DNA of 64,000 nt from an uncultured Clostridia bacterium. GTDB lineage: Bacteria > Bacillota > Clostridia > Christensenellales > Borkfalkiaceae. The translations under genes were made by a program, and so were the position numbers. The notes under the pieces are model-generated. The model made no database searches, had not been told where the DNA came from, and saw nothing but the letters and a program-made list of their open reading frames with translations. Below, piece by piece: positions 1 to 64,000 of the stretch; position 1 is the stretch's first letter, and every line of letters begins with the position of its first letter. The DNA lies in NCBI GenBank assembly GCA_944340905.1, contig CALVLT010000001.1, positions 56,617 through 120,616 on the forward strand, written 5' to 3'.

Positions 1-487
1 CGGCGGGCGCGATGCCGCTCTCCGAAAGCCCGCTCGGCAGATCGCACGCGATGACATACGCGCCGCAGCCGTTGATAAATTCGACGAGCGCCGCGTTCTC
101 CCCCTCGATGGGACGGGACAGCCCAGTTCCGAACAGGCAGTCCACGACGACGCCGTACCGCCTGCGCGGAATGCGCCCCAGCACCTCCCCCCGATACCGT
201 TCGCGCACGGCGGCACAGTCGGGGGAGAAATGTCCGGCAAGGCACAGAACGCTCACGTCCTCGCCCGCCTCGTGCAGGATGCGCGCCGCCACAAACCCGT
301 CGCCGCCGTTGTTGCCGCCTCCGCACACAAAGAGCGCGTCCGCCGCACCCTTTTTCTGCATAGCGGTGGACACGGCGCGCGCCAGCGCCTGCCCCGCCCG
401 CTCCATCAGTTCAAGGGCGGGCGTTCCCGCCGCAATCGCCGCCGCATCCGCGCGGCGCATCTGTTCATTGGAAAATGCATATTTCAT
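1..487 (-). CDS. nnr: NAD(P)H-hydrate epimerase (YjeF N-terminal domain), 3' end cut by the window
   Basis: Epimerises damaged R-NADHX/NADPHX so that the linked dehydratase can repair it. About 162 residues are visible. They begin MKYAFSNEQMRRAD and contain the glycine-rich segment VCGGGNNGGDGFVAAR and the later DCLFGTGLSRPI, both typical of the YjeF N-terminal Rossmann-like fold. The ATG overlaps the recX stop by four bases (ATGA), so the gene is the distal, translationally coupled member of the operon that starts at the GH127 gene. Whether a C-terminal ADP-dependent dehydratase (NnrD) domain follows cannot be seen, because the gene runs off the window. Confidence 0.85.
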   Translation of the reverse strand, partial: MKYAFSNEQMRRADAAAIAAGTPALELMERAGQALARAVSTAMQKKGAADALFVCGGGNNGGDGFVAARILHEAGEDVSVLCLAGHFSPDCAAVRERYRGEVLGRIPRRRYGVVVDCLFGTGLSRPIEGENAALVEFINGCGAYVIACDLPSGLSESGIAPA

Positions 488-1113
488 GTGTCCCAATCCT
501 CCTCGTCGCTGCCCTCGCGCAGCCGTGCAAGCGCGGCGCGCGCCGTATCGTAATCAAACCCCTTGGAGAGCAGATGGGCATACGCCTTGCGCAGCGTCTT
601 TTCGTCCAGCGACTTTCCCCGCAGGTACTTGGCGAGCACCGCCTCCGCCGCGCCGCTCTCGTCCTGCCCGCCGGACAGTGCGGCGTCGATCGCCGCATCG
701 GGGACCCCCTTGCGGCGCAGCTCCATGCGGATGAGACGGCTCCCCTTTTTCTCCCCCGCGTGCTCGGCATAGGCGCGCGCATACGCCTCGTCGTCGAGAT
801 AGCCGTACCCCTTCATCTTCTCCACGACGTAGTCCGCAACGTCCTGCAGGTACCCCTTGCGGCGCAAAAAGTCGCGGATATCGCGCTCCGTCTTCATGGA
901 GGCGGAGATGTGCGTGAGCGCTTTGTCGAGCGCCGTCTGCTTTTCGCCCGCGAGCTGCAGCGCGGAGAGCTGCTCTTCGGTGACGATGCTCCCCACCTTC
1001 AGGCGGTGCTCGAGAACGGTGACGAGCTGCATGCCGCAGAAGAACCTGCCGTCCACCTCGAGATTGCAGCGGGCGGCATCATGCTTTTGCGGGGTGATCG
1101 CGGTGATCTGCAT
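484..1113 (-). CDS. recX: Regulatory protein RecX
   Basis: RecX caps RecA filaments and modulates recombination and SOS signalling. The 209-residue protein has three tandem three-helix repeats typical of the family. Recognisable segments include the RDIRDFLRRKGY region near residues 78-89 and GYLDDEAYARAYAE near residues 103-116. The stop of the MBL gene lies one base upstream of the ATG, and the end overlaps nnr by four bases, so this is an internal operon gene. No LexA-like box is seen next to it; expression probably follows the upstream operon promoter. Confidence 0.85.
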   Translation of the reverse strand: MQITAITPQKHDAARCNLEVDGRFFCGMQLVTVLEHRLKVGSIVTEEQLSALQLAGEKQTALDKALTHISASMKTERDIRDFLRRKGYLQDVADYVVEKMKGYGYLDDEAYARAYAEHAGEKKGSRLIRMELRRKGVPDAAIDAALSGGQDESGAAEAVLAKYLRGKSLDEKTLRKAYAHLLSKGFDYDTARAALARLREGSDEEDWDT

Positions 1114-1114
1114 G

Positions 1115-2359
1115 CTATACCCCTTTCCAGGTGCGGTTTTCGCGGAACCAGTCGGTGTCCTTGAGCTTGGTGGTGTTGTTGGAGCACCACAATTTCAGGG
1201 CATATGTATCCGCCTCTTGGACGGTGTACACGACGATGTTGCCGTTCATGGACGTGTACTCCCAGCTCTTTACCTCTCTATTCGTCTCCGATTCCTCCTT
1301 GGGGATCGCAACGACGTCGGTAGCGAGCGAGGTAACATATATCTGATCGGTGTACTGTCCCACGCGGTCGATAAACGCCTGTGCGGGGAACATGTTGTCA
1401 TAATTTATCGTATACTCGGGCGAACCGGCGCAGCAACACACGCATACGATCTCGGGCTGAATGACGGAGAGCAGCGCATCGGTCGATGCGGTGTAGGAGC
1501 CGTGGTGCCCGCCCTTGAAGAGCTTACAGCGGGGCAGCTCGTTGCTTTCCACAAGCGATTGCTCGCCGTCCCCCTCCAGATCGCCCGTAAAGAGGTAATT
1601 GTTTTCCCCCTGCGTGAGGAGCATGCAGACGGAATAGTCGTTCTCGTCACCCGTTGTCTCCTCATAAAAGCGCTGATAGAGAATGTTCATCGTCACGCTC
1701 TCCGAAAGGGCGTAGGAACGCTGCGCGCCGCCTTCGTTGTTCCAGCATTCGAGCGCGGTATAGTGCTCGGCACCCCGCTCTACGGCATTTTCGCGCTCCT
1801 CCAAGTACTCCTCATAGATGTTCGTCTTTGCGTTGGTCAGCGGGAAATCGATGATCGTGCCGATGGAAAAGCTTTCCAGCACCCCGGGCACGCTTGCAGA
1901 ACCCACAAATCCCGCAATGTGATCCTGATGGGCATGAGTGGCAATGACATATTCGAGCGTATTGTCCGTGCAATAGCGGCTGACATATTCCACGATCGCC
2001 CCCGCGGAGTCCTTCCGCGAGCCGGCGTCGATGAGCACTTCGGTGTCGCCCACCTTGATGAGCGTGCAGTCCCCCGTATATTTGTTGCCCAGTTCCAGAA
2101 AGTGAACGGACAGCTCCGCCGAAGAAATTTCGGTGAGCGCGCCCTCGCCGACCTGCGTTCCGCCGCCGTCCTGCGAACCGCCTTCATGCCCCGTTCCGCC
2201 CTCCGACGCCTGATCGCCGAAATGGCTGTTGAGGAAATCGTCCACTTCCTCCTTAAACACAAAGAAATACAGGCACGCGCACACCGCGATGACGATGACG
2301 AGCAGAACAAGCACCGCCAGAAAGAACTTTTCATGCCGTCTGGTCCCTCTTCTTGCCAT
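1115..2359 (-). CDS. Membrane-anchored MBL-fold hydrolase, ComEC C-terminal-domain type
   Basis: The 414-residue protein has one N-terminal membrane segment (about residues 12-35), a Ser/Gly/Thr-rich linker (about 48-75), then a metallo-beta-lactamase fold that should lie outside the membrane. The metal motif THAHQDH is intact, preceded by the strand VLIDAGS and followed later by FTGDLEGDGE and KGGHHGS. This order matches the C-terminal domain of the competence channel ComEC and stand-alone relatives, for which a nuclease or phosphodiesterase role is proposed but generally unproven. There is no ComEC channel part, so competence cannot be inferred. A GGAGG ribosome site precedes the ATG. Confidence 0.75.
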   Translation of the reverse strand: MARRGTRRHEKFFLAVLVLLVIVIAVCACLYFFVFKEEVDDFLNSHFGDQASEGGTGHEGGSQDGGGTQVGEGALTEISSAELSVHFLELGNKYTGDCTLIKVGDTEVLIDAGSRKDSAGAIVEYVSRYCTDNTLEYVIATHAHQDHIAGFVGSASVPGVLESFSIGTIIDFPLTNAKTNIYEEYLEERENAVERGAEHYTALECWNNEGGAQRSYALSESVTMNILYQRFYEETTGDENDYSVCMLLTQGENNYLFTGDLEGDGEQSLVESNELPRCKLFKGGHHGSYTASTDALLSVIQPEIVCVCCCAGSPEYTINYDNMFPAQAFIDRVGQYTDQIYVTSLATDVVAIPKEESETNREVKSWEYTSMNGNIVVYTVQEADTYALKLWCSNNTTKLKDTDWFRENRTWKGV

Positions 2360-2383
2360 ACGTATCCTCCTTTTTGTGACTCG

Positions 2384-2731
2384 TCAGACCAGGCCGAGCG
2401 TGGCGGCAATGTTGACGACCGCCTCGTCGATGTTGTGCAAAAATTTGTTGAGCGCCTTCTGTGCCGCCGTATCGATGACGCCGTCCTCCGTCGTACGCAG
2501 CAGCTTTACGATCATGTCGAAATTGCCGTAAATGACGACGCACTCGGGGTCGATCGCCTGCAGTACTTTGTCGCTGCTGCCGTGCTGCAGATCGTGCATC
2601 TTTTTGACTTCTTCGTTCATTTGCGTGAAGAGCGCGACGTTCCCCGAGGAAAACAGCTCGCTCATCGTCTTGTTCAGTCGCGCGAGCTGCGCAATAAATT
2701 CCGCCGTCTCCTTGCTCAGTTCGTTGTCCAT
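2384..2731 (-). CDS. Small soluble helical protein, unknown function
   Basis: I do not recognise this 115-residue protein. It is predicted to be mostly alpha-helical, without signal peptide or membrane segment, and has no obvious catalytic motif. Its ATG overlaps the stop of the UDP-sugar pyrophosphorylase gene by one base (TAATG), indicating translational coupling. It is followed after 24 bases by the MBL hydrolase. The position suggests a housekeeping accessory protein of this operon, but the sequence itself gives no function. Confidence 0.6.
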   Translation of the reverse strand: MDNELSKETAEFIAQLARLNKTMSELFSSGNVALFTQMNEEVKKMHDLQHGSSDKVLQAIDPECVVIYGNFDMIVKLLRTTEDGVIDTAAQKALNKFLHNIDEAVVNIAATLGLV

Positions 2732-3951
2732 TACAGTTTCACTCCGTTTTGCCCGAGCAGGGCGCGCGCCGTCTCCACGCTGTCCTTGCCCGTTCTGTTC
2801 TTGATGGGGGCAAACTCCCTCTCCCGCTCCACCTCGAAGGGCAGACAGCTTCCCGCACAGCGGACCATGTCGAGGATGAGCGTTTCAAACTTGCAGCCGT
2901 TTTCCGTATCGGGATCGACAAGCACGCCGTTTTCGTCGAGACAGGGCACCTTTTTGTGTACGACGTGCACGGGAAGGCGGGCATGCGCGATCGCGCGCAG
3001 AACGTCCGCACGGAAGAGATAGTTGAGCGTCACGCCGCAGGCATAGACCAGCCGTCCCGCGCCGTCGCGCAGGTTCGCCATGCGCTCGTCAAGCTCGTAG
3101 TATTCGATGACGTTCGGCCGCCCGTCCTCGAGGCACAGCACGCCGACGCGCTCTTCAGGATATGCCTTGCGCACGAACTTTGCCCCCGTTGTCCTGCCGC
3201 TCGCAATGGTCGCCCCGACAAACACGGGATCCGCCATGCGCTGCAGAACGTTGTCCACCGCAAATACGTTGAACCACTCCACGCCCCGCGCCTGCGCCCG
3301 TTTTGCCAGCCCCGCGCGCACGAGCGAGGAATACCAGCCGCCGTTACCGTTGGGGGAGAGCGCGAGACTGTCCTTGGCGGAGAGCAGCAGTTTTCCCTCG
3401 GGCGAGACGGCGGGCGCCATCTCCTGGCAGAAGAACGCCACCTCCTCCTGCGGATACCCGAAGAAGGCATGTTCCGCAAAGAAGGCGCGCGTTGCCGCGT
3501 CGTTTGCCTCGCTCGTCATGATATACAGCGGCACATATGCCCCGCATTGGCGCACGACGTCCTGAAGATTGCAGATGAGCTGCTCAAAAATATACAGATG
3601 GCGCGTAACGCCGATATCGAACGTCCCCTTGGGGGCGTCGCTGCCCAGGCGGGTGCCCTGTCCGCCCGCGAGCAGCACGCAGGCGACCTTACCCGCCCGC
3701 ACGGCGCCCCTGCCCGATGCAAAGAATTCCTCCCGCCTTGGGGCGATCTCCTCGAGGGAAAGCGCGTCGATGGGCGCGATCTCCCCGCGCGCCGTCTGCG
3801 CCTGCGCATGCACCTGTCCGAGCATATCCCAGTCGATCTGCGCGATCTGACGGGCGAGCCGACCGCGGCCCGCATCGCTAAGTTCCTGCCACCATCTGAG
3901 CACATGTTCCTGCCCGTGTGCCTTCAGCGTCTCATACAGTTGTTCGTACAT
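2731..3951 (-). CDS. UTP--hexose(-NAc)-1-phosphate uridylyltransferase (UDPGP family)
   Basis: Forms UDP-sugar from UTP and a sugar 1-phosphate. The 406-residue protein carries the UDPGP nucleotide-binding motif LLAGGQGTRLGSDAPKG (about residues 93-109), LYIMTSEAND and the downstream QGVEWFNVFAVDN-like segment. Eukaryote-type UDPGP members use glucose-1-P or GlcNAc-1-P; the substrate here is not settled by sequence, although an N-acetylhexosamine pyrophosphorylase is plausible. I chose the ATG at 3951 because homology starts there and a purine-rich GGGGAAAAAGG stretch lies just upstream; an in-frame extension to 4101 would run back into the GH127 gene. It sits 26 bases after GH127. Confidence 0.8.
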   Translation of the reverse strand: MYEQLYETLKAHGQEHVLRWWQELSDAGRGRLARQIAQIDWDMLGQVHAQAQTARGEIAPIDALSLEEIAPRREEFFASGRGAVRAGKVACVLLAGGQGTRLGSDAPKGTFDIGVTRHLYIFEQLICNLQDVVRQCGAYVPLYIMTSEANDAATRAFFAEHAFFGYPQEEVAFFCQEMAPAVSPEGKLLLSAKDSLALSPNGNGGWYSSLVRAGLAKRAQARGVEWFNVFAVDNVLQRMADPVFVGATIASGRTTGAKFVRKAYPEERVGVLCLEDGRPNVIEYYELDERMANLRDGAGRLVYACGVTLNYLFRADVLRAIAHARLPVHVVHKKVPCLDENGVLVDPDTENGCKFETLILDMVRCAGSCLPFEVEREREFAPIKNRTGKDSVETARALLGQNGVKL

Positions 3952-3977
3952 CCTTTTTCCCCGTTTCCGTTGAATTT

Positions 3978-5777
3978 TTATAAAAACCAGACCTGCATGT
4001 CGTTTTCGCCCCTGTTCGCCCACAGATAGTAGGGAATCAGAGTGAGGGTGAAACTCCTGCGCTCGGGCGGCAGATAGGAATAGAGCGCGCCGTCCGTGCA
4101 CAGCCGCTTTGCGGGAACGCGCACGCAGATGCCCTGCTGTGTTTGCTCAACGGATGCATGTTCGAGCGAGGAAATTTCCACGCCGAACAGCTCGCCGCCG
4201 TTGTCCCGCTCTTCCGCGCACAGCACGAACGGGCCGTATTCCACCGCCTTTCTGCCGCTGTCCGCGCGAACGTGCTCATTGGCATACACAAAGCGGGGCG
4301 CCATTGCAAAGAGCACCTCGATCTGTATTTCGCCGTCCACGTCGAAATACAAGTAGTCCTCCTTCGCCTCGGGCTGCACGAAGGCGCCGTCCACCTGGCA
4401 GGAAATCTGCGTCTGCCAGACGGGAATGCGCAGCGCCAGTCTCCCGCGCCCCTTCGCCGTGATGTGCACATTCCCCGCATAGGGCATTCCTGTGCGCAGC
4501 GATAAGCCGATCCCGCAGGCGGATATATCCGAATTCATGTACTGATTCACGAACAGCGTGCCGCCCTCCTCGCTGTAGGCAAAGCCCCCCACCTGCGCAA
4601 AGAACCGCACGAGGTTGGGCGGGCAGCACGAGCAGGAAAACACCTCCGCGCGCTCCAGCAGCGGCTTGAAGGGAAGACCGGGAACGGTGCATGCATAGGC
4701 GGCATACTCCGCATCCGCCTCCAGCGGATTGACGTAGTAAAAACCCTTCCCGTCGGCGGATTCGCCCGCCAGAATGTTGTTGTAGAGGGCGCGTTCGAGT
4801 GTGGCATGGTACTGCGCGCGATTGCCCGTTTTGGCAAGCCGTTCGCAGAAGAAGGCGAGCGCGATCGCGGCGCACGTCTCAGCGTATGCCTCGGAATTGG
4901 GCAGATCGTAGGGGATCGTGAACCGCTCGCCGTACCAGCCAGAACCCGCGCCGCCCGTGATATAGAGCTTGCTGCGCACGATGTCGGCAAAGAGCGCGCG
5001 GCACGCCCCGAGCAGCGCCTCGTCCCCCGTCAGTCGCCCGACGTCTGCCATCGCAATGTACAGATAGAGCGCGCGCACGCTGTGTCCCACCGCCTCACGC
5101 TGTTCGCGCACGGGCATGTGCGACTGATCGTAGGCCCTGTCCATGACGGGATAGACCGCCTCCGCGCGCGTTCCGCGCTCATCGAGGAAGAATCCGGCAA
5201 GCTCGAGATACTTCCCCTCCCCCGTGTGCTCATACAGACGGACGAGGGCAAGCTCGATCTCGGGGTGTCCGCACGTGGTGAACCCCGTATCCCGACGGAC
5301 GAAGAAACGCTCGTAGATATAGTCCGCATACTTCTTCATGGCGGGCAGCAGCCGCGCGTTCACGCCGCACTTGTCGAGTGCAACCGCCGCCTCGATGAGA
5401 TGCCCCGCGCAGTACAGTTCGTGCTCGGTGCGCTCCATAAAAATTTTATCGGGCTTGTAGACCTGATAGTAGCTGTTGAAATAGCCGCATGGGAGCTGAT
5501 TGCGGACGATGGTGTCCACCGTCTCGTCGATGATGGCGCGCACCTCTTCATCGGGGAACTCCGCCTGCAGATATGCCGCCGCCTCCAGCCATTTGGCGAC
5601 GTCCGAATCAAAGAAGATATGGGGCGGGTTCTCCTGTTTTTCGCACCTGAGCGCCGCAAAGCGCCCCGTCTCCGCAAAGCGGCGGTAGACATTTTTCAGT
5701 GATACGTGTGCGTTTTTTTCGCGCACGGACTGCCAGAATCCCGCCTGCAGCGTGACGCGCTCATACCCGATATTCAT
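3978..5777 (-). CDS. GH127 glycoside hydrolase (beta-L-arabinofuranosidase-like)
   Basis: Members of GH127 release beta-linked L-arabinofuranose from plant glycans such as extensin-type glycoproteins. The 599-residue protein has no signal peptide, so it acts on imported oligosaccharides. The family's zinc/cysteine centre is visible: E300 and C302 (in YAETCA) and the cluster C382, C384, C385 (in SCSCCPPN), matching the glutamate and cysteines that bind zinc and supply the cysteine nucleophile in the characterised bifidobacterial enzyme. A GGAGG site six to seven bases before the ATG at 5777 decides the start. It is first in its operon under a consensus promoter. Its neighbour is the arabinose operon, which fits the predicted product. 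Confidence 0.85.
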   Translation of the reverse strand: MNIGYERVTLQAGFWQSVREKNAHVSLKNVYRRFAETGRFAALRCEKQENPPHIFFDSDVAKWLEAAAYLQAEFPDEEVRAIIDETVDTIVRNQLPCGYFNSYYQVYKPDKIFMERTEHELYCAGHLIEAAVALDKCGVNARLLPAMKKYADYIYERFFVRRDTGFTTCGHPEIELALVRLYEHTGEGKYLELAGFFLDERGTRAEAVYPVMDRAYDQSHMPVREQREAVGHSVRALYLYIAMADVGRLTGDEALLGACRALFADIVRSKLYITGGAGSGWYGERFTIPYDLPNSEAYAETCAAIALAFFCERLAKTGNRAQYHATLERALYNNILAGESADGKGFYYVNPLEADAEYAAYACTVPGLPFKPLLERAEVFSCSCCPPNLVRFFAQVGGFAYSEEGGTLFVNQYMNSDISACGIGLSLRTGMPYAGNVHITAKGRGRLALRIPVWQTQISCQVDGAFVQPEAKEDYLYFDVDGEIQIEVLFAMAPRFVYANEHVRADSGRKAVEYGPFVLCAEERDNGGELFGVEISSLEHASVEQTQQGICVRVPAKRLCTDGALYSYLPPERRSFTLTLIPYYLWANRGENDMQVWFL

Positions 5778-5818
5778 GTGTTTCCTCCGCATGCGCCCCA
5801 TGGCGCATTTCTTCTATT

Positions 5819-5847
5819 ATTATATAGAATATGGGCGGGAATGTCAA
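5819..5847 (-). promoter_or_regulatory. Sigma-A promoter of the GH127 operon, within an inverted repeat
   Basis: Reading the minus strand there is a perfect TTGACA (5842-5847), a 17-base spacer and TATAAT (5819-5824). A palindrome with GGGCGGG and CCCGCCC arms at 5834-5856 encloses the -35 hexamer. It could be an operator for a sugar regulator or the transcription terminator of the GH36 gene, whose stop is at 5864. Confidence 0.8.
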
Positions 5848-5863
5848 TCCCCGCCCGCAAGAT

Positions 5864-7987
5864 TTATTGCTTTTCCAGAAGGAAGGCGCCCGCGCGCAGG
5901 TTCATGTCCTCGCCTGCGAGCGGATACACCCCTTCCGCAAAGGCATGCCCGTGCGGCGCGCTGCCGTGTGCGGCAAGGCGGAGGACACCGCCCTCTGCGG
6001 AGTACGCCTGATCGGTGAACGCGCGCACGAGGCGCCAGCCCTTGCATGCCACCTCCACCGCCTCGGGCGAGGCAATGGCATGAACGACAACGAGCCGCCT
6101 GTCCCCGAGCTGTTTTTCGTAGACCTGCCGCCCGAACGGCGCGCGGTAGTAGGCGATGTTGCAGTCGATGTTCACGATGTCGCCCTCCGCCACGATGTCT
6201 TTGACCGCCCTGTAGAAGGCAAGCCCTTGCTGAATGAGCGCCGTCTTTTCCTGCGGCATGTTCACGACGTCGCCCGAGAGACAGATGCGCCCGAGCATGG
6301 CGGCGCACAGCGAATAGACGGTGCGCGAGGGCGTATCCCCTTCGCGCAGCACCGCCCACACCTGCATCTGCCGCGCGGGAATGACGCGGGAGACGTTCGC
6401 CGCCACAAATGGAATTTCCGCACACTCGTGCGCATCCGAAAAGGAGCACATGGAGACCATGCTCATGCGCCTCGGTTCGATGCGGCTCCCGCCCGAGGCA
6501 CAGTTCTCGATGACCATATCGGGCACCGCCGCTTTGATCTTATCCAGCCAGGCAAGGCTCTCCTCGGCGACCTGCCGCCCGCCCTCGCCGAGGCTCTCCG
6601 CCCCGTCGCAGCCAAGGCCGTAGGTATCGTTGTAGTCGATCTTGATATAGCCGAATGCGTTTTCCACCAAAAAGTCGGTCATGCGCTCGGAGATATAGGC
6701 GTTGACTTCCGGCTTGCGCAGATCGAAAAAGCGGCGGTTTTTGCTGGTGATAAGCATGCCGTCCCGCGTCAGCAGCAGGTCCTCGCGGGAGAATGCCTGC
6801 GAATCCCGCCCCGCCGCCTCAAACTCGAACCAGATGCCCGGCACCATGCCCTCGGCGCGGATGGCGTCGGCAACCGCTTTGATGCCATGCGGAAAGAGCG
6901 TTCTGTTCTGCCGCCAGTCGCCGATGGCATTCAGCCACGCCCTGTCGTCCGGCTTGTACCAGCCGCAGTCAATGACGAAATACTTCACGCCGAACGGACG
7001 GATGGCGGCGAGAATTTTGCGGATGTTCTCCTCGGAGGGACACCCCCATGTGGTGCAGTATTCGTTGAACAGCACGGGCAGTTCCTTTTCGCGCTCGGGT
7101 ACTTTCAGGCGGCAGTCCTGTTCGTGCACGAGGGCATTGCACGCGGCGAGAACGCTCCCTTCTCCGACGTACAAAAACGCCCTGTCCGTTTCAAAAGTCG
7201 CGCCTGCGGGAATATTTTTACGCCAATGCCCGAATTCATAGTCCGCCCTACCGCAGCTGAGAGAGCAGCTCTCCTTCTCCTTGTACAGCTCCATCTGCCA
7301 GGAATAGGGCGCCTCGCACTGCACTGCCCATACGATGCCCGCCTCCTCGTCCTCAATGGCGGCAAAGGGGTACCAACCGCGATCGGGCATGCTGCCGAGC
7401 TGCCCCCACTTTTCCACCTTTACGCCATAGCGCGCCCAGCTCATGTCCATGCCGAGCGCGGAAAAGGTATCCGTCCTCATGCGGCATTCGCGGCTCCATG
7501 CGCTCGTCATGCGGTAAAGTTTCAGCCCGCAGGTATCGTTGCCGCCGATGCCGACGGCGAGAATGCCGGAAAGAGACAGGCTTGCAAGATATTCGAGCGT
7601 GCGCTGCGTGCCCGTCCGGTTTTCATAGCGCACCCATACGGTGAACACGCCCGTATGCTCATTGTATTCGAGGTGGTGCGTGTACACGTTCCCCTTCCCG
7701 TCCGAGAGGCGGGTGACGACGCCCGCGTCGTCTGCCGTCTGTTCCTCCACGTGAAGAAGGGTGCCCGCGCGGTTGCGCATGGTCTGCCCGAAGGTGTAGT
7801 CGATAAGTCCCTCGTCCCCCGTGAAGGCGACCTGCACCAGGCTGTCGCAGTGCATTACCTGTTCATTCACCCAAAGTTCGGCGGGATACACGGCAAGCCC
7901 CACCTGCGTCTTTCCCTCGTGCCCTTCGACGGGCGTCTCCACATAGTACACGGCGGCATCGCCGAAGATATACTTTTTGAAAAACAT
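5864..7987 (-). CDS. GH36/clan-D alpha-glycosidase (alpha-galactosidase or arabinopyranosidase-like)
   Basis: About 707 residues with the clan GH-D barrel. YFVIDCGWY is the first barrel-strand signature, GYIKIDYN carries the likely nucleophile Asp, and ENCASGGSR followed by SFSDAHE carries the likely acid/base Asp. Most relatives hydrolyse alpha-galactosides, and some clan members act on beta-L-arabinopyranosides, which would suit its place at the end of the arabinose operon. There is no signal peptide, so it is intracellular. The start is uncertain. ATG at 7987 begins the homologous sequence but lacks a good ribosome site; a GTG at 8014 with AAGGAG twelve bases upstream is the alternative. 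It follows araA by 53 bases. Confidence 0.78.
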   Translation of the reverse strand: MFFKKYIFGDAAVYYVETPVEGHEGKTQVGLAVYPAELWVNEQVMHCDSLVQVAFTGDEGLIDYTFGQTMRNRAGTLLHVEEQTADDAGVVTRLSDGKGNVYTHHLEYNEHTGVFTVWVRYENRTGTQRTLEYLASLSLSGILAVGIGGNDTCGLKLYRMTSAWSRECRMRTDTFSALGMDMSWARYGVKVEKWGQLGSMPDRGWYPFAAIEDEEAGIVWAVQCEAPYSWQMELYKEKESCSLSCGRADYEFGHWRKNIPAGATFETDRAFLYVGEGSVLAACNALVHEQDCRLKVPEREKELPVLFNEYCTTWGCPSEENIRKILAAIRPFGVKYFVIDCGWYKPDDRAWLNAIGDWRQNRTLFPHGIKAVADAIRAEGMVPGIWFEFEAAGRDSQAFSREDLLLTRDGMLITSKNRRFFDLRKPEVNAYISERMTDFLVENAFGYIKIDYNDTYGLGCDGAESLGEGGRQVAEESLAWLDKIKAAVPDMVIENCASGGSRIEPRRMSMVSMCSFSDAHECAEIPFVAANVSRVIPARQMQVWAVLREGDTPSRTVYSLCAAMLGRICLSGDVVNMPQEKTALIQQGLAFYRAVKDIVAEGDIVNIDCNIAYYRAPFGRQVYEKQLGDRRLVVVHAIASPEAVEVACKGWRLVRAFTDQAYSAEGGVLRLAAHGSAPHGHAFAEGVYPLAGEDMNLRAGAFLLEKQ

Positions 7988-8040
7988 ATCGATAAAATAC
8001 GGGGCGGCGCTCACCGCACCGCCCCGCTCCTTTCCACAAC

Positions 8041-9516
8041 TTATTTGCGCTTCCAGATGATGTCCGACCACATGAGCTGCTTTTTGAATTCTTCGATCTT
8101 GGTGTTTTCGTCGATGACGACCACCTCGATGCCCCACATGTTGCCCAGGTCCACCATCTCCTGCACGGAGATCTGCGAGGAGACCACCGTGTGGTGTGCG
8201 CCGCCCGCGTAGATCCAAGCTGCAACTCCATCCTTAAAGTTGGGCTGATACTTCCACATCAGCCCCCCGACGGGAAGGTTGGGCATCTTGTGCGGATACT
8301 TGACGAGTTCGATCTTCTGCACAATGAGGCGTAGCCTGTCGCCCATGTCGATCATGGAGACGGCGACCGCCTCGGGCGCGGAAATTCCCTCGAACACGAG
8401 GCGAGCGGGATCGGACTTGCCGCCGATGCCCAGGGGATGCACCTGGATCTGCGGCTTGGTGGCAGCGAACTGGGGCGAGACCTCCAGCATGTGCGCGCCC
8501 AGGCACAGCCCGTCCGCGAGGTCATAGGTGTAGTCCTCCATAAGGCCGGTGCCCGTCTCACCCGCCATGTACTGCATGACGGCGCCCAGCGCGGCGATCT
8601 TCCAGTCGCCCTCCGCGCCGAATCCGTAGCCCTTGCTCTGCAGGTCCTGAATGGCGAGTCCGGGCAGCTGGTTGAGCCCGTGCAGCGCGCCGAAGTGATC
8701 GACGATGCCGATATAGCCGCCCTTCTCCTCGCAGAACCTGTCGATGGCGATCTCATATTTCGCCTGCTCTCTCACGACGTCGATGCGCTTGGTGCCCATC
8801 GTGTACTTCTTGTCGTACTCCGCCATGAGCGCGTCCACTTCCGAATCTGTGACCTTTTCGATATATTCCACAAGGTCGCCGATGGGATAATAATCCACCT
8901 GCCAGCCGAGGTCGATGTGCGCCTCCACCTTGTCGCCCTCGGTGACGGCGACGTCGCGCATGTTGTCGGAGAACCGGCAGACCTTGACGTTCTTGGAGAA
9001 CGCATAACCCGCCGCCACCTTGCACCACGAGGCGAGCTGTTTCAGAGCAGCCTCATCTTTATAATAACCCACGATCACCTTGTTGTCCATGCGCAGACGG
9101 GTGACGATATAGCCGAATTCGCGATCGCCGTGCGCCGCCTGGTTCTCGTTCATGAAGTCCATGTCGATGGTGTCATAGGGCAGTTTTTCGTTGTACTGCG
9201 TGGCAAAGTGGCACATGGGCTTTTGCAGGAGCTTTAATCCCTTGATCCACATTTTGGCGGGCGAGAAGGTGTGACACCAGGTGATGATGCCGATGCAGTT
9301 GTCGTCCGCATTGACCTTTTTGACCGCCTCGACCACTTCGTCCGAGGACTTGCAGGTGGTCAGATACTTCACCGTGACGGGCATGTGCTCGTTCACGTAG
9401 TCCGCCATCTCCTGCGAGTGCTGCGCAACGTGCGCGAGCACGTCGTCGCCGTACAGCGTCTGAGAGCCTGTGAGCCAGTACACCACGTAATCCTTCATGT
9501 TCTTGAGCTGTTTCAT
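8041..9516 (-). CDS. araA: L-arabinose isomerase
   Basis: Interconverts L-arabinose and L-ribulose in the cytoplasm. The protein has 491 residues, the normal family length. Recognisable landmarks are the N-terminal VYWLTGSQTLYGDD, ITWCHTFSPAKMWI, the central GFGAEGDWK that includes metal-site residues, and MLEVSP followed by HPLGIGGK. Three in-frame ATGs are close together. I chose 9516 because GAGG lies six bases upstream; the ATG at 9528 is almost on top of its purine tract. It is the fourth gene of the arabinose operon. Confidence 0.95.
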   Translation of the reverse strand: MKQLKNMKDYVVYWLTGSQTLYGDDVLAHVAQHSQEMADYVNEHMPVTVKYLTTCKSSDEVVEAVKKVNADDNCIGIITWCHTFSPAKMWIKGLKLLQKPMCHFATQYNEKLPYDTIDMDFMNENQAAHGDREFGYIVTRLRMDNKVIVGYYKDEAALKQLASWCKVAAGYAFSKNVKVCRFSDNMRDVAVTEGDKVEAHIDLGWQVDYYPIGDLVEYIEKVTDSEVDALMAEYDKKYTMGTKRIDVVREQAKYEIAIDRFCEEKGGYIGIVDHFGALHGLNQLPGLAIQDLQSKGYGFGAEGDWKIAALGAVMQYMAGETGTGLMEDYTYDLADGLCLGAHMLEVSPQFAATKPQIQVHPLGIGGKSDPARLVFEGISAPEAVAVSMIDMGDRLRLIVQKIELVKYPHKMPNLPVGGLMWKYQPNFKDGVAAWIYAGGAHHTVVSSQISVQEMVDLGNMWGIEVVVIDENTKIEEFKKQLMWSDIIWKRK

Positions 9517-9543
9517 ACGATACCTCATTCCTTTTAATACGTT

Positions 9544-9720
9544 TTATTTTTTCTCCGGAGCCGCCGGAGTGCGGAATACCAGAATTGCCCCGCAGTTGGG
9601 CGTAGAGAGAACGGAGATGAGCGCATCCCCCTTGCTCTCACGTTCGTTGGCAAGCGCGGCAATGCGCGCCGCACGCTGATTGGGATTTGGCGTGTAGCCG
9701 ATGACTTCCGTCTCGATCAT
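9544..9720 (-). CDS. 58-residue unknown protein between araD and araA
   Basis: A complete small frame that starts with ATG one base after the araD stop and ends 27 bases before the araA start. It encodes 58 residues with N-terminal MIETEVIGYTPNPNQRAARI and C-terminal TPAAPEKK. The composition is soluble, with a charged helix (residues 17-31) and a beta-like stretch around GAILVFR, and one Cys at position 43. It fills the araD-araA gap almost exactly, in the operon orientation and with the same codon bias as its neighbours, so it is probably translated. The ribosome site is weak, suggesting coupling to araD. Function unknown. Confidence 0.6.
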   Translation of the reverse strand: MIETEVIGYTPNPNQRAARIAALANERESKGDALISVLSTPNCGAILVFRTPAAPEKK

Positions 9721-9721
9721 A

Positions 9722-10423
9722 TTACTTTTTCGTCTGGCCGTAGTAGGCGTTCTTGCCGTGCTTGCGCATGTAGTGCTTGTCCATCATGAACTGGTCGGCG
9801 CGGGTGACGTCTGGGTTGATGTGCTCGGTGAGGAACGCCATCTTGGCGACCTCCTCGATGACCGTCGCATTGTAGACGGAATTCGCGCCGTCCCTGCCGA
9901 ACGCGAACACGCCGTGGCTCTTGATGAGCACGCCGGGCACTTCGAGCGGCTTGATATTGCCCTTTTTGAACGTCTCGATGATGGCAAGCCCCGTGTTCTT
10001 CTCGTACTCCCCCTCGATCTCCTCTTTGGTGAGCGACCGCGCGCAGGGAATGTCGCCGTAGAAATAGTCGGCATGCGTCGTTCCGTAGAAGGGAATGGCG
10101 CGCCCCGCCTGCGCCCACGCCGTGGCGAACGTGGAGTGCGTGTGCGTCACGCCGCCGATGTCGGGGAACGCCTTGTAAAATTCGATGTGCGTGGGCGTAT
10201 CGGAGGAGGGACGAAGGTCCCCCTCCACGACCTTGCCGTTGAGATCGACGACCACCATGTCCTCCGCCTTCATCCCGTCGTACTCCACGCCCGAGGGCTT
10301 GATGACGACAAGGCCGGTCGCCCTGTCGATCTCCGAAACGTTCCCCCACGTGAACAGAACGAGCTTGTTCTTCACAAGGTCGAGATTGGCCCTGAGTACC
10401 CTCTCTTTCATTGCTTCCAACAT
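9722..10423 (-). CDS. araD: L-ribulose-5-phosphate 4-epimerase
   Basis: Converts L-ribulose-5-P to D-xylulose-5-P, linking arabinose to the phosphoketolase encoded just upstream. The 233-residue class II aldolase/epimerase fold shows [17 protein letters not shown], the zinc-binding pair in [11 protein letters not shown], and the later SHGVFAFG. A ribosome site (GGAAG) lies before the ATG, 18 bases after the kinase stop. All key residues appear present. Confidence 0.95.
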
Positions 10424-10441
10424 ATCTTCCTTCCTCCCGAT

Positions 10442-12040
10442 TCAATATTTGAGCGAGCGCGTTGCCTCGCGCACGATGGGCAGCCCCGCGACATAGCGCT
10501 TTTTGAATTCCTCGAACCCCGCGACGTCGGCGGGATCGGGCGCGATCGTCACGCCCTCCTGTCCCGCGAACACGCGCTCGTCGAGATATGCCTCCAGCGA
10601 TTCGCCCTCGCGCTTTGTGATGAGATAATTCGCGAGGATCGCCATGCCCCATGCGCCGCCTTCGCCCGCCGTTTTCATGACGGTGACGGGCGCGTTGATG
10701 GCAGCCGCAAGGTAGCTCTGGCCGACGCGCTCCGTCTTGAACAGGCCGCCGTGACCCGTGATGCGGTCAAGCTTTACGCCCTCTTCCTTGAGCATGATGT
10801 CGCACCCCACCTTGAGCGCGCCGAACGCGGAGAACAGATGCGTGCGCATGAAGTTGGCGAGGTTGAACTTACCCTCCGCCGTGCGCACGAACAACGGCCT
10901 GCCCTTTTCCACCTTGGTGACGTGTTCGTTGGAGACGTAGTTGTAGGCGAGCAGCCCGCCGCAGTCCTTGTCGCCCTCCTCCGATTTGAAGTAGAGCATG
11001 TCGTAGAGTTTCCACTTGGGGATATCCACCCCCGCGAGCTGTGCGAATTCGCCGAACAGATTGACCCAGCCGTTGATGTCAGACGTGCAGTTGTTGCAGT
11101 GCACCATGCCGACGAGGTCACCCACGGGCGTGGTGACGAGGTCGATCTCGGGATAGGGCTTGGAGAGCTCCTTCTCGAGCACGATCATCGCAAAGACGGA
11201 CGTGCCCGCCGAGACGTTGCCCGTGCGCTTTTTGACGGCGTTTGTGGCAACCATGCCCGTGCCCGCGTCCCCTTCGGGCGGGCAGAGCGGCACGCCGGGG
11301 CGCAGGGTGCCCGTGGGATCGAGGAACTTTGCCCCCTCGGGCGTGAGTGTGCCCGCATCCTCGCCCGCAAGCAGAATTTCGGGCAGGATGTCCTCCACTT
11401 TGAAGGGCACCCTTCCCGCAACAAGGTTGTTGAATTTGGCGAGCATGCCGCTGTCGTAGCGCTTGGTGGCGGGATCGACGGGGAACATGCCCGACGCCTC
11501 GCCGATGCCGATGACCTTTCTGCCCGTCAGCATCCAGTGCACATACCCTTCGAGCGTCGTCTGGAAGGCAATGTCCTTCACGTGCGTCTCGCCGTTGAGA
11601 ATGGCCTGATACAGGTGCGCGATGGACCAGCGCGCGGGAATGTGATAGTTGAACAGCTCGGTGAGCTTGTCTCCCGCCTCTGCCGCCGTGTTGTTGCGCC
11701 AGGTGCGGAAGGGAACGAGCAGCCTGTCCTGTTTGTCAAACACCATATAGCCGTGCATCATGGCGGAGATGCCGAGCGCGCCGATGGTGGTGAGCGGAAT
11801 ACCGTACTGCTTTTTCACGTCCGCTGCGAGCTGCGCATAGCAATCCTGCAGCCCGAGGCGGATATCCTCGAGCGTATACGTCCAGATGCCGTTGTCGTGA
11901 CGGTTCTCCCATTCGTGGCTGCCCGACGCGATGGGCGCGTTGTTTTCATCCACAAGGATCGCCTTGATGCGCGTCGAACCGAATTCGATGCCGAGCGCAG
12001 TCCTGCCGCTCCCGATGCATGCTGCTGCATTGTTTTGCAT
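10442..12040 (-). CDS. FGGY-family sugar kinase, probable L-ribulokinase
   Basis: Phosphorylates a ketopentose with ATP. The 532-residue protein has the N-terminal ATPase motif [13 protein letters not shown], the middle [12 protein letters not shown] segment and the C-terminal [13 protein letters not shown] and [12 protein letters not shown] motifs of FGGY kinases. It resembles the kinase found with araA and araD in Firmicutes more than classic E. coli AraB, so ribulokinase is assigned from operon context. It is the first gene of the operon: a strong GGGGGG-rich ribosome site and a consensus promoter precede the ATG at 12040. Confidence 0.85.
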
Positions 12041-12072
12041 AATAACCCCCCCTGACAGTTTTACATACTTCT

Positions 12073-12101
12073 ATTATAGAATACTTCGGGAAAAAATTCA
12101 A
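12073..12101 (-). promoter_or_regulatory. Sigma-A promoter of the arabinose operon
   Basis: Minus-strand TTGAAT (12096-12101), a 17-base spacer and a perfect TATAAT (12073-12078), about 33 bases before the kinase ATG. No AraR gene is in the window and no AraR-like operator was recognised. Confidence 0.75.
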
Positions 12102-12167
12102 TAGCAAATCGGAAAATTTATCCGCATTTGTCAGAATTTTCCGCCCCTTGCAACGCGCGCCCGTAAA

Positions 12168-12195
12168 GAACGCCCGCAAACCTGTGCGGGCGTTC
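12168..12195 (-). terminator. Terminator-like hairpin after the phosphoketolase gene
   Basis: An 11-bp GC-rich stem (GAACGCCCGCA against its complement) with a short loop lies 19 bases beyond the phosphoketolase stop. The U-tract in the minus orientation is weak (TTCTTTA), so termination may be partial. Confidence 0.55.
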
Positions 12196-12213
12196 CTGCC
12201 TGCATGGCAGGCG

Positions 12214-14631
12214 TTACTTCTGATCGGGCGTATGCCATCTCCAGTTCTGGATCTCCGGCAGGTCCTCGCCGTATTCCGCGATATAGTTGCGGTGCTCGAC
12301 AAGCTTGTCGTTCATCATCTGCACAAGGAAAGTACCCTTGTTGCCCAGCTGGGGCAGGCTCATCATTGCCTCGCGCACGAGGTGGAACCGGTCGATGTGG
12401 TTCTGTACGCGCATATCAAAGCCCGTAGTAATGGTCCCCTCCTCCATATAGCCGAACACCTTGATGTTGCGGTTGTGACGGGTATATGTGAGTTCGTGAA
12501 TGAGCTTGGGATAGCCGTGATAGACGAAGAGGACGGGCTTATCCTTGGTAAAGATGGCGTCGAACGCGTCGTCCCTGAGACCGTGCGGGTGATTTTCATG
12601 CGAGTCGAGCTTCATCAGGTCAACGACGTTGACAAACCTGATCTTGAGTTCGGGCATGTAGTCGCGCAGGATGGTGGTTGCCGCAAGCGCCTCGATGGTG
12701 GGCGTATCGCCGCAGCACGCCATGACGAGATCGGGCTCCTCGCCCGCATCGTTGGACGCCCACGGCCACACGCCGATGCCCTGCGTGCAGTGCTTGACCG
12801 CCTGGTCCATCGTCAACCACTGATAGGTCGGGTGCTTGCTTGCCACGATGACGTTGATATAGCCCTTGCTCTTGACGCAGTGGTCGAAGCAGGACAGCAG
12901 GCAGTTGGCATCCGGCGGAAGGTAGCAGCGCACGACGTCCGATTTCTTGGTGGAGACGTGATCGAGGAACCCGGGGTCCTGATGGGTAAACCCGTTGTGG
13001 TCCTGCTGCCAGACGTTGGAGGTGAGAATGAGGTTGAGCGAGGAAATATCCTGCCGCCAAGGCAATTCGTTGGTGACCTTCAGCCACTTTGCGTGCTGGG
13101 AGACCATGGAGTCCACCACGCGGATGAAGGATTCATAGGACGCGAAAAATCCGTGACGTCCCGTTAAAATGTAGCCCTCCAGCCAGCCCTCGCACATGTG
13201 CTCGGAGAGGTAGGCGTCCATGATCCTGCCCTGCGGCGCCACGTTGTCGTCCTCGACGTACACGCAGTCCTCGGGCGCGGGCTTATCGTAAATTATCCCC
13301 TCGAAGGGACGCGAGGACGCCTCGAACGCCGCATACATGCGGTTGGACATCGTCTCATCCGGACCGAACATGCGGAAGTTGCGGCTCTCCTCGTTCAGTC
13401 TGAGTACGTCGCGGATATATGCGCCGAGTTCGAGCATGTCCTGCGCCTTGACCGTGCCGGGCGCATCCATCTTCACGCCGTACTTGGTGAAGTCAGGCAG
13501 GCGCAGATCTTTCAAGAGCTTGCCGCCGTTGGCGTGCGGGTTGGCGGAGATGCGCCTGTCCCCCTTGGGCGCAAGCGCCCTGAGTTCGGGCTTTAACTTA
13601 TAGTCCTCGGTAAAGAGTTCTTCGGGATGATAGGAGAGCAGCCACTCCTTCAGAAGATCGAGGTGCTCGGGCTTGTCCATCGTGATGGGCACCTGATGGG
13701 CGCGGTAGCTCCCCTCGATGTGCTTGCCGTCCACGACCTTGGGGCCCGTCCAGCCCTTGGGCGTGCGCAGGACGATCATCGGCCAGAACGGGCGCTCCGT
13801 CACGCCCTCCTCGCGCGCCTTTCTCTGAATTTCCTTGATCTCCTTGATGCACTTGTCCAGCGTCTCCGCCATCTTCTTGTGCATGGGCATGGGGTCGTCC
13901 CCCTCCACGAAGTAGGGCTTGTAGCCGCAGCCGTGGAAGAAACTTCTGACTTCATCCTTGGAAATGCGCGCAAAGACGGTGGGATTGTTGATCTTGAACC
14001 CGTTCAGATGCAGGATGGGCAGCACTGCGCCGTCCGTGACGGGGTTGAGGAACTTGTTGGAGTGCCATGCGGTGGCAAGCGGCCCCGTCTCCGCCTCGCC
14101 GTCGCCGACGATGACCGCCGCGACGAGGTCAGGATTGTCGAATACCGCGCCGTAGGCATGCGCGATGGAATAGCCCAGTTCGCCGCCCTCGTTGATGGAG
14201 CCGGGCGTCTCGGGCGCAACGTGCGACGAGATGCCGCCCGGGAAGGAGAACTGCTTGCACAGCCTCGTCATGCCCGCCTCGTCCTCGGAGACGTTGGGAT
14301 AGACTTCGGAATACGTTCCCTCGAGATAGGAATTGGCGACGAAGAAGTTGCCGCCGTGCCCGGGGCCGGACAGCAAGATCATGTCGAGGTCAAACTTCTT
14401 GATGACGCGGTTGAGGTGGACGTAGACGAAGTTCTGCCCGGGAACGGTGCCCCAGTGGCCGACGATCTTCTTTTTCACCTGGTCGCGCGTGAGCGGCTCG
14501 CGAAGGAGCGGATTTTTCAGCATGTACAGCTGCGCCGCCGCAAGGTAGTTTGCCGCACGCCAGTATGCGTCCATCTTCTTCAGGTACTCTTCCGTCAAAG
14601 GTTTCTTTTCGGGAATGATTTCGTTGCTCAT
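12214..14631 (-). CDS. xfp: Xylulose-5-phosphate/fructose-6-phosphate phosphoketolase
   Basis: Thiamine-diphosphate enzyme that splits xylulose-5-P into acetyl-phosphate and glyceraldehyde-3-P. The 805-residue protein is full length. Seen are the [18 protein letters not shown] segment, SGPGHGGNF, the ThDP/Mg motif [19 protein letters not shown], and C-terminal [10 protein letters not shown] with [12 protein letters not shown] at 14631 has AGGAGG five bases upstream, so the longer upstream reading is not the start. It has its own consensus promoter, with a CcpA-like site on the start point. It lies next to the arabinose operon whose end product is its substrate. Confidence 0.95.
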
Positions 14632-14655
14632 GAATTCCTCCTGCAATATCGTTTC

Positions 14656-14697
14656 TTACATCGTTTTCATTATATCCGATTGCAGAGGGGTTGTCAA
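14656..14697 (-). promoter_or_regulatory. Consensus promoter of xfp with a cre-like site at the start point
   Basis: Minus-strand TTGACA (14692-14697), 17-base spacer, TATAAT (14669-14674). Immediately downstream, minus-strand TGAAAACGATGTAA (14656-14669) matches the CcpA cre consensus TGWAANCGNTNWCA at all but one position. That would place carbon-catabolite control directly on the start site. Confidence 0.7.
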
Positions 14698-14780
14698 TAA
14701 TTCCCGTAAATTTCTTAAAAAAATTTTTGCAAGGAGGGTTTTTCCGCCATTTTTCGCGCCCCCCTTCCGAAAAAATGCGA

Positions 14781-14806
14781 AAAAAAGGGACGGCGTCCGC
14801 CGTCCC
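14781..14806 (-). terminator. Rho-independent terminator of the suf-like operon
   Basis: Perfect 8-bp stem GGGACGGC/GCCGTCCC followed in the minus direction by TTTTTTT, about 28 bases after the sufB-like stop. Confidence 0.85.
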
Positions 14807-14834
14807 ATGCCGAAAATAACGAAAATTTTTGCGG

Positions 14835-15755
14835 TCAGCTCAAAAATCCCTTGATGATCTGCTCTTCCGCCTGCTGCTCGGTCAGCCCGAGCGTCATGAG
14901 TTTGAGGAGCTGTTCGCCCGCAATTTTGCCGATCGCCGCCTCGTGGACCAGCTCGGCGTCCACACTGTTCGCCGCGAGTGCGGGAATGGCGACCACCTGC
15001 GCGTCGTCCATGATGATGGCGTCGCATTCGCTGTGCCCGTGGCAGACGCCGTTTCCGTCGATGCGCAGGTAAAATTCCTGCCGCGAGGACTGCGCCGCGA
15101 CCGAACGGGACACGACGTCCGCCCCCGCGCCGTCGCCGTCGAGCGTGACAGAGAAATCCGTCTTGGCGTACTGCCTGCCGTGCGTATAGATCTTTTCGCG
15201 GATGACCAGTTCGGCTTGCGCGGCAAGCTGCGCGCGCGTCGTGCGCACGGTAGAATCGACGCCCTTGATCTGCGTCGTCTCCATCTCCAGCCGCGCCCCC
15301 TCTTCAAGGCGGATGTCCGTCGTCGGGTTCATGATGTTTTCGCCGTTGCCGTCCCCCGAGGCGTAGTGCTTTTCGACATACTTCACCTTGGCGCCCTTTC
15401 CGACGTGGAAGGTGTGGATGCCGCTGTGCTCGCTGAGCGCCTGCCCGCAGTTGTGGATGCCGCAGCCCGCGATGATCAGAACGTCCGCCCCCTCCTCCAC
15501 ATAGAAGTCGTTGTACACCGTCTCGCGGTAGTCCGTCTTGGTAATCACGACGGGAATGTGCACGCTCTCGCCCTGCGTCTGTTTCGAGATAAAGATGTCG
15601 ATGCCCGCTTTCCCGTCCTTGCGCGCCTCGATGCGGATGTGGGGGGTGCTGCGCCGCCCGTCCGCCTCGCCGTTTTTCCTGATATTGTAGGCGCCGTCCG
15701 GCACCTTGTGCAGATCGGCGATCTGCATCAATAACATTTTTTCAAGTTCGTCCAT
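14835..15755 (-). CDS. Short SufB/SufD-like Fe-S assembly scaffold
   Basis: Scaffold subunit that pairs with the SufC ATPase to build Fe-S clusters. It has only 306 residues against about 420-490 for standard SufD/SufB. The beta-helix core typical of the family is recognisable (for example ADVLIIAGCGIHNCGQALSEHSG, the KVKYVEKHY strand, and NGVCHGHSECDAII with the conserved H-C region). ATG at 15755 has AGGAG five bases upstream. It is followed only by a terminator, and preceded by sufC. No second SufB/D paralogue, SufS or SufU is nearby, so it looks like the single scaffold of a two-gene SufBC-like system. Confidence 0.85.
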   Translation of the reverse strand: MDELEKMLLMQIADLHKVPDGAYNIRKNGEADGRRSTPHIRIEARKDGKAGIDIFISKQTQGESVHIPVVITKTDYRETVYNDFYVEEGADVLIIAGCGIHNCGQALSEHSGIHTFHVGKGAKVKYVEKHYASGDGNGENIMNPTTDIRLEEGARLEMETTQIKGVDSTVRTTRAQLAAQAELVIREKIYTHGRQYAKTDFSVTLDGDGAGADVVSRSVAAQSSRQEFYLRIDGNGVCHGHSECDAIIMDDAQVVAIPALAANSVDAELVHEAAIGKIAGEQLLKLMTLGLTEQQAEEQIIKGFLS

Positions 15756-15798
15756 ATCAACTCCTGTCCTGTCCGAATGGCGCGCCTGCGCGCCCCGC

Positions 15799-16512
15799 TC
15801 AATTTTCCAGCGCGGGGCAGATCCTGCCCGCAAGCAGCCCGGGCAGCACCTCTTCCCGCGTGCCCTGTTTCGTCACCCTGCCGTTCGCGATGACGATGAT
15901 CTTGTCCGCAATGTTGAGGATGCGTTCCTGATGGGAGATGATGAGAATGCTCCCGTTGGTGCGCGCGTGCATCTTTTCAAACACCGAAATGAGGTTCTGG
16001 AAACTCCACAGATCGATGCCCGCCTCCGGCTCGTCGAATACCGAGAGCTTGGTTCCGCGCGCGAGCACGGTGGCGATCTCGATGCGCTTGAGCTCCCCGC
16101 CCGAAAGAGAGGCGTTCACCTCTCTTCCGACATAGTCGCGCGCGCAAAGCCCCACCTCGGACAGGTACCCGCACGCCTCGCTGACCGTAAGGCTCTTGCC
16201 CGCGGCAAGGGAAATGAGGTCCTTGACCGTCAGCCCCTTGAAACGGACGGGCTGCTGGAAGGCATAGGAGATACCGCGGTGTGCACGCTCGGTGACGGAG
16301 AGCTGCGTGATGTCCTCCCCGTCCAGCATGATCTTGCCCTGCGTGGGGCGGATGATGCCCGCAATGAGCTTGGCGAGCGTGGATTTCCCACTGCCGTTAG
16401 GGCCTGTGATGGCGACAAACCGTTCGCTTACCGTGAGGGAAACGTCGTCCAGGATCTCTTTTTCGCTGTCGCCGTCGTCGGCGGCAAAACTGACATGTTG
16501 TAATTCAAGCAT
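15799..16512 (-). CDS. sufC: Fe-S assembly ATPase SufC
   Basis: ABC-type cytosolic ATPase that drives conformational change in the Suf scaffold. The 237-residue protein shows Walker A GPNGSGKST, the SufC-like Q-loop AFQQPVRFKG, signature LSGGELKRIEIA, Walker B LSVFDEPEAGIDL (with the family's unusual E-A-G after the Asp-Glu) and switch His in IISHQE. It has no membrane segments. The gap to the scaffold gene is 43 bases. GGAG precedes the ATG. Confidence 0.9.
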   Translation of the reverse strand: MLELQHVSFAADDGDSEKEILDDVSLTVSERFVAITGPNGSGKSTLAKLIAGIIRPTQGKIMLDGEDITQLSVTERAHRGISYAFQQPVRFKGLTVKDLISLAAGKSLTVSEACGYLSEVGLCARDYVGREVNASLSGGELKRIEIATVLARGTKLSVFDEPEAGIDLWSFQNLISVFEKMHARTNGSILIISHQERILNIADKIIVIANGRVTKQGTREEVLPGLLAGRICPALEN

Positions 16513-16538
16513 TCTGAGTACTCCGTGTTTCGCGCGCC

Positions 16539-16567
16539 ATTATACCACATCCGGCGCAAAAAGTCCA
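16539..16567 (-). promoter_or_regulatory. Extended -10 promoter of the suf-like operon
   Basis: Minus-strand TGGTATAAT is an extended -10 (TATAAT at 16539-16544). The -35 at 17-base spacing (TGGACT) is poor. No IscR or Fur-type palindrome is evident in the short leader. Confidence 0.6.
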
Positions 16568-16596
16568 CCAAAACATACCCCCGAAATTTGCTCAAC

Positions 16597-16619
16597 AAAA
16601 AAGGGAGGTCGCCCTCCCG
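16597..16619 (-). terminator. Rho-independent terminator of the two-component operon
   Basis: Stem GGGAGG/CCTCCC with loop GCGA, then TTTTTT in the minus direction, directly after the membrane-protein stop at 16623. Confidence 0.85.
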
Positions 16620-16622
16620 TCT

Positions 16623-18167
16623 TTAAGCGGTCCCGTCATGGTCCCCTTTGTTCCGATCTTCTGGCAGGTCGATGTGCCCTTCCTGCACCCTGCCGCGGTC
16701 GAGCTGCTCGATGAGCATCCTGCGGTTGCGCCGCTGCACGTGGACCGCCACGACGGCGATCACGACCGCGATGACGACCACCGCGCCGAGCAGAATGAGC
16801 GCCGTGACGATGGTCGGCGCAATGTTGTCGTAAGGATTAAAGGGAACAATCGTGTCCGCACTCTCACGGATGGTGAAAGAAAGATCGCACATGGGCAGCG
16901 AACTTTTCGTGTAGACGTACCCGTCCTCCTGCTGCGTAAACTGCAGCGTGCTGCCCGTGAGATAATAGGGCGTCTCTACACGGATGGTGATGGCGCCGAA
17001 ATCCGCCCAGTAGAGCGCAGGCGAGAGCATATATTCGTAGGTATAGTCCGGTGTAGAACCTTCGATGCCCGGATAGAGCGGCGATGTGACGGCGTTCAGA
17101 ACGGTCTCCCCCGCGGAAATGGTCAGCGTATACTCACACCACAGCATGAGGTAATCCATAATGGGCAGGTCGTCCGACAGGAAGAGCGTACCGCTCTCTT
17201 CATTCGAAAGCATGGCGACCACGGCATTGTACCAGTCCATCTCGCTCACACCGCCGTATTCCGTCTGTTCATCGGGACGGAAACTTTCCACGAATTCCGC
17301 AAAGCTCTGCGTGCTCTCCGTCAGAACGGACACCGAACCTCCTTCCGCCCGTTCGGAGTAGTTCCCGACGCCGACACACAGTTTGGTCTCGATGTTCGCC
17401 TGCGGGATCTGTTCCCCCACGGCATAAAAGGTAATTTCACGCGTCTCGCCCGCAGAGAGAAAGGCATATGCGATGCCTCTGCCATCCCCCGTGGCGCCCG
17501 TCTTGCCGTCTTCGCAGAACACACGCGTCCTGAGCCGATCGCAGTCATAGATGAAACAGAACGTATAATAACCGGAATCCGCGGGTGCCGTGACCGTATA
17601 GGAATAGCGCGTCACGCGCATGTCCCGCTGAAAGAACGCATCCGCGGCATAGCTGTCCGAGGGAAGCTGCTGTGCCAGCTGCGTCATCTGTATCTTGCCG
17701 AAATCATAGCTGCGGCTGCCCGAATAGGTATGGCGGAAGGTGACGTCCGCCGCTTGCGTCTCGCCGCCCGCCGTCCGGCTGACCGAATATGCCTCCGCAC
17801 CGGGCAGCAGCGTGCCGTTCTCGCGGTAGACGTCGTAGTATTCGGGACGGAACCCGATGGGGAAAAGGAGGGTGAGTTCCACATCATGCTCCGTCGGATT
17901 GTACAGCTCGTATTCCGCCGTGACGGTGGATGCATAGCCTTCCATCGTCTGCAGCGGCAGGTCGGGAATGCGGAACGTGAGTGTTTCGTTTTTTACTTCG
18001 ATGGGACATTCGCCCCCCTCGTAGACGGCGACGACTCCCGAACCGTCCGACCCCGTCCAGTATGCGGGCGCGGAATTTGCGGACGCCTGCGTCCGCCCCG
18101 TAAACAGGGACAGACCGCCCGCAGTCACGGGCAACGCGAGCAGCATTGCCCCTATCCTGTTTTTCAT
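16623..18167 (-). CDS. Surface protein with signal peptide and C-terminal membrane anchor, unknown
   Basis: A 514-residue protein with an N-terminal signal peptide (about residues 1-30), a large beta-rich extracellular region, one membrane segment (about 455-480) and a charged cytoplasmic tail. I do not recognise a catalytic motif. Its ATG overlaps the histidine-kinase stop by four bases, and it is the last gene before a terminator. A function tied to the two-component system, either as an extracytoplasmic sensor partner or as an envelope output protein, is inferred from context only. Confidence 0.65.
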   Translation of the reverse strand: MKNRIGAMLLALPVTAGGLSLFTGRTQASANSAPAYWTGSDGSGVVAVYEGGECPIEVKNETLTFRIPDLPLQTMEGYASTVTAEYELYNPTEHDVELTLLFPIGFRPEYYDVYRENGTLLPGAEAYSVSRTAGGETQAADVTFRHTYSGSRSYDFGKIQMTQLAQQLPSDSYAADAFFQRDMRVTRYSYTVTAPADSGYYTFCFIYDCDRLRTRVFCEDGKTGATGDGRGIAYAFLSAGETREITFYAVGEQIPQANIETKLCVGVGNYSERAEGGSVSVLTESTQSFAEFVESFRPDEQTEYGGVSEMDWYNAVVAMLSNEESGTLFLSDDLPIMDYLMLWCEYTLTISAGETVLNAVTSPLYPGIEGSTPDYTYEYMLSPALYWADFGAITIRVETPYYLTGSTLQFTQQEDGYVYTKSSLPMCDLSFTIRESADTIVPFNPYDNIAPTIVTALILLGAVVVIAVVIAVVAVHVQRRNRRMLIEQLDRGRVQEGHIDLPEDRNKGDHDGTA

Positions 18168-19633
18168 GCCTCCTCCTTGCTGCGGCGCATGCCGCGGCGT
18201 TCTTCGCCGTCAGGCTCTCCGGGCGGCGGAAACTCCGCCCAAAAACAGCTCCCCTTGCCCGGTTCGGAGATGACCCCGAACGGACAGTCGTACCGCAAAA
18301 GAATGTTCTTGACGATGGAAAGCCCCAGCCCCGTGCCGCTCACGGGCCGCTTGTGCGACGCCCCCGAGCGATAGTATCTGTCCCAAATGGTATCCAGCTC
18401 GTCCGCAGGGATACCCTTGCCCGAATCGATGACTTCAAAGCGCGCGTTTTCGCCCTTCCTGTACAGCCTGACGCGCACCCGCTTGTCCTCGCCCGTATAG
18501 TTCACCGCATTGCCGATGAGATTGTAGAACACCTGCGCAATGCGTTCTTTGTTCGCCTCGGTGTAGAGTTCGTCCTCCACGTCCGTCTCAATAACGTATC
18601 CCTCCGTCTCGCTCAGATAGGAAAACCGCTCGGCAACGGCGCACACTTCCTCCGACAGGTTGAACACGGAACGCTTTTCCTCGCCGTCCACCCCCGCGCG
18701 CAGCTTGGACAGATCGAGCAGGTCGCTCACGAGCATGGTGAGCCTGTCGCACTCGTCGATGATGACCTTTGCGTGGGCGTCGCGCTTTTGCTTGTTCTCG
18801 CCCGAGATCTCGCGGATCATGGAGGCATACGCCTTGATCATGGTCAGCGGCGTCTTGAAGTCGTGCGAGACGTTGGCGATCAGCTCCTTCTGCATGGTGT
18901 CCGCCTTGGCGATCTCCGAACGGGCGTGGTCGAGCGCGTCCGAAAGTTCGCGGATCTCCGCGCAGAAGTAGTCCTTGCGGAATGCAATGTCGTAATTGCC
19001 CCGTGCCAGTTCCTGTGCACGCGTCGTCACCTCGGTGACGGGACGGGTGATGAAGTTCGCCACGAATGCGCTCACGACAAACGCAAGCACGACGGCAACG
19101 AGCGCCGTGATGACGGACATCCAGCGCAACCCGCTCTCCAGATCGAGATACCCCTGCATGGAAGCGGAAAGACAGAGAAACGCGGGCTGCGTATCCACCG
19201 TGACCGCCTGCGCCAGCACGAGCGCGCCCTCCTGTTCGGAGACATAAAAGGAGGACATCGCGCCCGAATCGCGCATTTCGCGCAAAAATTCCGCGAACGC
19301 GCTGTAATCGGACTGATCGGTCAGGTTGAATATCGGCTGCCCGTTCTGATAAAAGAGGGTAACGGTCAGCCCATAGTCGTTGGCGATATTGATCAGGCGG
19401 CGCTCCAGCCTTGTGGAGCTTGAACCGAGCGCGGCGATCTCTTCCGACATGGCCTCGCCCGCTTCTTCGAGCATATCGAGCGTGCTCTCGCGGTATTGCC
19501 GCACGACGAGCGCGTTCTGCACGAGCACAAACACAACGACGACCAGCAGCGCAAACAGGGAAAAGGCAAACCACAAAATCAGGCTCAGGCTCTTGCCCGT
19601 CCTCTCCCGCTTGTTTTTGCCCGCACGCACCAT
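18164..19633 (-). CDS. Sensor histidine kinase
   Basis: Membrane kinase that phosphorylates the adjacent response regulator. The 489 residues comprise TM1 (about 17-40), an extracytoplasmic region of about 130 residues, TM2 (about 170-195), a HAMP segment (ITRPVTEVTTRAQELARGNYD), the HisKA box with the phosphorylated His in NVSHDFKTPL, and an ATPase domain with N-box NLIGNAVNY, G1 DSGKGIP and G2 GTGLGLSIV. All kinase motifs are intact. It follows the regulator gene by 25 bases. Confidence 0.92.
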   Translation of the reverse strand: MVRAGKNKRERTGKSLSLILWFAFSLFALLVVVVFVLVQNALVVRQYRESTLDMLEEAGEAMSEEIAALGSSSTRLERRLINIANDYGLTVTLFYQNGQPIFNLTDQSDYSAFAEFLREMRDSGAMSSFYVSEQEGALVLAQAVTVDTQPAFLCLSASMQGYLDLESGLRWMSVITALVAVVLAFVVSAFVANFITRPVTEVTTRAQELARGNYDIAFRKDYFCAEIRELSDALDHARSEIAKADTMQKELIANVSHDFKTPLTMIKAYASMIREISGENKQKRDAHAKVIIDECDRLTMLVSDLLDLSKLRAGVDGEEKRSVFNLSEEVCAVAERFSYLSETEGYVIETDVEDELYTEANKERIAQVFYNLIGNAVNYTGEDKRVRVRLYRKGENARFEVIDSGKGIPADELDTIWDRYYRSGASHKRPVSGTGLGLSIVKNILLRYDCPFGVISEPGKGSCFWAEFPPPGEPDGEERRGMRRSKEEA

Positions 19634-19658
19634 ACCGCCGTCCGGCTCCTCTCAAAAT

Positions 19659-20327
19659 TTACGCCTCGAACTTATAGCCAAGTCCCCGCAGCGTCACGAT
19701 GAATTTGCGGTATTCCTTCAGGTTGCCCCGCAGCATCTTGACATGGGTATCTACCGTCCTGTCGTCGCCGTAGAAGTCATATCCCCACACCTTGTTCAGA
19801 AGGCGCTCGCGCGTGAGCGCCACGCCGTTGTTCTGCACAAAGTAAAAGAGCAGCTCGTATTCCTTGGGAGTGAGGTCAGCCTTTTCACCGTCCACCGTGA
19901 CACTGCGCCCCGCCATGTCGATGTGCAGCCCCTCGAAGTCGTACATCTGCCCCGCGCCCTCCCGTGCGGGCTTGCCCCGCTTCATCACGGCGTGGATACG
20001 CGCCATGACCTCCTTGGGGGAGAAGGGCTTGGTCACATAGTCGTCCGAGCCGATCTCAAAGCCGAAGAGCTTGTCGTACTCCTCTCCGCGTGCCGAGAGC
20101 ATGATGACGGGCGTCTGCTTGAACTTTCTGATCTCCTTGACCGCAGAAAAGCCGTCCAGCCGCGGCATCATCACGTCCATCAGGATGACGTCATAGTCGT
20201 TGTCGCGGCACATCTTCACCGCTTCCATGCCGTCGCACGCCTCGTCCGCCTCGCCGCCCTCGAACTCGATATATTCGCGCAGCACAGCACGGATCATCTC
20301 CTCGTCGTCTACGATAAGTATCTTCAT
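19659..20327 (-). CDS. OmpR/PhoB-family response regulator
   Basis: DNA-binding partner of the kinase. The 222-residue protein has a receiver domain with acidic pocket DDEE, phospho-acceptor Asp in VILMDVMMP and Lys in TKPFSPKE, followed by a winged-helix domain (about 125-220) with LTPKEYELL and VWGYDFYGDDRTVDTHVKMLR. AGGAGG precedes the ATG. First gene of a three-gene operon. A perfect cre-like 14-mer lies about 75 bases upstream. Confidence 0.93.
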   Translation of the reverse strand: MKILIVDDEEMIRAVLREYIEFEGGEADEACDGMEAVKMCRDNDYDVILMDVMMPRLDGFSAVKEIRKFKQTPVIMLSARGEEYDKLFGFEIGSDDYVTKPFSPKEVMARIHAVMKRGKPAREGAGQMYDFEGLHIDMAGRSVTVDGEKADLTPKEYELLFYFVQNNGVALTRERLLNKVWGYDFYGDDRTVDTHVKMLRGNLKEYRKFIVTLRGLGYKFEA

Positions 20328-20402
20328 GACTTCCTCCTGTATGTGTGCATCAAGTATAATGCCTTTCCTTTAATATCGCTTTATCAACTTGTGAAATTCA
20401 CG

Positions 20403-20416
20403 TGAAAACGATATCA
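20403..20416. promoter_or_regulatory. cre-like CcpA site between the response regulator and radical SAM genes
   Basis: TGAAAACGATATCA matches the Bacillus cre consensus TGWAANCGNTNWCA at every position. It lies 76 bases upstream of the response-regulator ATG and about 80 bases upstream of the divergent radical SAM promoter; the former is the likelier target. Confidence 0.5.
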
Positions 20417-20483
20417 GGCTCTGCACTCATTCAGTATACCACATTTTTCCTCGCTTTGCAATCTGATTTTTTTGCAAAATATG

Positions 20484-20497
20484 CGAACGAATGTTTG
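20484..20497 (+). promoter_or_regulatory. LexA (Cheo) box over the radical SAM promoter
   Basis: CGAACGAATGTTTG matches the Gram-positive LexA operator CGAAC-N4-GTTYG. It overlaps the first three bases of the -35 hexamer (20495-20500), an arrangement that would block RNA polymerase. Confidence 0.7.
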
Positions 20498-20523
20498 ACT
20501 TCCTGGACATACCGTGATATACT
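20495..20523 (+). promoter_or_regulatory. Promoter of the radical SAM operon, probably giving a leaderless mRNA
   Basis: TTGACT (20495-20500), 17-base spacer, TATACT (20518-20523). The expected start point, seven bases beyond, falls on the A of the ATG at 20530. Confidence 0.75.
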
Positions 20524-20529
20524 ATGCAT

Positions 20530-21774
20530 ATGATCGCGGAAGAGAAACTGAAGATCCTCACAAACAGTGCAAAATACGATGTCTCGTGCTCCTCGTCGGG
20601 GAGCGGCAGGCGCAATGCGGGCGGCATCGGCAACGGCATGCCGGACGGCTGCTGCCACTCCTTCACGCCGGACGGGCGGTGCGTCTCCCTGCTCAAACTG
20701 CTGATGAGCAACGACTGCGTGTTCGACTGCAAATACTGCATGAGCCGCCGCAGCTGCGACGTGCCGCGCGCCACGGCGACGCCGGAAGAGATCTGCGAGC
20801 TGACCGTCGATTTTTACAAGCGCAACTACATCGAGGGACTGTTCCTCTCCTCGGCGGTGCACATCTCCCCCGACCACACGATGGAACTGCTTGTGCGCAC
20901 CGTGCGCCTGCTGCGCACGAAGTACCGTTTTTTCGGATACGTCCACGTAAAAGGCATCCCAAAAGCCGACCCGCTGCTCGTTACCGAGGCGGCAAAATAT
21001 GCCGACAGGATGAGCTACAACCTGGAACTCCCCAGCGAAAAAAGCCTGAAACTGCTCGCCCCGCAAAAGAGCAGGGAGAGCCTTCTTCTGCCCATGAAAC
21101 AGCTGCAGCGCGAGCGCGCCGTGTTCCGTGCGGAAAAGCGCAAGGGCAGTTTTCTGCCCGCCGGACAGACGACGCAGATGATCGTTGGCGCATCCCCCGA
21201 ACGGGACGGACAGATCCTGCGCCTGACGCAGAGCCTGTACCGCGCGAACGGTCTCAGGCGCGTTTACTATTCCTCCTATTCGCCCGTCGTGGAGGATTCC
21301 CTTCTGCCCGCCGTGCAAAGCCCCGCCCTGCGCGAACACCGTCTCTATCAGGCGGACTGGCTGCTGCGCTTTTACGGGTTCGACGTGGAAGAGCTTGTCC
21401 CCGAGGACGAAAATCTCCCCCTCGACGTCGATCCGAAATGCGCCTGGGCGCTCAGGAACCTTCACCTCTTCCCCGTCGAGGTCAACCGCGCGCCCCTCGA
21501 AATGCTGCTGCGCGTGCCCGGCATCGGTGGCAGGAGCGCACAGAAGATCATTGCCGCGCGCAGATACACGGCACTCACCTTCGAGCACCTGAAAAAAATG
21601 CGCGTCGTGCTGCGGCGGGCGCGCCACTTCATCACGGCAAGCGGGAAATTTTACGGTGAAAAAAACGAACTGGCGGTGCGCGGGTTGCTCACGGCGGGCG
21701 AGCACGCCGAACGCGCACAGCAGCTCTCTCTGTTTGACACGGCGGCCCTGTCCGCACGCACGGGGGAACTATGA
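20530..21774 (+). CDS. Radical SAM protein, putative DNA modification/repair family
   Basis: Matches the family described as a putative DNA modification/repair radical SAM protein, usually paired with the next gene. From the ATG at 20530 it has 414 residues. It shows SSSGS near the start, the cluster motif CVFDCKYC (CX3CX2C) at about residues 63-70, and a C-terminal helix-hairpin-helix region (LLRVPGIGGRSAQKIIAARRY), which suggests DNA binding. An ATG at 20524 is also in frame, but neither has a ribosome site; the promoter position makes a leaderless start at 20530 most likely. The end overlaps the next gene by four bases. The LexA box upstream predicts SOS induction. The exact reaction is unknown. 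Confidence 0.85.
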   Translation: MIAEEKLKILTNSAKYDVSCSSSGSGRRNAGGIGNGMPDGCCHSFTPDGRCVSLLKLLMSNDCVFDCKYCMSRRSCDVPRATATPEEICELTVDFYKRNYIEGLFLSSAVHISPDHTMELLVRTVRLLRTKYRFFGYVHVKGIPKADPLLVTEAAKYADRMSYNLELPSEKSLKLLAPQKSRESLLLPMKQLQRERAVFRAEKRKGSFLPAGQTTQMIVGASPERDGQILRLTQSLYRANGLRRVYYSSYSPVVEDSLLPAVQSPALREHRLYQADWLLRFYGFDVEELVPEDENLPLDVDPKCAWALRNLHLFPVEVNRAPLEMLLRVPGIGGRSAQKIIAARRYTALTFEHLKKMRVVLRRARHFITASGKFYGEKNELAVRGLLTAGEHAERAQQLSLFDTAALSARTGEL

Positions 21775-22577
21775 TCTACTTTTTTGACGGCAGCAAAGAC
21801 GCCTTTCTGACGGCGTTTCTATGCGCCTTCCGCGATGAAGACGCCTACCTCACGACGGGCAGCCGCCAGCTCTCCCTCGGGCAACAGAGCGTCTTTGTGC
21901 CCGCCGACAGGAAACGGGCAAGGCGCTGCGCGCAGCGGCTCACATCCTTCGACGGGCGCTGCATGCACGACCTCGACATGCTTCTGCGCAGCGGGGAGGC
22001 GGAGCGCGGGCAGACCGCCTTTTGCTACTTCCGCCTGCTTGCCGACCGCAAACGCCCCGTGCGGGGCGAATTCGCCGAGGACGCCGTCCGGCAGGCATCG
22101 GAATGCATCCGCCGCGTCGGGCTGGAGGTGCACCGCCTGAAGGGATTCGTCCGCTTTATGGAGTGCGAGAGCGGGGCGCTCTATGCGCCCATCGCCCCCG
22201 ACCACGACGTGAGCGACCTGCTCCTGCCCCACTTCCGCGCCAGGCTGCCGAACATCCCCTTCGTCATTCACGACGTGCGCCGCTCCAAGGCGGCAGTCTG
22301 GGACGGCGAACACACCTTCACCGCGCCCCTTGCGCGCGCGGAGATCGCCCTGTCCGCCGACGAGGCGGGCTGGCAGACGCTCTGGCGGCAGTACTATGCA
22401 AGCGTCAACATCCCCTCGCGCGAGCGGCTGAAACAGATGAAGGGCTACATGCCCGTGCGCTATTGGAAATTCATGCCCGAAAATCCCTCAGCGGTCGTGG
22501 ACGCCTTTACAGCGCCGCCTGCATCTCGCGCAGGATCGCAAGATGGCGCTCCTCGTCCGCACGGATCGGCGCAATGA
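21771..22577 (+). CDS. Partner of the DNA-repair radical SAM protein (DUF4130-type)
   Basis: The 268-residue protein belongs to the family that accompanies the preceding radical SAM gene and in other species may be fused to a uracil-DNA-glycosylase domain; no such domain is present here. Recognisable are the N-terminal YFFDGSKDAFLTAF, the central VHRLKGFVRFME and FVIHDVRRSKAAVWDG, and the C-terminal MPVRYWKFMPE. The family normally ends near that last motif. Here about 20 extra residues, rich in Ala/Pro/Gly, run on and overlap the convergent ferritin-like gene by 71 bases. Coupled to the radical SAM gene by ATGA. A role in DNA repair is inferred from partner and LexA box. Confidence 0.8.
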   Translation: MIYFFDGSKDAFLTAFLCAFRDEDAYLTTGSRQLSLGQQSVFVPADRKRARRCAQRLTSFDGRCMHDLDMLLRSGEAERGQTAFCYFRLLADRKRPVRGEFAEDAVRQASECIRRVGLEVHRLKGFVRFMECESGALYAPIAPDHDVSDLLLPHFRARLPNIPFVIHDVRRSKAAVWDGEHTFTAPLARAEIALSADEAGWQTLWRQYYASVNIPSRERLKQMKGYMPVRYWKFMPENPSAVVDAFTAPPASRAGSQDGAPRPHGSAQ

Positions 22578-22971
22578 CTGCGCGCACCTCCTCGTTCTGT
22601 ACGGCATCCAGAATGCGCGTGTAGCAGGCGATCGCCTCCTGTTCGGCGCGGATGTCCGCCGCCAGCATCTGCGCAATGGGACGGGAATAGTCCACATTGG
22701 ACGCCGAATAATATGCCACCGGATAGGGCGGGCATGCCGTAAAGACGGGCGGCACACCCAATTTTACAAGCAGTCCCCCGATTTTTTCGAGGTGGTGCAT
22801 CTCCTCGACCGAAATGCGGATGAGCTGTTTTGCCTCCTTCTCCTTGCCGCAGCCGCTGAGCAGGATCCCCTGATAGACGTATTGCAGGATCGCCGTCAGC
22901 TCCCCGTTCCTGCCCGCATAGGCGGGCGACAGCGCACGCAGCGCCTGCAGATCGCACCCTCTCTCCCCCAT
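22507..22971 (-). CDS. Ferritin-like (rubrerythrin/manganese-catalase-type) four-helix protein
   Basis: A 154-residue four-helix protein with two conserved acidic-His motifs, EEMHH (about residues 56-60) and DEERH (about 137-141), and a further helix with AEQEAI. These are the spaced E...ExxH pairs of di-iron or di-manganese ferritin-like domains. No C-terminal rubredoxin domain is present. Likely roles are metal storage or oxidative-stress defence, but the family is broad. Its 3' end overlaps the convergent DUF4130-type gene by 71 bases. Confidence 0.7.
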   Translation of the reverse strand: MGERGCDLQALRALSPAYAGRNGELTAILQYVYQGILLSGCGKEKEAKQLIRISVEEMHHLEKIGGLLVKLGVPPVFTACPPYPVAYYSASNVDYSRPIAQMLAADIRAEQEAIACYTRILDAVQNEEVRAVIAPIRADEERHLAILREMQAAL

Positions 22972-23039
22972 ACTTTCCCCCTATGGATATATCCTGTCTA
23001 TCGTATGCCATCAGGCGCGCCGCAGGTGCGCACAATCGC

Positions 23040-23068
23040 TTGCTTTTTTTCGCGCGCTGTGGTACAAT
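23040..23068 (+). promoter_or_regulatory. Promoter of tRNA-Ser(UGA)
   Basis: TTGCTT (23040-23045), 17-base spacer, TACAAT (23063-23068), eleven bases before the mature tRNA. Confidence 0.65.
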
Positions 23069-23079
23069 ACACTGAGTAC

Positions 23080-23167
23080 GGAAGGTTGGCGGAGCGGTCG
23101 AACGCGGCGGTCTTGAAAACCGTTGATGTGAAAGCATCCGGGGGTTCGAATCCCTCACCTTCCGCCA
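23080..23167 (+). tRNA. tRNA-Ser (anticodon UGA), CCA encoded
   Basis: Acceptor stem GGAAGGT/ACCTTCC, anticodon stem GCGGT/ACCGT with TGA at 23114-23116, a long serine-type variable arm, T-loop GGGTTCGAATCCC, and a genomically encoded CCA. Length 88 bases. Confidence 0.95.
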
Positions 23168-23200
23168 CACAAAAAACAGGGCTGTGCGTCCTGTTTTTTT
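23168..23200 (+). terminator. Rho-independent terminator of tRNA-Ser(UGA)
   Basis: A stem of about 13 bp (CACAAAAAACAGG paired to its complement) with a nine-base loop ends in TTTTTTT right after the tRNA. Confidence 0.85.
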
Positions 23201-23296
23201 GTGTCTGAAAAATTACGAGAAAAACGGAACCGCAAGGGTCCCGTTTTTGTGTCTTTTAACAGCAAAGTTATGGCGTTGTACCTAGATGCTCGCCCA

Positions 23297-23419
23297 CCGT
23301 CATTCAGAACGAAGTGAAGAATCCCCTACTACGTTGTCTTACGGGCAAAAGAATGCGGTTTTGCGCTCTCTATCCTTTGCGAGGGCACGTCGCGGCTGCG
23401 CCGCTCCTCGGAATGACGG
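23297..23419. repeat. Dispersed repeat copy 1 (MITE-like, terminal inverted repeats)
   Basis: The 123-bp unit begins CCGTCATTC and ends GAATGACGG, a 9-bp terminal inverted repeat. Its first 50 bases are almost identical to the unit at 28601. No coding capacity. It lies just beyond the 3' end of the giant lipoprotein gene. Confidence 0.7.
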
Positions 23420-23456
23420 AAACGGACGTGTTCCGCTCCGCGGCGAGCGGAATTCG

Positions 23457-26400
23457 TTACGCTGCGGCGGCGGTGCTGTCGTCCGGTTCGGGGTCAGCCA
23501 CGGAGCCGGAATCGGTGCCGTCGCCCGTTTCGGTGCCGGCGATCGCGGAAATCGAATCCATATAGTCCGACCAACCCTCGGCCGCCTGATAGGCGTCAAC
23601 AGCCGCAGACGGCACATACACCTTCAATTCGGTGCGGTTTGCAAAGGCGTCCGCGCCAAGCGTGGGAGCGCCTGTCGCCGCGATGGTCAGGGAGAATGCC
23701 ACAGCCGTGCCGCCCTCCACAATGGTGAATGCGCCCTCGCCGATGGTAGTAAGGGAAGTTCCGAACGAGGCGCTTGCCAGCGCGTAGCAGTAAGCAAAGG
23801 CATAGTCGCCGACCGTCTGAACGCTGTCGCCCGTGAAGGAAGTCAGTGCCGTGGCGGCAAAGGCATAAGCACCGATCGTGATGACGCTGCCGCCCGTGAC
23901 GGATGTCAGCGCGGTGCAGTTTGCAAAGGCATAAGCGCCGATCGTGGTAACGTCGTTCAGGTCAACGCTCGTGATGTCCGTGCGGCCCATGAACACGCCG
24001 TCGGCAATCGAAGTAACAGCCTCAGGGATCGTGACCGCGCCGCCGTTGCCCTGATAGCCGACCAAAACATTCTCATACACGATATACGGCTCCGTATAGC
24101 GCTCAAAGGTGCGATCTGTGCCCGTGCCGGAAATCTTGAGATACAGGCTCACAGACGAACTGTACAGGTACAGAATGTCGCCATACATGGCATAATTGCC
24201 GCTGTACACGACGCCATAGTAGTCGACATACGTTGCGTTCATATAGCCGTCGACGGTGAGATAAGACCAGTCGTCCTGAACGATCTCGTAATCGTTCTTC
24301 TCATCGTAGATGACAAAGGTGTTAACGGTTGTGTTTCCAGCCGACACCTGCGTAAGGATGAAACGGAACGTAAGCGGCGAATCGGAATCGGACTGTGTAA
24401 AGATATACTCAACATGTGCATCCGTCGTACTTGTGTCAGCAAGGACAACCGTACCCGTGACGGCGCTGCCGTCCGCAGGGGTATACGTGGCGCCCCCGAA
24501 CCCGTTGAGCACAAGCGAGCCGTTTGTCACACTGCCGTTCTCGAACAAGCCATATGTACCCACGATGTCCTGCGTGACCGCCGTAAGCTTGTTGTCCGCA
24601 TCGATGCGGTAGACACCCTGCCTCTGAAGCTGCTGCGTCCCCTCCTCGTCTGTCACATACAGGTAGAAGGTGAGATAACGAGCGCCGCCGACCTCCTGAA
24701 CGGAATATGCCGCATCCTGCGTCAAGCCGCCCGCGGTGTAGAGCACGCGGTCATACGCATCGTGCACAAGGGTAGAGCCGTCCGCAAACGTATACGTTTC
24801 CTCTTCTGCATTGACATACATGTAGAAGTAGCCTTCGTCATCGACGACAAACCGCACGAAGGATGCATCGGCCCAATCAGACCAAGTAACGAGGTAATAG
24901 TCCCCTTCCGTCACATGCTCATACGTGCCCGTTGCGACGGCCGACAATTCGCCCGTTCCCGTATTGTAGGAATAAAGCGTTGCTGCGCCGTAGCCGTCCA
25001 AGTCAAGCTCATAGATGGTCGTCTCATCCACATATGTGGCATAGGTTCCTGCCTCGTCGCCCAACGGCTCGATCGTCCATGTTGTATCGCCTGGATTCCA
25101 GTCTTCCGCAAGGCGGGCTGTGATCATGGAAGAGGAATTACCTTCAAAGATCGTGATCCACCATCTTCCACTCTCGTCTTGCGAAACCGAGTAGAAATAT
25201 TTGGTGCCGTTCTGCGCAACGCCATACCCCGTCAGCGTGAATGTTTCGGTGCCGATCGTCACCGTCTTATTTGCATAATCACGCGTGTAAGCAAGGAAAT
25301 AGCCGAGTACATTGTATGAAGAATCAACCCCGTACAGGTAGCAGAACGAAAAATTCTGATAGTCCGTATCATATCCCGTTCCGCCCTCGGATACAGTGAA
25401 TGTGAGCAGCTTTCTGCCGTAGACGTCGTCTATACCGGAAGTGGTGATTGTGCCCTCCGCAATGATCTTCAGAGCGCCGTCCGCTTCTGCCTGAATGATC
25501 GCGTGACCGTCGGGGAAGATCCGCAGCTGTTCGCCCACCGTGGCAAAACCGCCCTCCAGCCCCGATGCATCGAACATATCGTAATAGACATACTCCGTTG
25601 CATAGTCGAAAGAGACTGACAGATTTACATAGTCCGATGTGCTGTCGAAGATGTCCGTATCGGCGACCTGTATCGTTGGACCTGCCATATTATTTCGATC
25701 GATGCGCAGAGCATAAGTAACATCGCCGATCTCAAACAGCAGGAAGTCATAGTCGTGCGTTCCGTCCGAATAACCCTCCATGACGATATAGTTTACATCA
25801 GAAGTGCCTGCCGAACCGGACTGCTGCACCAATTCCGCCGTCCACATGCCGTCGGGCGACAGGGAATACTCTATACGGGTTTCGCCCTCACCGATGGTAA
25901 AGTCAAAGGTCTTTCCGTTGAGTCCATCGGAAATGATATAGACCGCCGTTTCGTTGATCGTGCCGATCCATGCATTGAACGAGCCGTATGCCTCTTCGAG
26001 CAGAGTCCGAACATCCTCCAGCGTATCGCCGCCGACATACGAATCCAATGCGAACCGATAGTAACGGTTATCCGCATCGATCGCTGTATACGTCCCCTTG
26101 AGGGCAGGCAGGTAGGTCCCGTCCGTCAGCATGACGGAGAGCACCGCGCCGCCCTTGCCGTTCAAAAGCAGCTGTGTATACAGCCCGCTTGTGGAATTGT
26201 ATTCCGTGTAAGTACCGATCTCATCGTTGACAAACTTCGCCGTATCCGCCGTCAGATCACAGAGTACAAAGTGATAGATGGGATTTACAGACGTTCCCGT
26301 TGCAAACACAAACCCGGCATAGTCGACGCCGTCATCCGTGTAGGAGGCAAGGTAGGAATATGCCACGGTGCCGCTGTCTGTAGCCGTCTCCGATCTGGTT

Positions 26401-28292
26401 GCGGCGAACGTGTACTTGAGACGTCCGGAGCCAATCGTGCTGAATCCGTCGAGTTCCAGCGTCCAGGTCCCCTCGTCCGTGGTGATGGTGTAATCGCCGC
26501 GCAGCCCGTCATCGACCTCGTAAACCATATAGCTGGTTCCCGTAGACGTGTCGCTTACCGACCTGGGGCACACGATCAGTTCCTGCTCCCCGAAGGTCAG
26601 GATAAAATACACATAGGTCTCATCGATTCCGAGAACGATTTCGTATGTGCCGTATATCGGGTTCGACGACATATCCTGAACATACGTTACGCTGCCATAG
26701 CCGTCCAGAATGAGAGCGGGGAAAGAAAGATTCCCGTTCAGGTAATAATAGTAAGTTCCGCCCGCGCCGTCGCTTATCAGGAACACGTCCTGCGCCTCGC
26801 CCACGTCCGGCGTGTAGGTGCCAAGCTGGAAATGGAAGGTACGAACGGGGTCTCCATCCGCATCTACCGCCTCGGACGTAAACAGATAGTCGCTGCCTGC
26901 GGAAACATAGGTGCCCGGAGTTCCCTCCGTATCGTCGCTGTTCGCATAATAGGTGGCGCCGTCCACGCCGTCGAGCACAAGGCACTCGCCCGTCGTGACA
27001 GGCGCTTCGTCCCCTTCCCAATCGTAGCGCGTATAACCGATCTGAGATTCCACATCGCTGTAGAAATAGGTGAACGTTGTGCCGTCCGCCGAGACGCGCC
27101 CGCGGGGAAGATCGTTATCTTCGTAGCTATTGCCGAACCAGAAAGTGCGCTGGGTGGCGTCGTAGTAGCCCGTCTTATCCTCAAGCCCCTGCCGCTCCAG
27201 AAGAATGGTGTTCGGCTCTTCCTGCAGCACATACAGCAAGTCGGATCCGCCGTTATAGTCGGCAATGCTGCGGTTCCACACCGCATACAGAATGACGTAA
27301 TCGGCATTTGTGTTGAACTTGGCCGATTTCCCGTTGGTATATTCGACCGCACCGCCCTGACTGAGCGCCCAGCCCGCGAAACGGTAACTTGCATCTTCGG
27401 AAGTCAGCGAATAGGCGTTGGGCGAAAGCGTACCCTCCATGCCGTAATAGAAGGTGCTGTTTGCCATTTCGCCGTTGACGGTTGCGCCGTCCGGCTCCGC
27501 CGAAATGTAATAGACCGTGATGGACTGAATGTCAAAATATGCCTTGTAGACATTCTGCGCGCTGTCGGCGCCCAACGTGATGGCCTCCGAGCGCGTTTCG
27601 TTCAGGCGATACCCCGTAACGGCACTGCCGAGCGAATCGGCAAGATCGACCACCGATCCGACAAGGCCGCTCCCGCCCTCGATAGCCGCATCCTGCGAGA
27701 GCGAATACTCCTCCCCGCCGGGTTCGGTCTGCAGGTACACTTCCACCGTATAGGGCACGGTGTAACGGGCGTTGAGCGTAAGCCCTGCGGCGGGCATCGT
27801 AAGCGCAGCGCCGAGAATGGTGTTGCCCACATACCAGCCGGCAAAAGTCAGGCCGCTCGCGGGCGTGGGAGCGATGTCCGACACAAAATCCAGCACGCTC
27901 TCGCCGACGGAAAGTTCATAGGTCGTCTGGCCGAGCGTGCCGTATTCCCCCGCGTCGAGCGTGAGCGTCGCCGTTGCGGTCTCGGCAAATTTTGCGTAAT
28001 AGGTGATATTTTCCGCGGGCATTGTAGAAGGGATCTCCACCGCCTCGCCCGAGAAATCGGCACTCGTGTACCAGCCTTCAAATGCCGCACCGTCATCGCG
28101 CACGGGATCTTCGGGCGGCGTGATCTCCGCCCCCGCCTCCGCCGTGATGGGTGCAATTTCCGCCGCACCGTTCGTGACAAACGTCAGCGTATACGTGGCG
28201 GGCGCACATGCCGCTGCCGCAAGGGAAATCAGCAGCAACAGCAGCATACCCAGAGCGGCAAACCATGTTTTGCGAGCAGGATTCTTCATCAT
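23457..28292 (-). CDS. Giant cell-surface lipoprotein with InlB-type and BspA-type repeats
   Basis: A 1611-residue exported protein. A hydrophobic signal (about residues 10-28) ends in LAAAAC, a plausible lipobox. Near the N-terminus are two or three InlB/Listeria-Bacteroides-type modules (for example FEGWYTSADFSGEAVEIP and FAGWYVGN). The long centre holds many beta-rich repeats of roughly 70-110 residues with motifs such as LDGYGAATL and GTYE. Near the C-terminus is a BspA-type leucine-rich region (TIGAYAFANCTALTSV and relatives), then an acidic tail. There is no sortase motif. Probably an adhesin or glycan-binding surface protein. An AAGGAGA site precedes the tandem ATGs. Flanked by two copies of a dispersed repeat. 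Confidence 0.85.
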   Translation of the reverse strand: MMKNPARKTWFAALGMLLLLLISLAAAACAPATYTLTFVTNGAAEIAPITAEAGAEITPPEDPVRDDGAAFEGWYTSADFSGEAVEIPSTMPAENITYYAKFAETATATLTLDAGEYGTLGQTTYELSVGESVLDFVSDIAPTPASGLTFAGWYVGNTILGAALTMPAAGLTLNARYTVPYTVEVYLQTEPGGEEYSLSQDAAIEGGSGLVGSVVDLADSLGSAVTGYRLNETRSEAITLGADSAQNVYKAYFDIQSITVYYISAEPDGATVNGEMANSTFYYGMEGTLSPNAYSLTSEDASYRFAGWALSQGGAVEYTNGKSAKFNTNADYVILYAVWNRSIADYNGGSDLLYVLQEEPNTILLERQGLEDKTGYYDATQRTFWFGNSYEDNDLPRGRVSADGTTFTYFYSDVESQIGYTRYDWEGDEAPVTTGECLVLDGVDGATYYANSDDTEGTPGTYVSAGSDYLFTSEAVDADGDPVRTFHFQLGTYTPDVGEAQDVFLISDGAGGTYYYYLNGNLSFPALILDGYGSVTYVQDMSSNPIYGTYEIVLGIDETYVYFILTFGEQELIVCPRSVSDTSTGTSYMVYEVDDGLRGDYTITTDEGTWTLELDGFSTIGSGRLKYTFAATRSETATDSGTVAYSYLASYTDDGVDYAGFVFATGTSVNPIYHFVLCDLTADTAKFVNDEIGTYTEYNSTSGLYTQLLLNGKGGAVLSVMLTDGTYLPALKGTYTAIDADNRYYRFALDSYVGGDTLEDVRTLLEEAYGSFNAWIGTINETAVYIISDGLNGKTFDFTIGEGETRIEYSLSPDGMWTAELVQQSGSAGTSDVNYIVMEGYSDGTHDYDFLLFEIGDVTYALRIDRNNMAGPTIQVADTDIFDSTSDYVNLSVSFDYATEYVYYDMFDASGLEGGFATVGEQLRIFPDGHAIIQAEADGALKIIAEGTITTSGIDDVYGRKLLTFTVSEGGTGYDTDYQNFSFCYLYGVDSSYNVLGYFLAYTRDYANKTVTIGTETFTLTGYGVAQNGTKYFYSVSQDESGRWWITIFEGNSSSMITARLAEDWNPGDTTWTIEPLGDEAGTYATYVDETTIYELDLDGYGAATLYSYNTGTGELSAVATGTYEHVTEGDYYLVTWSDWADASFVRFVVDDEGYFYMYVNAEEETYTFADGSTLVHDAYDRVLYTAGGLTQDAAYSVQEVGGARYLTFYLYVTDEEGTQQLQRQGVYRIDADNKLTAVTQDIVGTYGLFENGSVTNGSLVLNGFGGATYTPADGSAVTGTVVLADTSTTDAHVEYIFTQSDSDSPLTFRFILTQVSAGNTTVNTFVIYDEKNDYEIVQDDWSYLTVDGYMNATYVDYYGVVYSGNYAMYGDILYLYSSSVSLYLKISGTGTDRTFERYTEPYIVYENVLVGYQGNGGAVTIPEAVTSIADGVFMGRTDITSVDLNDVTTIGAYAFANCTALTSVTGGSVITIGAYAFAATALTSFTGDSVQTVGDYAFAYCYALASASFGTSLTTIGEGAFTIVEGGTAVAFSLTIAATGAPTLGADAFANRTELKVYVPSAAVDAYQAAEGWSDYMDSISAIAGTETGDGTDSGSVADPEPDDSTAAAA

Positions 28293-28412
28293 ACTCTTCT
28301 TTCTCTCCTTGGTATCTCAAAAATACCTTGCCCGCACCATTCCATGCGCCGCCAGCCTTGCAGCGGCTTATGCACAGAATACTGCGAGCTTAAAATCTGA
28401 TTGAACTCTATT

Positions 28413-28443
28413 AGTATACCAAATATACCCCCCGTCCTGTCAA
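28413..28443 (-). promoter_or_regulatory. Promoter of the giant lipoprotein gene
   Basis: Minus-strand TTGACA (28438-28443) and extended -10 TGGTATACT (hexamer 28413-28418), with a rather long 19-base spacer. The leader is about 115 bases. Confidence 0.6.
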
Positions 28444-28600
28444 GCGAATGAATGTGATAATATGCGATTTACAAAAATCAAATTTCGTGATAACGATTAT
28501 AAATATAACAAATATTTCTGTTTTATCGCATATTTATGTCATTTTTATGCTTTGCTTTCCCCCTCGTCTGCGCGCGCCCCCTCATCCCCTTGTCCGCCGA

Positions 28601-28796
28601 CCGTCATTCAGAACGAAGTGAAGAATCCCCTGCTACGTTGTCTTACGGGCATGCGAACGCGGTTTTGTGCTTTCTGCCCTTTGCGAGGGGATTCTTACTG
28701 CGGCTACGCCTTGTGCGCTGCTTCGTCAAAATACTTCCGCAAGCGGGTATCTTTCCTTGCATCGGGCGCTCCACTTCCTTCCGCTCGGAATGACGT
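28601..28796. repeat. Dispersed repeat copy 2, longer variant
   Basis: Starts CCGTCATTC and ends GGAATGACG, as copy 1 at 23297, with the first 50 bases nearly identical. About 70 extra bases sit in the middle. It lies upstream of the giant lipoprotein gene, so that gene is bracketed by the repeats. Confidence 0.7.
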
Positions 28797-28977
28797 TGAG
28801 CCACAACCCTCCCGCCTCGCAAGCCCGGCACCGTCTCACGCAAGTAGACCTTGCGCTTGGTCAGCAATTTTGCTTACATATGCAAAATTGCCAGCTCATG
28901 CGTGCGCGCACACCACACCGTGGTGCTGCGCATGACGCACGCATTCGCCCCTTGCACAGGGAGGGTATCCGCTCCGC
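28797..28977. other. Non-coding stretch with two strong hairpins
   Basis: No gene seen. One hairpin has a GCAATTTTGC stem (28864-28890). A second, larger one (about 28898-28953) has TGCGTGCG/CGCACGCA outer arms and an inner ACCAC/GTGGT stem. They follow the dispersed repeat and precede the 3' end of the yolD-like gene. They may terminate the yolD-like operon or belong to a longer repeat. Confidence 0.45.
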
Positions 28978-29364
28978 TCAGGAAAGATCGACGATGTTTT
29001 CCATCTCTATCACGCAGCCGTCCGCCATAACGATGCGGCGGAACACGCCGTCCACCCGCCTGATTTTCCCTGTGACGGTGTGGTAGCTCCCGCCCTGTTT
29101 GCGCGCATCCTCCACGAAATACACGATGCTCACTTCCCCGCCGTGTTCCATGACTTCGCGCAGCCGCTCGTCCAGCTCGGCAAGGCGGGATTCGTCCGCC
29201 TCCGCCCGTACGTCGGTCAGGCGGCCCGCCTCATCGATGACCTCCTCATATCCCGTGAGCGCGGCAAAGGGCGCGAACTGCGCCGCACGGTCGGAGACCG
29301 ACATGTGCGGGTGCACGCTCGAAACATGGTGCGGCATATGCAGGATATCGTCATATTTGCTCAT
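28978..29364 (-). CDS. YolD-like protein
   Basis: YolD-family proteins commonly sit beside Y-family polymerases in Firmicutes and mobile elements. The 128-residue protein begins MSKYDDILHMPHHVS and contains SDRAAQFAPFAALTGYEE, the family's most conserved stretch, plus a C-terminal beta region with KIRRVDGVFRRIVM. The ATG overlaps the polymerase stop by four bases. The molecular role is unclear; a regulatory or accessory part in translesion synthesis is inferred from the association. Confidence 0.8.
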   Translation of the reverse strand: MSKYDDILHMPHHVSSVHPHMSVSDRAAQFAPFAALTGYEEVIDEAGRLTDVRAEADESRLAELDERLREVMEHGGEVSIVYFVEDARKQGGSYHTVTGKIRRVDGVFRRIVMADGCVIEMENIVDLS

Positions 29365-30854
29365 GCCTTGTGCCCTCCGATGGTCTCGTTGCGCTCCTTC
29401 GCCGTTGCCCCCTCTTCAAAGTTCAGTCCCTTGAGAATGGCGTTTTTCCCGTACTTGCCCTTGATGGCGAGCACGGCCTGCTGGCGCCGTTTTTCCCGCT
29501 CCAGCGCCTCGTCCTCGGCCTGCCTTTGCGCCTCGAGCGCTCTCTGATCGGTAAACAGGTCCAACTGCTCGGGCGCCGCCTTTGCCCCCTCCCCCTCCGC
29601 GACGACGCGGGCGGCAGTGAGATAGATGCGCCGCACAAGCAGTTTGCTATCCACAATGCGCGCAAAGAGCGTATCCGCCGCGTGCGAAATATACTTTTCG
29701 GAGGACGTATACCGCTCCAGGTTCTGCGTTCCGTGCGCATGTTTGGGCATTCTGCGCCCGTAGCGGTCGGTGGTATATTCCCCGTCATAGTCCTTGTTCT
29801 CCACGTCATAGCCCACCGTCATCACGATCTGATCGGTGACAAGGCGCTTTGCAACGAGTTCGAGCGCAAGCCCCTGCGCCATCTCCTGCACGACGAGCCT
29901 TGCCTTGTCGAAGGAATAGGGACATTGCAGCACCTGCCCCGCGCCGATGCTGTTGGAACGCGGCCGGTACGCCTTGATATCCGCGATCGTACACGGTTCC
30001 CAGCCCCATGCGTGGTCGATCAGAAGTTCCGCGTTCACCCCGAAGAGGCGGTAGAGCAGATCCTCGTTGTAGTACTCCCCCGCCTTTCCCAGCGAACAGC
30101 GGGCAATATCCCCCATCGTATACAGGCCGACCGCCGCCAGCTTGTCCGCATACCCCTTGCCGACCCGCCAGAAATCGGTGATGGGACGGTGCTCCCAGAG
30201 CGTTTTGCGGTAGCCGATCTCGTCGAGTTCGGCAATGCGCGCGCCGTTTTCGTCGGGCGGGCTGTGCTTGGCGCCGATGTCCATTGCCACCTTGCACAGG
30301 TACAGGTTGGTTCCGATGCCCGCCGTTGCCGTGATGCCCGTCTGCGCGTAGATGTCCCCCATGATCGTCCCGGCGAATTCGCGCGCCGTCATTCCCGCCG
30401 TCTGAAGATATGCCGTCGCATCGATGAATACCTCGTCGATGGAATAGACGTGGATATCCTCGGGTGCGACATACTTCAGATAAATTTCATAAATTTTTGC
30501 GCTGTAGCGCATGTAATATGCCATGCGCGGCGGCGCGACGATATATCCGAGCGCCAGGGAAGGATCGCTTTTCAATTCGGTATCGCTGTAGGAACTTCCC
30601 GAAAACACGTGCCCCGGAGCGCTGCGCCTGCGCTCGCGGTTGACCTGCTGCGTTCGTTGGATGACCTCGAACAGCCTTGCCCTGCCCGGAATGCCGTATG
30701 CCTTCAGCGACGGCGATACGGCGAGACAGATAGTCTTTTCCGTGCGCCGCGCATCTGCCACGACGAGATTGGTGGTCAGAGCATCCAGCCCCCGCGCAAC
30801 GCACTCCACGGAGGCATAGAATGATTTGAGATCGATCGCAATGTACTGTTTCAT
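29361..30854 (-). CDS. Y-family translesion DNA polymerase (UvrX/ImpB-like)
   Basis: Error-prone polymerase. The 497-residue protein shows the N-terminal catalytic Asp in IAIDLKSFYASVE, the second acidic motif VYSIDEVFID, the helix-hairpin-helix segment near VGKGYADKLAAVGLYTMGDIA and a C-terminal little-finger region. A charged C-terminal tail contains QLDLFTD, a candidate beta-clamp-binding motif. ATG at 30854 has GGAGG five bases upstream, preferred to an in-frame ATG slightly upstream. Coupled to the yolD-like gene. Its promoter has an upstream LexA-like palindrome shared with divergent rarA. Confidence 0.88.
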   Translation of the reverse strand: MKQYIAIDLKSFYASVECVARGLDALTTNLVVADARRTEKTICLAVSPSLKAYGIPGRARLFEVIQRTQQVNRERRRSAPGHVFSGSSYSDTELKSDPSLALGYIVAPPRMAYYMRYSAKIYEIYLKYVAPEDIHVYSIDEVFIDATAYLQTAGMTAREFAGTIMGDIYAQTGITATAGIGTNLYLCKVAMDIGAKHSPPDENGARIAELDEIGYRKTLWEHRPITDFWRVGKGYADKLAAVGLYTMGDIARCSLGKAGEYYNEDLLYRLFGVNAELLIDHAWGWEPCTIADIKAYRPRSNSIGAGQVLQCPYSFDKARLVVQEMAQGLALELVAKRLVTDQIVMTVGYDVENKDYDGEYTTDRYGRRMPKHAHGTQNLERYTSSEKYISHAADTLFARIVDSKLLVRRIYLTAARVVAEGEGAKAAPEQLDLFTDQRALEAQRQAEDEALEREKRRQQAVLAIKGKYGKNAILKGLNFEEGATAKERNETIGGHKA

Positions 30855-30871
30855 TCCGCCCTCCTGCACGC

Positions 30872-30900
30872 ATTATATCATATTTTGCGCGAAAGCACAA
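30872..30900 (-). promoter_or_regulatory. Promoter of the Y-family polymerase operon
   Basis: Minus-strand TTGTGC (30895-30900), 17-base spacer, perfect TATAAT (30872-30877). Confidence 0.65.
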
Positions 30901-30909
30901 GTCATATTC

Positions 30910-30923
30910 CAAACTTTTGTTTG
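30910..30923. promoter_or_regulatory. LexA-like palindrome between the polymerase and rarA
   Basis: CAAACTTTTGTTTG is a perfect palindrome with the CNAAC-N4-GTTTG spacing of the Gram-positive LexA box, differing at one position of one arm from CGAAC. It is 10 bases upstream of the polymerase -35 and 19 upstream of the rarA -35. Confidence 0.45.
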
Positions 30924-30941
30924 CAATTTATGCGTCATCGC

Positions 30942-30970
30942 TTGACTTGGGCGCGAAAAGTTTATATAAT
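30942..30970 (+). promoter_or_regulatory. Promoter of rarA
   Basis: TTGACT (30942-30947), 17-base spacer, perfect TATAAT (30965-30970). Confidence 0.8.
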
Positions 30971-31002
30971 GTTGAAAAATCAGGCGCAACGGGAGAACCA
31001 TC

Positions 31003-32346
31003 ATGCCGGAACAGGGAACATTGTTTGAAACGCCCGCCTCGCAGCCGCTGGCGGCGCGGCTGCGCCCGCGCACGCTGGAGGAATACTGCGGCCAGAAGCA
31101 CCTTCTGGGCGAGGGCAAGGTGCTGCGGCGGCTCATCGAAAGCGATCAGATCGGCTCCATGATCTTCTGGGGGCCGCCCGGCGTGGGAAAGACGACGCTC
31201 GCGCGCATCATCGCACACCGCACAAAGGCGACCTTCATCGACTTCTCCGCCGTAACGAGCGGCATCAAGGAGATCAAACAGGTGATGGAACAGGCGGAAA
31301 AGAACCGCAGGTTCGGCGGAAAGACCATTTTGTTCGTGGACGAGATCCACCGCTTCAACAAGGCGCAGCAGGACGCCTTTCTCCCCTTTGTGGAAAAGGG
31401 CAGCATCATTCTGATCGGCGCCACGACGGAAAACCCCTCCTTCGAGATCAACGGGGCGCTCCTGTCGCGCTGCAAGGTGTTCGTGCTGCATGCGCTCTCG
31501 GCGGACGAGCTGTGCGAACTTCTGCACCATGCCCTGAAGGACGAGCGCGGATTCGGCAATCAGCAGGTGGAAATTTCCGAAGAACTGCTCCGCGCCATTG
31601 CAAATTTCGCCAACGGCGACGCGCGCAGCGCGCTCTCCACCCTGGAAATGGCGGTGCTCAACGGCACGCCAGAGGGAGACAAGACGCTCGTCACCGCCGA
31701 AACCATCGAACAGATCACCTCGAAAAAGTCCCTTTTGTACGATAAGAAGGGAGAGGAGCACTATAACCTCATTTCGGCGCTGCACAAATCCATGCGCAAC
31801 TCCGACCCCGACGCCGCCGTCTACTGGCTGGCGCGCATGCTGGAGGCGGGCGAGGACCCCATCTACATTGCGCGGCGCGTCACGCGGTTCGCGAGCGAGG
31901 ACGTGGGGCTTGCCGACCCGCGCGCCCTCGAGTTGTGCGTGGCGGCATTCGAGGCGTGCCGCCTGATCGGCATGCCCGAGTGCAGCGTACACCTGACGCA
32001 GGCGGTCGTATATCTGTCGCTGACGCCCAAGTCGAACGCCCTTTACGTCGCCTATGAGCGCGCGAAGAAGGACGCACTCACCATGCTTGCCGAGCCTGTC
32101 CCCCTCGTCATCCGCAACGCTCCCACGCGGCTCATGAAGGAACTGGAGTACGGCAAGGGATACCAGTACGCGCACGACAGCGCCGACAAACTGACCGATA
32201 TGCAGTGCCTGCCCGACAGCCTGGAGGGCAGAACGTACTATTCCCCCACCGAGGAGGGCCTGGAGGGACGGTTCAAGGCGCGCCTTGAGGAGATCAAGGC
32301 ATGGAAAAAGGCGCACAGGCGGAACGGCCCTTCCCCCAAATCTTAA
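31003..32346 (+). CDS. rarA: Replication-associated recombination protein RarA (MgsA)
   Basis: AAA+ ATPase acting at stalled replication forks. The 447-residue protein is full length. Seen are LAARLRPRTLEEYCGQKHLLG, Walker A GPPGVGKTTLA, Walker B ILFVDEIHRFNK, sensor 1 GATTENPSFEIN, arginine-finger region LLSRCKVF, and the C-terminal tetramerisation region. GGGAG precedes the ATG. Divergent from the Y-family polymerase, giving a small DNA-damage neighbourhood. Confidence 0.95.
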   Translation: MPEQGTLFETPASQPLAARLRPRTLEEYCGQKHLLGEGKVLRRLIESDQIGSMIFWGPPGVGKTTLARIIAHRTKATFIDFSAVTSGIKEIKQVMEQAEKNRRFGGKTILFVDEIHRFNKAQQDAFLPFVEKGSIILIGATTENPSFEINGALLSRCKVFVLHALSADELCELLHHALKDERGFGNQQVEISEELLRAIANFANGDARSALSTLEMAVLNGTPEGDKTLVTAETIEQITSKKSLLYDKKGEEHYNLISALHKSMRNSDPDAAVYWLARMLEAGEDPIYIARRVTRFASEDVGLADPRALELCVAAFEACRLIGMPECSVHLTQAVVYLSLTPKSNALYVAYERAKKDALTMLAEPVPLVIRNAPTRLMKELEYGKGYQYAHDSADKLTDMQCLPDSLEGRTYYSPTEEGLEGRFKARLEEIKAWKKAHRRNGPSPKS

Positions 32347-32348
32347 AT

Positions 32349-32393
32349 CAAAAACAGGCGGCTCTCACGGAACAGGAGCCGCCTGTTTTTATT
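32349..32393. terminator. Bidirectional terminator between rarA and the YitT gene
   Basis: An 11-bp stem ACAGGCGGCTC/GAGCCGCCTGT is flanked by an A-run on the left and a T-run on the right, so it can stop transcription from both convergent genes. Confidence 0.9.
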
Positions 32394-32401
32394 TCGTCCG
32401 A

Positions 32402-33307
32402 TCACTTGAGGAATTTGCCGTATACTTCGGAAACGGGCGCAAAAGATGCAAACGTATCGGGATATTTGTGCAAAATGCGCTGCACCTCCCCCACCTGACG
32501 CTTGCGGATGACGCACACCAGCACCGACTTGTTGTGATGGGAATACATGCCCGTGGCGTTGAGTTCCGTCACGCCGTGGTGCAGACGCTGCATGATCTCC
32601 TCCGCGATCTCGTCGGGGTGATCGGTGATGATCTCAAAGCGGAACGCCGTCTTGAATCCGCGCAGGATCGCATCGCTCGTTTCGCTCGTCACGAACAGGG
32701 AGACGAGCGCGAGCAGGACGGGATCGAGCTTTTCTGCAAACGGTGCGCCCTGATGGTAGACAAAGAAGGAGGCAAGCACCACGCAGGCATCGAATGCGGA
32801 CGTCATGGCGCTCACGCTGAGATTGCGGTACTTTTTGTTGACGAGCGAGGCGAGCACGGTAGTCCCCCCGCTCGTTCCGCAGGACTTGATGGTGACGGCG
32901 AGCGCAATCCCCAGGAACACGCCGCCCGCGATCGCCGCAAGAATGGCGTTGTGCTCGGGCGCATAGCGCAGTTGCTCCATACCGGGGATATAGTCGAACA
33001 CGATGAGCAGCCCCGACGAAAAGAGCATGGACAGGGTGGAGACGACCGCCCCGAATTTCCCGATCAGGAAAAAGGAGACAAAGAAGAGCGGCACATTGAG
33101 CATGATCAGGAAATACCCCGAGTTCCACCCGATGAGCGCTTCCAGAAGGACCGCGATGCCGTTGATGCCGCCCGGCGCAAACTCGTTGGGCGTGGTGAAC
33201 ATGTAGATGGCGAGCGCGCGGACGATTCCGGACAGCAAAACCGAAACGAATGCAGACAATGCGACGCGAAGTTTCAGCCGCGCCTTTTCATTGGTCTTGA
33301 CGCACAT
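32402..33307 (-). CDS. YitT-family membrane protein (DUF2179)
   Basis: A 301-residue integral membrane protein with about five or six transmembrane segments in the first two thirds, including the conserved PGGINGIAVLLE and GTSGGTTVLASL segments. A cytoplasmic DUF2179 domain follows from about residue 220 (FEIITDHPDEIAEEI and later GMYSHHNKSVLVCVIRKRQ). The family is common in Firmicutes; its substrate is unknown. GAGGAAA precedes the ATG. A promoter with TTGCAA (33377-33382), 17 bases and TAGGAT (33354-33359) is plausible. Confidence 0.85.
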   Translation of the reverse strand: MCVKTNEKARLKLRVALSAFVSVLLSGIVRALAIYMFTTPNEFAPGGINGIAVLLEALIGWNSGYFLIMLNVPLFFVSFFLIGKFGAVVSTLSMLFSSGLLIVFDYIPGMEQLRYAPEHNAILAAIAGGVFLGIALAVTIKSCGTSGGTTVLASLVNKKYRNLSVSAMTSAFDACVVLASFFVYHQGAPFAEKLDPVLLALVSLFVTSETSDAILRGFKTAFRFEIITDHPDEIAEEIMQRLHHGVTELNATGMYSHHNKSVLVCVIRKRQVGEVQRILHKYPDTFASFAPVSEVYGKFLK

Positions 33308-33403
33308 AAAATTTCCTCAGATTCTCCAAGAGACACAGATGTGCCCATGCAATATCCTATCACAAATCGCCGCATTTTGCAATACTCCCTGGCAAAAAAG
33401 TAC

Positions 33404-33435
33404 AAAAAAAGACCTGCCGCACGGGCAGGCCTTTT
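33404..33435 (-). terminator. Rho-independent terminator of the small membrane-protein gene
   Basis: CCTGCC/GGGCAGG-type stem followed by TTTTTTT in the minus direction, ten bases beyond the stop at 33446. Confidence 0.8.
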
Positions 33436-33445
33436 GGCTTTTCGT

Positions 33446-33775
33446 TCAGGACGGGATCAACCCGATAAGATAATCGCTGACCTCAGGGAAGAACATCATA
33501 ATAACGCACACTGCAATAACAACCAAGAAAAGCAGGAAGAAAATGATATTGCGCTTGACCATTGCCTCCAGGCCTACAACCGCAACAAGCAACAGCGTGC
33601 CGTAGCCGCGAATTCCTTCCAACACATATTTGAATGTTTCTGCATTTGCAAGAAAATCCAATTTAGCGTCAAGCAGCAAAATTGCAAATACCAAGACAAG
33701 TATCACCGCAAGAATCTCGCCGATGATGTCGAACACCTTTTCCATTGCCTGTTTCCAGCCGGAATTCTTACCCAT
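33446..33775 (-). CDS. Small membrane protein, unknown
   Basis: 109 residues with three predicted transmembrane helices (about 17-36, 56-73 and 76-100) and a short soluble N-terminus. No family recognised. It is a single-gene unit: a perfect-consensus promoter in front, GGAGGTG ribosome site, and its own terminator. These signals argue that it is genuinely and perhaps strongly expressed. Confidence 0.6.
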   Translation of the reverse strand: MGKNSGWKQAMEKVFDIIGEILAVILVLVFAILLLDAKLDFLANAETFKYVLEGIRGYGTLLLVAVVGLEAMVKRNIIFFLLFLVVIAVCVIMMFFPEVSDYLIGLIPS

Positions 33776-33801
33776 TTTTTCACCTCCGATAATGTATCTC
33801 T

Positions 33802-33830
33802 ATTATACCCTGTCGCAGCGCAGTTGTCAA
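33802..33830 (-). promoter_or_regulatory. Perfect consensus sigma-A promoter of the small membrane-protein gene
   Basis: Minus-strand TTGACA (33825-33830), 17-base spacer, TATAAT (33802-33807). Confidence 0.85.
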
Positions 33831-33855
33831 GCATAGAATGAATATTTTTCGGTGC

Positions 33856-34458
33856 CTATTGATCTTCGGAAGAATCCTTGGCCGAAGGCATTGCGGGGCA
33901 GAAGTTCAGCGTCTCCTCCAGCCAGAATCCGCCGCGAAGAAGAAAGATCAGCTCGTCGGCGCAGAACACGAGCAGAACCGCCCCCGCCGTGACGAGCGCG
34001 GCGTTCACCGAGGGAAAAACGGCTGTAAAATTGTTGACGAACAGCAAAATTCCGCTCACCGCATACCCCGCCGCAAGCACAAAGCGAACGGCGGCGAGCG
34101 CCCTTCTGTCCCGCAGGGCGATGCCTTCAAACACCTCCGAGACCGCCGCGAGCACGAGGCAGACCCCCAGCCCCAGCGCAAGGACGCTGCGGGAAAAGTT
34201 CGTGCACGTGATGAGCGCCCACAGCCCCACCGACACCTGCACGACGCCCGTGAGCATGCGCGCGGCATGGATGGGCTGTCCGACAAAGAAAGCGACGGCA
34301 CACACAAGCCCCGCACAGAGCAGGAGCGCCCCCTCCGCCGCGGCAAATGCCGTGCGCGGCATTGCCGATTGCACAAAGAGAAGGATGCATGCGACCGCCG
34401 TCAGCGCCATGGAGCTGACGGCGCCCCAACGGAATGTTCTTTTCGTTTCCTGTTTCAT
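33856..34458 (-). CDS. DUF308/HdeD-like membrane protein
   Basis: A 200-residue protein of about six transmembrane helices arranged as two similar three-helix halves, as in DUF308/HdeD-type proteins, with short loops and an acidic C-terminal tail. No catalytic residues are apparent. It begins 32 bases after the DRE-TIM enzyme gene on the same strand and is likely co-transcribed with it. AGGTG precedes the ATG. Confidence 0.6.
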   Translation of the reverse strand: MKQETKRTFRWGAVSSMALTAVACILLFVQSAMPRTAFAAAEGALLLCAGLVCAVAFFVGQPIHAARMLTGVVQVSVGLWALITCTNFSRSVLALGLGVCLVLAAVSEVFEGIALRDRRALAAVRFVLAAGYAVSGILLFVNNFTAVFPSVNAALVTAGAVLLVFCADELIFLLRGGFWLEETLNFCPAMPSAKDSSEDQ

Positions 34459-34490
34459 AAGTCACCTTATCCCCGCACTTTTCCGCATGT

Positions 34491-35882
34491 TCAGAGGCTG
34501 AATGCCTCCAACTCGCGGATGCGGTGGGAATCGATCGCATAGATCAGGTTGACAAGCTCGTCGTCGCCGAACGAACTGTTGCGCCCCTCCTCATACTCCG
34601 CATCGATATGTTCTTTCATCTTCACGACAAGCGGATCGTGCTTGTCCACTTTATGCTCTTCGGGAAGTTTATAATAATCGTTGATCCAGAACGCGATGCC
34701 CGCAAGCCCGCTCGTCTTGTTGACGCTGACGCGGGCGGGGCGGTTGAGGATCTTCGCCGTATTGAAGATATTGTAGATCTCCTCGTCCTTCAAAAGGCCG
34801 TCCGCGTGGATGCCCGCGCGCGTGGAGTTGAAGGCGCGCCCGACGAAGGGCGTCTTGGGCGGAATGTTGTAGTTGATCTCCCGCTCGAAATAATCGGCGA
34901 TCTCGGTGATGGCGGTGAAGTCCATGCCGTCCATCGTGCCGCGGAAGGAGGCGTACTCCATCGCCATCGCCTCCAGCGGGCAGTTGCCCGTGCGCTCGCC
35001 GATGCCCAGCAGTGAACAGTTGACCGCGGACGCCCCGTACAGCCACGCCGTGGACGCATTGGAGACCGCCTTGTAGAAGTCGTTGTGCCCGTGCCATTCG
35101 AGCAGTTCGTGCGGCACGCCCGCGTAGTGGTACAGGCCGTACACGATTCCCTGCACGCTGCGCGGCAGAGAGGTGCCCGGGAAGGAGACGCCGAACCCCA
35201 TCGTATCGCACATTCTGATCTTGACGGGGATGCCGCTCTCGTGCGAGAGGCGCATGAGTTCGGTGGCAAACGGCACGACGAATCCGTAAAAGCTCGCGCG
35301 GGTGATGTCCTCGAAGTGGCAGCGCGGACGGATGCCGTGCGAGAGCGCGCTCTTGACAATGCCCAGATACTGATCGAGCGCCTGGCGGCGGGTCAGGTGC
35401 ATCTTTTTGAAGATGTGATAATCCGAACAGCTCACAAGGATGCCCGTCTCGGCGACGCCCGCCTCCTTGACCAGCTCGAAGTCCTTTTCGTTGGCGCGGA
35501 TCCACGTCGTGATCTCGGGAAACTTCAGCCCCGTATCCTGACAGGCGTGCAGCGCCTCCTTGTCCTTTTTGGAATAGATGAAAAATTCCGACTGCCGCAC
35601 CAGCCCCTTCGGCCCGCCCAGGCGCGCCATCAGCTTGTAAAGATCGACGATCTGTTTTACCGTGAAGGGCGACGTGGACTGCTGCCCGTCGCGGAAGGTC
35701 GTGTCCGTCATCCAGATCTCGTCGGGCATGTTGATGGGAACGTGGCGGTTGTTGAACGCGATCTTGGGAACGGACTCATAGTCGAACATCTCGCGGAAGA
35801 GTTCCGGCTCCGAAACATCCTGCAATTCGTAGTGGTAGATCGTGTCCTCCAGCAGGTTGGACTTGTTGTTGTAATAGATCAT
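34491..35882 (-). CDS. DRE-TIM acyltransferase, candidate Re-citrate synthase
   Basis: A 463-residue HMGL-like TIM-barrel enzyme. The metal/catalytic motif TDTTFRDGQQS starts near residue 58, and the divalent-metal His pair is in EWHGHNDFYKA. It resembles isopropylmalate/homocitrate synthases but lacks the C-terminal LeuA regulatory domain. The FRDGQQ form and the overall length recall the Re-type citrate synthase of Clostridium kluyveri and relatives; this is recollection of the family, not a search result. No leucine or lysine (AAA) pathway gene is adjacent. AAGGAGG lies five bases before the ATG. Confidence 0.7.
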   Translation of the reverse strand: MIYYNNKSNLLEDTIYHYELQDVSEPELFREMFDYESVPKIAFNNRHVPINMPDEIWMTDTTFRDGQQSTSPFTVKQIVDLYKLMARLGGPKGLVRQSEFFIYSKKDKEALHACQDTGLKFPEITTWIRANEKDFELVKEAGVAETGILVSCSDYHIFKKMHLTRRQALDQYLGIVKSALSHGIRPRCHFEDITRASFYGFVVPFATELMRLSHESGIPVKIRMCDTMGFGVSFPGTSLPRSVQGIVYGLYHYAGVPHELLEWHGHNDFYKAVSNASTAWLYGASAVNCSLLGIGERTGNCPLEAMAMEYASFRGTMDGMDFTAITEIADYFEREINYNIPPKTPFVGRAFNSTRAGIHADGLLKDEEIYNIFNTAKILNRPARVSVNKTSGLAGIAFWINDYYKLPEEHKVDKHDPLVVKMKEHIDAEYEEGRNSSFGDDELVNLIYAIDSHRIRELEAFSL

Positions 35883-36044
35883 GGGAGCCTCCTTTGCATA
35901 ATTATACGTCTGATCGCGTTTATTTTATCAATTTTATGCCTGTTTGTCAAGTGAGGAAACCCCCGCGCGGTACATTCCGCACAGAAACGGCAATGGCAAA
36001 AACGCATTGCGGCGATAAACGTTTTGCGTGCAGCGCGCAACGCG

Positions 36045-36069
36045 AAAAAGAGGAACCGCGAACGGCTCC
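36045..36069 (-). terminator. Terminator of the feo operon
   Basis: GGAGCCG/CGGTTCC stem (one G-U pair) with a TTCG loop, followed by TCTTTTT in the minus direction, 15 bases beyond the last feo gene. Confidence 0.75.
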
Positions 36070-36083
36070 CCTTTTCCGAAGAT

Positions 36084-36284
36084 TTATGGAGATTGTTGTG
36101 TGTGCTGTTTGGTCTCTTTGTCCGCCGCGCTCCTGCATGCGGAGCAGCCTGCACAGCCCGGGCAGCCGCCGCAATCGCACCCGCAGCCCGTCTTGCCATG
36201 TTTTTTGCGGAGGATCGAGGCGGCGATGACGCCGATCACGATCGCACAGGCGGCGATGATGATGAGAATTTCATACCACGTCAT
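36084..36284 (-). CDS. FeoB-associated Cys-rich membrane protein
   Basis: 66 residues: one N-terminal transmembrane helix (about 4-23), a basic RKKHGK turn, then a Cys/Gly-rich tail with seven cysteines in CGCDCGGCPGCAGCSAC. This is the layout of the small Cys-rich proteins that follow feoB in Firmicutes. The ATG overlaps the feoB stop by four bases. It may bind iron or help FeoB assembly; the role is not established. Confidence 0.85.
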   Translation of the reverse strand: MTWYEILIIIAACAIVIGVIAASILRKKHGKTGCGCDCGGCPGCAGCSACRSAADKETKQHTQQSP

Positions 36285-38716
36285 TTTCGTTCCTCTTGCG
36301 ATGCGGCGGCCTCTGCCTGCACCGCGCTCTCCCGTGACCCGAGCGATGCGTCGACGGATGCTTTCGCGAGCGGATGCCGCTTGTTCCAGAGCACGATGGC
36401 GGCGATCGAAGCGGCGATGAGCACCGCGAAGATAAAGCAGGTCCACCACCACGAGCCGATGAGATAGATCATCATCGATACAATATATGAGGTCGCCAGC
36501 CAGAACAGAAGAGTCCACTTGAATTTTCCCTTGGGAAGTTCCGCCCGCGCCGTGGCGCATGCGGCAAAGCAGGGAATGGTGAGCATGTTGAATGCGATGA
36601 AGGCGATGAGCGCAGGCGTTCCGATGCCCGTTGCGCCGATCATGGCGGTGACTTCCTCGACGCCCTCCTCCGTGGAGATATAGGCGCCCGCGACCGCCGA
36701 GGCGAGCGTGCCGAACGTGGCAATGACGTTCTCCTTGGCAACAAGTCCCGTGATGGCCGCCACCGCGAATACCCAGCCCGCCGTGCTCCCGAGCTGGGAG
36801 CCGAACCCGAGCGGCGTGAAGAGCGGCTGAATGAGCATGCCGACGGAGCCGAGAATGCTCTCGTTCATGCGCATGTTGACAAGCCCTTCCACCCCCTCGA
36901 GGGAGGCATATACGGCGTACGCCTCGTTGGTCGGATCGCCCTGATACAGACTGTACAGCTCCTGCGCATCCTCGAGGATGAACTGCCAGCTCCAGTTGAA
37001 ACTGGACAGGAACCAGATGATGATGGTCGAGGCGAGGATGATGGTGAACGCCTTCTTCACATAGTGCTTGGTCTTATCCCACAGGTGGATCATCAGCGAA
37101 GAAAACCGCGGCGCATGGTATGCAGGCAGCTCCATGATGAAGGGCGGAACTTCGCCGCGCATCGTCGTCGAGCGCATGAGGATGACGGTGACGATCGCCG
37201 TGCAGATGCCGAGCAGGTACATGCACATGGTGATGACGTCCGCATTTCCCACTCCCGCCGCTGCGACGATCGCCCCCGCGACTGCCGTCAGAATGGGCAG
37301 CTTTGCCCCGCAAGAGAAGAAGGGAATGACGCGGATGGTGGAGGTGCGCTCCTTCTCGTCCGCAAGGGTGCGCGTGTTGATCATGGCGGGCAGCGAGCAG
37401 CCGAAACCCATGACCATGGGCATGAACGCCCTGCCAGAAAGCCCGAATCTGCGGAAGATCCTGTCCAGAATGAACGCGATACGCGCCATGTAGCCCGAAT
37501 CTTCGAGGATGGAGAAGAACAGGAAGAGCGTGAGGATCTGCGGAATGAACCCGAGCACGGCGAACACGCCGCCGAGAACCCCGTCCACCACAAAACTGCC
37601 CACCCAGCCGGGAGCGTTTGCGCACGCCATTTCGGCGAGCACGTTGATCCAATCGAGCACCCAGTTGAGCAAATTCGTTAAAATCACGCCCGGGGAGAAC
37701 ACCGCACCGTCATAGAAACACGCGAGCAGCGACACCGCGCCGTTCTCCGTATCCATGCCCAGGTCTTCAAGCGTGGGCAGGTTCCCGCCCGAGATCGCGC
37801 TGATATAGAACAGGTCCTCCGCGAAGGTCAGGTGGAAGATGGCGAACAGAATGACGATAAAGATGGGAATGCCCCACACCCTGTGCGTGAGCACCTTGTC
37901 CGCCCTGTCGCTCCGGGTGAGCTTTTCCCCTTTCGCGTTCTTCTTTTTGTAGGCGGTGGAGTAGTTCGCCGAGATATACTTGTATCTTGCGTCCGCAACG
38001 ACCGCCTCGAGGTCGGTGCCGAACACGTCGTCCTTGAAGGTCGCCTTGAACTCATCCACCATCTTCACGAGCTCGGGATGCATTTTTGTCTCGATCTCGT
38101 CCATTTCGGAGAGTTTCACCGCATGGAAGAGGGGCGCCTCGACGCCCTGCGCCCTGAGCGCAATGTTGACGTCTTGCACGAGGTGGGCGATGGGCGAATC
38201 CCTGAGGACGGTCACGCCCTCGCGCGGCTGTTTGGAAACGGCGATCGCCCTGTCCATCAGCTCCTTGATGCCCGTGCCCTTGAGCGCCGAGATGGCGACG
38301 ACGGGAATGCCGATCTTCTCCTCGAGCAGCTTTGCGTCGATGCTGTCGCCCGCCTTTGCCACCTCGTCCATCATGTTGAGGGCGATGACCATGGGGACGT
38401 CGATCTCCATGATCTGCGTGGTCAGATAGAGGTTGCGCTCGAGGTTGGTCGCGTCCACGATGTTGATGACGCATGCCGGCTTTTCCTCGAGGATGAAATT
38501 GCGCGAGATGACCTCTTCAGGCGTATAGGGCGAGAGCGAATAGATGCCGGGCAGATCGACGATCTGCACGGGTTCCGCGCCCTTCTTGTAGGTGCCCACC
38601 TTCTTATCGACGGTAACGCCCGGCCAGTTGCCAACATACGCCGTGGAGCCGGTGAGCAGGTTGAAGAGCGTGGTCTTTCCGCAGTTGGGATTGCCCGCCA
38701 ATGCAAATTGTTTCAC
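36281..38716 (-). CDS. feoB: Ferrous iron transporter FeoB
   Basis: GTP-dependent Fe(II) importer of the cytoplasmic membrane. The 811-residue protein has the N-terminal G domain with G1 GNPNCGKTT and G3 DLPGIY, a helical spacer, and the membrane part with two Gate regions (PFFSCGAKLPI and PCFAACATAR). Start is GTG at 38716: it overlaps the feoA stop (GTGA), GGAGG is seven bases upstream, and homology begins there. Longer readings run into feoA. Confidence 0.95.
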   Translation of the reverse strand: MKQFALAGNPNCGKTTLFNLLTGSTAYVGNWPGVTVDKKVGTYKKGAEPVQIVDLPGIYSLSPYTPEEVISRNFILEEKPACVINIVDATNLERNLYLTTQIMEIDVPMVIALNMMDEVAKAGDSIDAKLLEEKIGIPVVAISALKGTGIKELMDRAIAVSKQPREGVTVLRDSPIAHLVQDVNIALRAQGVEAPLFHAVKLSEMDEIETKMHPELVKMVDEFKATFKDDVFGTDLEAVVADARYKYISANYSTAYKKKNAKGEKLTRSDRADKVLTHRVWGIPIFIVILFAIFHLTFAEDLFYISAISGGNLPTLEDLGMDTENGAVSLLACFYDGAVFSPGVILTNLLNWVLDWINVLAEMACANAPGWVGSFVVDGVLGGVFAVLGFIPQILTLFLFFSILEDSGYMARIAFILDRIFRRFGLSGRAFMPMVMGFGCSLPAMINTRTLADEKERTSTIRVIPFFSCGAKLPILTAVAGAIVAAAGVGNADVITMCMYLLGICTAIVTVILMRSTTMRGEVPPFIMELPAYHAPRFSSLMIHLWDKTKHYVKKAFTIILASTIIIWFLSSFNWSWQFILEDAQELYSLYQGDPTNEAYAVYASLEGVEGLVNMRMNESILGSVGMLIQPLFTPLGFGSQLGSTAGWVFAVAAITGLVAKENVIATFGTLASAVAGAYISTEEGVEEVTAMIGATGIGTPALIAFIAFNMLTIPCFAACATARAELPKGKFKWTLLFWLATSYIVSMMIYLIGSWWWTCFIFAVLIAASIAAIVLWNKRHPLAKASVDASLGSRESAVQAEAAASQEERK

Positions 38717-38946
38717 TTCTTCACCTCCATCATCACGCAAGCCGCCTCCGACTTTCTGAGCGTCAGCTCATAGCCGCGCAGCGTCACCTCGATGGGGTCG
38801 CCCAGCGGCGCCTTCTTGCGCATGACGACCTCCGCCCCGGGCGTGACGCCCATGTCGAACAGGCGGCGCCTTACGCGTCCCTCACCGGCAACGGCGGTGA
38901 TCACGCCCTTTTCCCCGGGGACAAAGTCTTCCAGAGTCTTTGTCAT
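38713..38946 (-). CDS. feoA: FeoA SH3-like protein
   Basis: 77 residues forming the SH3-like FeoA fold, with RRRLFDMGVTPGAEVVMRKKAPLGDPI and a C-terminal beta strand. It is thought to bind and regulate FeoB. The gene overlaps feoB by the GTGA junction. A GGAGG lies 14 bases before the ATG, farther than ideal; an in-frame GTG right at that site is not a better start. Confidence 0.88.
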   Translation of the reverse strand: MTKTLEDFVPGEKGVITAVAGEGRVRRRLFDMGVTPGAEVVMRKKAPLGDPIEVTLRGYELTLRKSEAACVMMEVKK

Positions 38947-38981
38947 AGCTTTTTTATGTACCTCCACAAAAGATAAATTTA

Positions 38982-39194
38982 TCAGGCGACGTAGATGTGC
39001 GCCGCAACGTTCCTGTCGAGGGCGAGACGCCCCTCCTTGACGCGGCACACCGTGCTGCCCCCCGCACTCGAGAGAACCGTCACCGTTGCATCGACCAGCA
39101 GCCCGAGATTTGCAAGGTGCTTTTTGGTCTTGTCGTCTGCAACGATCTTCACGATCCTCATTTCCTGCCCGACGGGCGCCAGAATCAACGGCAT
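38982..39194 (-). CDS. Second FeoA-like protein
   Basis: 70 residues of the FeoA fold (MPLILAPVGQEMRIVKI, then LANLGLLVDATVTVL). First gene of the operon, 35 bases before the other feoA. Two separate FeoA proteins before one FeoB is a recurrent Firmicutes arrangement. AAGGAGG precedes the ATG. Its leader holds three palindromes described separately. Confidence 0.85.
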   Translation of the reverse strand: MPLILAPVGQEMRIVKIVADDKTKKHLANLGLLVDATVTVLSSAGGSTVCRVKEGRLALDRNVAAHIYVA

Positions 39195-39227
39195 AACAAC
39201 CTCCTTTGCGCCGCCTCCCGCGGCGTT

Positions 39228-39310
39228 GTTCGCACTCGCGAACCAATCTTCCGAAAAACAGTTCGCATTGACGAACCATCGGTCTTAAAAAATAGTTCGC
39301 ATCAACGAAC
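39228..39310 (-). promoter_or_regulatory. Three phased 16-bp palindromes in the feo leader
   Basis: GTTCGCACTCGCGAAC (39228-39243), GTTCGCATTGACGAAC (39261-39276) and GTTCGCATCAACGAAC (39295-39310) share GTTCG-N6-CGAAC and start 33 and 34 bases apart, about three helical turns. The last covers roughly +1 to +16 of the transcript. They may be operators for an iron-sensing repressor or, as RNA, three small hairpins. Confidence 0.7.
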
Positions 39311-39317
39311 TACCCAT

Positions 39318-39346
39318 ATTTTATCACGGAAGATATGCCTTGTCAA
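39318..39346 (-). promoter_or_regulatory. Promoter of the feo operon
   Basis: Minus-strand TTGACA (39341-39346), 17-base spacer, TAAAAT (39318-39323). The start point should fall near 39311, next to the first palindrome. The promoter overlaps the 3' end of the upstream lipoprotein gene by a few bases. Confidence 0.8.
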
Positions 39347-40260
39347 ACGTTTGAAGGGCATTTTACAAAAAAAAGTTCACCGAAGCGAACTTTTTTTACA
39401 AACGCGTCAAGTCCGAGAGAAGAGAGGTCATACACTTCCACCAGTTTGTAGCAGCTCATGAATGCATATTCACCGATGCTTGTTACGCCGCTGCCCAAAA
39501 CAAGCTGAACAAGGTTTGTGCAGCCCGAAAAAGCACTGTAGCCGATTTTCTCTGTTCCATTGCCGATGATAACGCGCGCAAGCCAATGGCAACCGTTGAA
39601 CGCATAATCGCCAATGCTCGCAACGCTGTCCGGGATGACAACGCTCTCCAACTGCGCACATGATGAAAACGCATGATCGCCAATGCTCGTTACGGGAAGC
39701 CCGTTATAGACGGAGGGAATGGTGAGTTCCGCTACGCCACAGTGACCGACGCCCGTTACGGAATAGCTATCGCCACTGCTGTTCAACGTATATTCCAGCG
39801 CCTCTACACCTCCCACATACTTGCATACTGTACACACGCCGTCGTCCCAGCTGTGCTCTCCGTACCCGCTCACTTCGTCCGTGTGCCCGCACGTCGCCGC
39901 ATGCCAGTGGTATGTTCCGTCGCCCGACCACGCCTGCGTAAAGGTATGCCCCGTTGCGGGAATCCTCTCCGTCTTGGTACGCTCACACACCGTGCAGGTA
40001 TACGTCTTTACGCCCTCCGACGTGCAGCCTGCTGGCGTTGTCTCCACGCCGTCGTCCCAGCTATGCTCTCCGTACCCGCTCACTTCGTCCGTGTGCCCGC
40101 ACGTCGCCGCATGCCAGTGGTATGTTCCGTCGCCCGACCACGCCTGCGTAAAGGTATGTTCATGCGGTGGCGCGCTCTCCGTCCCGCCGCAAGCGGCAAA
40201 AGCGAGAGCGCAGCAGAGCACACATATGACCGAAAACACAAGCATCAATCGTTTCTTCAT
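39343..40260 (-). CDS. BspA-type leucine-rich-repeat lipoprotein with duplicated Cys/His module
   Basis: 305 residues. The signal peptide ends in the lipobox FAAC (Cys near residue 24). Two almost identical modules follow (about residues 34-72 and 104-142) with HTFTQAWSGDGTYHWHA and CGHTDE, carrying paired Cys and His that could bind metal. A linker with paired Cys (CTVCERTK) separates them. Then come four BspA-type LRR units (IGDHAFSSCAQLESVVIPDSV and relatives). Surface-exposed, substrate unknown. A GGGAGGT ribosome site precedes the ATG. The last 12 codons cross an A/T-flanked hairpin (39368-39397) that may act as a terminator inside the gene. Confidence 0.8.
   Translation of the reverse strand: MKKRLMLVFSVICVLCCALAFAACGGTESAPPHEHTFTQAWSGDGTYHWHAATCGHTDEVSGYGEHSWDDGVETTPAGCTSEGVKTYTCTVCERTKTERIPATGHTFTQAWSGDGTYHWHAATCGHTDEVSGYGEHSWDDGVCTVCKYVGGVEALEYTLNSSGDSYSVTGVGHCGVAELTIPSVYNGLPVTSIGDHAFSSCAQLESVVIPDSVASIGDYAFNGCHWLARVIIGNGTEKIGYSAFSGCTNLVQLVLGSGVTSIGEYAFMSCYKLVEVYDLSSLGLDAFVKKVRFGELFFVKCPSNV
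39835..40158. repeat. Two near-identical 114-bp direct repeats inside the lipoprotein gene
   Basis: Copies at 39835-39948 and 40045-40158 are offset by exactly 210 bases (70 codons) and differ at about one position, so the reading frame is kept. The near identity at DNA level indicates a recent duplication or gene conversion. Confidence 0.85.
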
Positions 40261-40426
40261 AATACCTCCCCCCCCGCATTATGGGAGGAACACAAATGAT
40301 TACGCCACGGGGTGCGCCTTGACTCTCCCGCCTACACGCCGTCTATCCTATTGTAACACTGCACACGGAAAAATGCAACCCTTTCTTTGTTCCCATATTT
40401 GCTACGTCAAAATTCTGCATGTTTTC

Positions 40427-40455
40427 TTGACAATTATTAAAATTGGTCTTATAAT
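40427..40455 (+). promoter_or_regulatory. Perfect consensus sigma-A promoter of the GNAT gene
   Basis: TTGACA (40427-40432), 17-base spacer, TATAAT (40450-40455). Confidence 0.88.
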
Positions 40456-40495
40456 AACAATTGTTGCTTTTCCGCAAAGGAGGCATCATGACGTT

Positions 40496-41608
40496 ATGAT
40501 CAGAATTGCAGAAGTCGCCACGCGCGCGCAACGCAAAGCATTTATCGAATTCCCGCTCAAGCTGTACAAAGGGAACGATTGTTTTGTTCCCCCGCTCTAC
40601 GGCGACGAACAAAAACTGTTCCGCCCCGACTATCATTATTACGATACGTCTGAGGCGGTGTACTACCTTGCCGTGTGCGAAGGCGAGGTCGTCGGGCGCA
40701 TCTCCGGCATTCTGCAAAGGGCAAGCAACGAAAAGTGGGGACAAAAGCGCGTGCGCTTTACGCGCTTTGACTGCATCGATGACAAAGACGTGGCGGCTGC
40801 GCTCTTCTTGGCTGTGGAGAACTGGGCGCGCGGCAAGGGCATGGAGGAGGTTGTGGGTCCCCTCGGCTTTTCCGACCTCGAGCGGGAGGGGCTGCTGATC
40901 GAGGGATTCGACGAACTTTCCACCTTTGAAGAGCAGTACAACTTCCCCTACTACCAGGCGCTCATCGAAGAGCTGGGCTATGAAAAGGAAGCGGACTGGG
41001 TGGAACATAAGCTCTACCTGCCCGAGCAGCCCGATCCCCGCCTGCACGAGATGCGCGAAAAACTGCTCGAGCGCTACGGCCTGCACATGAGCACCGCAAA
41101 GAATGCAGATGAGTTTATCCGCCTGTATAAGGACGCCTTCTTTGAATTGCTCGACACCACATATGCCGACATCTACGGCACCGTCCCCTTTACGGACAAG
41201 ATGAAGAAGGAACTTGTCAAATCTTTCCGCCTGATCATCGACGTGCGCTTTGTCACCATGATCCTCGACAAGGACGAAAAGCCCGTCTGTTTCGGGCTGT
41301 GCTTTCCCTCCATCGCGCGGGCGGTGCAAAAATCGGGCGGCAGGCTGACCCTGCCCGCCATCGCGCGCATTCTGAAATCGGTGAAAGACCCCGAGATCAT
41401 CGACCTTGCGCTCGTGGGCGTGCTCCCCGCCTACCGCGGCGCGAGCATCATTCTCATCGACGAGCTCACCCGCATGCTGCGCGAGGGCAACGTGAAGTAC
41501 TGCGAGACCAACCTCAACCTCGAGGACAACTACGCCATCCTCAACCTGTGGAAGAACTTCAAAAACGTTCTGCACAAGCGCAGACGGTGCTATGTCAAAA
41601 AAATATGA
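40496..41608 (+). CDS. GNAT-like N-acetyltransferase, large single-domain type
   Basis: 370 residues beginning MIRIAEVATRAQRKAF. This belongs to a group of long GNAT-like proteins with N-terminal FPLKLYKGNDCFVPPLYGDE, a central EEVVGPLGFSDLEREGLLIEGFDE motif and a C-terminal acyl-CoA-binding-like half (ALVGVLPAYRGASIILIDEL). The substrate is unknown. The start is set by homology; GGAGG lies 13 bases upstream. A three-codon frame (ATG ACG TTA TGA) starts at proper spacing from that site and its TGA overlaps the gene's ATG, so translation may be coupled. Confidence 0.75.
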   Translation: MIRIAEVATRAQRKAFIEFPLKLYKGNDCFVPPLYGDEQKLFRPDYHYYDTSEAVYYLAVCEGEVVGRISGILQRASNEKWGQKRVRFTRFDCIDDKDVAAALFLAVENWARGKGMEEVVGPLGFSDLEREGLLIEGFDELSTFEEQYNFPYYQALIEELGYEKEADWVEHKLYLPEQPDPRLHEMREKLLERYGLHMSTAKNADEFIRLYKDAFFELLDTTYADIYGTVPFTDKMKKELVKSFRLIIDVRFVTMILDKDEKPVCFGLCFPSIARAVQKSGGRLTLPAIARILKSVKDPEIIDLALVGVLPAYRGASIILIDELTRMLREGNVKYCETNLNLEDNYAILNLWKNFKNVLHKRRRCYVKKI

Positions 41609-41627
41609 TACGTATATAAAAATATGA

Positions 41628-41670
41628 GCCGCGCGGCGCCCTTTCGGGCACCGCGCGGCATCTTGTTTTT
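41628..41670. terminator. Bidirectional terminator between the GNAT and GH13 genes
   Basis: A 13-bp GC-rich hairpin (GCCGCGCGG...GCCC with a TTTC loop and complements), A-rich on the left and ending in TTGTTTTT on the right, between two convergent genes. Confidence 0.85.
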
Positions 41671-42983
41671 CAGTTCCTTTTGTAGATACACGCCGTGTGC
41701 GGGGGCAGGTAGATGTCGTTGAGGTTGCGTACCTGTCCGTCCAGAAGGTTGACCCCCTCCGCCTCCTCTACGCGGACGGTGCAGTCCCCGTCGCCGATGT
41801 TGACGGCGACGATGATCTTTTCGCCGTGATATTCGCGCACGAAGGAGAAGTTGGTGTTCATGCAAGTCGCCTTGGCATAGCTGCCGTAGGAGAGCGCGGG
41901 ATGTTCGCTGCGGATGCGCGCGAGCTTTGTCAGGTGCGCGACGAGTTCGGGGTGCGCCGTCTTGTCGATGTCCCCGATAAAGGGGCGCAGCTTGTAATCA
42001 AAATCGGACTTGTCCCCCTCGATGCCGAATTCCGAACCGTAGTACAGGCAGGGAATGCCCGGCATCGTGTAGAGCAGCGTATAGAGGTTGCCAAGGTTCG
42101 CCTTGTTCCTGAGCGCCGTGCAGGCACGCTCGACGTCGTGATTGTCCACAAAGTTCAGAAGATGCTTGCCCCTGAAGAGCGCCCACGGCGTATCGGCAAA
42201 CAGGCGGGACATGGAGTGTTCGATCTCGAAGAGATTGCCCGAATTGAACGCCGAGATCATGGAGCGGAACCCCTCGTAATTGGTGATGGAGTCGAGGCGC
42301 TCGGGGCAGACGTTCTGCTGAAAGTTGTTGTTGTGAATGACCTCGCCGACGAGGAAGAAGTCCTCCCGCTTTTCTCTGACCGTGCGGCGGAGCATCTCCA
42401 TGAACCAGGGGGGCAGCAGATAGCTCACGTCCAGGCGCAGCCCGTCGATACCGAATTCGTCCATCCAGAACCGCACTGCGTCCATGAGGTAGCGCTGCAG
42501 ATCCTGATTTTCCAGGCGCAGTTTGACCAGTTCGGGGTGCCCCTCCCAGTTCTCATAGTCCAGCCCGTCGTTGTAACGGGAATTTCCGTGAAAATTGATG
42601 TTGAACCAGAACCGGTAGTCGGTGCCCTCGCGCTTTTGGAGCACTTCGCGGAAGGGCGGAAACGCCCTGCCGACGTGGTTGAACACGCCGTCCAGCACCA
42701 CGCGGATATCGGCGGCCTGCAGCTTTTTGACAAGCGCGGCAAATTCTTCGTTCGTGCCCAGCCGCCTGTCCACCTTGAAGAAGTCTACCGTATCGTAGCC
42801 GTGCCGCTCGCTCTCAAAGAGCGGGTTGAAGAGCACCGCGCCGACGCCCAGTTCTTTTAAGCGGGGGATCTCCGCCTCAATGAGCGAAAGGCGGTGGCGC
42901 ACCTCGCCGAAATCGTTCTCGCGCTCCGCACCGCAGAACCCGAGCGGATAGATCTGATAAAATACACGTTCGTCAAACCACAT
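41670..42983 (-). CDS. GH13 alpha-amylase-family hydrolase
   Basis: 437 residues, no signal peptide, so intracellular. The four GH13 regions are intact: DGVFNHVG, GLRLDVSYL (nucleophile Asp), FFLVGEV (acid/base Glu) and FVDNHD. It begins directly at the barrel (FYQIYPLGFCGAE) without the N-terminal domain of typical neopullulanases. It probably cleaves imported maltodextrins or cyclodextrins. AAGGAG precedes the ATG at 42983. Confidence 0.88.
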   Translation of the reverse strand: MWFDERVFYQIYPLGFCGAERENDFGEVRHRLSLIEAEIPRLKELGVGAVLFNPLFESERHGYDTVDFFKVDRRLGTNEEFAALVKKLQAADIRVVLDGVFNHVGRAFPPFREVLQKREGTDYRFWFNINFHGNSRYNDGLDYENWEGHPELVKLRLENQDLQRYLMDAVRFWMDEFGIDGLRLDVSYLLPPWFMEMLRRTVREKREDFFLVGEVIHNNNFQQNVCPERLDSITNYEGFRSMISAFNSGNLFEIEHSMSRLFADTPWALFRGKHLLNFVDNHDVERACTALRNKANLGNLYTLLYTMPGIPCLYYGSEFGIEGDKSDFDYKLRPFIGDIDKTAHPELVAHLTKLARIRSEHPALSYGSYAKATCMNTNFSFVREYHGEKIIVAVNIGDGDCTVRVEEAEGVNLLDGQVRNLNDIYLPPHTACIYKRN

Positions 42984-43014
42984 TTTGTATCTTCTCCTTA
43001 TCGTTCACCGACAT

Positions 43015-43043
43015 ATTGTAACACACCGATACGATTTTGACAA
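43015..43043 (-). promoter_or_regulatory. Promoter of the GH13 gene
   Basis: Minus-strand TTGTCA (43038-43043), 17-base spacer, TACAAT (43015-43020). Confidence 0.7.
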
Positions 43044-43093
43044 GGGGATTTTCAATTTTTCTTGCGGTATTCATAAGCCGGCACACGATTTAC

Positions 43094-43122
43094 TTGCAAT
43101 TTTACCTGCCGCGATTTATAAT
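43094..43122 (+). promoter_or_regulatory. Promoter of the M18 aminopeptidase gene
   Basis: TTGCAA (43094-43099), 17-base spacer, perfect TATAAT (43117-43122). It gives a leader of only about 15 bases. Confidence 0.75.
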
Positions 43123-43144
43123 AAGAAAAAAACGGAAGAATGTT

Positions 43145-44401
43145 ATGAACGGACTCATGCAATTTCTGTCTGCCGCCTACACAGCCTACCAGGCAGTGGA
43201 CATTGCGCGCGGCATGCTGCTCTCAAACGGCTTTTGCGAGCTGCACGAGGGCGACGCCTGGCAGCTTATGCCGGACGGGAAGTACTTCGTGGTGCGCGGC
43301 GGCAGCGCGCTGATTGCCTTTACGATGGGCGACGCGGCGCAGGGATTCAAGATCGTTGCCAGCCACACCGATTCCCCCGCGCTCAAGCTGAAGGAGGACC
43401 CTGCCCTCTCGGACGAGCACTACACGCGGCTGAACGCCGAACCTTACGGCGGCGGGCTGTGGTACACCTTCTTTGACCGCCCCCTGCGCCTTGCGGGACG
43501 GGTGGTGCGCGAGAGGGAGGGTCCCCTCCTTTCCGAAAACTTTGTGAGCGGGTTCTGCGTCACCCTCCCCTCCCTCGCCATTCACCTCAACCGCGGAGCG
43601 AACGAGGGATTTGCCCCGCAGATGCAAAAGGACTTACCCGTCCTCTCGCTGGGCAAGACGGATTTTTCCGCGCTGATCGGCGCGCCGCTGACCTACGACC
43701 TGTTCGCCGCCTGCGCGCAGCCCCCCTATCTCTGGGGCGCGGAGAACGAGCTGATCGCCTCTCCCCGCCTGGACAACCTTGCAAGCGTGTACGCCTCCCT
43801 CACGACGTTGATGGGAGGCAGCGAGGGCGTGTGCGTGGCGGCATGCCTTGACAGCGAGGAGGTGGGCAGCCGCACGCGGCAGGGTGCGGGGGGCGACTTT
43901 TTGTCCGCCGTGCTGCGCCGCATTGCCCTTGCGCAGAATATGGGCGAAGAGGAGCTGCTGCGCGCCTACGCCAAGTCCTTCTGCATCTCGCTGGACAATG
44001 CGCAGGGATTCCACCCCAACCACGGCGAAAAGTTCGACCCGAAGGAGCGCGCGATGCTGGGCAAGGGTGTTGCTATCAAGGGGCATGCGGGCGGGGCGTA
44101 CACGACGGACGCCCTCTCCTCCGCCGTCATCAAGCGGGTGTTTGCGAACGCAAATGCGCCCCTGCAGGTGTTCTACAACCGCTCGGACGCGAGGAGCGGC
44201 TCCACGCTGGGCGCCATCAGCCTGGGACAGGTGTGCATCCTCACCGCAGACATCGGCCTGCCGCAGCTTGCCATGCACTCCGCCGTGGAGAGCATCGCCT
44301 GCGCCGACTATCGGGCGCTGGAGGCGGGCCTTGCCTGCTTCTGGAAGAGCAGCATCCGGATAGAGAACAATCGCATCGACATAGAGACGAACATGGAGTG
44401 A
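43145..44401 (+). CDS. M18-family metallo-aminopeptidase
   Basis: Cytosolic two-zinc exopeptidase. The 418-residue protein has the metal His in SHTDSPALKLK, bridging Asp in PRLDNLASVYA, catalytic/metal Glu pair in DSEEVGSRT, metal Asp in LDNAQGFHPNH and C-terminal metal His in MHSAVES, all intact. Start at 43145 is where homology begins; the ribosome site is weak (GGAAGA). Confidence 0.9.
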   Translation: MNGLMQFLSAAYTAYQAVDIARGMLLSNGFCELHEGDAWQLMPDGKYFVVRGGSALIAFTMGDAAQGFKIVASHTDSPALKLKEDPALSDEHYTRLNAEPYGGGLWYTFFDRPLRLAGRVVREREGPLLSENFVSGFCVTLPSLAIHLNRGANEGFAPQMQKDLPVLSLGKTDFSALIGAPLTYDLFAACAQPPYLWGAENELIASPRLDNLASVYASLTTLMGGSEGVCVAACLDSEEVGSRTRQGAGGDFLSAVLRRIALAQNMGEEELLRAYAKSFCISLDNAQGFHPNHGEKFDPKERAMLGKGVAIKGHAGGAYTTDALSSAVIKRVFANANAPLQVFYNRSDARSGSTLGAISLGQVCILTADIGLPQLAMHSAVESIACADYRALEAGLACFWKSSIRIENNRIDIETNME

Positions 44402-44404
44402 GAA

Positions 44405-44440
44405 ATGGAACTGCGGGTCCTGCGCTATTTTCTTGCGGTG
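44405..44440 (+). pseudogene. LysR regulator fragment, N-terminal 12 codons only
   Basis: ATG and the next eleven codons encode MELRVLRYFLAV, the stereotyped start of many LysR-type regulators, but the helix-turn-helix that should follow is missing. The rest of a LysR protein lies on the opposite strand at 44535-44822, so the gene appears to have been broken by inversion plus deletion. Confidence 0.55.
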
Positions 44441-44488
44441 ACTATGTTGGTTTGCAAATTGTTTCTTGCAGACAGTGCAGAAATGCCC

Positions 44489-44519
44489 GGGCGGAGCGCG
44501 AAAAGCTCTGTCCTTTTTT
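44489..44519 (+). terminator. Terminator downstream of the M18 gene
   Basis: Nine-base-pair stem GGGCGGAGC/GCTCTGTCC (two G-U pairs) followed by TTTTTT. Confidence 0.75.
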
Positions 44520-44534
44520 CCATGCAACGACCCG

Positions 44535-44822
44535 TCCCAGCCACCCTGAAAGCTCATTTCGGCCAAGGGATTGGCGCGAGCAAAGCAGGGGAACGCCGCG
44601 CACATCCTCGGGCGTGATTGCCTCTTTTGCCGCGAGAGGGTGATCCTCGCGGATCAGCAGTCCCCACGTGCGCACAGGGATCGTGTTCCATCCCTTCTTT
44701 CCCCGCATGACCGCAGAACGGATATAGTCGTATTTGTTCAGGTCGGTATCGCCCACAAACAGCCCGAAGTCGACCAGCCCCTTGTCAAGTCGTTCGGCAA
44801 CGTCCTCGTCATCGAAATCAAA
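44535..44822 (-). pseudogene. LysR regulator fragment, effector-binding domain, inverted
   Basis: An open frame without a proper start encodes about 95 residues of a LysR co-inducer domain: EDVAERLDKGLVDFGLFVG, TWGLLIREDHPLAAKEAI and PEDVRGVPLLCSRQSLGRNE. Homology stops at GWLG near 44535. The DNA-binding half is absent; its first 12 codons sit on the plus strand at 44405. The fragment begins right at the terminator hairpin of the HEAT-like gene. Confidence 0.7.
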
Positions 44823-44857
44823 ATGCGGCGCGCCTTCCGGCATGGAAGGCGCGCCGC
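44821..44857 (-). terminator. Terminator of the five-gene operon
   Basis: Perfect 14-bp stem with GCGGCGCGCCTTCC as one arm, then ATTTTGATTT in the minus direction, seven bases beyond the HEAT-like gene's stop. Confidence 0.8.
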
Positions 44858-44863
44858 TTATGT

Positions 44864-45694
44864 TTATGCATCTGATTTTTTATCGGGATCGACGGGCATG
44901 CTCGATTGCGCAACGATCTCCTGATAATAAGAGTCGTTTGAAAAGTCGCGCGGCGTGTTGTATTCGCCGCCCAGCGCCTCGATGGCGTACTTGAGTTCGC
45001 GGAACTCGAGAAAGTCAATGTCGTCGCGGTCGATGTACTCGAGCAGGACGGGCAGGGCACGCTCGTCGCCGTAGGCGGCGAGGTAGCTCGCGTGCATGGG
45101 CACGTCGTCGCCCGTGCGGAAGGCGTTCAGCAGCAGGCCGTACACCCGTTCGTCACGCTGCCTGCAGCGGGAGAGGATCTCCAGCATCATCTCCTGCTCC
45201 TGCCCCGCCGCGTAACAGGCAAGCGCGCGTTCCTTGGCGTCGTCCGCGCCCCCCTTGAGTTGTTCGCACACCGCCTCCTTGATGTCCGCGTTCACATCCG
45301 AAGTGAGAATGCCGAAGTAGGCGGGATACGCCTTCTTGTTGCTGCCCGCAAGGTTGACGGCGAGCGTCAGGAGTTCCTCCTCCCTGCGGCCGAGCAACCC
45401 AACGAGGGCGTCGGGACAGCTCCGCCCCTCCAGTTCGCGGCAGAGAAAATCGGAGACGGGAACCCCCTCTTCGATGTGCCGCGCGAGCGTGGCGCACAGT
45501 TCCTCGTCCGACATGGCGGCATAGTACTGTCTGGGCGTGGCGCCCGCTTTTGCGACATAGGTATCGCCGAACTGCTTATACAGTTTCGGGATGACGTTCT
45601 CCCACTGTTTTTCCGTGTACTTCCCCGGATTGCTGCGGATATATTCCGCAAGCTTTTCGTCAAAGAGACCGTCAAAATCAATGAGCTTTTTCAT
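44864..45694 (-). CDS. HEAT-repeat-like helical protein, unknown
   Basis: 276 residues beginning MKKLIDFDGLFDEKLAEYIR, entirely helical, with short helical-pair repeats like HEAT/PBS-lyase repeats near the C-terminus (YLAAYGDERALPVLLEYIDR is one). No catalytic motif. ATG at 45694 has GGAAGG just upstream and follows the TPR gene by eight bases; an upstream in-frame ATG at 45727 lies inside that gene. Probably a protein-protein interaction partner of the TPR protein. Confidence 0.65.
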   Translation of the reverse strand: MKKLIDFDGLFDEKLAEYIRSNPGKYTEKQWENVIPKLYKQFGDTYVAKAGATPRQYYAAMSDEELCATLARHIEEGVPVSDFLCRELEGRSCPDALVGLLGRREEELLTLAVNLAGSNKKAYPAYFGILTSDVNADIKEAVCEQLKGGADDAKERALACYAAGQEQEMMLEILSRCRQRDERVYGLLLNAFRTGDDVPMHASYLAAYGDERALPVLLEYIDRDDIDFLEFRELKYAIEALGGEYNTPRDFSNDSYYQEIVAQSSMPVDPDKKSDA

Positions 45695-45702
45695 ATCCTT
45701 CC

Positions 45703-47367
45703 TCACATCATAAAGTCGAGAATACACTGCGTCGTGTATTTGTTGGCATTGAAGAGCGAGACGATCTCCGAGAGGGAGCGTTCGCCGCCCTTGAGGCGGG
45801 ACTCGCGGTAGATGGCTGCGGCAAGCGCGGCGCGCTCATCGCAGTAATCGAGCGCCTCCGCCTCGCTCAGCGTGGCGTAGACGTCCTCCGCCGCGGCGCA
45901 TATCTTGCCCTCGTTCTCCTCGGCGAGCAGGGCGAACCGCGAGTAGACGTCCGCAAACGCCTTCAGAAATGCCTCCGCCTTTTTGCCGCCCAGCTCAAGC
46001 TTGTGCGTGAAAAATTCCCTGTAGACGTTGCACACCACCACGCCGAAGGAGTCCTCCTCGTTGCGCATGGTCAGTGCGTGCAAAATGTTGAGCTTGGAAA
46101 ATTCTTCCAGGCTGCAGTCGAGCAGCACCTCCCGCAAAAACGCATCCGAGCGGATGCGCACGGCGACGCGCACGGCGAGCGCCTGCAGCTTTTCGTCCCT
46201 GCCCTCCATCTCGTCGAAGGCGATGCGGTAGAAGTCATTCAGTTGGGAAAGCCCCGAAATGCGGCGCACGTCCCTGTCCTCGACCGACGCCGCCGCCAGC
46301 AAAAAGCCCGCGATCGTCTCATATTCGTTTTCGGGCACGCGGTAGTAATAGGTCATGGGAAAGCGCTCTTCGCTGCCGTCGCGCAGGACGCGCATGCGCT
46401 CGAGATAGTAGTCCGCGACCGCCTTGCGCGGATAGACGGTGGTGAGCGTCTCCAGCGAGGCGATCGCCTCCTCCAGCCTGCCCGTGCGGTAGGCGGCGAC
46501 GGCGCGGAACCAGAGAATGTTCTCGTCATAGGGAAGGCGCTCCGCGAGCCGCGTGAGCTTTTCATAGGCAGGCTCGTCCAGTCCCGTCTCGCACAGCGCC
46601 GTGGCGATGCGGTACAGATCGTCCGTCGAATCGGCGGGAAGCTGCGCGAGCTTGCTTGCCACCTCTTTCGCGCCCTCTTTATCGTTGCGCGCGCCGAGCA
46701 CGGCGCAATAGGTCGTGAGCGCCTGCACGTTGTCGGGGTATTTTGCAAGCAGCGCCTCGCATGTCTTCTGCGCGCCCTCCTCGTCGCCGAGCATGAGCGT
46801 GCACATGGCGCACAGCCCCGCCGCCGAGGGATAGTCGGAACTCTCCTCGGGCACCTCCCCGAGCTTTTCGCGCGCCTTTTCGAGCTCGCCCGCCTTCAGA
46901 AGGGTCAGCCCCTCGGCAAGCAGTTCGGGTTCGGGCGCGCCATCGTCCGAGACGATGCGCAGGCGCGGCGCCGTTGCGCGGCGGAACAGCCCGCCCATGC
47001 CCGCCAGGCCTTCGGGCGAGAGCTGCCCATCCTCGGCAAAGGCGCGGTGATAGTAGAGCGCAGACTGCACGTCGTCGCCCATGTTCATGAACGCGACCGC
47101 AAGCCCCTCATACCCCTCGGCGAAATCCGCCTCGTTGCAGGTATCGAGAAAGCGGAACCAGGCGTCCGCCGCCATCTCCCAGATCTCCAGCCCCTCATAG
47201 ATGTCCGCGGCGAGCGCCTGCGCGTCCGCGCTCGGTTCGTACATTTTGTTGCGCTTGTTGAGCAGCGTCAGCGCGCCGAGGTAGTTGCCCTCCTGCACGC
47301 GGTTCTCCACGCTCTCCAACAGAAATTCATCGCTCAGATCGAGTTTTTGTACGTTGTCGTCCTTCAT
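45703..47367 (-). CDS. TPR-repeat protein, unknown
   Basis: 554 residues of helical repeats. TPR-like pairs are seen around residues 30-120 and 185-300 (for example AEGLTLLKAGELEKAREKLGE and AVAAYRTGRLEEAIASLETL). There is no signal peptide. The C-terminal third is helical without a recognised domain. The ATG overlaps the hslO stop by four bases. It likely assembles a cytosolic complex, perhaps with the HEAT-like neighbour. Confidence 0.7.
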   Translation of the reverse strand: MKDDNVQKLDLSDEFLLESVENRVQEGNYLGALTLLNKRNKMYEPSADAQALAADIYEGLEIWEMAADAWFRFLDTCNEADFAEGYEGLAVAFMNMGDDVQSALYYHRAFAEDGQLSPEGLAGMGGLFRRATAPRLRIVSDDGAPEPELLAEGLTLLKAGELEKAREKLGEVPEESSDYPSAAGLCAMCTLMLGDEEGAQKTCEALLAKYPDNVQALTTYCAVLGARNDKEGAKEVASKLAQLPADSTDDLYRIATALCETGLDEPAYEKLTRLAERLPYDENILWFRAVAAYRTGRLEEAIASLETLTTVYPRKAVADYYLERMRVLRDGSEERFPMTYYYRVPENEYETIAGFLLAAASVEDRDVRRISGLSQLNDFYRIAFDEMEGRDEKLQALAVRVAVRIRSDAFLREVLLDCSLEEFSKLNILHALTMRNEEDSFGVVVCNVYREFFTHKLELGGKKAEAFLKAFADVYSRFALLAEENEGKICAAAEDVYATLSEAEALDYCDERAALAAAIYRESRLKGGERSLSEIVSLFNANKYTTQCILDFMM

Positions 47368-48239
47368 GCATTCTCCCCGAAAAGCTTGCGCAAATCGTCT
47401 TCATCAAATGTATAATCGGTGTTGCAATCGTGGCAATGGACGCAAATTCCCCCCTGTTCGCGCAGGAGTGCGCGCGCCTCGCGCGCGCCCAGCGCCTGAA
47501 CAGCGGCCGCCGCCCGTTCCCGCGAGCAGCGGCAGGCAAAGCGCACGCAGCGCTCCTCGGCGTCCTGCACGCCGAAATCGGCGAGTATGCGCCCCGCCCC
47601 CTCGCGGGCGATCAGGCGAGAGAGCTGCGCATAGTCCGCGATGCGCTTCTCGGCAAACCCGAACGCATCCTCGCCCGCACCCGGCAGCGGCTGCAAAAAC
47701 ACGCCGCCCGCGCCCAGGCATTCGCCCGTCGGCGCGACCTGCACGCCCAGCGCGACCGCCGTGGGGCGCTGTTCGCTCGTCAGAAAGTAATTGGAAACGT
47801 CCTCGGCGATCTCGCCCGATATGAGCGGGCTTGTCCCCACGAAGGGAATGCCCTCGCCGTCGTCGCGGATGACGGTAAACGTGCCGCGGCTGCCCACACA
47901 GCCGCCGACGTCGAGTTTGCCGTCCGCGCGCAGCGGAAGGCGGACATCGGGATGTTCGATATAGCCGCGCACGCGCAGCGCGCCGTCCGCCGAAACGGCG
48001 ATCTTTCCGCCCGCTCCGCCGCCGTCCACTGAAAGGGAGAGGGTGCTCGCCTCCTCCTTGAGCCAGCCCGCGAGATAGGCGGCCGCCGTCAGGGTGCGCC
48101 CGAGCGCCGCCGCCGCAACGGGCGAGAGCGCATGGCGCACGATCGCCTCGTTCACCACGGCGGTGGTATCGAGCACGGCAAGCGAAACGCGCCCGTCCAG
48201 AACAAGCGCGCGATACAGTTTACTCACGGTCTCCGGCAT
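47364..48239 (-). CDS. hslO: Redox-regulated chaperone Hsp33
   Basis: Holdase chaperone activated by oxidation. The 291-residue protein shows the N-terminal ALSPVAAAALGRTLTAAA, the GYIEHPDVRLPL strand and the C-terminal zinc switch: CRC in FACRCSRER and CHDC in CVHCHDCNT, giving the four zinc cysteines. It overlaps the upstream methyltransferase gene by 16 bases. Confidence 0.93.
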   Translation of the reverse strand: MPETVSKLYRALVLDGRVSLAVLDTTAVVNEAIVRHALSPVAAAALGRTLTAAAYLAGWLKEEASTLSLSVDGGGAGGKIAVSADGALRVRGYIEHPDVRLPLRADGKLDVGGCVGSRGTFTVIRDDGEGIPFVGTSPLISGEIAEDVSNYFLTSEQRPTAVALGVQVAPTGECLGAGGVFLQPLPGAGEDAFGFAEKRIADYAQLSRLIAREGAGRILADFGVQDAEERCVRFACRCSRERAAAAVQALGAREARALLREQGGICVHCHDCNTDYTFDEDDLRKLFGENA

Positions 48240-48952
48240 ATGAAATTCACCCTGTCGCTCCCCTCCGTCCGCTCCCCGAGGTGCCCCTCGACGCTAAGAA
48301 CGTCAAAGCCGGCGCCCTCGAGCGCGCTGCGCACGGCGTCCGTCTCGTGAATGTACTGCACATGCGTCTCGTCAAAGCGGTCGAACGCGCCGTCCGCCCG
48401 CCTGACAAAGAGCGTGACGTCCATCCGCACGCGGTCGGAGAGGAGATGATTGAACACAAGATATGTAACCTCTTCCCTGTCATCCGCAAACACATTGTCC
48501 GCAATTTTTTCGCGGAGCTTGCAGGCAGAGGAGATGTCGAACCAGAAGATGCCGCCCTTTTTCAGCGAGGAGAATGCCGCGCGGAAGGCGGCGGGCAGCC
48601 GTTCGGGCGGGATATAATTGTAGCAGTCGTTGGGGGAGAGCAGAAAATCGTACCTGCCGACGCCGAGCTTTGCGGCGTCCGCCTGCACGAACGTGACGGA
48701 CAGTCCCTCCTCCCGCGCGAGGCGCATGCCCTCCGAGAGCATGGGTGCGGACAGGTCGGCGCCCGTCATGTCATAGCCCGCCCTTGCCAGGGCGCGCGAA
48801 AATGCGCCGCTGCCGCAGCCCACTTCCAGCCCCCTTCTGCCTGCGCCGAGCGCCTTCAGCCCTGTAAGAAAATACTGCGACCATTGTTCATAGCCGCAGT
48901 CGTCGTTGAGTCGTTCAAACCAATGGGAAAGGTATTCGTAAGCCTGCGCCAT
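48224..48952 (-). CDS. Class I SAM-dependent methyltransferase
   Basis: 242 residues with the SAM-binding motif GLEVGCGSGAFSRALA, the acidic residue after strand 2 (MTGADLS), and motif IV-like FLLSPNDCYNYI. It resembles small-molecule methyltransferases of Firmicutes with the YNYI signature; the substrate is unknown. It follows the membrane-protein gene by nine bases. Confidence 0.85.
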   Translation of the reverse strand: MAQAYEYLSHWFERLNDDCGYEQWSQYFLTGLKALGAGRRGLEVGCGSGAFSRALARAGYDMTGADLSAPMLSEGMRLAREEGLSVTFVQADAAKLGVGRYDFLLSPNDCYNYIPPERLPAAFRAAFSSLKKGGIFWFDISSACKLREKIADNVFADDREEVTYLVFNHLLSDRVRMDVTLFVRRADGAFDRFDETHVQYIHETDAVRSALEGAGFDVLSVEGHLGERTEGSDRVNFICRRP

Positions 48953-48961
48953 GCTCCCCTC

Positions 48962-50272
48962 TCAGCGTTTGTTGAGCATCTTGGGGGGCTTGGGCGCTTT
49001 CTTCTTCTTTTTCTTGCCCGTTCCCTCGTCCTCTTCGCGCAGCGCGCGCTCGCGCTCTTCAAACTGGCGGTTGTATTCGACATACCGCTCGTCGTCCTTG
49101 TGCTCCTCTTCGTAGGCGCGCGTATCCTCTTCGATCGCCTCCTTGCTCTGCCGCAGCCTGGCAAGGTCCTCGCGCGAGAAGGATTCGGGCAGCTGATACA
49201 CTTCCAGATCGTCGTCGATGGGCTTGATGGGGCGGCAGACGAGCTTGCTCTTGCCCTGCGCCACGATCATACGGCGGTATTCGCGCATCGCCGCGCTGTC
49301 CGGTTCGGGGGATGTGCCCGGCCCGTTCTTGGGCTTGTCCTTGCTGTACAGTCCCCTGCCCGTCGCCACGCCGATGTTGGGGTTGATGAACTTATCGAAC
49401 GCCCACTGCGAGTAGTCCAGCCAGACGAGCAGCATGTAGGAGATGCCAAACAGAATAAGGATGAGAACGCCGATCACGGCGAAAAATCCGCTCGTAAAGA
49501 TCGCAAGAAAGACGGGCCATGTGGCGAGCGCGGCAAAGAACACCGTCTGCGGGAAGGTGCCCACCGTCATGACCACGGCATTGCGGAAGAGCGCCCACGG
49601 CCCCTGTTTATAGCTGATGCCCAGCGAGATCATCCAGAAAAAGAGCAAAATCCCGAAGGCGACGAAGATGTAGCCGACCACCTTGGAGGCGATGAGCCAG
49701 CCCGCGCCATCCGCGCCCATGGCGACCAGCCAGTCCGCCAGGTTGCCCATCGTGCGCGCAACAAACAGGAGCACGGTCAGAACGAGCACCGCCTCTAAAA
49801 CGTTCCAGTAGTTGCGGCGGATGCCGCGCAGAAAGTCGTTCGCGACGAAGATGCCCTCCGTCCAGATGAGGTTGCGGATGATGTAGCCGCCGCCCGAAAT
49901 GCCGAGCGCGGCGATCGCCCCCGCGGGAATGAACAGCGCAAAGAACAGAAGGTCCGCCTGCAACGCGCTCATTTCGGCATAGCCGACCAGCTCGGGCAGA
50001 ATGGGATAGCCCACGCCCAGCCCTGCGCCGTAAGGCCCCACCGTACCCTGCACGCCGAGGGCGAGCACGCGCCAGACGATGACGGCCGCAAGCGGCAGGA
50101 TGGTGACGACCATCAGCAGATTGACGAGCACGAGCTTGCCGAACCTCCCCTTGAGAATATCCCAGAAGAGCGCCCACCGGCTGGTGGGAAGCGTGCTGCG
50201 CGCATAGTCCTCGCTGCGTTCCTTCCCCTCGAGCCAACGGGCAACAAGCCCTTTTCTTTCCCTGTCTGCCAT
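48962..50272 (-). CDS. Polytopic membrane protein with YesL/DUF624-like N-terminus and charged tail
   Basis: 436 residues. About six transmembrane segments lie between residues 45 and 290, starting with the DUF624-like RWALFWDILKGRFGKLVLVNLLM. A long cytoplasmic tail (about 300-436) is highly charged and ends in a lysine-rich GKKKKKKAPKPP stretch. YesL-type proteins are small carbohydrate-linked membrane proteins; the tail is additional. First gene of the operon. A clear ribosome site is not obvious (GGAGAAAAAT adjoins the ATG). Confidence 0.6.
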   Translation of the reverse strand: MADRERKGLVARWLEGKERSEDYARSTLPTSRWALFWDILKGRFGKLVLVNLLMVVTILPLAAVIVWRVLALGVQGTVGPYGAGLGVGYPILPELVGYAEMSALQADLLFFALFIPAGAIAALGISGGGYIIRNLIWTEGIFVANDFLRGIRRNYWNVLEAVLVLTVLLFVARTMGNLADWLVAMGADGAGWLIASKVVGYIFVAFGILLFFWMISLGISYKQGPWALFRNAVVMTVGTFPQTVFFAALATWPVFLAIFTSGFFAVIGVLILILFGISYMLLVWLDYSQWAFDKFINPNIGVATGRGLYSKDKPKNGPGTSPEPDSAAMREYRRMIVAQGKSKLVCRPIKPIDDDLEVYQLPESFSREDLARLRQSKEAIEEDTRAYEEEHKDDERYVEYNRQFEERERALREEDEGTGKKKKKKAPKPPKMLNKR

Positions 50273-50325
50273 ATTTTTCTCCGTTTTATCCGTGTTTGGC
50301 GGGCGGCAAAACCACCCATGGGGTT

Positions 50326-50354
50326 ATTGTACTACAAATTGCAAAATATTTCAA
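50326..50354 (-). promoter_or_regulatory. Promoter of the membrane-methyltransferase-hslO-TPR-HEAT operon
   Basis: Minus-strand TTGAAA (50349-50354), 17-base spacer, TACAAT (50326-50331). Back to back with the lysine-riboswitch promoter. Confidence 0.7.
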
Positions 50355-50373
50355 TTGAATTCAGCCAAATTCC

Positions 50374-50402
50374 TTGATTTTTCTGTGAGCATATGATAAA
50401 AT
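50374..50402 (+). promoter_or_regulatory. Promoter of the lysine-biosynthesis operon
   Basis: TTGATT (50374-50379), 17-base spacer, TAAAAT (50397-50402). The transcript would start about 50409, at the riboswitch. Confidence 0.75.
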
Positions 50403-50409
50403 TGTCTCG

Positions 50410-50600
50410 CTAAAAAGAGGAGCGGAAGAACATCAGTACCGCGTGCACAGAGAAAAAGGGGTTTCTTGCAGGACGTGCGCGGGAAAGGGTATCTCCGCCG
50501 AAGCGCAGCCTTTCCCCTGCGGCTGTGCTGGGTCTGCGGGAGAATACCCGCTTTCCTGTCACCGCCCGCGGTGAAGCGCTTTTTCGGCAGGATATTTCTG
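50410..50600 (+). ncRNA. Lysine riboswitch (L box)
   Basis: Conserved L-box pieces appear in order: AGAGGAGCG (50416-50424), an AGTA, GGAAAGGG, CGCCGAAG, GCTGGGTC and CCTGTCA. These match the five-helix junction consensus. A hairpin that could act as antiterminator follows, then a terminator, so high lysine should stop transcription before asd. Confidence 0.88.
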
Positions 50601-50610
50601 TAAAAAGGCG

Positions 50611-50641
50611 AAGAAGGCGGACGGACGCCTTCTTTTTCTTT
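50611..50641 (+). terminator. Attenuator terminator of the lysine riboswitch
   Basis: Eight-base-pair stem AGAAGGCG/CGCCTTCT followed by TTTTCTTT, 28 bases before the asd ATG. Confidence 0.85.
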
Positions 50642-50668
50642 GACCCAAACCCTTCAAGGAGACCAATC

Positions 50669-51751
50669 ATGAAAAAAACGTACTCAGTCGGCATCATCGG
50701 CGCAACCGGAATGGTGGGGCAGCGCTTTGTCACCCTTCTCGAAAAGCATCCCCTCTTCACCCCCGTCGTCCTTGCGGCGAGCGCGCGTTCGGCGGGAAAG
50801 CTCTACCGCGAGGCGGTGGACGGCAAGTGGGCGATGAACTCCCCCATCCCCGCATATGCGCGGGAGATGAAGGTGCTCGACGCCGAGGCGGACGCAAAGG
50901 CGATCGCACAGCAGGTGGATTTTATCTTCTGCGCCGTCAACATGAAGAAGGACGCCATCCGCGCGCTCGAAGAAAAGTACGCCAGACTCGAGGTGCCCGT
51001 CGTCTCCAACAACTCGGCGCACCGCGCGACGGACGACGTTCCGATGGTCATTCCCGAGATCAATGCGGACCACCTCGCCGTGATCGGCGCACAGCGCGCG
51101 CGGCTGGGTACCAAGCGCGGCTTTATCGCCGTCAAGAGCAACTGTTCACTCCAGTCCTACGTCCCCCTGCTGCACCCGCTGCGCGCATTCGGCATCCGCT
51201 GCGCCGCCGTGACGACCTATCAGGCGATCTCGGGTGCGGGAAAGACGTTTGAGACCATGCCCGAGATCGTGGACAATGTCATCCCCTATATCGGCGGCGA
51301 GGAACAGAAGAGCGAAGAGGAACCGCTCAAGATCTGGGGACACGTCGAAAACGGGTGCATCGTCAATGCAAGCGGTCCGGTCATCACCGCGCAGTGCCTG
51401 CGGGTGCCCGTTTCGGACGGCCACACTGCCGCGGTGTTCGTCTCCTTCGAGAAAAAGCCTGCCAAAGAGGACATCCTCACGGCATGGGCGAATTATGCGG
51501 GGGAACCGCAGACCCTTCACCTGCCCTCCGCGCCCGAACAGTTCATCCACTATTTTGACGAGGACGACAGGCCGCAGGCAAAGCTCGACCGCATGACGGA
51601 GCACGGCATGGCGGTCTGCGCGGGCAGACTGCGCGAAGATACGCTGTTCGACTACAAGTTCATCGGCCTTTCGCACAACACGCTGCGCGGCGCCGCGGGC
51701 GGCGCGGTGCTGCTTGCGGAACTGCTGGCGGCAAAAGGATTTTTCGACTGA
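50669..51751 (+). CDS. asd: Aspartate-semialdehyde dehydrogenase
   Basis: Reduces aspartyl-phosphate to aspartate semialdehyde for lysine, threonine and methionine. The 360-residue protein has the NADP motif GIIGATGMVGQRF, active-site Cys in VKSNCSLQ and the downstream QAISGAGK. The sequence is of the archaeal/fungal-like Asd type rather than the short E. coli type. ATG at 50669 has AAGGAG seven bases upstream. First gene after the lysine riboswitch. Confidence 0.93.
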   Translation: MKKTYSVGIIGATGMVGQRFVTLLEKHPLFTPVVLAASARSAGKLYREAVDGKWAMNSPIPAYAREMKVLDAEADAKAIAQQVDFIFCAVNMKKDAIRALEEKYARLEVPVVSNNSAHRATDDVPMVIPEINADHLAVIGAQRARLGTKRGFIAVKSNCSLQSYVPLLHPLRAFGIRCAAVTTYQAISGAGKTFETMPEIVDNVIPYIGGEEQKSEEEPLKIWGHVENGCIVNASGPVITAQCLRVPVSDGHTAAVFVSFEKKPAKEDILTAWANYAGEPQTLHLPSAPEQFIHYFDEDDRPQAKLDRMTEHGMAVCAGRLREDTLFDYKFIGLSHNTLRGAAGGAVLLAELLAAKGFFD

Positions 51752-51806
51752 CACGCACACATAAGCACAGCCTGCGGCATATAATACCGCACGGGAAGGA
51801 GATCGT

Positions 51807-52697
51807 ATGACGGGATTTTTGCAGGGCAGCGCCACTGCCATGATCACGCCGTTCACTGCGGACGGCATCAATTTTGAAAGTTTCGGCAAGATGATCGAGT
51901 ACCAGATCGAGGGCGGAACGGATGCCATCGTCGTGCTCGGCACAACGGGCGAGCCTGCCACCATGACCGAGGCGGAGAAGGAGGCGCTCATGCGCTTTGC
52001 CGTCGAACGGGCAAAGGGGCGCATCAAGATCATCTTCGGCACGGGCGGCAACAATACGGCAAAAGCCGTCGCCATGACCAGACTTGCCACCGACCTCGGC
52101 GCGGACGGCATTCTCGCCGTGACCCCCTACTATAACAAGTGCACCCAGAACGGGCTCGTCGAATACTACAAGGCGATCTGCGGCGCCACGCCGCTGCCCG
52201 TCATCTGTTACAACGTGCCCTCCCGCACGGGCGTAAACATCCTTCCCGCGACCATGGAACGCATTGCCGATATCCCCAACATGGCGGGCATCAAGGAGGC
52301 GAGCGGGAACATGCAGCAGGTCATGGAGACGGCGCGGCGCATCCGCTGTAAATGCGACCTCTATTCGGGCGAGGACGCCCTCAACCTGCCCATCCTCTGC
52401 GTGGGCGGGAAGGCGGTCATCTCCGTTGTCTCCAACGTTGTTCCCAAACAGATCAAGGGGCTTGTGGAGTATGCCCTTGCGGGCAAACTCGACATTGCCA
52501 ACGGCATGAACGACGTGCTCCTCCCCCTCATCGACGCATGCTTTGTCGAGGTCAACCCCATTCCCGTCAAGGCGGCGATGAATGTGCTCGGCTTTGACGC
52601 GGGCGTCCCCCGCGCGCCGCTCACCCCCATCGAGCCGGAGCACCTGGAACAGCTGAAAGCGGCGCTGAACGAAAATTTCATCGAGGTACACGCATGA
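51807..52697 (+). CDS. dapA: 4-hydroxy-tetrahydrodipicolinate synthase
   Basis: Condenses pyruvate with aspartate semialdehyde. 296 residues with GTTGEPATM, Tyr in VTPYYNKCTQNGLVEYY, and the Schiff-base Lys in MAGIKEASGN. AAGGAG precedes the ATG, and the gene overlaps dapB by four bases. Confidence 0.95.
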   Translation: MTGFLQGSATAMITPFTADGINFESFGKMIEYQIEGGTDAIVVLGTTGEPATMTEAEKEALMRFAVERAKGRIKIIFGTGGNNTAKAVAMTRLATDLGADGILAVTPYYNKCTQNGLVEYYKAICGATPLPVICYNVPSRTGVNILPATMERIADIPNMAGIKEASGNMQQVMETARRIRCKCDLYSGEDALNLPILCVGGKAVISVVSNVVPKQIKGLVEYALAGKLDIANGMNDVLLPLIDACFVEVNPIPVKAAMNVLGFDAGVPRAPLTPIEPEHLEQLKAALNENFIEVHA

Positions 52698-53455
52698 AGA
52701 TCGTTCTGTGCGGCGCCTGCGGGCGCATGGGTAAAAATGTAGCGGAAGCCGCCGCCGAGCGCGGCGTTGAGATCGCGGCGGGCGTGGACGTTTTGAGCGC
52801 CTCCGCCGCCTTCCCGATGTACCAAAAAATTGCAGACGTAACGGAAAAAGCGGACGTCGTCATCGATTTTTCGTCCGCCTCGGCACTCGGCGGTGTGCTT
52901 GCGTTCTGCGAAGAGCGCTCCCTTCCCGTCGTGCTGGCGGCGACGGGCTATTCGGACGGCGACCTTGCGCGCATCCGCACGGCCGCGCAGACGATCGCCG
53001 TGTTCAAGACGGGAAATCTCTCCATCGGCATCAACCTTCTGCAGCTGCTCGCAAAGAAGGCGGCGCAGATTTTGGGCGATGCGTTCGACGCGGAGATCCT
53101 GGAGCGGCACCATCATTTCAAAAAAGACGCCCCCTCCGGCACCGCCCTCATGCTTGCCGAAAGCGTGAATGAAGGGTTCGGCGGCGGGAAGGAGAACCTC
53201 TACGGCCGCCATGGCATAGTCGGCGAGCGCCAAAAAAAGGAGATCGGCATCCACGCCGTGCGCGGCGGCACCATCGTCGGCGAGCACGAGGTCATGTTCG
53301 CAGGCGAGGACGAGATCGTCACCCTCTCCCATTCGGCGCGCAGCCGCAAGGTATTTGCCTCGGGCGCACTGCAGGCGGCGCAGTGGCTGCAGGGCCGCGC
53401 CGCAGGGCTGTACGATATGAACGATCTGCTTGCGGAATACACAAAGGATTGGTAA
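52694..53455 (+). CDS. dapB: 4-hydroxy-tetrahydrodipicolinate reductase
   Basis: Next step of lysine synthesis. The 253-residue protein has the nucleotide motif CGACGRMGKNV, and the signature ERHHHFKKDAPSGTA with catalytic His and Lys. Coupled to dapA by ATGA. It ends the operon. Confidence 0.95.
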   Translation: MKIVLCGACGRMGKNVAEAAAERGVEIAAGVDVLSASAAFPMYQKIADVTEKADVVIDFSSASALGGVLAFCEERSLPVVLAATGYSDGDLARIRTAAQTIAVFKTGNLSIGINLLQLLAKKAAQILGDAFDAEILERHHHFKKDAPSGTALMLAESVNEGFGGGKENLYGRHGIVGERQKKEIGIHAVRGGTIVGEHEVMFAGEDEIVTLSHSARSRKVFASGALQAAQWLQGRAAGLYDMNDLLAEYTKDW

Positions 53456-53510
53456 CTCCCCTTCGCTGAAAATTTGCGGCAGACATTTTTTGAAATAACG
53501 CCGAAAACGA

Positions 53511-53539
53511 TTGCTTTTTCCGCCGTTTTATTGTAAAAT
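53511..53539 (+). promoter_or_regulatory. Promoter of tRNA-Ser(CGA)
   Basis: TTGCTT (53511-53516), 17-base spacer, TAAAAT (53534-53539), twelve bases before the tRNA. Confidence 0.65.
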
Positions 53540-53551
53540 AGGCGGGTAATT

Positions 53552-53641
53552 GCAGAGATGGCGGAGCGGTCGAACGCGCACGATTCGAAATCGTGTGATG
53601 CAGGGATGTATCCGTGGGTTCAAATCCCACTCTCTGCGCCA
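53552..53641 (+). tRNA. tRNA-Ser (anticodon CGA), CCA encoded; integration site
   Basis: Acceptor GCAGAGA/TCTCTGC, anticodon stem CACGA/TCGTG with CGA, serine variable arm, T stem GTGGG/CCCAC, CCA. From base 53583 on it is element-derived: the displaced chromosomal 3' half, with a different T stem, lies at 56133-56191. Confidence 0.95.
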
Positions 53642-53677
53642 GCAAAAGGCGAGGTCTTCGGGTCTCGCTTTTTTGCT

Positions 53678-54571
53678 TTATTGTGCCCGAAAATCGGGAA
53701 AAAGCGTGAATTTTGCCGCCTCTTTGCGTTTGTATTCGTCCATGACGTGCGTGTAGACGTCCAACGTCATCGCCGCCGTTGCGTGCCCTACGAGCTGCTG
53801 ACACACCCGCACGTTCACTCCACTTTCTGCGCACAGCGTGATATAGGTGTGCCGCAAATCGTGCAGATGATGGGCGGGGCAAAGCTGCTTGAACGCATGG
53901 CTTATATACTCCGCGGAGAACGGGAACACCCGTTCCGCGCTGCATACATGGAACACGCCGCGCCCGCGCTTTTGCCTGTCTGCTTCGTTCTGCTTGCGCT
54001 GCCCATCGAGGATTAGCTTGACGTCCTCGGTCAAGAGTATGGTACGGTAGCTCCCTTCCGTCTTTGTCCCGCGTATCAGGATGAGACCTTCTTGCTCGTC
54101 TATGTCCGACCATTCGAGCGCAAGAGCCTCCGCTCGCCGCACGCCTGTCATCAGGTAAAAGCACATGAGCCATTCCAGGCGCGTACCTTCGATGGCTTGC
54201 AGGAAATCCCACCGCTCTTTTGCCGTCAACGCCTTGCCGCGCTGCTTCCTGTAACGTATCGGGTCAGTGAGCTCTACCACGTTCCGCTCCACCATGCCGA
54301 GCTTGCTTGCCTTGCCGAACGCCGCGTGCCACGTTTGGCGGGCGTACTGCCGTGTCCTGCCATTGGGCAGCTCCGACAGGGCTCTGTCCAGGTCAAGCAC
54401 GCCGATATCCGCAAGCCGCATTTCTTTGAGCCATGCGGGCGTATGCAAGCGTATCATCTGCTCTATGTTCCGCAAACTGTATGGGCGTAAATACGGCTTC
54501 TTGTAAGTGGCATACCACAGGTCGAGCCACTCCCCCAGCTTCATATCCTTATACCGTGCTTTCGCTTCCAT
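53678..54571 (-). CDS. int: Tyrosine recombinase (integrase) of the element
   Basis: 297 residues from the ATG at 54571 (GAGGAG nine bases upstream). An N-terminal SAM-like arm/core-binding region (about 10-95) is followed by the catalytic domain: Arg in TGVRRAEAL (145), Lys 170 in GTKTEG, HLHDLRH (His237, Arg240), LVGHA (His263) and the nucleophile Tyr273 in VYTHV. All catalytic residues are present. The gene ends 36 bases from the tRNA, the usual int-att layout. Confidence 0.9.
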   Translation of the reverse strand: MEAKARYKDMKLGEWLDLWYATYKKPYLRPYSLRNIEQMIRLHTPAWLKEMRLADIGVLDLDRALSELPNGRTRQYARQTWHAAFGKASKLGMVERNVVELTDPIRYRKQRGKALTAKERWDFLQAIEGTRLEWLMCFYLMTGVRRAEALALEWSDIDEQEGLILIRGTKTEGSYRTILLTEDVKLILDGQRKQNEADRQKRGRGVFHVCSAERVFPFSAEYISHAFKQLCPAHHLHDLRHTYITLCAESGVNVRVCQQLVGHATAAMTLDVYTHVMDEYKRKEAAKFTLFPDFRAQ

Positions 54572-54639
54572 GAGCTTTTTCTCCTCTATTAACACGCGAC
54601 AGGTCTTGCCATAGGCGAGGGAACGCGCCGCGCGTCGGG

Positions 54640-55473
54640 CTAACTTCTAACATGCCACTTTCTTTCCACTATTACAGGGGCACGCCCCTGTACCCCGTGT
54701 TTGCTCCTGATTGGCTGCTCCTGCGCGCTTTCCTGTTCCCTGCGGCAAATGATTTGCGTGTACTGCACAATGCCGTAATGCTCGCTCTCATACGTCGAGG
54801 TCTGCACGCGCTGCACGTTTTCAAGGCTCTCCAACTCCGCCTCTATCTGCTTTTCGTCCGTGTACACCTGCGGCGCGTTGAGCCCGCGGGACATAGAGTA
54901 GCTTCTCCGACCGATGAGCCGCTCATCCATGTTATCCTTCGTCATGTACTTGGTCACATAAGCTCCGACATTGTCGACGTTGTCTATGCGGTTGAGCTTG
55001 ATAAAGCCGTGCCCCCACAGCTTGGCAAGCGCGTTCACGTCAACGAAAGGCAGATTGCAAAGCAGATGGAAGTGTATCGCACCGCGCTTTTGGAACTCTA
55101 TCACGCAGACATATTGAAAGCCCGGGTATCGCCTGTTTAAGCACTTGATGAAGCTGCCCAGTGACATATAGGCAAAGTCTATATCCGTCACGTTCTCCGC
55201 AAAGGTCAGCGTAAGGAACTTGTTGAGCTGCGGATTGGCATTGATGATACGGCGTACTTTCGTTCGCGCTCTGTTTGCCGTCTTGCTTCGGTTTTCCTGC
55301 TTTACTTCCATTGAGGTAAATGCTTGATTGGCTCGTCCTCTGCGTGCTCCGCCGCTGCCTCTTATCACGGGCTTTTCGTAATCGTACAGCTCAACGACGT
55401 TTCCCGAACGAATGAGCCGTCTTTGGTATGGCTGTAATGTATGTAGTTTTGGCATTGTTAAGCAACTTTTCAT
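54640..55473 (-). CDS. HUH rolling-circle replication initiator of the element
   Basis: 277 residues. The metal-binding HUH motif is HFH at 134-136 (GAIHFHLL), and the nicking-tyrosine region is GAYVTKYMTK (Tyr172 and Tyr176, Lys175). FLTLTF at 86-91 matches motif 1. It resembles replication proteins of small RCR plasmids and ssDNA phages, including gokushovirus VP4-like and related Firmicutes Reps. The start is uncertain: ATG at 55473 or the ATG six codons later (MPKLHT); neither has a good ribosome site. A 48-base hairpin lies 36 bases upstream. Confidence 0.82.
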   Translation of the reverse strand: MKSCLTMPKLHTLQPYQRRLIRSGNVVELYDYEKPVIRGSGGARRGRANQAFTSMEVKQENRSKTANRARTKVRRIINANPQLNKFLTLTFAENVTDIDFAYMSLGSFIKCLNRRYPGFQYVCVIEFQKRGAIHFHLLCNLPFVDVNALAKLWGHGFIKLNRIDNVDNVGAYVTKYMTKDNMDERLIGRRSYSMSRGLNAPQVYTDEKQIEAELESLENVQRVQTSTYESEHYGIVQYTQIICRREQESAQEQPIRSKHGVQGRAPVIVERKWHVRS

Positions 55474-55508
55474 CGGTGAATTAAATACCTTTAATCGAGT
55501 TAAGATAC

Positions 55509-55556
55509 GCGCCGCTCCACGGGCGCCCGCAAGCGGGCTCCCCCGTCAAGCGGCGC
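55509..55556. other. Long hairpin upstream of the element's rep gene, origin candidate
   Basis: Nested arms: GCGCCGCT (55509-55516) with AGCGGCGC (55549-55556), ACGGG with CCCGT, and GCCCGC with GCGGGC around an AA loop. Such GC-rich cruciforms next to an HUH rep gene are typical of double- or single-strand origins. The rest of 55474-55784 has no gene. Confidence 0.6.
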
Positions 55557-55689
55557 TCGCCGAAGCACGCTTCCAGCCTCACCCACTCCCCTTTCCTGAT
55601 TGCAAAGTAAAAGCCCCCGCAGGTGTGAGGGTGCGAGGGCTAAACAGATTTTTGCAGCCATGAGCTGCTATTCAATTGGCAATGAAAGC

Positions 55690-55778
55690 GCTCACACCCA
55701 CCACAATCGTAGTGCAATCATATATTATCACAACTATTGTGGTGTGTCAAGTATATTTCACCACTTTTGTGGTAAAAT
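55690..55778 (+). promoter_or_regulatory. Operator-like palindromes and -10 before the XRE gene
   Basis: Several CCAC/GTGG half-sites occur: CACAACTATTGTG (55729-55741), CCACTTTTGTGG (55761-55772) and a CCAC...AGTG pair near 55698-55712. The -10 TAAAAT (55773-55778) is 6 bases before the ATG, so the mRNA is probably leaderless. No good -35 is seen. Autorepression and rep control are inferred. Confidence 0.5.
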
Positions 55779-55784
55779 ATTTGT

Positions 55785-56123
55785 ATGAGAACTTATACGA
55801 TTGAGCGGGGTCAAATCCTAATTGCGAATGATGAAGCGGTCGAAGTAGTCAATGAGCAGGAACTTATGCAGGCGTTCGCGAATAGCCTGAAAGCATTGCG
55901 GCAAGTCTGCAATTTATCTATAACGGGCTTGGGCGAAAAGCTCGACATTTCACAGCAGACATTATCCACCTATGAGAACTGCACACGCGTTCCATCCCTT
56001 TTGCAAGCAATTTATATTGCCGCATACTTTGGCTTTACAGTCGAAGATATGATTTTGAGCGGACTTGACATGCGTACATTGAGTGTCGAAGAAGAGTATG
56101 AGAAAACTCATTTTTCTGAATAA
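55785..56123 (+). CDS. XRE-family HTH regulator of the element
   Basis: 112 residues. A helix-turn-helix domain spans about 30-90 (LKALRQVCNLSITGLGEKLDISQQTLSTYENCTR is its core, quoted in part), preceded by a short N-terminal segment. Divergent from rep and int, as cI-like repressors usually are. No ribosome site; the ATG is at the expected transcription start. It ends ten bases before the right att repeat. Confidence 0.8.
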   Translation: MRTYTIERGQILIANDEAVEVVNEQELMQAFANSLKALRQVCNLSITGLGEKLDISQQTLSTYENCTRVPSLLQAIYIAAYFGFTVEDMILSGLDMRTLSVEEEYEKTHFSE

Positions 56124-56132
56124 ATATAAACT

Positions 56133-56191
56133 ATTCGAAATCGTGTGATGCAGGAATGTATCCAAGGGTTCAAATCCCTTTCTCTGCGCCA
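56133..56191 (+). pseudogene. Displaced 3' half of the original tRNA-Ser(CGA) (right att site)
   Basis: Repeats the tRNA from the anticodon loop through CCA. The first 22 bases are identical to the intact tRNA; the T stem is AAGGG/CCCTT instead of GTGGG/CCCAC, still perfectly paired. It is therefore the host's former tRNA end, cut off by integration. Confidence 0.85.
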
Positions 56192-56194
56192 AAG

Positions 56195-56838
56195 GTGATT
56201 GCGTTTGAACACTGTTAAAAAGGTGTTCAAGCGCTTTTTTCACTTCTTTGAGCCTTATGTCCGCGACCTCGGTTGCATTGCCTAATTTGATATGCACAGT
56301 TGCATAGCCGTCGTCTACGAATACTTTGACAACGAGGTTGTCTATCAATTCTTTTGATAGTCCTTGTCGGCGGGGTTGCCTTTCAATAAGTCGGCTATAA
56401 ATTAAAGTGTGCGCCGCGTGCGTTGAGTGCGGCGGCAATGTCCTGCTTTTCAACGCCTTTGTCGTATTCCGCGAAAATATAGCGGATAATTTCGGCTTGT
56501 TCTTCGTCCACCTCGACAAACTTTATATTTTTGTTCCGTCTGCCAACGCTCGCGGTCGGCTCTTGGCGCAGTTTATAGCCGTACACAAGATGACCGCCGC
56601 AAAACGTACCGTTTGCAACGCTTGTGTCAAGCCCGTTGCGCACACGCTTTGAAAGGCGTTTACTGTATTTTTCGTCGTTCCATTCAAGGAACATTTCATA
56701 AAATTCGCCGCCCTCGTCGTCGCTAATGGGCTGTGTTGCCGATATTACCCGAACGCCGTATTCCTGTTTAAGCATTTCTTTATACATGATATTGTCGCGG
56801 CGATTGCAGGCAAAGCGGTCGAACATATAAACTGTCAA
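56195..56838 (-). pseudogene. Large serine recombinase remnant
   Basis: Reading the minus strand from 56838, VYMFDRFACNRRDNIMYKEML and SATQPISDDEGGEFYE come from a resolvase catalytic domain that lacks its first 70 or so residues, including the catalytic Ser. FCGGHLVYGYK begins the recombinase domain. Translation stops at 56395, and the homologous C-terminal end (LSKELIDNLVVKVFVDDGYATVHIKLG) follows in another frame to about 56200. The zinc-ribbon middle is deleted. It is a relic of an earlier element at the same tRNA. Confidence 0.75.
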
Positions 56839-56906
56839 ATATCTTTATGGACACTGCGAAAAGATTATAGTATATATCGTTCTTATTCTATTTTGAGGCA
56901 AAAAAC

Positions 56907-56935
56907 TTGCATTTAACATTGCCATGTGCTATACT
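56907..56935 (+). promoter_or_regulatory. Promoter of the 907-residue lipoprotein gene
   Basis: TTGCAT (56907-56912), 17-base spacer, TATACT (56930-56935). The transcript should begin at 56942, the first base before the leader hairpin. Confidence 0.7.
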
Positions 56936-56942
56936 GTAAGCA

Positions 56943-57090
56943 CCACACAAATCCTATATTTTGTTATACCGAGCTACGAATGGCATTTCGTATCTCTTAT
57001 CTCGGTATAACGAGGATTTGTGTGGTAACAATCGGAGATACAGGTGCAGGGCGTGTCTTCGGTTGGACGCGCCCTTTAATTATGCCCTGC
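56943..57090 (+). ncRNA. Structured 5' leader of the lipoprotein gene
   Basis: An 83-base hairpin (56943-57025) has three stacked stems: CCACACAAATCC with its complement (12 bp), GTTATACCGAG with its complement (11 bp) and TACGAA/TTCGTA (6 bp). Downstream, GGGCGTGTC (57049-57057) can pair with GACGCGCCC (57066-57074), followed by TTTAATTAT, while GCAGGGC (57046-57052) can instead pair with GCCCTGC (57084-57090). These two pairings are mutually exclusive, as in a switch. Confidence 0.6.
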
Positions 57091-57115
57091 TCGATAAAAT
57101 TTCAGGAGGGCAAAA

Positions 57116-59839
57116 ATGAAAAGGAAACTGTTACTTGTGCCGCTCGGCATGCTTATAGCAACCTGCTGTGCTATCGGTTTTGCTGCATGCAACGGCGATG
57201 ATGAAAAAAGTGAGCCTGTTTCCGTAGATAATGTTTCGCAGCTCGCGGAGCAGTACGGCGCGCAGGCAAAAAACTTTTTCGTAAACGAAGTCATCGAAAA
57301 AGCGCTGCCAGCTGAAACGAACTTCGCTGCGGAAAACGTGTTGGGTGCTACGGTCGATCTCGGCGATCCGCAGGCTAGGGAATTACAGTCCGTTAAAATT
57401 GTTTTGTTTTACGCAAGCAATGCCGTTGACCGCGTTTACAGCGTCAGCGAAATTGCTTTTACAGAGCCTGTCGCGTTGAATGCTGTCGCAGGGTACAATT
57501 GCGCAAGTTCTGTCAATGCCGCGGCAACGGAATTGTATAGCGATAATTTGAATATTTTGGATTATGCGTATAACAGCAACTCGCTTGCAGAAGCAATCTA
57601 TAAAAAGGTCGTACAATCGGACGAAACACCCTTTCAACTTACGTTAAAATATGAGGGGGAAATTTATTTTGCATTAGGGAATACCACAAAAGTAACATTA
57701 TGTAATGAATATGAACTGTTTACACAAACGGAAAAAACGGTAAAAAAATATAGGCTGGTAGTTAGGCAACAGGATAGCGAAGAAGAAATCATAGAGAGCC
57801 TGAGCAACGAAAAGAATTATAAAATTTGGGAAGCCAAAGAAATCACGACGTTGCAAACGCCATTTATTATTTCCGATTATCGGCAGGAAAACGAGAGCGA
57901 TATCCCCGCGGCGGAAAACTTTATGACTTTTGAGCCGTATGGAAATGGTTACGCGGTAACCGGATTGGATGAAAGGTATCGGGGAAAAGCGATAGAAATC
58001 CCCGTTTCTCATAACGGTATGCCTGTGACGAGTATTGGTAATCATGCGTTTGGAGGGTGCGCTTCAATTACGAATGTAACCATTCCCGACAGTGTGACGA
58101 GTATCGGAGAGCGTGCGTTCAACGGTTGCAGTTCGCTTACGAGCGCAGCAATCGGTAGCGGTATAACGAGCATTGCCGCGAGCGTATTTTCAGGATGCGA
58201 TTCGCTTACAGATATATATATTACAGATATAGCACCTTGGTGCGGAATTGAGTTCGGCGATGCTCTGTCGGATGGTGCTAGACTGTATCTTAACAATGAA
58301 CTTGTCACCGATCTCGTTATCCCCGACGGCGTAACAAGTATCGGCGATTATGCATTCGCTGGTTTCACTTCAATTACGAGCGTAACAATTCCGGATAGCG
58401 TAACGAGTATCGGCCGCAGCACTTTTTCAGACTGCCCGATAGAAACTGCAACCATGCCTACGCTTGCAATAGGTTCTATTCCGGAAACAAATCTTAAAAC
58501 TGTTGTGATCACTAGCGGGAAAGTTATTGAAGATTCTGAATTCCGCGGATATCCTTTGCTTTCAAGCGTAACGCTCGGCAACAGCGTTCAGAATATCGGG
58601 AAAAGCGCGTTTGAAAATTGCAGCTCGTTGAAAAGTATCGCCTTTGCCGAAAACCTGACAAGTATCGGAAAGGATGCGTTTAAGGAATGTGAAGCACTTG
58701 AAGGCGTGTATATCACGAATCTCGCGGCATGGTGCGGTATTACATTCGGTAGCAGTACTGATTCTACTTGGAACGATACTTGGGCAAATCCTCTGTATTT
58801 CGCAAAAAAATTATATCTGGACGGAGATCTCATAACCGACCTCGTTGTTCCGGACGGAGTGACGAGTATCAATGCCAGAGTTTTTTCTAACGGCGATTTC
58901 ACAAGTATAACGATTCCGGACAGCGTGACAAGTGTTGGCGGCGGTAACTTCGGCAATACGTACGAAAAAGCAACCGTTCCCGCACACATTTTGGGAAATA
59001 TAAAGCATACGAACTTGAAAACAGTTGTGATCACAAGCGGAGAAACTATTAGCGAGTATGCTCTCTCCGGATGTAGCAGTTTGACAAGCGTCACGATCCC
59101 CGACAGCGTGAACAGTATCGGCAATTATGCGTTCTCCGGTTGTGGCAGTTTGCCGAACATTGCTATCCCTGGCAGCGTTGAGAGTATCGGAGAGTATGCG
59201 TTTGAGGATTGCACCTCGCTCACGAGTATAACACTCCCTGATAGCGTGGCGAGTATCGGAGAGTATGCCTTCTATAATTGCAGTTCGCTTACGAGTGTAA
59301 CTATCCCCGACAGCGTGGCGAGTATCGGATATGATGCGTTCGAGGATTGCAGTTTGCTTACGATATATTGCGAAGCTGTTAAAAAACCAAGTGGCTGGAA
59401 TAGTTATTGGAATTCGGATTGTCCCGTCGTTTGGAATTGCAACAATAATGACACGGCGAACGATGGATATATCTATACTGTAATATACGGTATTCGTTAT
59501 GCATTAAAGAACGGATCGGCTACGGTTGTAAGACAATCCTCCTCTTTGAGCGGCAGTATTTCTATCCCTGCAGGCTTTACCTATAAGAATATGGAATATA
59601 GAGTGACGAGTATCGGAATATCTGCGTTCGAGGGTTGCAGTTCACTTACGTGCGTGACCATCCCTGACGACGTAACGAGCATCGGAAAGTATGCGTTCTG
59701 GAATTGCAGTTCGCTTACGGACATCAACTTTGTCGGTATAAAAGAGAAATGGGAAGCAATTTCAAAAGGTGCTTCTTGGAACAATGGTACCGGCAACTAC
59801 ACAGTCCACTGCATTGACGGAGATATAGCGAAAAGCTGA
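57116..59839 (+). CDS. BspA-type leucine-rich-repeat surface lipoprotein
   Basis: 907 residues. The signal peptide ends in the lipobox GFAAC (Cys at about 25). An N-terminal domain of about 250 residues is unrecognised. Then come roughly 15 BspA-type LRR units (for example IGERAFNGCSSLTSAAIGSG and VTIPDSVASIGEYAF), with two inserted blocks ending in DLVIPDGVTSI and DLVVPDGVTSI. No sortase signal. AGGAGG lies six to seven bases before the ATG. The DNA is clearly AT-richer than the 1-53 kb region, suggesting acquisition. Likely adhesin; LRRs of this type are also found in protozoan-associated bacteria. Confidence 0.85.
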   Translation: MKRKLLLVPLGMLIATCCAIGFAACNGDDEKSEPVSVDNVSQLAEQYGAQAKNFFVNEVIEKALPAETNFAAENVLGATVDLGDPQARELQSVKIVLFYASNAVDRVYSVSEIAFTEPVALNAVAGYNCASSVNAAATELYSDNLNILDYAYNSNSLAEAIYKKVVQSDETPFQLTLKYEGEIYFALGNTTKVTLCNEYELFTQTEKTVKKYRLVVRQQDSEEEIIESLSNEKNYKIWEAKEITTLQTPFIISDYRQENESDIPAAENFMTFEPYGNGYAVTGLDERYRGKAIEIPVSHNGMPVTSIGNHAFGGCASITNVTIPDSVTSIGERAFNGCSSLTSAAIGSGITSIAASVFSGCDSLTDIYITDIAPWCGIEFGDALSDGARLYLNNELVTDLVIPDGVTSIGDYAFAGFTSITSVTIPDSVTSIGRSTFSDCPIETATMPTLAIGSIPETNLKTVVITSGKVIEDSEFRGYPLLSSVTLGNSVQNIGKSAFENCSSLKSIAFAENLTSIGKDAFKECEALEGVYITNLAAWCGITFGSSTDSTWNDTWANPLYFAKKLYLDGDLITDLVVPDGVTSINARVFSNGDFTSITIPDSVTSVGGGNFGNTYEKATVPAHILGNIKHTNLKTVVITSGETISEYALSGCSSLTSVTIPDSVNSIGNYAFSGCGSLPNIAIPGSVESIGEYAFEDCTSLTSITLPDSVASIGEYAFYNCSSLTSVTIPDSVASIGYDAFEDCSLLTIYCEAVKKPSGWNSYWNSDCPVVWNCNNNDTANDGYIYTVIYGIRYALKNGSATVVRQSSSLSGSISIPAGFTYKNMEYRVTSIGISAFEGCSSLTCVTIPDDVTSIGKYAFWNCSSLTDINFVGIKEKWEAISKGASWNNGTGNYTVHCIDGDIAKS

Positions 59840-59860
59840 TCAACTGAACTCAAACTTTTC

Positions 59861-59890
59861 AAAACCGCTTCGCAAGAGGCGGTTTTCTTC
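59861..59890 (+). terminator. Terminator of the 907-residue lipoprotein gene
   Basis: AAAACCGC/GCGGTTTT stem with a ten-base loop, 22 bases after the stop; the T-run is TTTTCTTC. Confidence 0.75.
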
Positions 59891-59902
59891 TATAAAAACC
59901 AC

Positions 59903-60422
59903 TTTGGCACCGTGGCGTGTGCTAGGCATAGACAAGTGCGGCTTTTAGGCATTGTGGTGCGGCTGTCGCCACACCACAAACCTTCGCGCTTCGCGCTCGG
60001 GCGCCGCAGCCAAGCACACGCCACGAAAAAGACAACCAGAACAACACGGAAAACCAAATCAACAGGGTTCCCGAAAAAGATTTGCGACGCAAAGATTTTT
60101 GGGAAGAGGAGACGTAACGGAGCAAAGCGGGCGGGTTGCTTTGGCAAGCCGCCGAAAAGCGAAGTTTACGGCGACGAGAAAGCGCGGCGGCGCGGAGCCG
60201 TCCCCGCTGATCCGCTTGAGGATAGGCTGCCGCTTTTTCCGCCGCGCACAGCTTTCTATCATTGGTTTTTACCGTTTATTACACCTTTTGAATTTGCCTT
60301 TTCGGTCAGGCTATGGTAGCATAGTTCCTCGCGGAAATCAACGGTCGCAAAATCGTCGCTGAAAACACCCATAAAAGACTTTTAGAGCCGAGTAAGGATT
60401 GCACTCCTTGCTCGGCTCTTTT
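59903..60422 (+). ncRNA. Structured element copy A (unrecognised; RNA or replication origin)
   Basis: Starts with TTTGGCACC. Next a 12-bp stem GTGGCGTGTGCT (59912-59923) pairs with 60013-60024, enclosing further hairpins. A hairpin at 60068-60105 has symmetric GA/GA internal loops. The core hairpin (60182-60247) has a 9-bp outer stem, two inner stems and the 12-base loop GCTGATCCGCTT (60206-60217). A strong terminator hairpin lies at 60384-60422 (AGAGCCGAG/CTCGGCTCT then TTTT). No convincing protein frame. It shares architecture with copy B at 62062. Confidence 0.6.
60384..60422 (+). terminator. Strong terminator closing copy A
   Basis: Nine-base-pair AGAGCCGAG/CTCGGCTCT stem extended by AAGGA/TCCTT after a one-base mismatch, then TTTT. 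No protein gene ends here, which supports a transcribed non-coding element upstream. Confidence 0.75.
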
Positions 60423-60705
60423 GCTGTCTGTGAGTTATTTAGCACGCTTATAATGCAACGATTTTTCTTTGCCCCGTTGACTTCCGCAGGCTTGCTATCA
60501 AGAGCACCGATTCCCACCGTCCTATGCCCTCCGCCTGTTGCCCGAAAAAGGCAAATACAAATTCAGAGGGGAATATGTTGGGCTGCAAGGAAAATAGCAT
60601 CTATCTCAAATCAGAAAAGAAAATACCCAGCCAAAACTCTTTGCCGTTGACAAATAAGTTCGATGGGTATCGTGTGGTGGAGAAGTAGTAACCTAAAACG
60701 AATAT
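60423..60705. other. Non-coding gap, possible decayed frame
   Basis: I see no gene. A plus-strand frame from about 60525 to 60690 is open and lysine-rich but has no ribosome site and no recognisable family, so it may be a remnant. Confidence 0.35.
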
Positions 60706-61140
60706 TTAATTTCGTCCAAAATCTTTCACCGCTTGTATTCTCACTTTTTCTAATGCGTCGCAAACGTTTGATAGTCGTTCATTATCGCGTTCTAATTTAC
60801 GACACTCGTCTGCGTATTCTTTACTTTGTAAAAACTGTTTATTATATAAGAAATTTTGATATGTTTGATGACACCAATGGTTTCGCTTTTCGGTCATTTG
60901 TTTTAAGAAATTGTAATTGCTTGCAGAAATATAAGGACTTTTGCCACTAAAATCGAGTTCTTTTAATTTTTGGACAGTTTGACCAAGCGACCATTTTTCG
61001 ATTTTATCTAAATTTTCATAGAAATCGCCAACGTGCATTGCAGCATATATACGTTTCACATCGTGTTCTATTACTTGACAATACATTATTGTTTGTCCAA
61101 TCATAAAATGGAAATCATTTAATGTCATATTTAACGCCAT
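60706..61140 (-). CDS. HEPN-like helical protein (RX4H motif)
   Basis: 144 residues, all helical. The segment EKRNHWCHQTYQNF contains RNHWCH (Arg86, His91), the RX4-6H signature of HEPN RNases, placed near the start of the last helical part as expected. HEPN proteins often act as toxins or defence RNases cutting RNA. The call rests on one motif plus size and helicity. The gene is AT-rich and sits one base after the lipoprotein stop, with no ribosome site of its own, so it is coupled. Confidence 0.5.
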   Translation of the reverse strand: MALNMTLNDFHFMIGQTIMYCQVIEHDVKRIYAAMHVGDFYENLDKIEKWSLGQTVQKLKELDFSGKSPYISASNYNFLKQMTEKRNHWCHQTYQNFLYNKQFLQSKEYADECRKLERDNERLSNVCDALEKVRIQAVKDFGRN

Positions 61141-61141
61141 A

Positions 61142-61561
61142 TCAAATCCAATATATTATAGTACCCGAAACATTGGTTATTTCGTAACTTGAACTACCAT
61201 ATCTTGAACTACTCGTTGTTATAGTCCCACAACCACCAACATTCAAAGATAATGTTCTTTCAGTTGTTGTATCATTAGAACGATAATCGTATGTTATAAC
61301 TACGTTATCATAAAACGCATATGATAATGCCCCTCTAAAATAGTGATACGAAGTAGATGATGCGCTACCAACCACATAATTGGTTTCGATAGTTAAAAAT
61401 TTTTGATAGTTATCTTTTGTAATGCTAACTATATGTTTTTCCATTACCGACACTTCATTTGACGGGGTGTCAGTGGTTTGAATTTGCCCATTATTTGATG
61501 TGCAACCTGTCATATAAAGCAAACAAATACTTAAAAGTAGCGGAACAAAAAATTTTTTCAT
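61142..61561 (-). CDS. Small lipoprotein, unknown
   Basis: 139 residues. Signal peptide with lipobox MTGC (Cys about 20), a short Ser/Thr-rich linker and a beta-rich domain with SSTSYHYFRGALSYAFYD and VGGCGTITTSSS. No family recognised. It lies between the zinc-ribbon gene (13 bases) and the HEPN-like gene, forming a three-gene unit with matching AT-rich composition. Confidence 0.6.
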   Translation of the reverse strand: MKKFFVPLLLSICLLYMTGCTSNNGQIQTTDTPSNEVSVMEKHIVSITKDNYQKFLTIETNYVVGSASSTSYHYFRGALSYAFYDNVVITYDYRSNDTTTERTLSLNVGGCGTITTSSSRYGSSSYEITNVSGTIIYWI

Positions 61562-61574
61562 ATTGACTCTCCAT

Positions 61575-61958
61575 TTACAACTTAAAATAGGTATGTCGAA
61601 TTCGTATATTTAATTTGTCTTGGATTTCAGTTAATTCTCTTTGCGCTTCTTTCAATTCTTTTAGTGTGTGATTTTCATCTTGTAAGAATTGCTCTAATTC
61701 TTGCATACGATTCCGTAACCGTTCTTCTTCACGCTTCCGTTTTTCTTCCGCTTGCCTACGTTCTTCGGCAATACGTTTTTGTTCAATTTTCTTATTTATC
61801 AATTCTTGCGGCATAAATAATTCAACTCTGCCGCAATTCATACACACATAAGATTCAACAAGTTGCGTAGCCCCTCCCTCTGTACAATGAATTTGATACA
61901 GTTGCATTTGCTCAAATTCAGTTTTCCCACAATTAGGACACTTCACAATTGCCTCCAT
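61575..61958 (-). CDS. Zinc-ribbon plus coiled-coil protein
   Basis: 127 residues from the ATG at 61958 (MEAIVKCPNCGKTEFEQ). CPNC and CMNC (about residues 7-10 and 38-41) form a zinc ribbon; residues 55-120 are a charged coiled coil rich in Glu, Arg and Gln. First gene of the unit. There is no ribosome site and the leader is short. An in-frame upstream extension would start inside the promoter, so it is rejected. Function unknown; ribbon-coiled-coil proteins often mediate contacts in membrane or nucleic-acid complexes. Confidence 0.6.
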   Translation of the reverse strand: MEAIVKCPNCGKTEFEQMQLYQIHCTEGGATQLVESYVCMNCGRVELFMPQELINKKIEQKRIAEERRQAEEKRKREEERLRNRMQELEQFLQDENHTLKELKEAQRELTEIQDKLNIRIRHTYFKL

Positions 61959-62007
61959 AATGTTTAATTTAATTATAAGAAAAATGATTACCCAAATGGT
62001 TAATTGC

Positions 62008-62036
62008 ATTATATCATAATTATCGACAAATTTCAA
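62008..62036 (-). promoter_or_regulatory. Promoter of the Zn-ribbon/lipoprotein/HEPN-like unit
   Basis: Minus-strand TTGAAA (62031-62036), 17-base spacer, perfect TATAAT (62008-62013). A second TATAAT nearer the gene (61972-61977) lacks a good -35. Confidence 0.65.
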
Positions 62037-62061
62037 TCATTTTGTACTGATAAAACGGACT

Positions 62062-62276
62062 TTTGGCACCATGGCGGGTGCTTGAATAAACGAGCGGCTC
62101 GGCTGCGCCTCGCCGTTCAAGCACCCGCCATAACAACGGAACAAGGCGGAACTCAAAGCGCACGGGAACGGGCGTTCGCCGCTGAACCGCTTGGCGATCC
62201 GCCCTTATCTCCCGTGCGACGGTATTTGAGCAAGCGCCTTTTATATGCCGTCGGTATCCGTATATCGGCGGTTTTT
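62062..62276 (+). ncRNA. Structured element copy B (unrecognised; RNA or replication origin)
   Basis: TTTGGCACC, then a perfect 16-bp stem ATGGCGGGTGCTTGAA (62071-62086) paired with 62116-62131. The core hairpin (62159-62218) has a 9-bp outer stem CGCACGGGA/TCCCGTGCG, GGGCG/CGCCC, CGCC/GGCG and the 12-base loop GCTGAACCGCTT (62181-62192). It ends in a terminator at 62248-62276. Stem sequences differ from copy A while pairing and loop are kept. Confidence 0.6.
62248..62276 (+). terminator. Terminator closing copy B
   Basis: CCGTCGGTA/TATCGGCGG stem (two G-U pairs) with a six-base loop, followed by TTTTT. No protein gene ends here. Confidence 0.65.
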
Positions 62277-62520
62277 AGCTGTTTAGTATACCTGCAGTAT
62301 CGGAAAGTGTCGGTTTTACTACGGAAAGTATACTTTTACCTACTCACGCTCAAAGCGAAAAACGGTGTATAATTTCAAGTGTCGAAACGGAAAAGTAAGC
62401 CTCTAAGCAGAACTTCTGCAAAATTTTCCACTTAGACCCTTGCTTTTTGCCGTTTTCGAGCCTAAATATTGAGAGGTATTTTTCTGCCTCTCAAAAATCA
62501 AGTGCGAGGAGGTGATAAAC
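62277..62520. other. Non-coding stretch before the rep operon
   Basis: No gene seen. It contains repeated GTATAC sites, a TATAAT at 62368-62373 without a clear -35, and a hairpin GAGAGG/CCTCTC (62470-62492) followed by AAAAA. Confidence 0.4.
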
Positions 62521-62658
62521 GTGCTGAAAACAGAACTCGAAGTCGTTACTGTCGGAACGCCCGACATAACGGCATTGTCAGACGACGAAAGGCGTGTTTT
62601 CTTTGAAACGATAATGGCAAGAGTTTTGGAATTGGCAAAAGAACGGAAAGAATTGTAA
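62521..62658 (+). CDS. 45-residue helical protein upstream of rep
   Basis: GTG start with an excellent AGGAGG eight bases upstream. The product begins MLKTELEVVTVGTPDITALS, then a long charged helix ending in AKERKEL. No family recognised. The strong ribosome site argues that it is translated; its place before rep suggests a small regulator or accessory protein of the replicon. Confidence 0.6.
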   Translation: MLKTELEVVTVGTPDITALSDDERRVFFETIMARVLELAKERKEL

Positions 62659-62894
62659 CGTAATGGAACGGAACAGAATGTAATGGAAACGGAATTAAAG
62701 GAAAGGAATGTTCGAGGGCGCAACATACTACGCCGCCCCATTAGATAAATAACCGAATAGTGACCGAAACGGATTGAACTGAAAGTAATCAACGGTAAAG
62801 AAAATAAATAGCCGATAAGCAGGCGTTTAAGATTTCCGAAAAGTGACGGGGACGCGCCGTAAAGCAAAGGGTAAAGTATGAAACGATAACAGGA
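62659..62894. other. Purine-rich non-coding region before rep
   Basis: Very A/G-rich on the plus strand, with a near-repeat GTAATGGAACGGAA / GTAATGGAAACGGAA about 20 bases apart. No gene supported. It could contain binding iterons for Rep. Confidence 0.4.
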
Positions 62895-62954
62895 TTGTTT
62901 TGTATTTTGCCCTTTTTCTTTTTCACTAAAAATACATCAAAAGGAGAACATACT

Positions 62955-63839
62955 ATGCCATATCGGGCAAGCAAAATTTACTATGACGGCAGTCATTATA
63001 TCGCCGTCCCGAAAGAAAACTTTCCGAGCCGTAAAGGCAGAAAAACGCCAATGAAAAGCAGTCCGCAAGCAGACAACATAAAAGCAAAGTTTGAAACGGC
63101 TTATGCGGAAAGTCAGGCATTGCCGAAACGTGAACGCCGCAAATACGTTACGGAGAAACTGCAAGACGAATTTACCGACAAAACGCAAACCGAAGAATAC
63201 GTCAAACGGCAGACAGAACGCAAGAGAAACAACGCATACAAGCGGTATACGAGGCTTTGGCACAAAGTATATCTGCAACGCAATTGGAATTTCTTTGTAA
63301 CGTGTACATATTCAGACGAAAAACACACGGAACAGACCTTTCAAAAGACGTTGCACAATACTTTGAAACACCTTGTAAGCCGCAAGGGCTGGAAGTATAT
63401 CGGCGTTTGGGAGCGTTCGGCAAGTGAGCGGTTACATTTTCACGGGATATTCTATATCCCCGAAAACGCTATGGTGGGTGAACTGAAACAAGTCAGCGAT
63501 TACAGCACTAAACAACACCGAATGCAGACAACATACCAAAACACTCATTTTTTGCGGTATTTTGGCAGAAACGATTTCAAGGAGATAGACAAAAACGAAG
63601 TTGTGCAATCCGTCCGTTATCTGCTCAAATACATAGAAAAAAGCGGAGAAAGATTGGTATACGGCGGAGATTTGCCGACCTATTTCAAGTCGGACGTTAT
63701 GGACGAAGATATTGTCTGCCCGACAGGGATAGACGGAAGAAAAGCCCTGTTGTTCGACGACTTTAACTGTTGGGACGAGGGGTGCCTTATCGGCAAAGTA
63801 AGTCCCGAAACCATATCGCAGTTGCCGAAGTGCAATTAA
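62955..63839 (+). CDS. HUH rolling-circle replication-associated protein
   Basis: 294 residues from ATG at 62955 (AGGAG eight bases upstream). FFVTCTYSD (113-121) is motif 1, HFH at 161-163 in RLHFHGIFYIP is the HUH metal site, and RYLLKYIEKS (Tyr222, Tyr226) holds the nicking tyrosine. The N-terminus is basic. It resembles Reps of small Firmicutes RCR elements and is only distantly similar to the Rep at 54640. A 14-bp inverted repeat follows the stop. The element continues beyond the window. Confidence 0.8.
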   Translation: MPYRASKIYYDGSHYIAVPKENFPSRKGRKTPMKSSPQADNIKAKFETAYAESQALPKRERRKYVTEKLQDEFTDKTQTEEYVKRQTERKRNNAYKRYTRLWHKVYLQRNWNFFVTCTYSDEKHTEQTFQKTLHNTLKHLVSRKGWKYIGVWERSASERLHFHGIFYIPENAMVGELKQVSDYSTKQHRMQTTYQNTHFLRYFGRNDFKEIDKNEVVQSVRYLLKYIEKSGERLVYGGDLPTYFKSDVMDEDIVCPTGIDGRKALLFDDFNCWDEGCLIGKVSPETISQLPKCN

Positions 63840-63882
63840 ATCATTTTGTCTTTCGTTCGGCGGAGCGTAAACGAAAACGCCC

Positions 63883-63929
63883 CTGCGGTCAAGGGTAAAG
63901 TGCATTGCCTTGGCAACCCTTGACCGCAG
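63883..63929. other. 14-bp inverted repeat after rep
   Basis: CTGCGGTCAAGGGT (63883-63896) and its exact complement (63916-63929) form a large hairpin with a 19-base loop. No U-run follows, so an origin or single-strand-origin role is as likely as termination. Confidence 0.6.
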
Positions 63930-64000
63930 AAAAGAAGCAGAAAGGAAAATGACATTATTTTGCGTTTCCGTTTGTCCGCCCCTTGTCGAAAGACAAAAAA

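Follow-up and report, generated by a model that had tools for sequence, protein, structure and literature searches.

Introduction

Filamentous phages (Ff) have an intergenic region in which a packaging hairpin lies beside the replication origin. Other mobile elements, the integrative elements of actinomycetes (AICE) and the tycheposons, integrate at tRNA genes by means of a tyrosine recombinase, and AICE replicate by the rolling-circle mode. Small elements that depend on filamentous phages have been described as well: PMC11389934 names pDolos and RS1 as such elements, places pDolos among the satellites of single-stranded DNA phages, mentions that defence systems occur on satellites and also names tycheposons.

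This article describes a locus at the end of contig C1 in the draft genome (1.85 Mb, 55 contigs) of an uncultured Clostridia bacterium, analysed as a stretch of 64,000 nucleotides (the window). Two copies of a structured DNA element, A and B, occur there on the same (+) strand. Each is probably a rolling-circle replication origin region composed of two DNA hairpins, a reading supported by the recurrence of this pair next to HUH Rep genes as well as in relatives without Rep. The small tRNA-adjacent mobile islands to which these origins would belong are often equipped with anti-phage genes. They may travel as satellites of filamentous-phage-like prophages, which in related gut bacteria have an origin of the same design.

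Two Hairpins in Each Copy

Each copy begins with a long-stem hairpin, followed by a core hairpin with the loop GCTRAMCCGCTT. In copy A the long-stem hairpin spans 59903-60026 (+), with 17-bp arms about 80 nt apart and a long apex, and the core lies at 60167-60257 (+), with its loop GCTGATCCGCTT at 60206-60217 and a mismatch in the clamp stem. The corresponding parts of copy B are found at 62070-62133 (+; 18 bp by fold and arm-pairing script) and at 62144-62230 (+), the loop GCTGAACCGCTT occupying 62181-62192. An earlier, sequence-only reading had recognised two structured copies in one orientation, and both were recovered on the same strand; the long stems it described are present too, although they measure 17 bp (A) and 18 bp (B) instead of 12 and 16 bp. 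Folded as single-stranded DNA, B reaches -61.4 kcal/mol, where its shuffled versions average -40.9 +/- 3.2 (z -6.4; 0 of 200), and A reaches -113.6 kcal/mol, where they average -89.3 +/- 5.0 (z -4.9; 0 of 100). A covariance model of the core gives 76.8 bits to B and 67.0 bits to A, the next-best site in the 64 kb scoring 15.3; the values of A and B are not independent, as both are among the 37 sequences on which the model was trained. The Rho-independent terminators proposed for both copies were found as terminator-like hairpins on their 3' side, at 60384-60419 (A) and 62247-62272 (B), but sites of this kind are about as many in the region (4) as in shuffles (3.2 +/- 2.1).

Six pattern matches were obtained in the same genome and five of them are real copies by eye: two on C1 and one each on C17, C35 and C44, the last two truncated by contig ends. 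The sixth is a stretch with an open frame where the inverted arm is absent by eye. The long-stem hairpin of A has a 95% identical copy on C17. Elsewhere in the window, a lysine riboswitch (84.7 bits) was noticed at 50407-50589.

The Core Hairpin Across Related Genomes

A search of related genomes with the covariance model, which the earlier reading had suggested, found matches in 86 of 301 genomes, covering 26 of 97 genera. The loops read GCTRAMCCGCTT with few exceptions. In most single folds GC pairs with GC to enclose the six bases TRAMCC; a TT bulge and then the clamp stem follow, and a second stem is separated from the outer stem by unpaired bases on the 3' side.

The first model's RNAalifold structure had no outer stem, and the covariation count was accordingly confined to the inner helix. 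From the 38 origins listed, 37 entered alignment A1 (L077 was omitted) and 34 entered A2. Over 31 distinct rows, 85.5% of the cells of the innermost eight pairs are paired (69.1 +/- 1.8 when shuffled, 20-46% when slid), 46 cells are changed on both sides (18.4 +/- 3.0 when shuffled) and the covariation score is 0.419 (0.150 +/- 0.023 when shuffled, at most 0.173 when slid); none of 500 shuffles reaches any of these three values. Two other measures do not stand out, namely the pairs with both sides changed (5 against 4.6 in shuffles, reached by 314 of 500) and the further pair types (14 against 11.5, reached by 40 of 500). The compensating changes claimed from A and B alone are borne out on three of the five measures, by which the innermost helix keeps its pairing despite changes in the stem, and not on the other two. 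By those three measures the core is a conserved loop on a covarying stem.

The Long-Stem Hairpin

Upstream of the core, 54 of 70 distinct origins have a hairpin of 12-22 bp with GCTTG in its left arm, and at least 14 pairs are formed in 53 of these. Copy A, whose arm reads GCTAG, was not counted among the 54. In three loci (L031, L032 and L036) a hairpin with another arm sequence, still retaining CTTG, occupies the same place, and no long-stem hairpin was found in seven origins, some of which lack upstream sequence. The differences between the arms may point to selection at the level of structure. Lying 5' of the core, this hairpin would act as an accessory site, either a complementary-strand origin or a packaging signal.

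Because 83 sites share a sharp left edge, the hairpin was also considered to mark where a transposon ends on the left; this reading fell, as many left flanks are shared too, some over only 45-180 nt, and an end of the element was located farther left. The 83 sites comprise 27 with both hairpins, 35 cut inside the hairpin, two cut that nevertheless have the loop, and 19 with the long-stem hairpin only, a class in which some sites are truncated by contig ends and two palindromes are counted on both strands. In one cut copy (L165, which is also L256 and L307) an internal deletion has left 31 nt of hairpin sequence fused to the right end; that the other cut copies are internal deletions too is a guess. 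Many of the 35 sites are cut near the apex, which would fit long hairpins being hot spots of deletion. Solo near-perfect palindromes of the long-stem hairpin alone were seen at L153:1498-1576 and at L086:1909-1992, where the sequence reads TTTGGCACC...GGTGCCAAA.

The Rep Gene and Its Pairing With the Origin

A HUH rep gene had been placed after B, and a HUH rolling-circle Rep of the REP_ORF2-G2P type (PF23343, E 1.7e-11) is encoded there at 62955-63839 (+). HFH at residues 161-163 and the tyrosines Y222 and Y226 of its YxxxY pair are invariant in 19 aligned sequences, L097 having been omitted for an internal stop. A small ORF of 45 aa with a GTG start lies at 62521-62658 (+) and has no family above cut-off. 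The predicted structure of Rep reaches a pLDDT of 46.9 from the single sequence and 72.2 in the alignment-based model, and such a modelled fold would by itself be weak evidence for an origin. Relatives of this Rep elsewhere are few (two phage records, two weak plasmid records and two viral contigs), and no sequence relative was found in the PDB at E 1.

When cut copies of the same gene are merged, 67 Rep ORFs reduce to 51 distinct Rep genes, 38 of which have the origin loop in reach: upstream on the same strand in 20, convergent and downstream in 17, and in both places in one. No loop match was found where sought for the remaining 13, which counts against the origin reading. The HUH gene adjoins the origin in B and in many relatives, and not in A or in other Rep-less copies. 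The core hairpin is not always adjacent to Rep: among 20 hand-picked core matches in other genera Rep is present in 7 and absent in 13, and 10 of these 13 had at least 4 kb of downstream sequence, which again counts against an origin. Rep-less copies would need Rep supplied from elsewhere; one such locus (L240) retains both hairpins together with a DpnII system.

Element B, Its Left End and Its Predicted Integration Site

A 26-base motif, GGNGGAGNNGTNNTAACCTAAAACGA, searched with up to two mismatches, has 60 occurrences spread over 43 of the 301 genomes, whereas a reversed-pattern control gave one match. In the window it marks the left end of element B at 60676-60701 (+), with the sequence GGTGGAGAAGTAGTAACCTAAAACGA. 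Forty of the 60 places were examined together with the window, giving 41 units. The first ORF to the right of the left end reads leftward in 35 of the 38 units with an ORF there and mostly ends within 25 bases of the motif. The long-stem motif follows within 6 kb in 21 of the 41 units (in L324 only past several tRNA genes), and several units without it stop at contig ends. A tRNA gene 3' end occurs within 5 kb rightward in 17 of the 41.

The resulting order is left end, leftward cargo, long-stem hairpin, core, Rep, large serine recombinase and tRNA 3' end, present in full through to the tRNA in L300 and L327. The domains of the large serine recombinase were detected by Pfam in relatives; for B, the contig stops after Rep, and a recombinase and right end would lie beyond it. 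In 6 of the 17 units with a tRNA gene, TTCGTTTTAGGTT (at most two mismatches) stands just before the tRNA 3' end, and this right arm is inverted relative to AACCTAAAACGAA, its counterpart at the left end, both being 13-mers. In the junction of a circle, these inverted 13-mers around TGGYGG would form the attachment site. Elements of the B type have defined ends at a preferred target, as is the case in serine-recombinase integrative elements. No empty insertion site was found among 12 relatives with the left-flank gene of L256, in which the available stretch has no tRNA.

Because the left end sits between A and the cargo, the genes that lie between A and B belong to element B. The view that the two copies bracket one cargo unit is not sustained, their placement on either side of it being coincidental, and with it goes half of the earlier proposal of rolling-circle origins that mobilise the DNA between them: origins they appear to be, recurring beside HUH Rep genes, but the cargo is inside an element of its own. 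Copy B would be the live-looking origin of this integrative element starting at 60676. The serine recombinase would cut out and insert the element as a circle, and Rep, predicted to bind the core hairpin and nick it in its nearly invariant loop, would multiply the element as single strands.

Cargo of the Islands

Three genes on the minus strand are the cargo of element B. The first (60706-61140) carries an RX4H motif, by which we take it to be HEPN-like, and has no family match; its protein shares 106 of 110 residues with the product of an ORF next to the left end of an element in a different genus (L301), and a DNA relative of the gene adjoins a left end in L115. The second (61142-61561) encodes a putative lipoprotein with weak matches only and the third (61575-61958) a Zn-ribbon-like protein with none above cut-off. 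A promoter-like site at 62008-62036 (-), TTGAAA-17-TATAAT, with 11 of 12 positions, points leftward into these genes.

In relatives, 14 of 20 cargo proteins, hand-picked for length or looks, match Pfam families of restriction, methylase, nuclease or abortive-infection proteins, not counting DUF4238, trypsin-like, hexapeptide acetyltransferase, RNase T/BRCT, HNH and radical SAM matches. The types include HaeIII, NgoBV and DpnII restriction enzymes with methylases, as well as GmrSD, McrBC, Mrr and AIPR. PADLOC matched 8 of 9 cargo proteins of relatives, missing a McrC-like one, and gave no match for the one window cargo protein tried. Near-identical cargo occurs across host families, with 198 of 199 residues shared between L303 (family f1) and L328 (f24) and 200 of 201 between L325 (f19) and L332 (f32).

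Copy A

Copy A lies outside the element of B and belongs to a different subfamily; as an origin it is damaged and lacks a Rep. About 390 bases from its core onward, including a leader region at 60290-60569 (+) with the terminator-like hairpin described above, match L067, L068 and L069. The Rep gene begins about 1.4-1.5 kb past the origin in L067 and L068; none follows A. The stretch between the two hairpins of A (about 60057-60182, +) is absent at that place from these three Rep-bearing relatives; sequence similar to it is dispersed across the genus and matches many genomes on its own. The relatives of A differ from B-like elements in their recombinase domains and right end.

The interval 60057-60182 is rich in palindromes (TTCCCGAAAAAGATTTGCGACGCAAAGATTTTTGGGAA...). 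Upstream of A, a serine recombinase fragment (Resolvase, E 1e-5) was noticed at 56398-56838, and directly to the left of A (57116-59839) lies a gene for a 907-aa repeat protein, putatively BspA-like as named from its sequence.

A Shared Origin in Phage-Like Loci

Prophage-like loci that encode Zot/pI-like or other membrane ATPases contain this Rep family and hairpin pair too. Four Zot/pI-like proteins were searched and matched phrog_197 with E values of 2.4e-11 to 1.4e-7. One Zot-type locus (L111) is that of a named isolate, Pumilibacter intestinalis. The other ATPase is a membrane protein of 696-725 aa with a GxxGKKKTT-type (GSMGKKKTT-like) loop and no family match in profile searches. An ATPase lies upstream of 18 of the 51 distinct Rep genes (13 of the membrane type, 5 of the Zot type), many of the longer Reps being located behind these ATPases, and a serine recombinase lies downstream of 19. 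No Rep gene has both; 14 have neither, some for short flanks. With the ATPase-type Reps the loop is convergent just downstream in 12 (one with a second loop upstream) and was not found in 6; with the recombinase-type Reps it is upstream on the same strand in 16 and without match in 3. The convergent arrangement is not confined to loci of the phage-like kind, as L237, L244 and L246, which show it, have a recombinase and methylase-like or other cargo-like genes, judged by sequence, and not phage genes. In the viral contig L340 (11405-16437), a phage-like Rep with its origin was seen to be followed by putative DUF262-like and HsdM-like genes.

Since this origin is common to islands and phage-like loci, and a packaging hairpin lies beside the origin in filamentous phages, phages of this kind could pack the islands. 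The islands would then be natural phagemids, satellites of a co-resident phage that replicates and packs the element through the shared origin, with the long-stem hairpin serving as packaging signal; we consider this quite possible, if somewhat short of probable. Consistent with it, the two kinds of Rep neighbourhood do not overlap, and another type of origin loop, CGCAGGCTWTC, is shared by one island (L103) and three Zot loci (L105, L106 and L108). One of the ATPases is also present in 9 of 13 genomes with an island-type Rep against 35 of 138 others (Fisher p 0.002), a comparison in which the 13 genomes come from loci picked by match rank and the genome studied here enters through a membrane ATPase fragment at C7 and, at C42, a Zot-like ATPase of 32% identity. 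However, no major coat gene was identified, and it is by their ATPases that the loci are putative filamentous phages; the membrane ATPase has no family match, only one of the four Zot-like proteins passed the Pfam Zot cut-off, and common descent alone could explain a shared origin. A wider picture is advanced tentatively, as possible though rather less likely than not: integrated natural phagemids in Clostridia would form a clade-wide family with interchangeable anti-phage cassettes, replicating from the two-hairpin origin that co-resident filamentous phages also use and being packed by them, with a lower tier of Rep-less islands that would use the Rep of a phage or of another island.

Other Readings of the Hairpins

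The sequence-only reading had also offered a new non-coding RNA family, which now appears very unlikely. The stable fold, the compensating changes and the terminator-like hairpins would suit an RNA, but the Rfam scan, a check named at the time, gave the hairpins no known family at threshold in the window, the best match below it (E 0.34) being an sRNA family over the terminator-like hairpin of A. Besides, a + strand promoter-like site is absent within 300 bases upstream of A and 260 bases upstream of B, and the position of the hairpins follows Rep genes in two arrangements. Joint mobilisation of the intervening DNA by A and B, in IS91-like one-ended or composite transfer, would fit their common orientation and the HUH Rep with a tyrosine pair beside B, but is highly improbable with a left end between A and the cargo, a different recombinase type and right end in the relatives of A, and the damage to A itself.

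Comparison With Known Systems

Within the open-licence literature, a scope outside which most subscription papers and all bioRxiv preprints fall, this combination was not found described. In the poorly studied gut Clostridia, a mobile carrier of defence genes can thus be searched for by a short DNA signature and recognised by a defined left end, and the question of whether the filamentous phages of these hosts spread such genes becomes open to direct test.

The locus shares with HUH Rep replicons a HUH Rep, a hairpin origin and a conserved loop; here the origin would serve integrated elements, has no Rfam match, and its nick site is predicted. Like AICE and tycheposons, the islands are located at tRNA genes, but they have a serine recombinase instead of a tyrosine recombinase and no transfer genes were noticed in them. 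With respect to the Inoviridae, the islands differ in having no phage structural genes and in their clostridial hosts, while the intergenic region of these phages likewise contains two adjacent hairpins, one of them an origin, and a Zot/pI-like ATPase adjoins the same Rep family and origin in loci related to the islands. Finally, pDolos is a plasmid, whereas the islands described here are integrated at the 3' ends of tRNA genes, often together with defence genes, and may, like it, depend on a filamentous phage.
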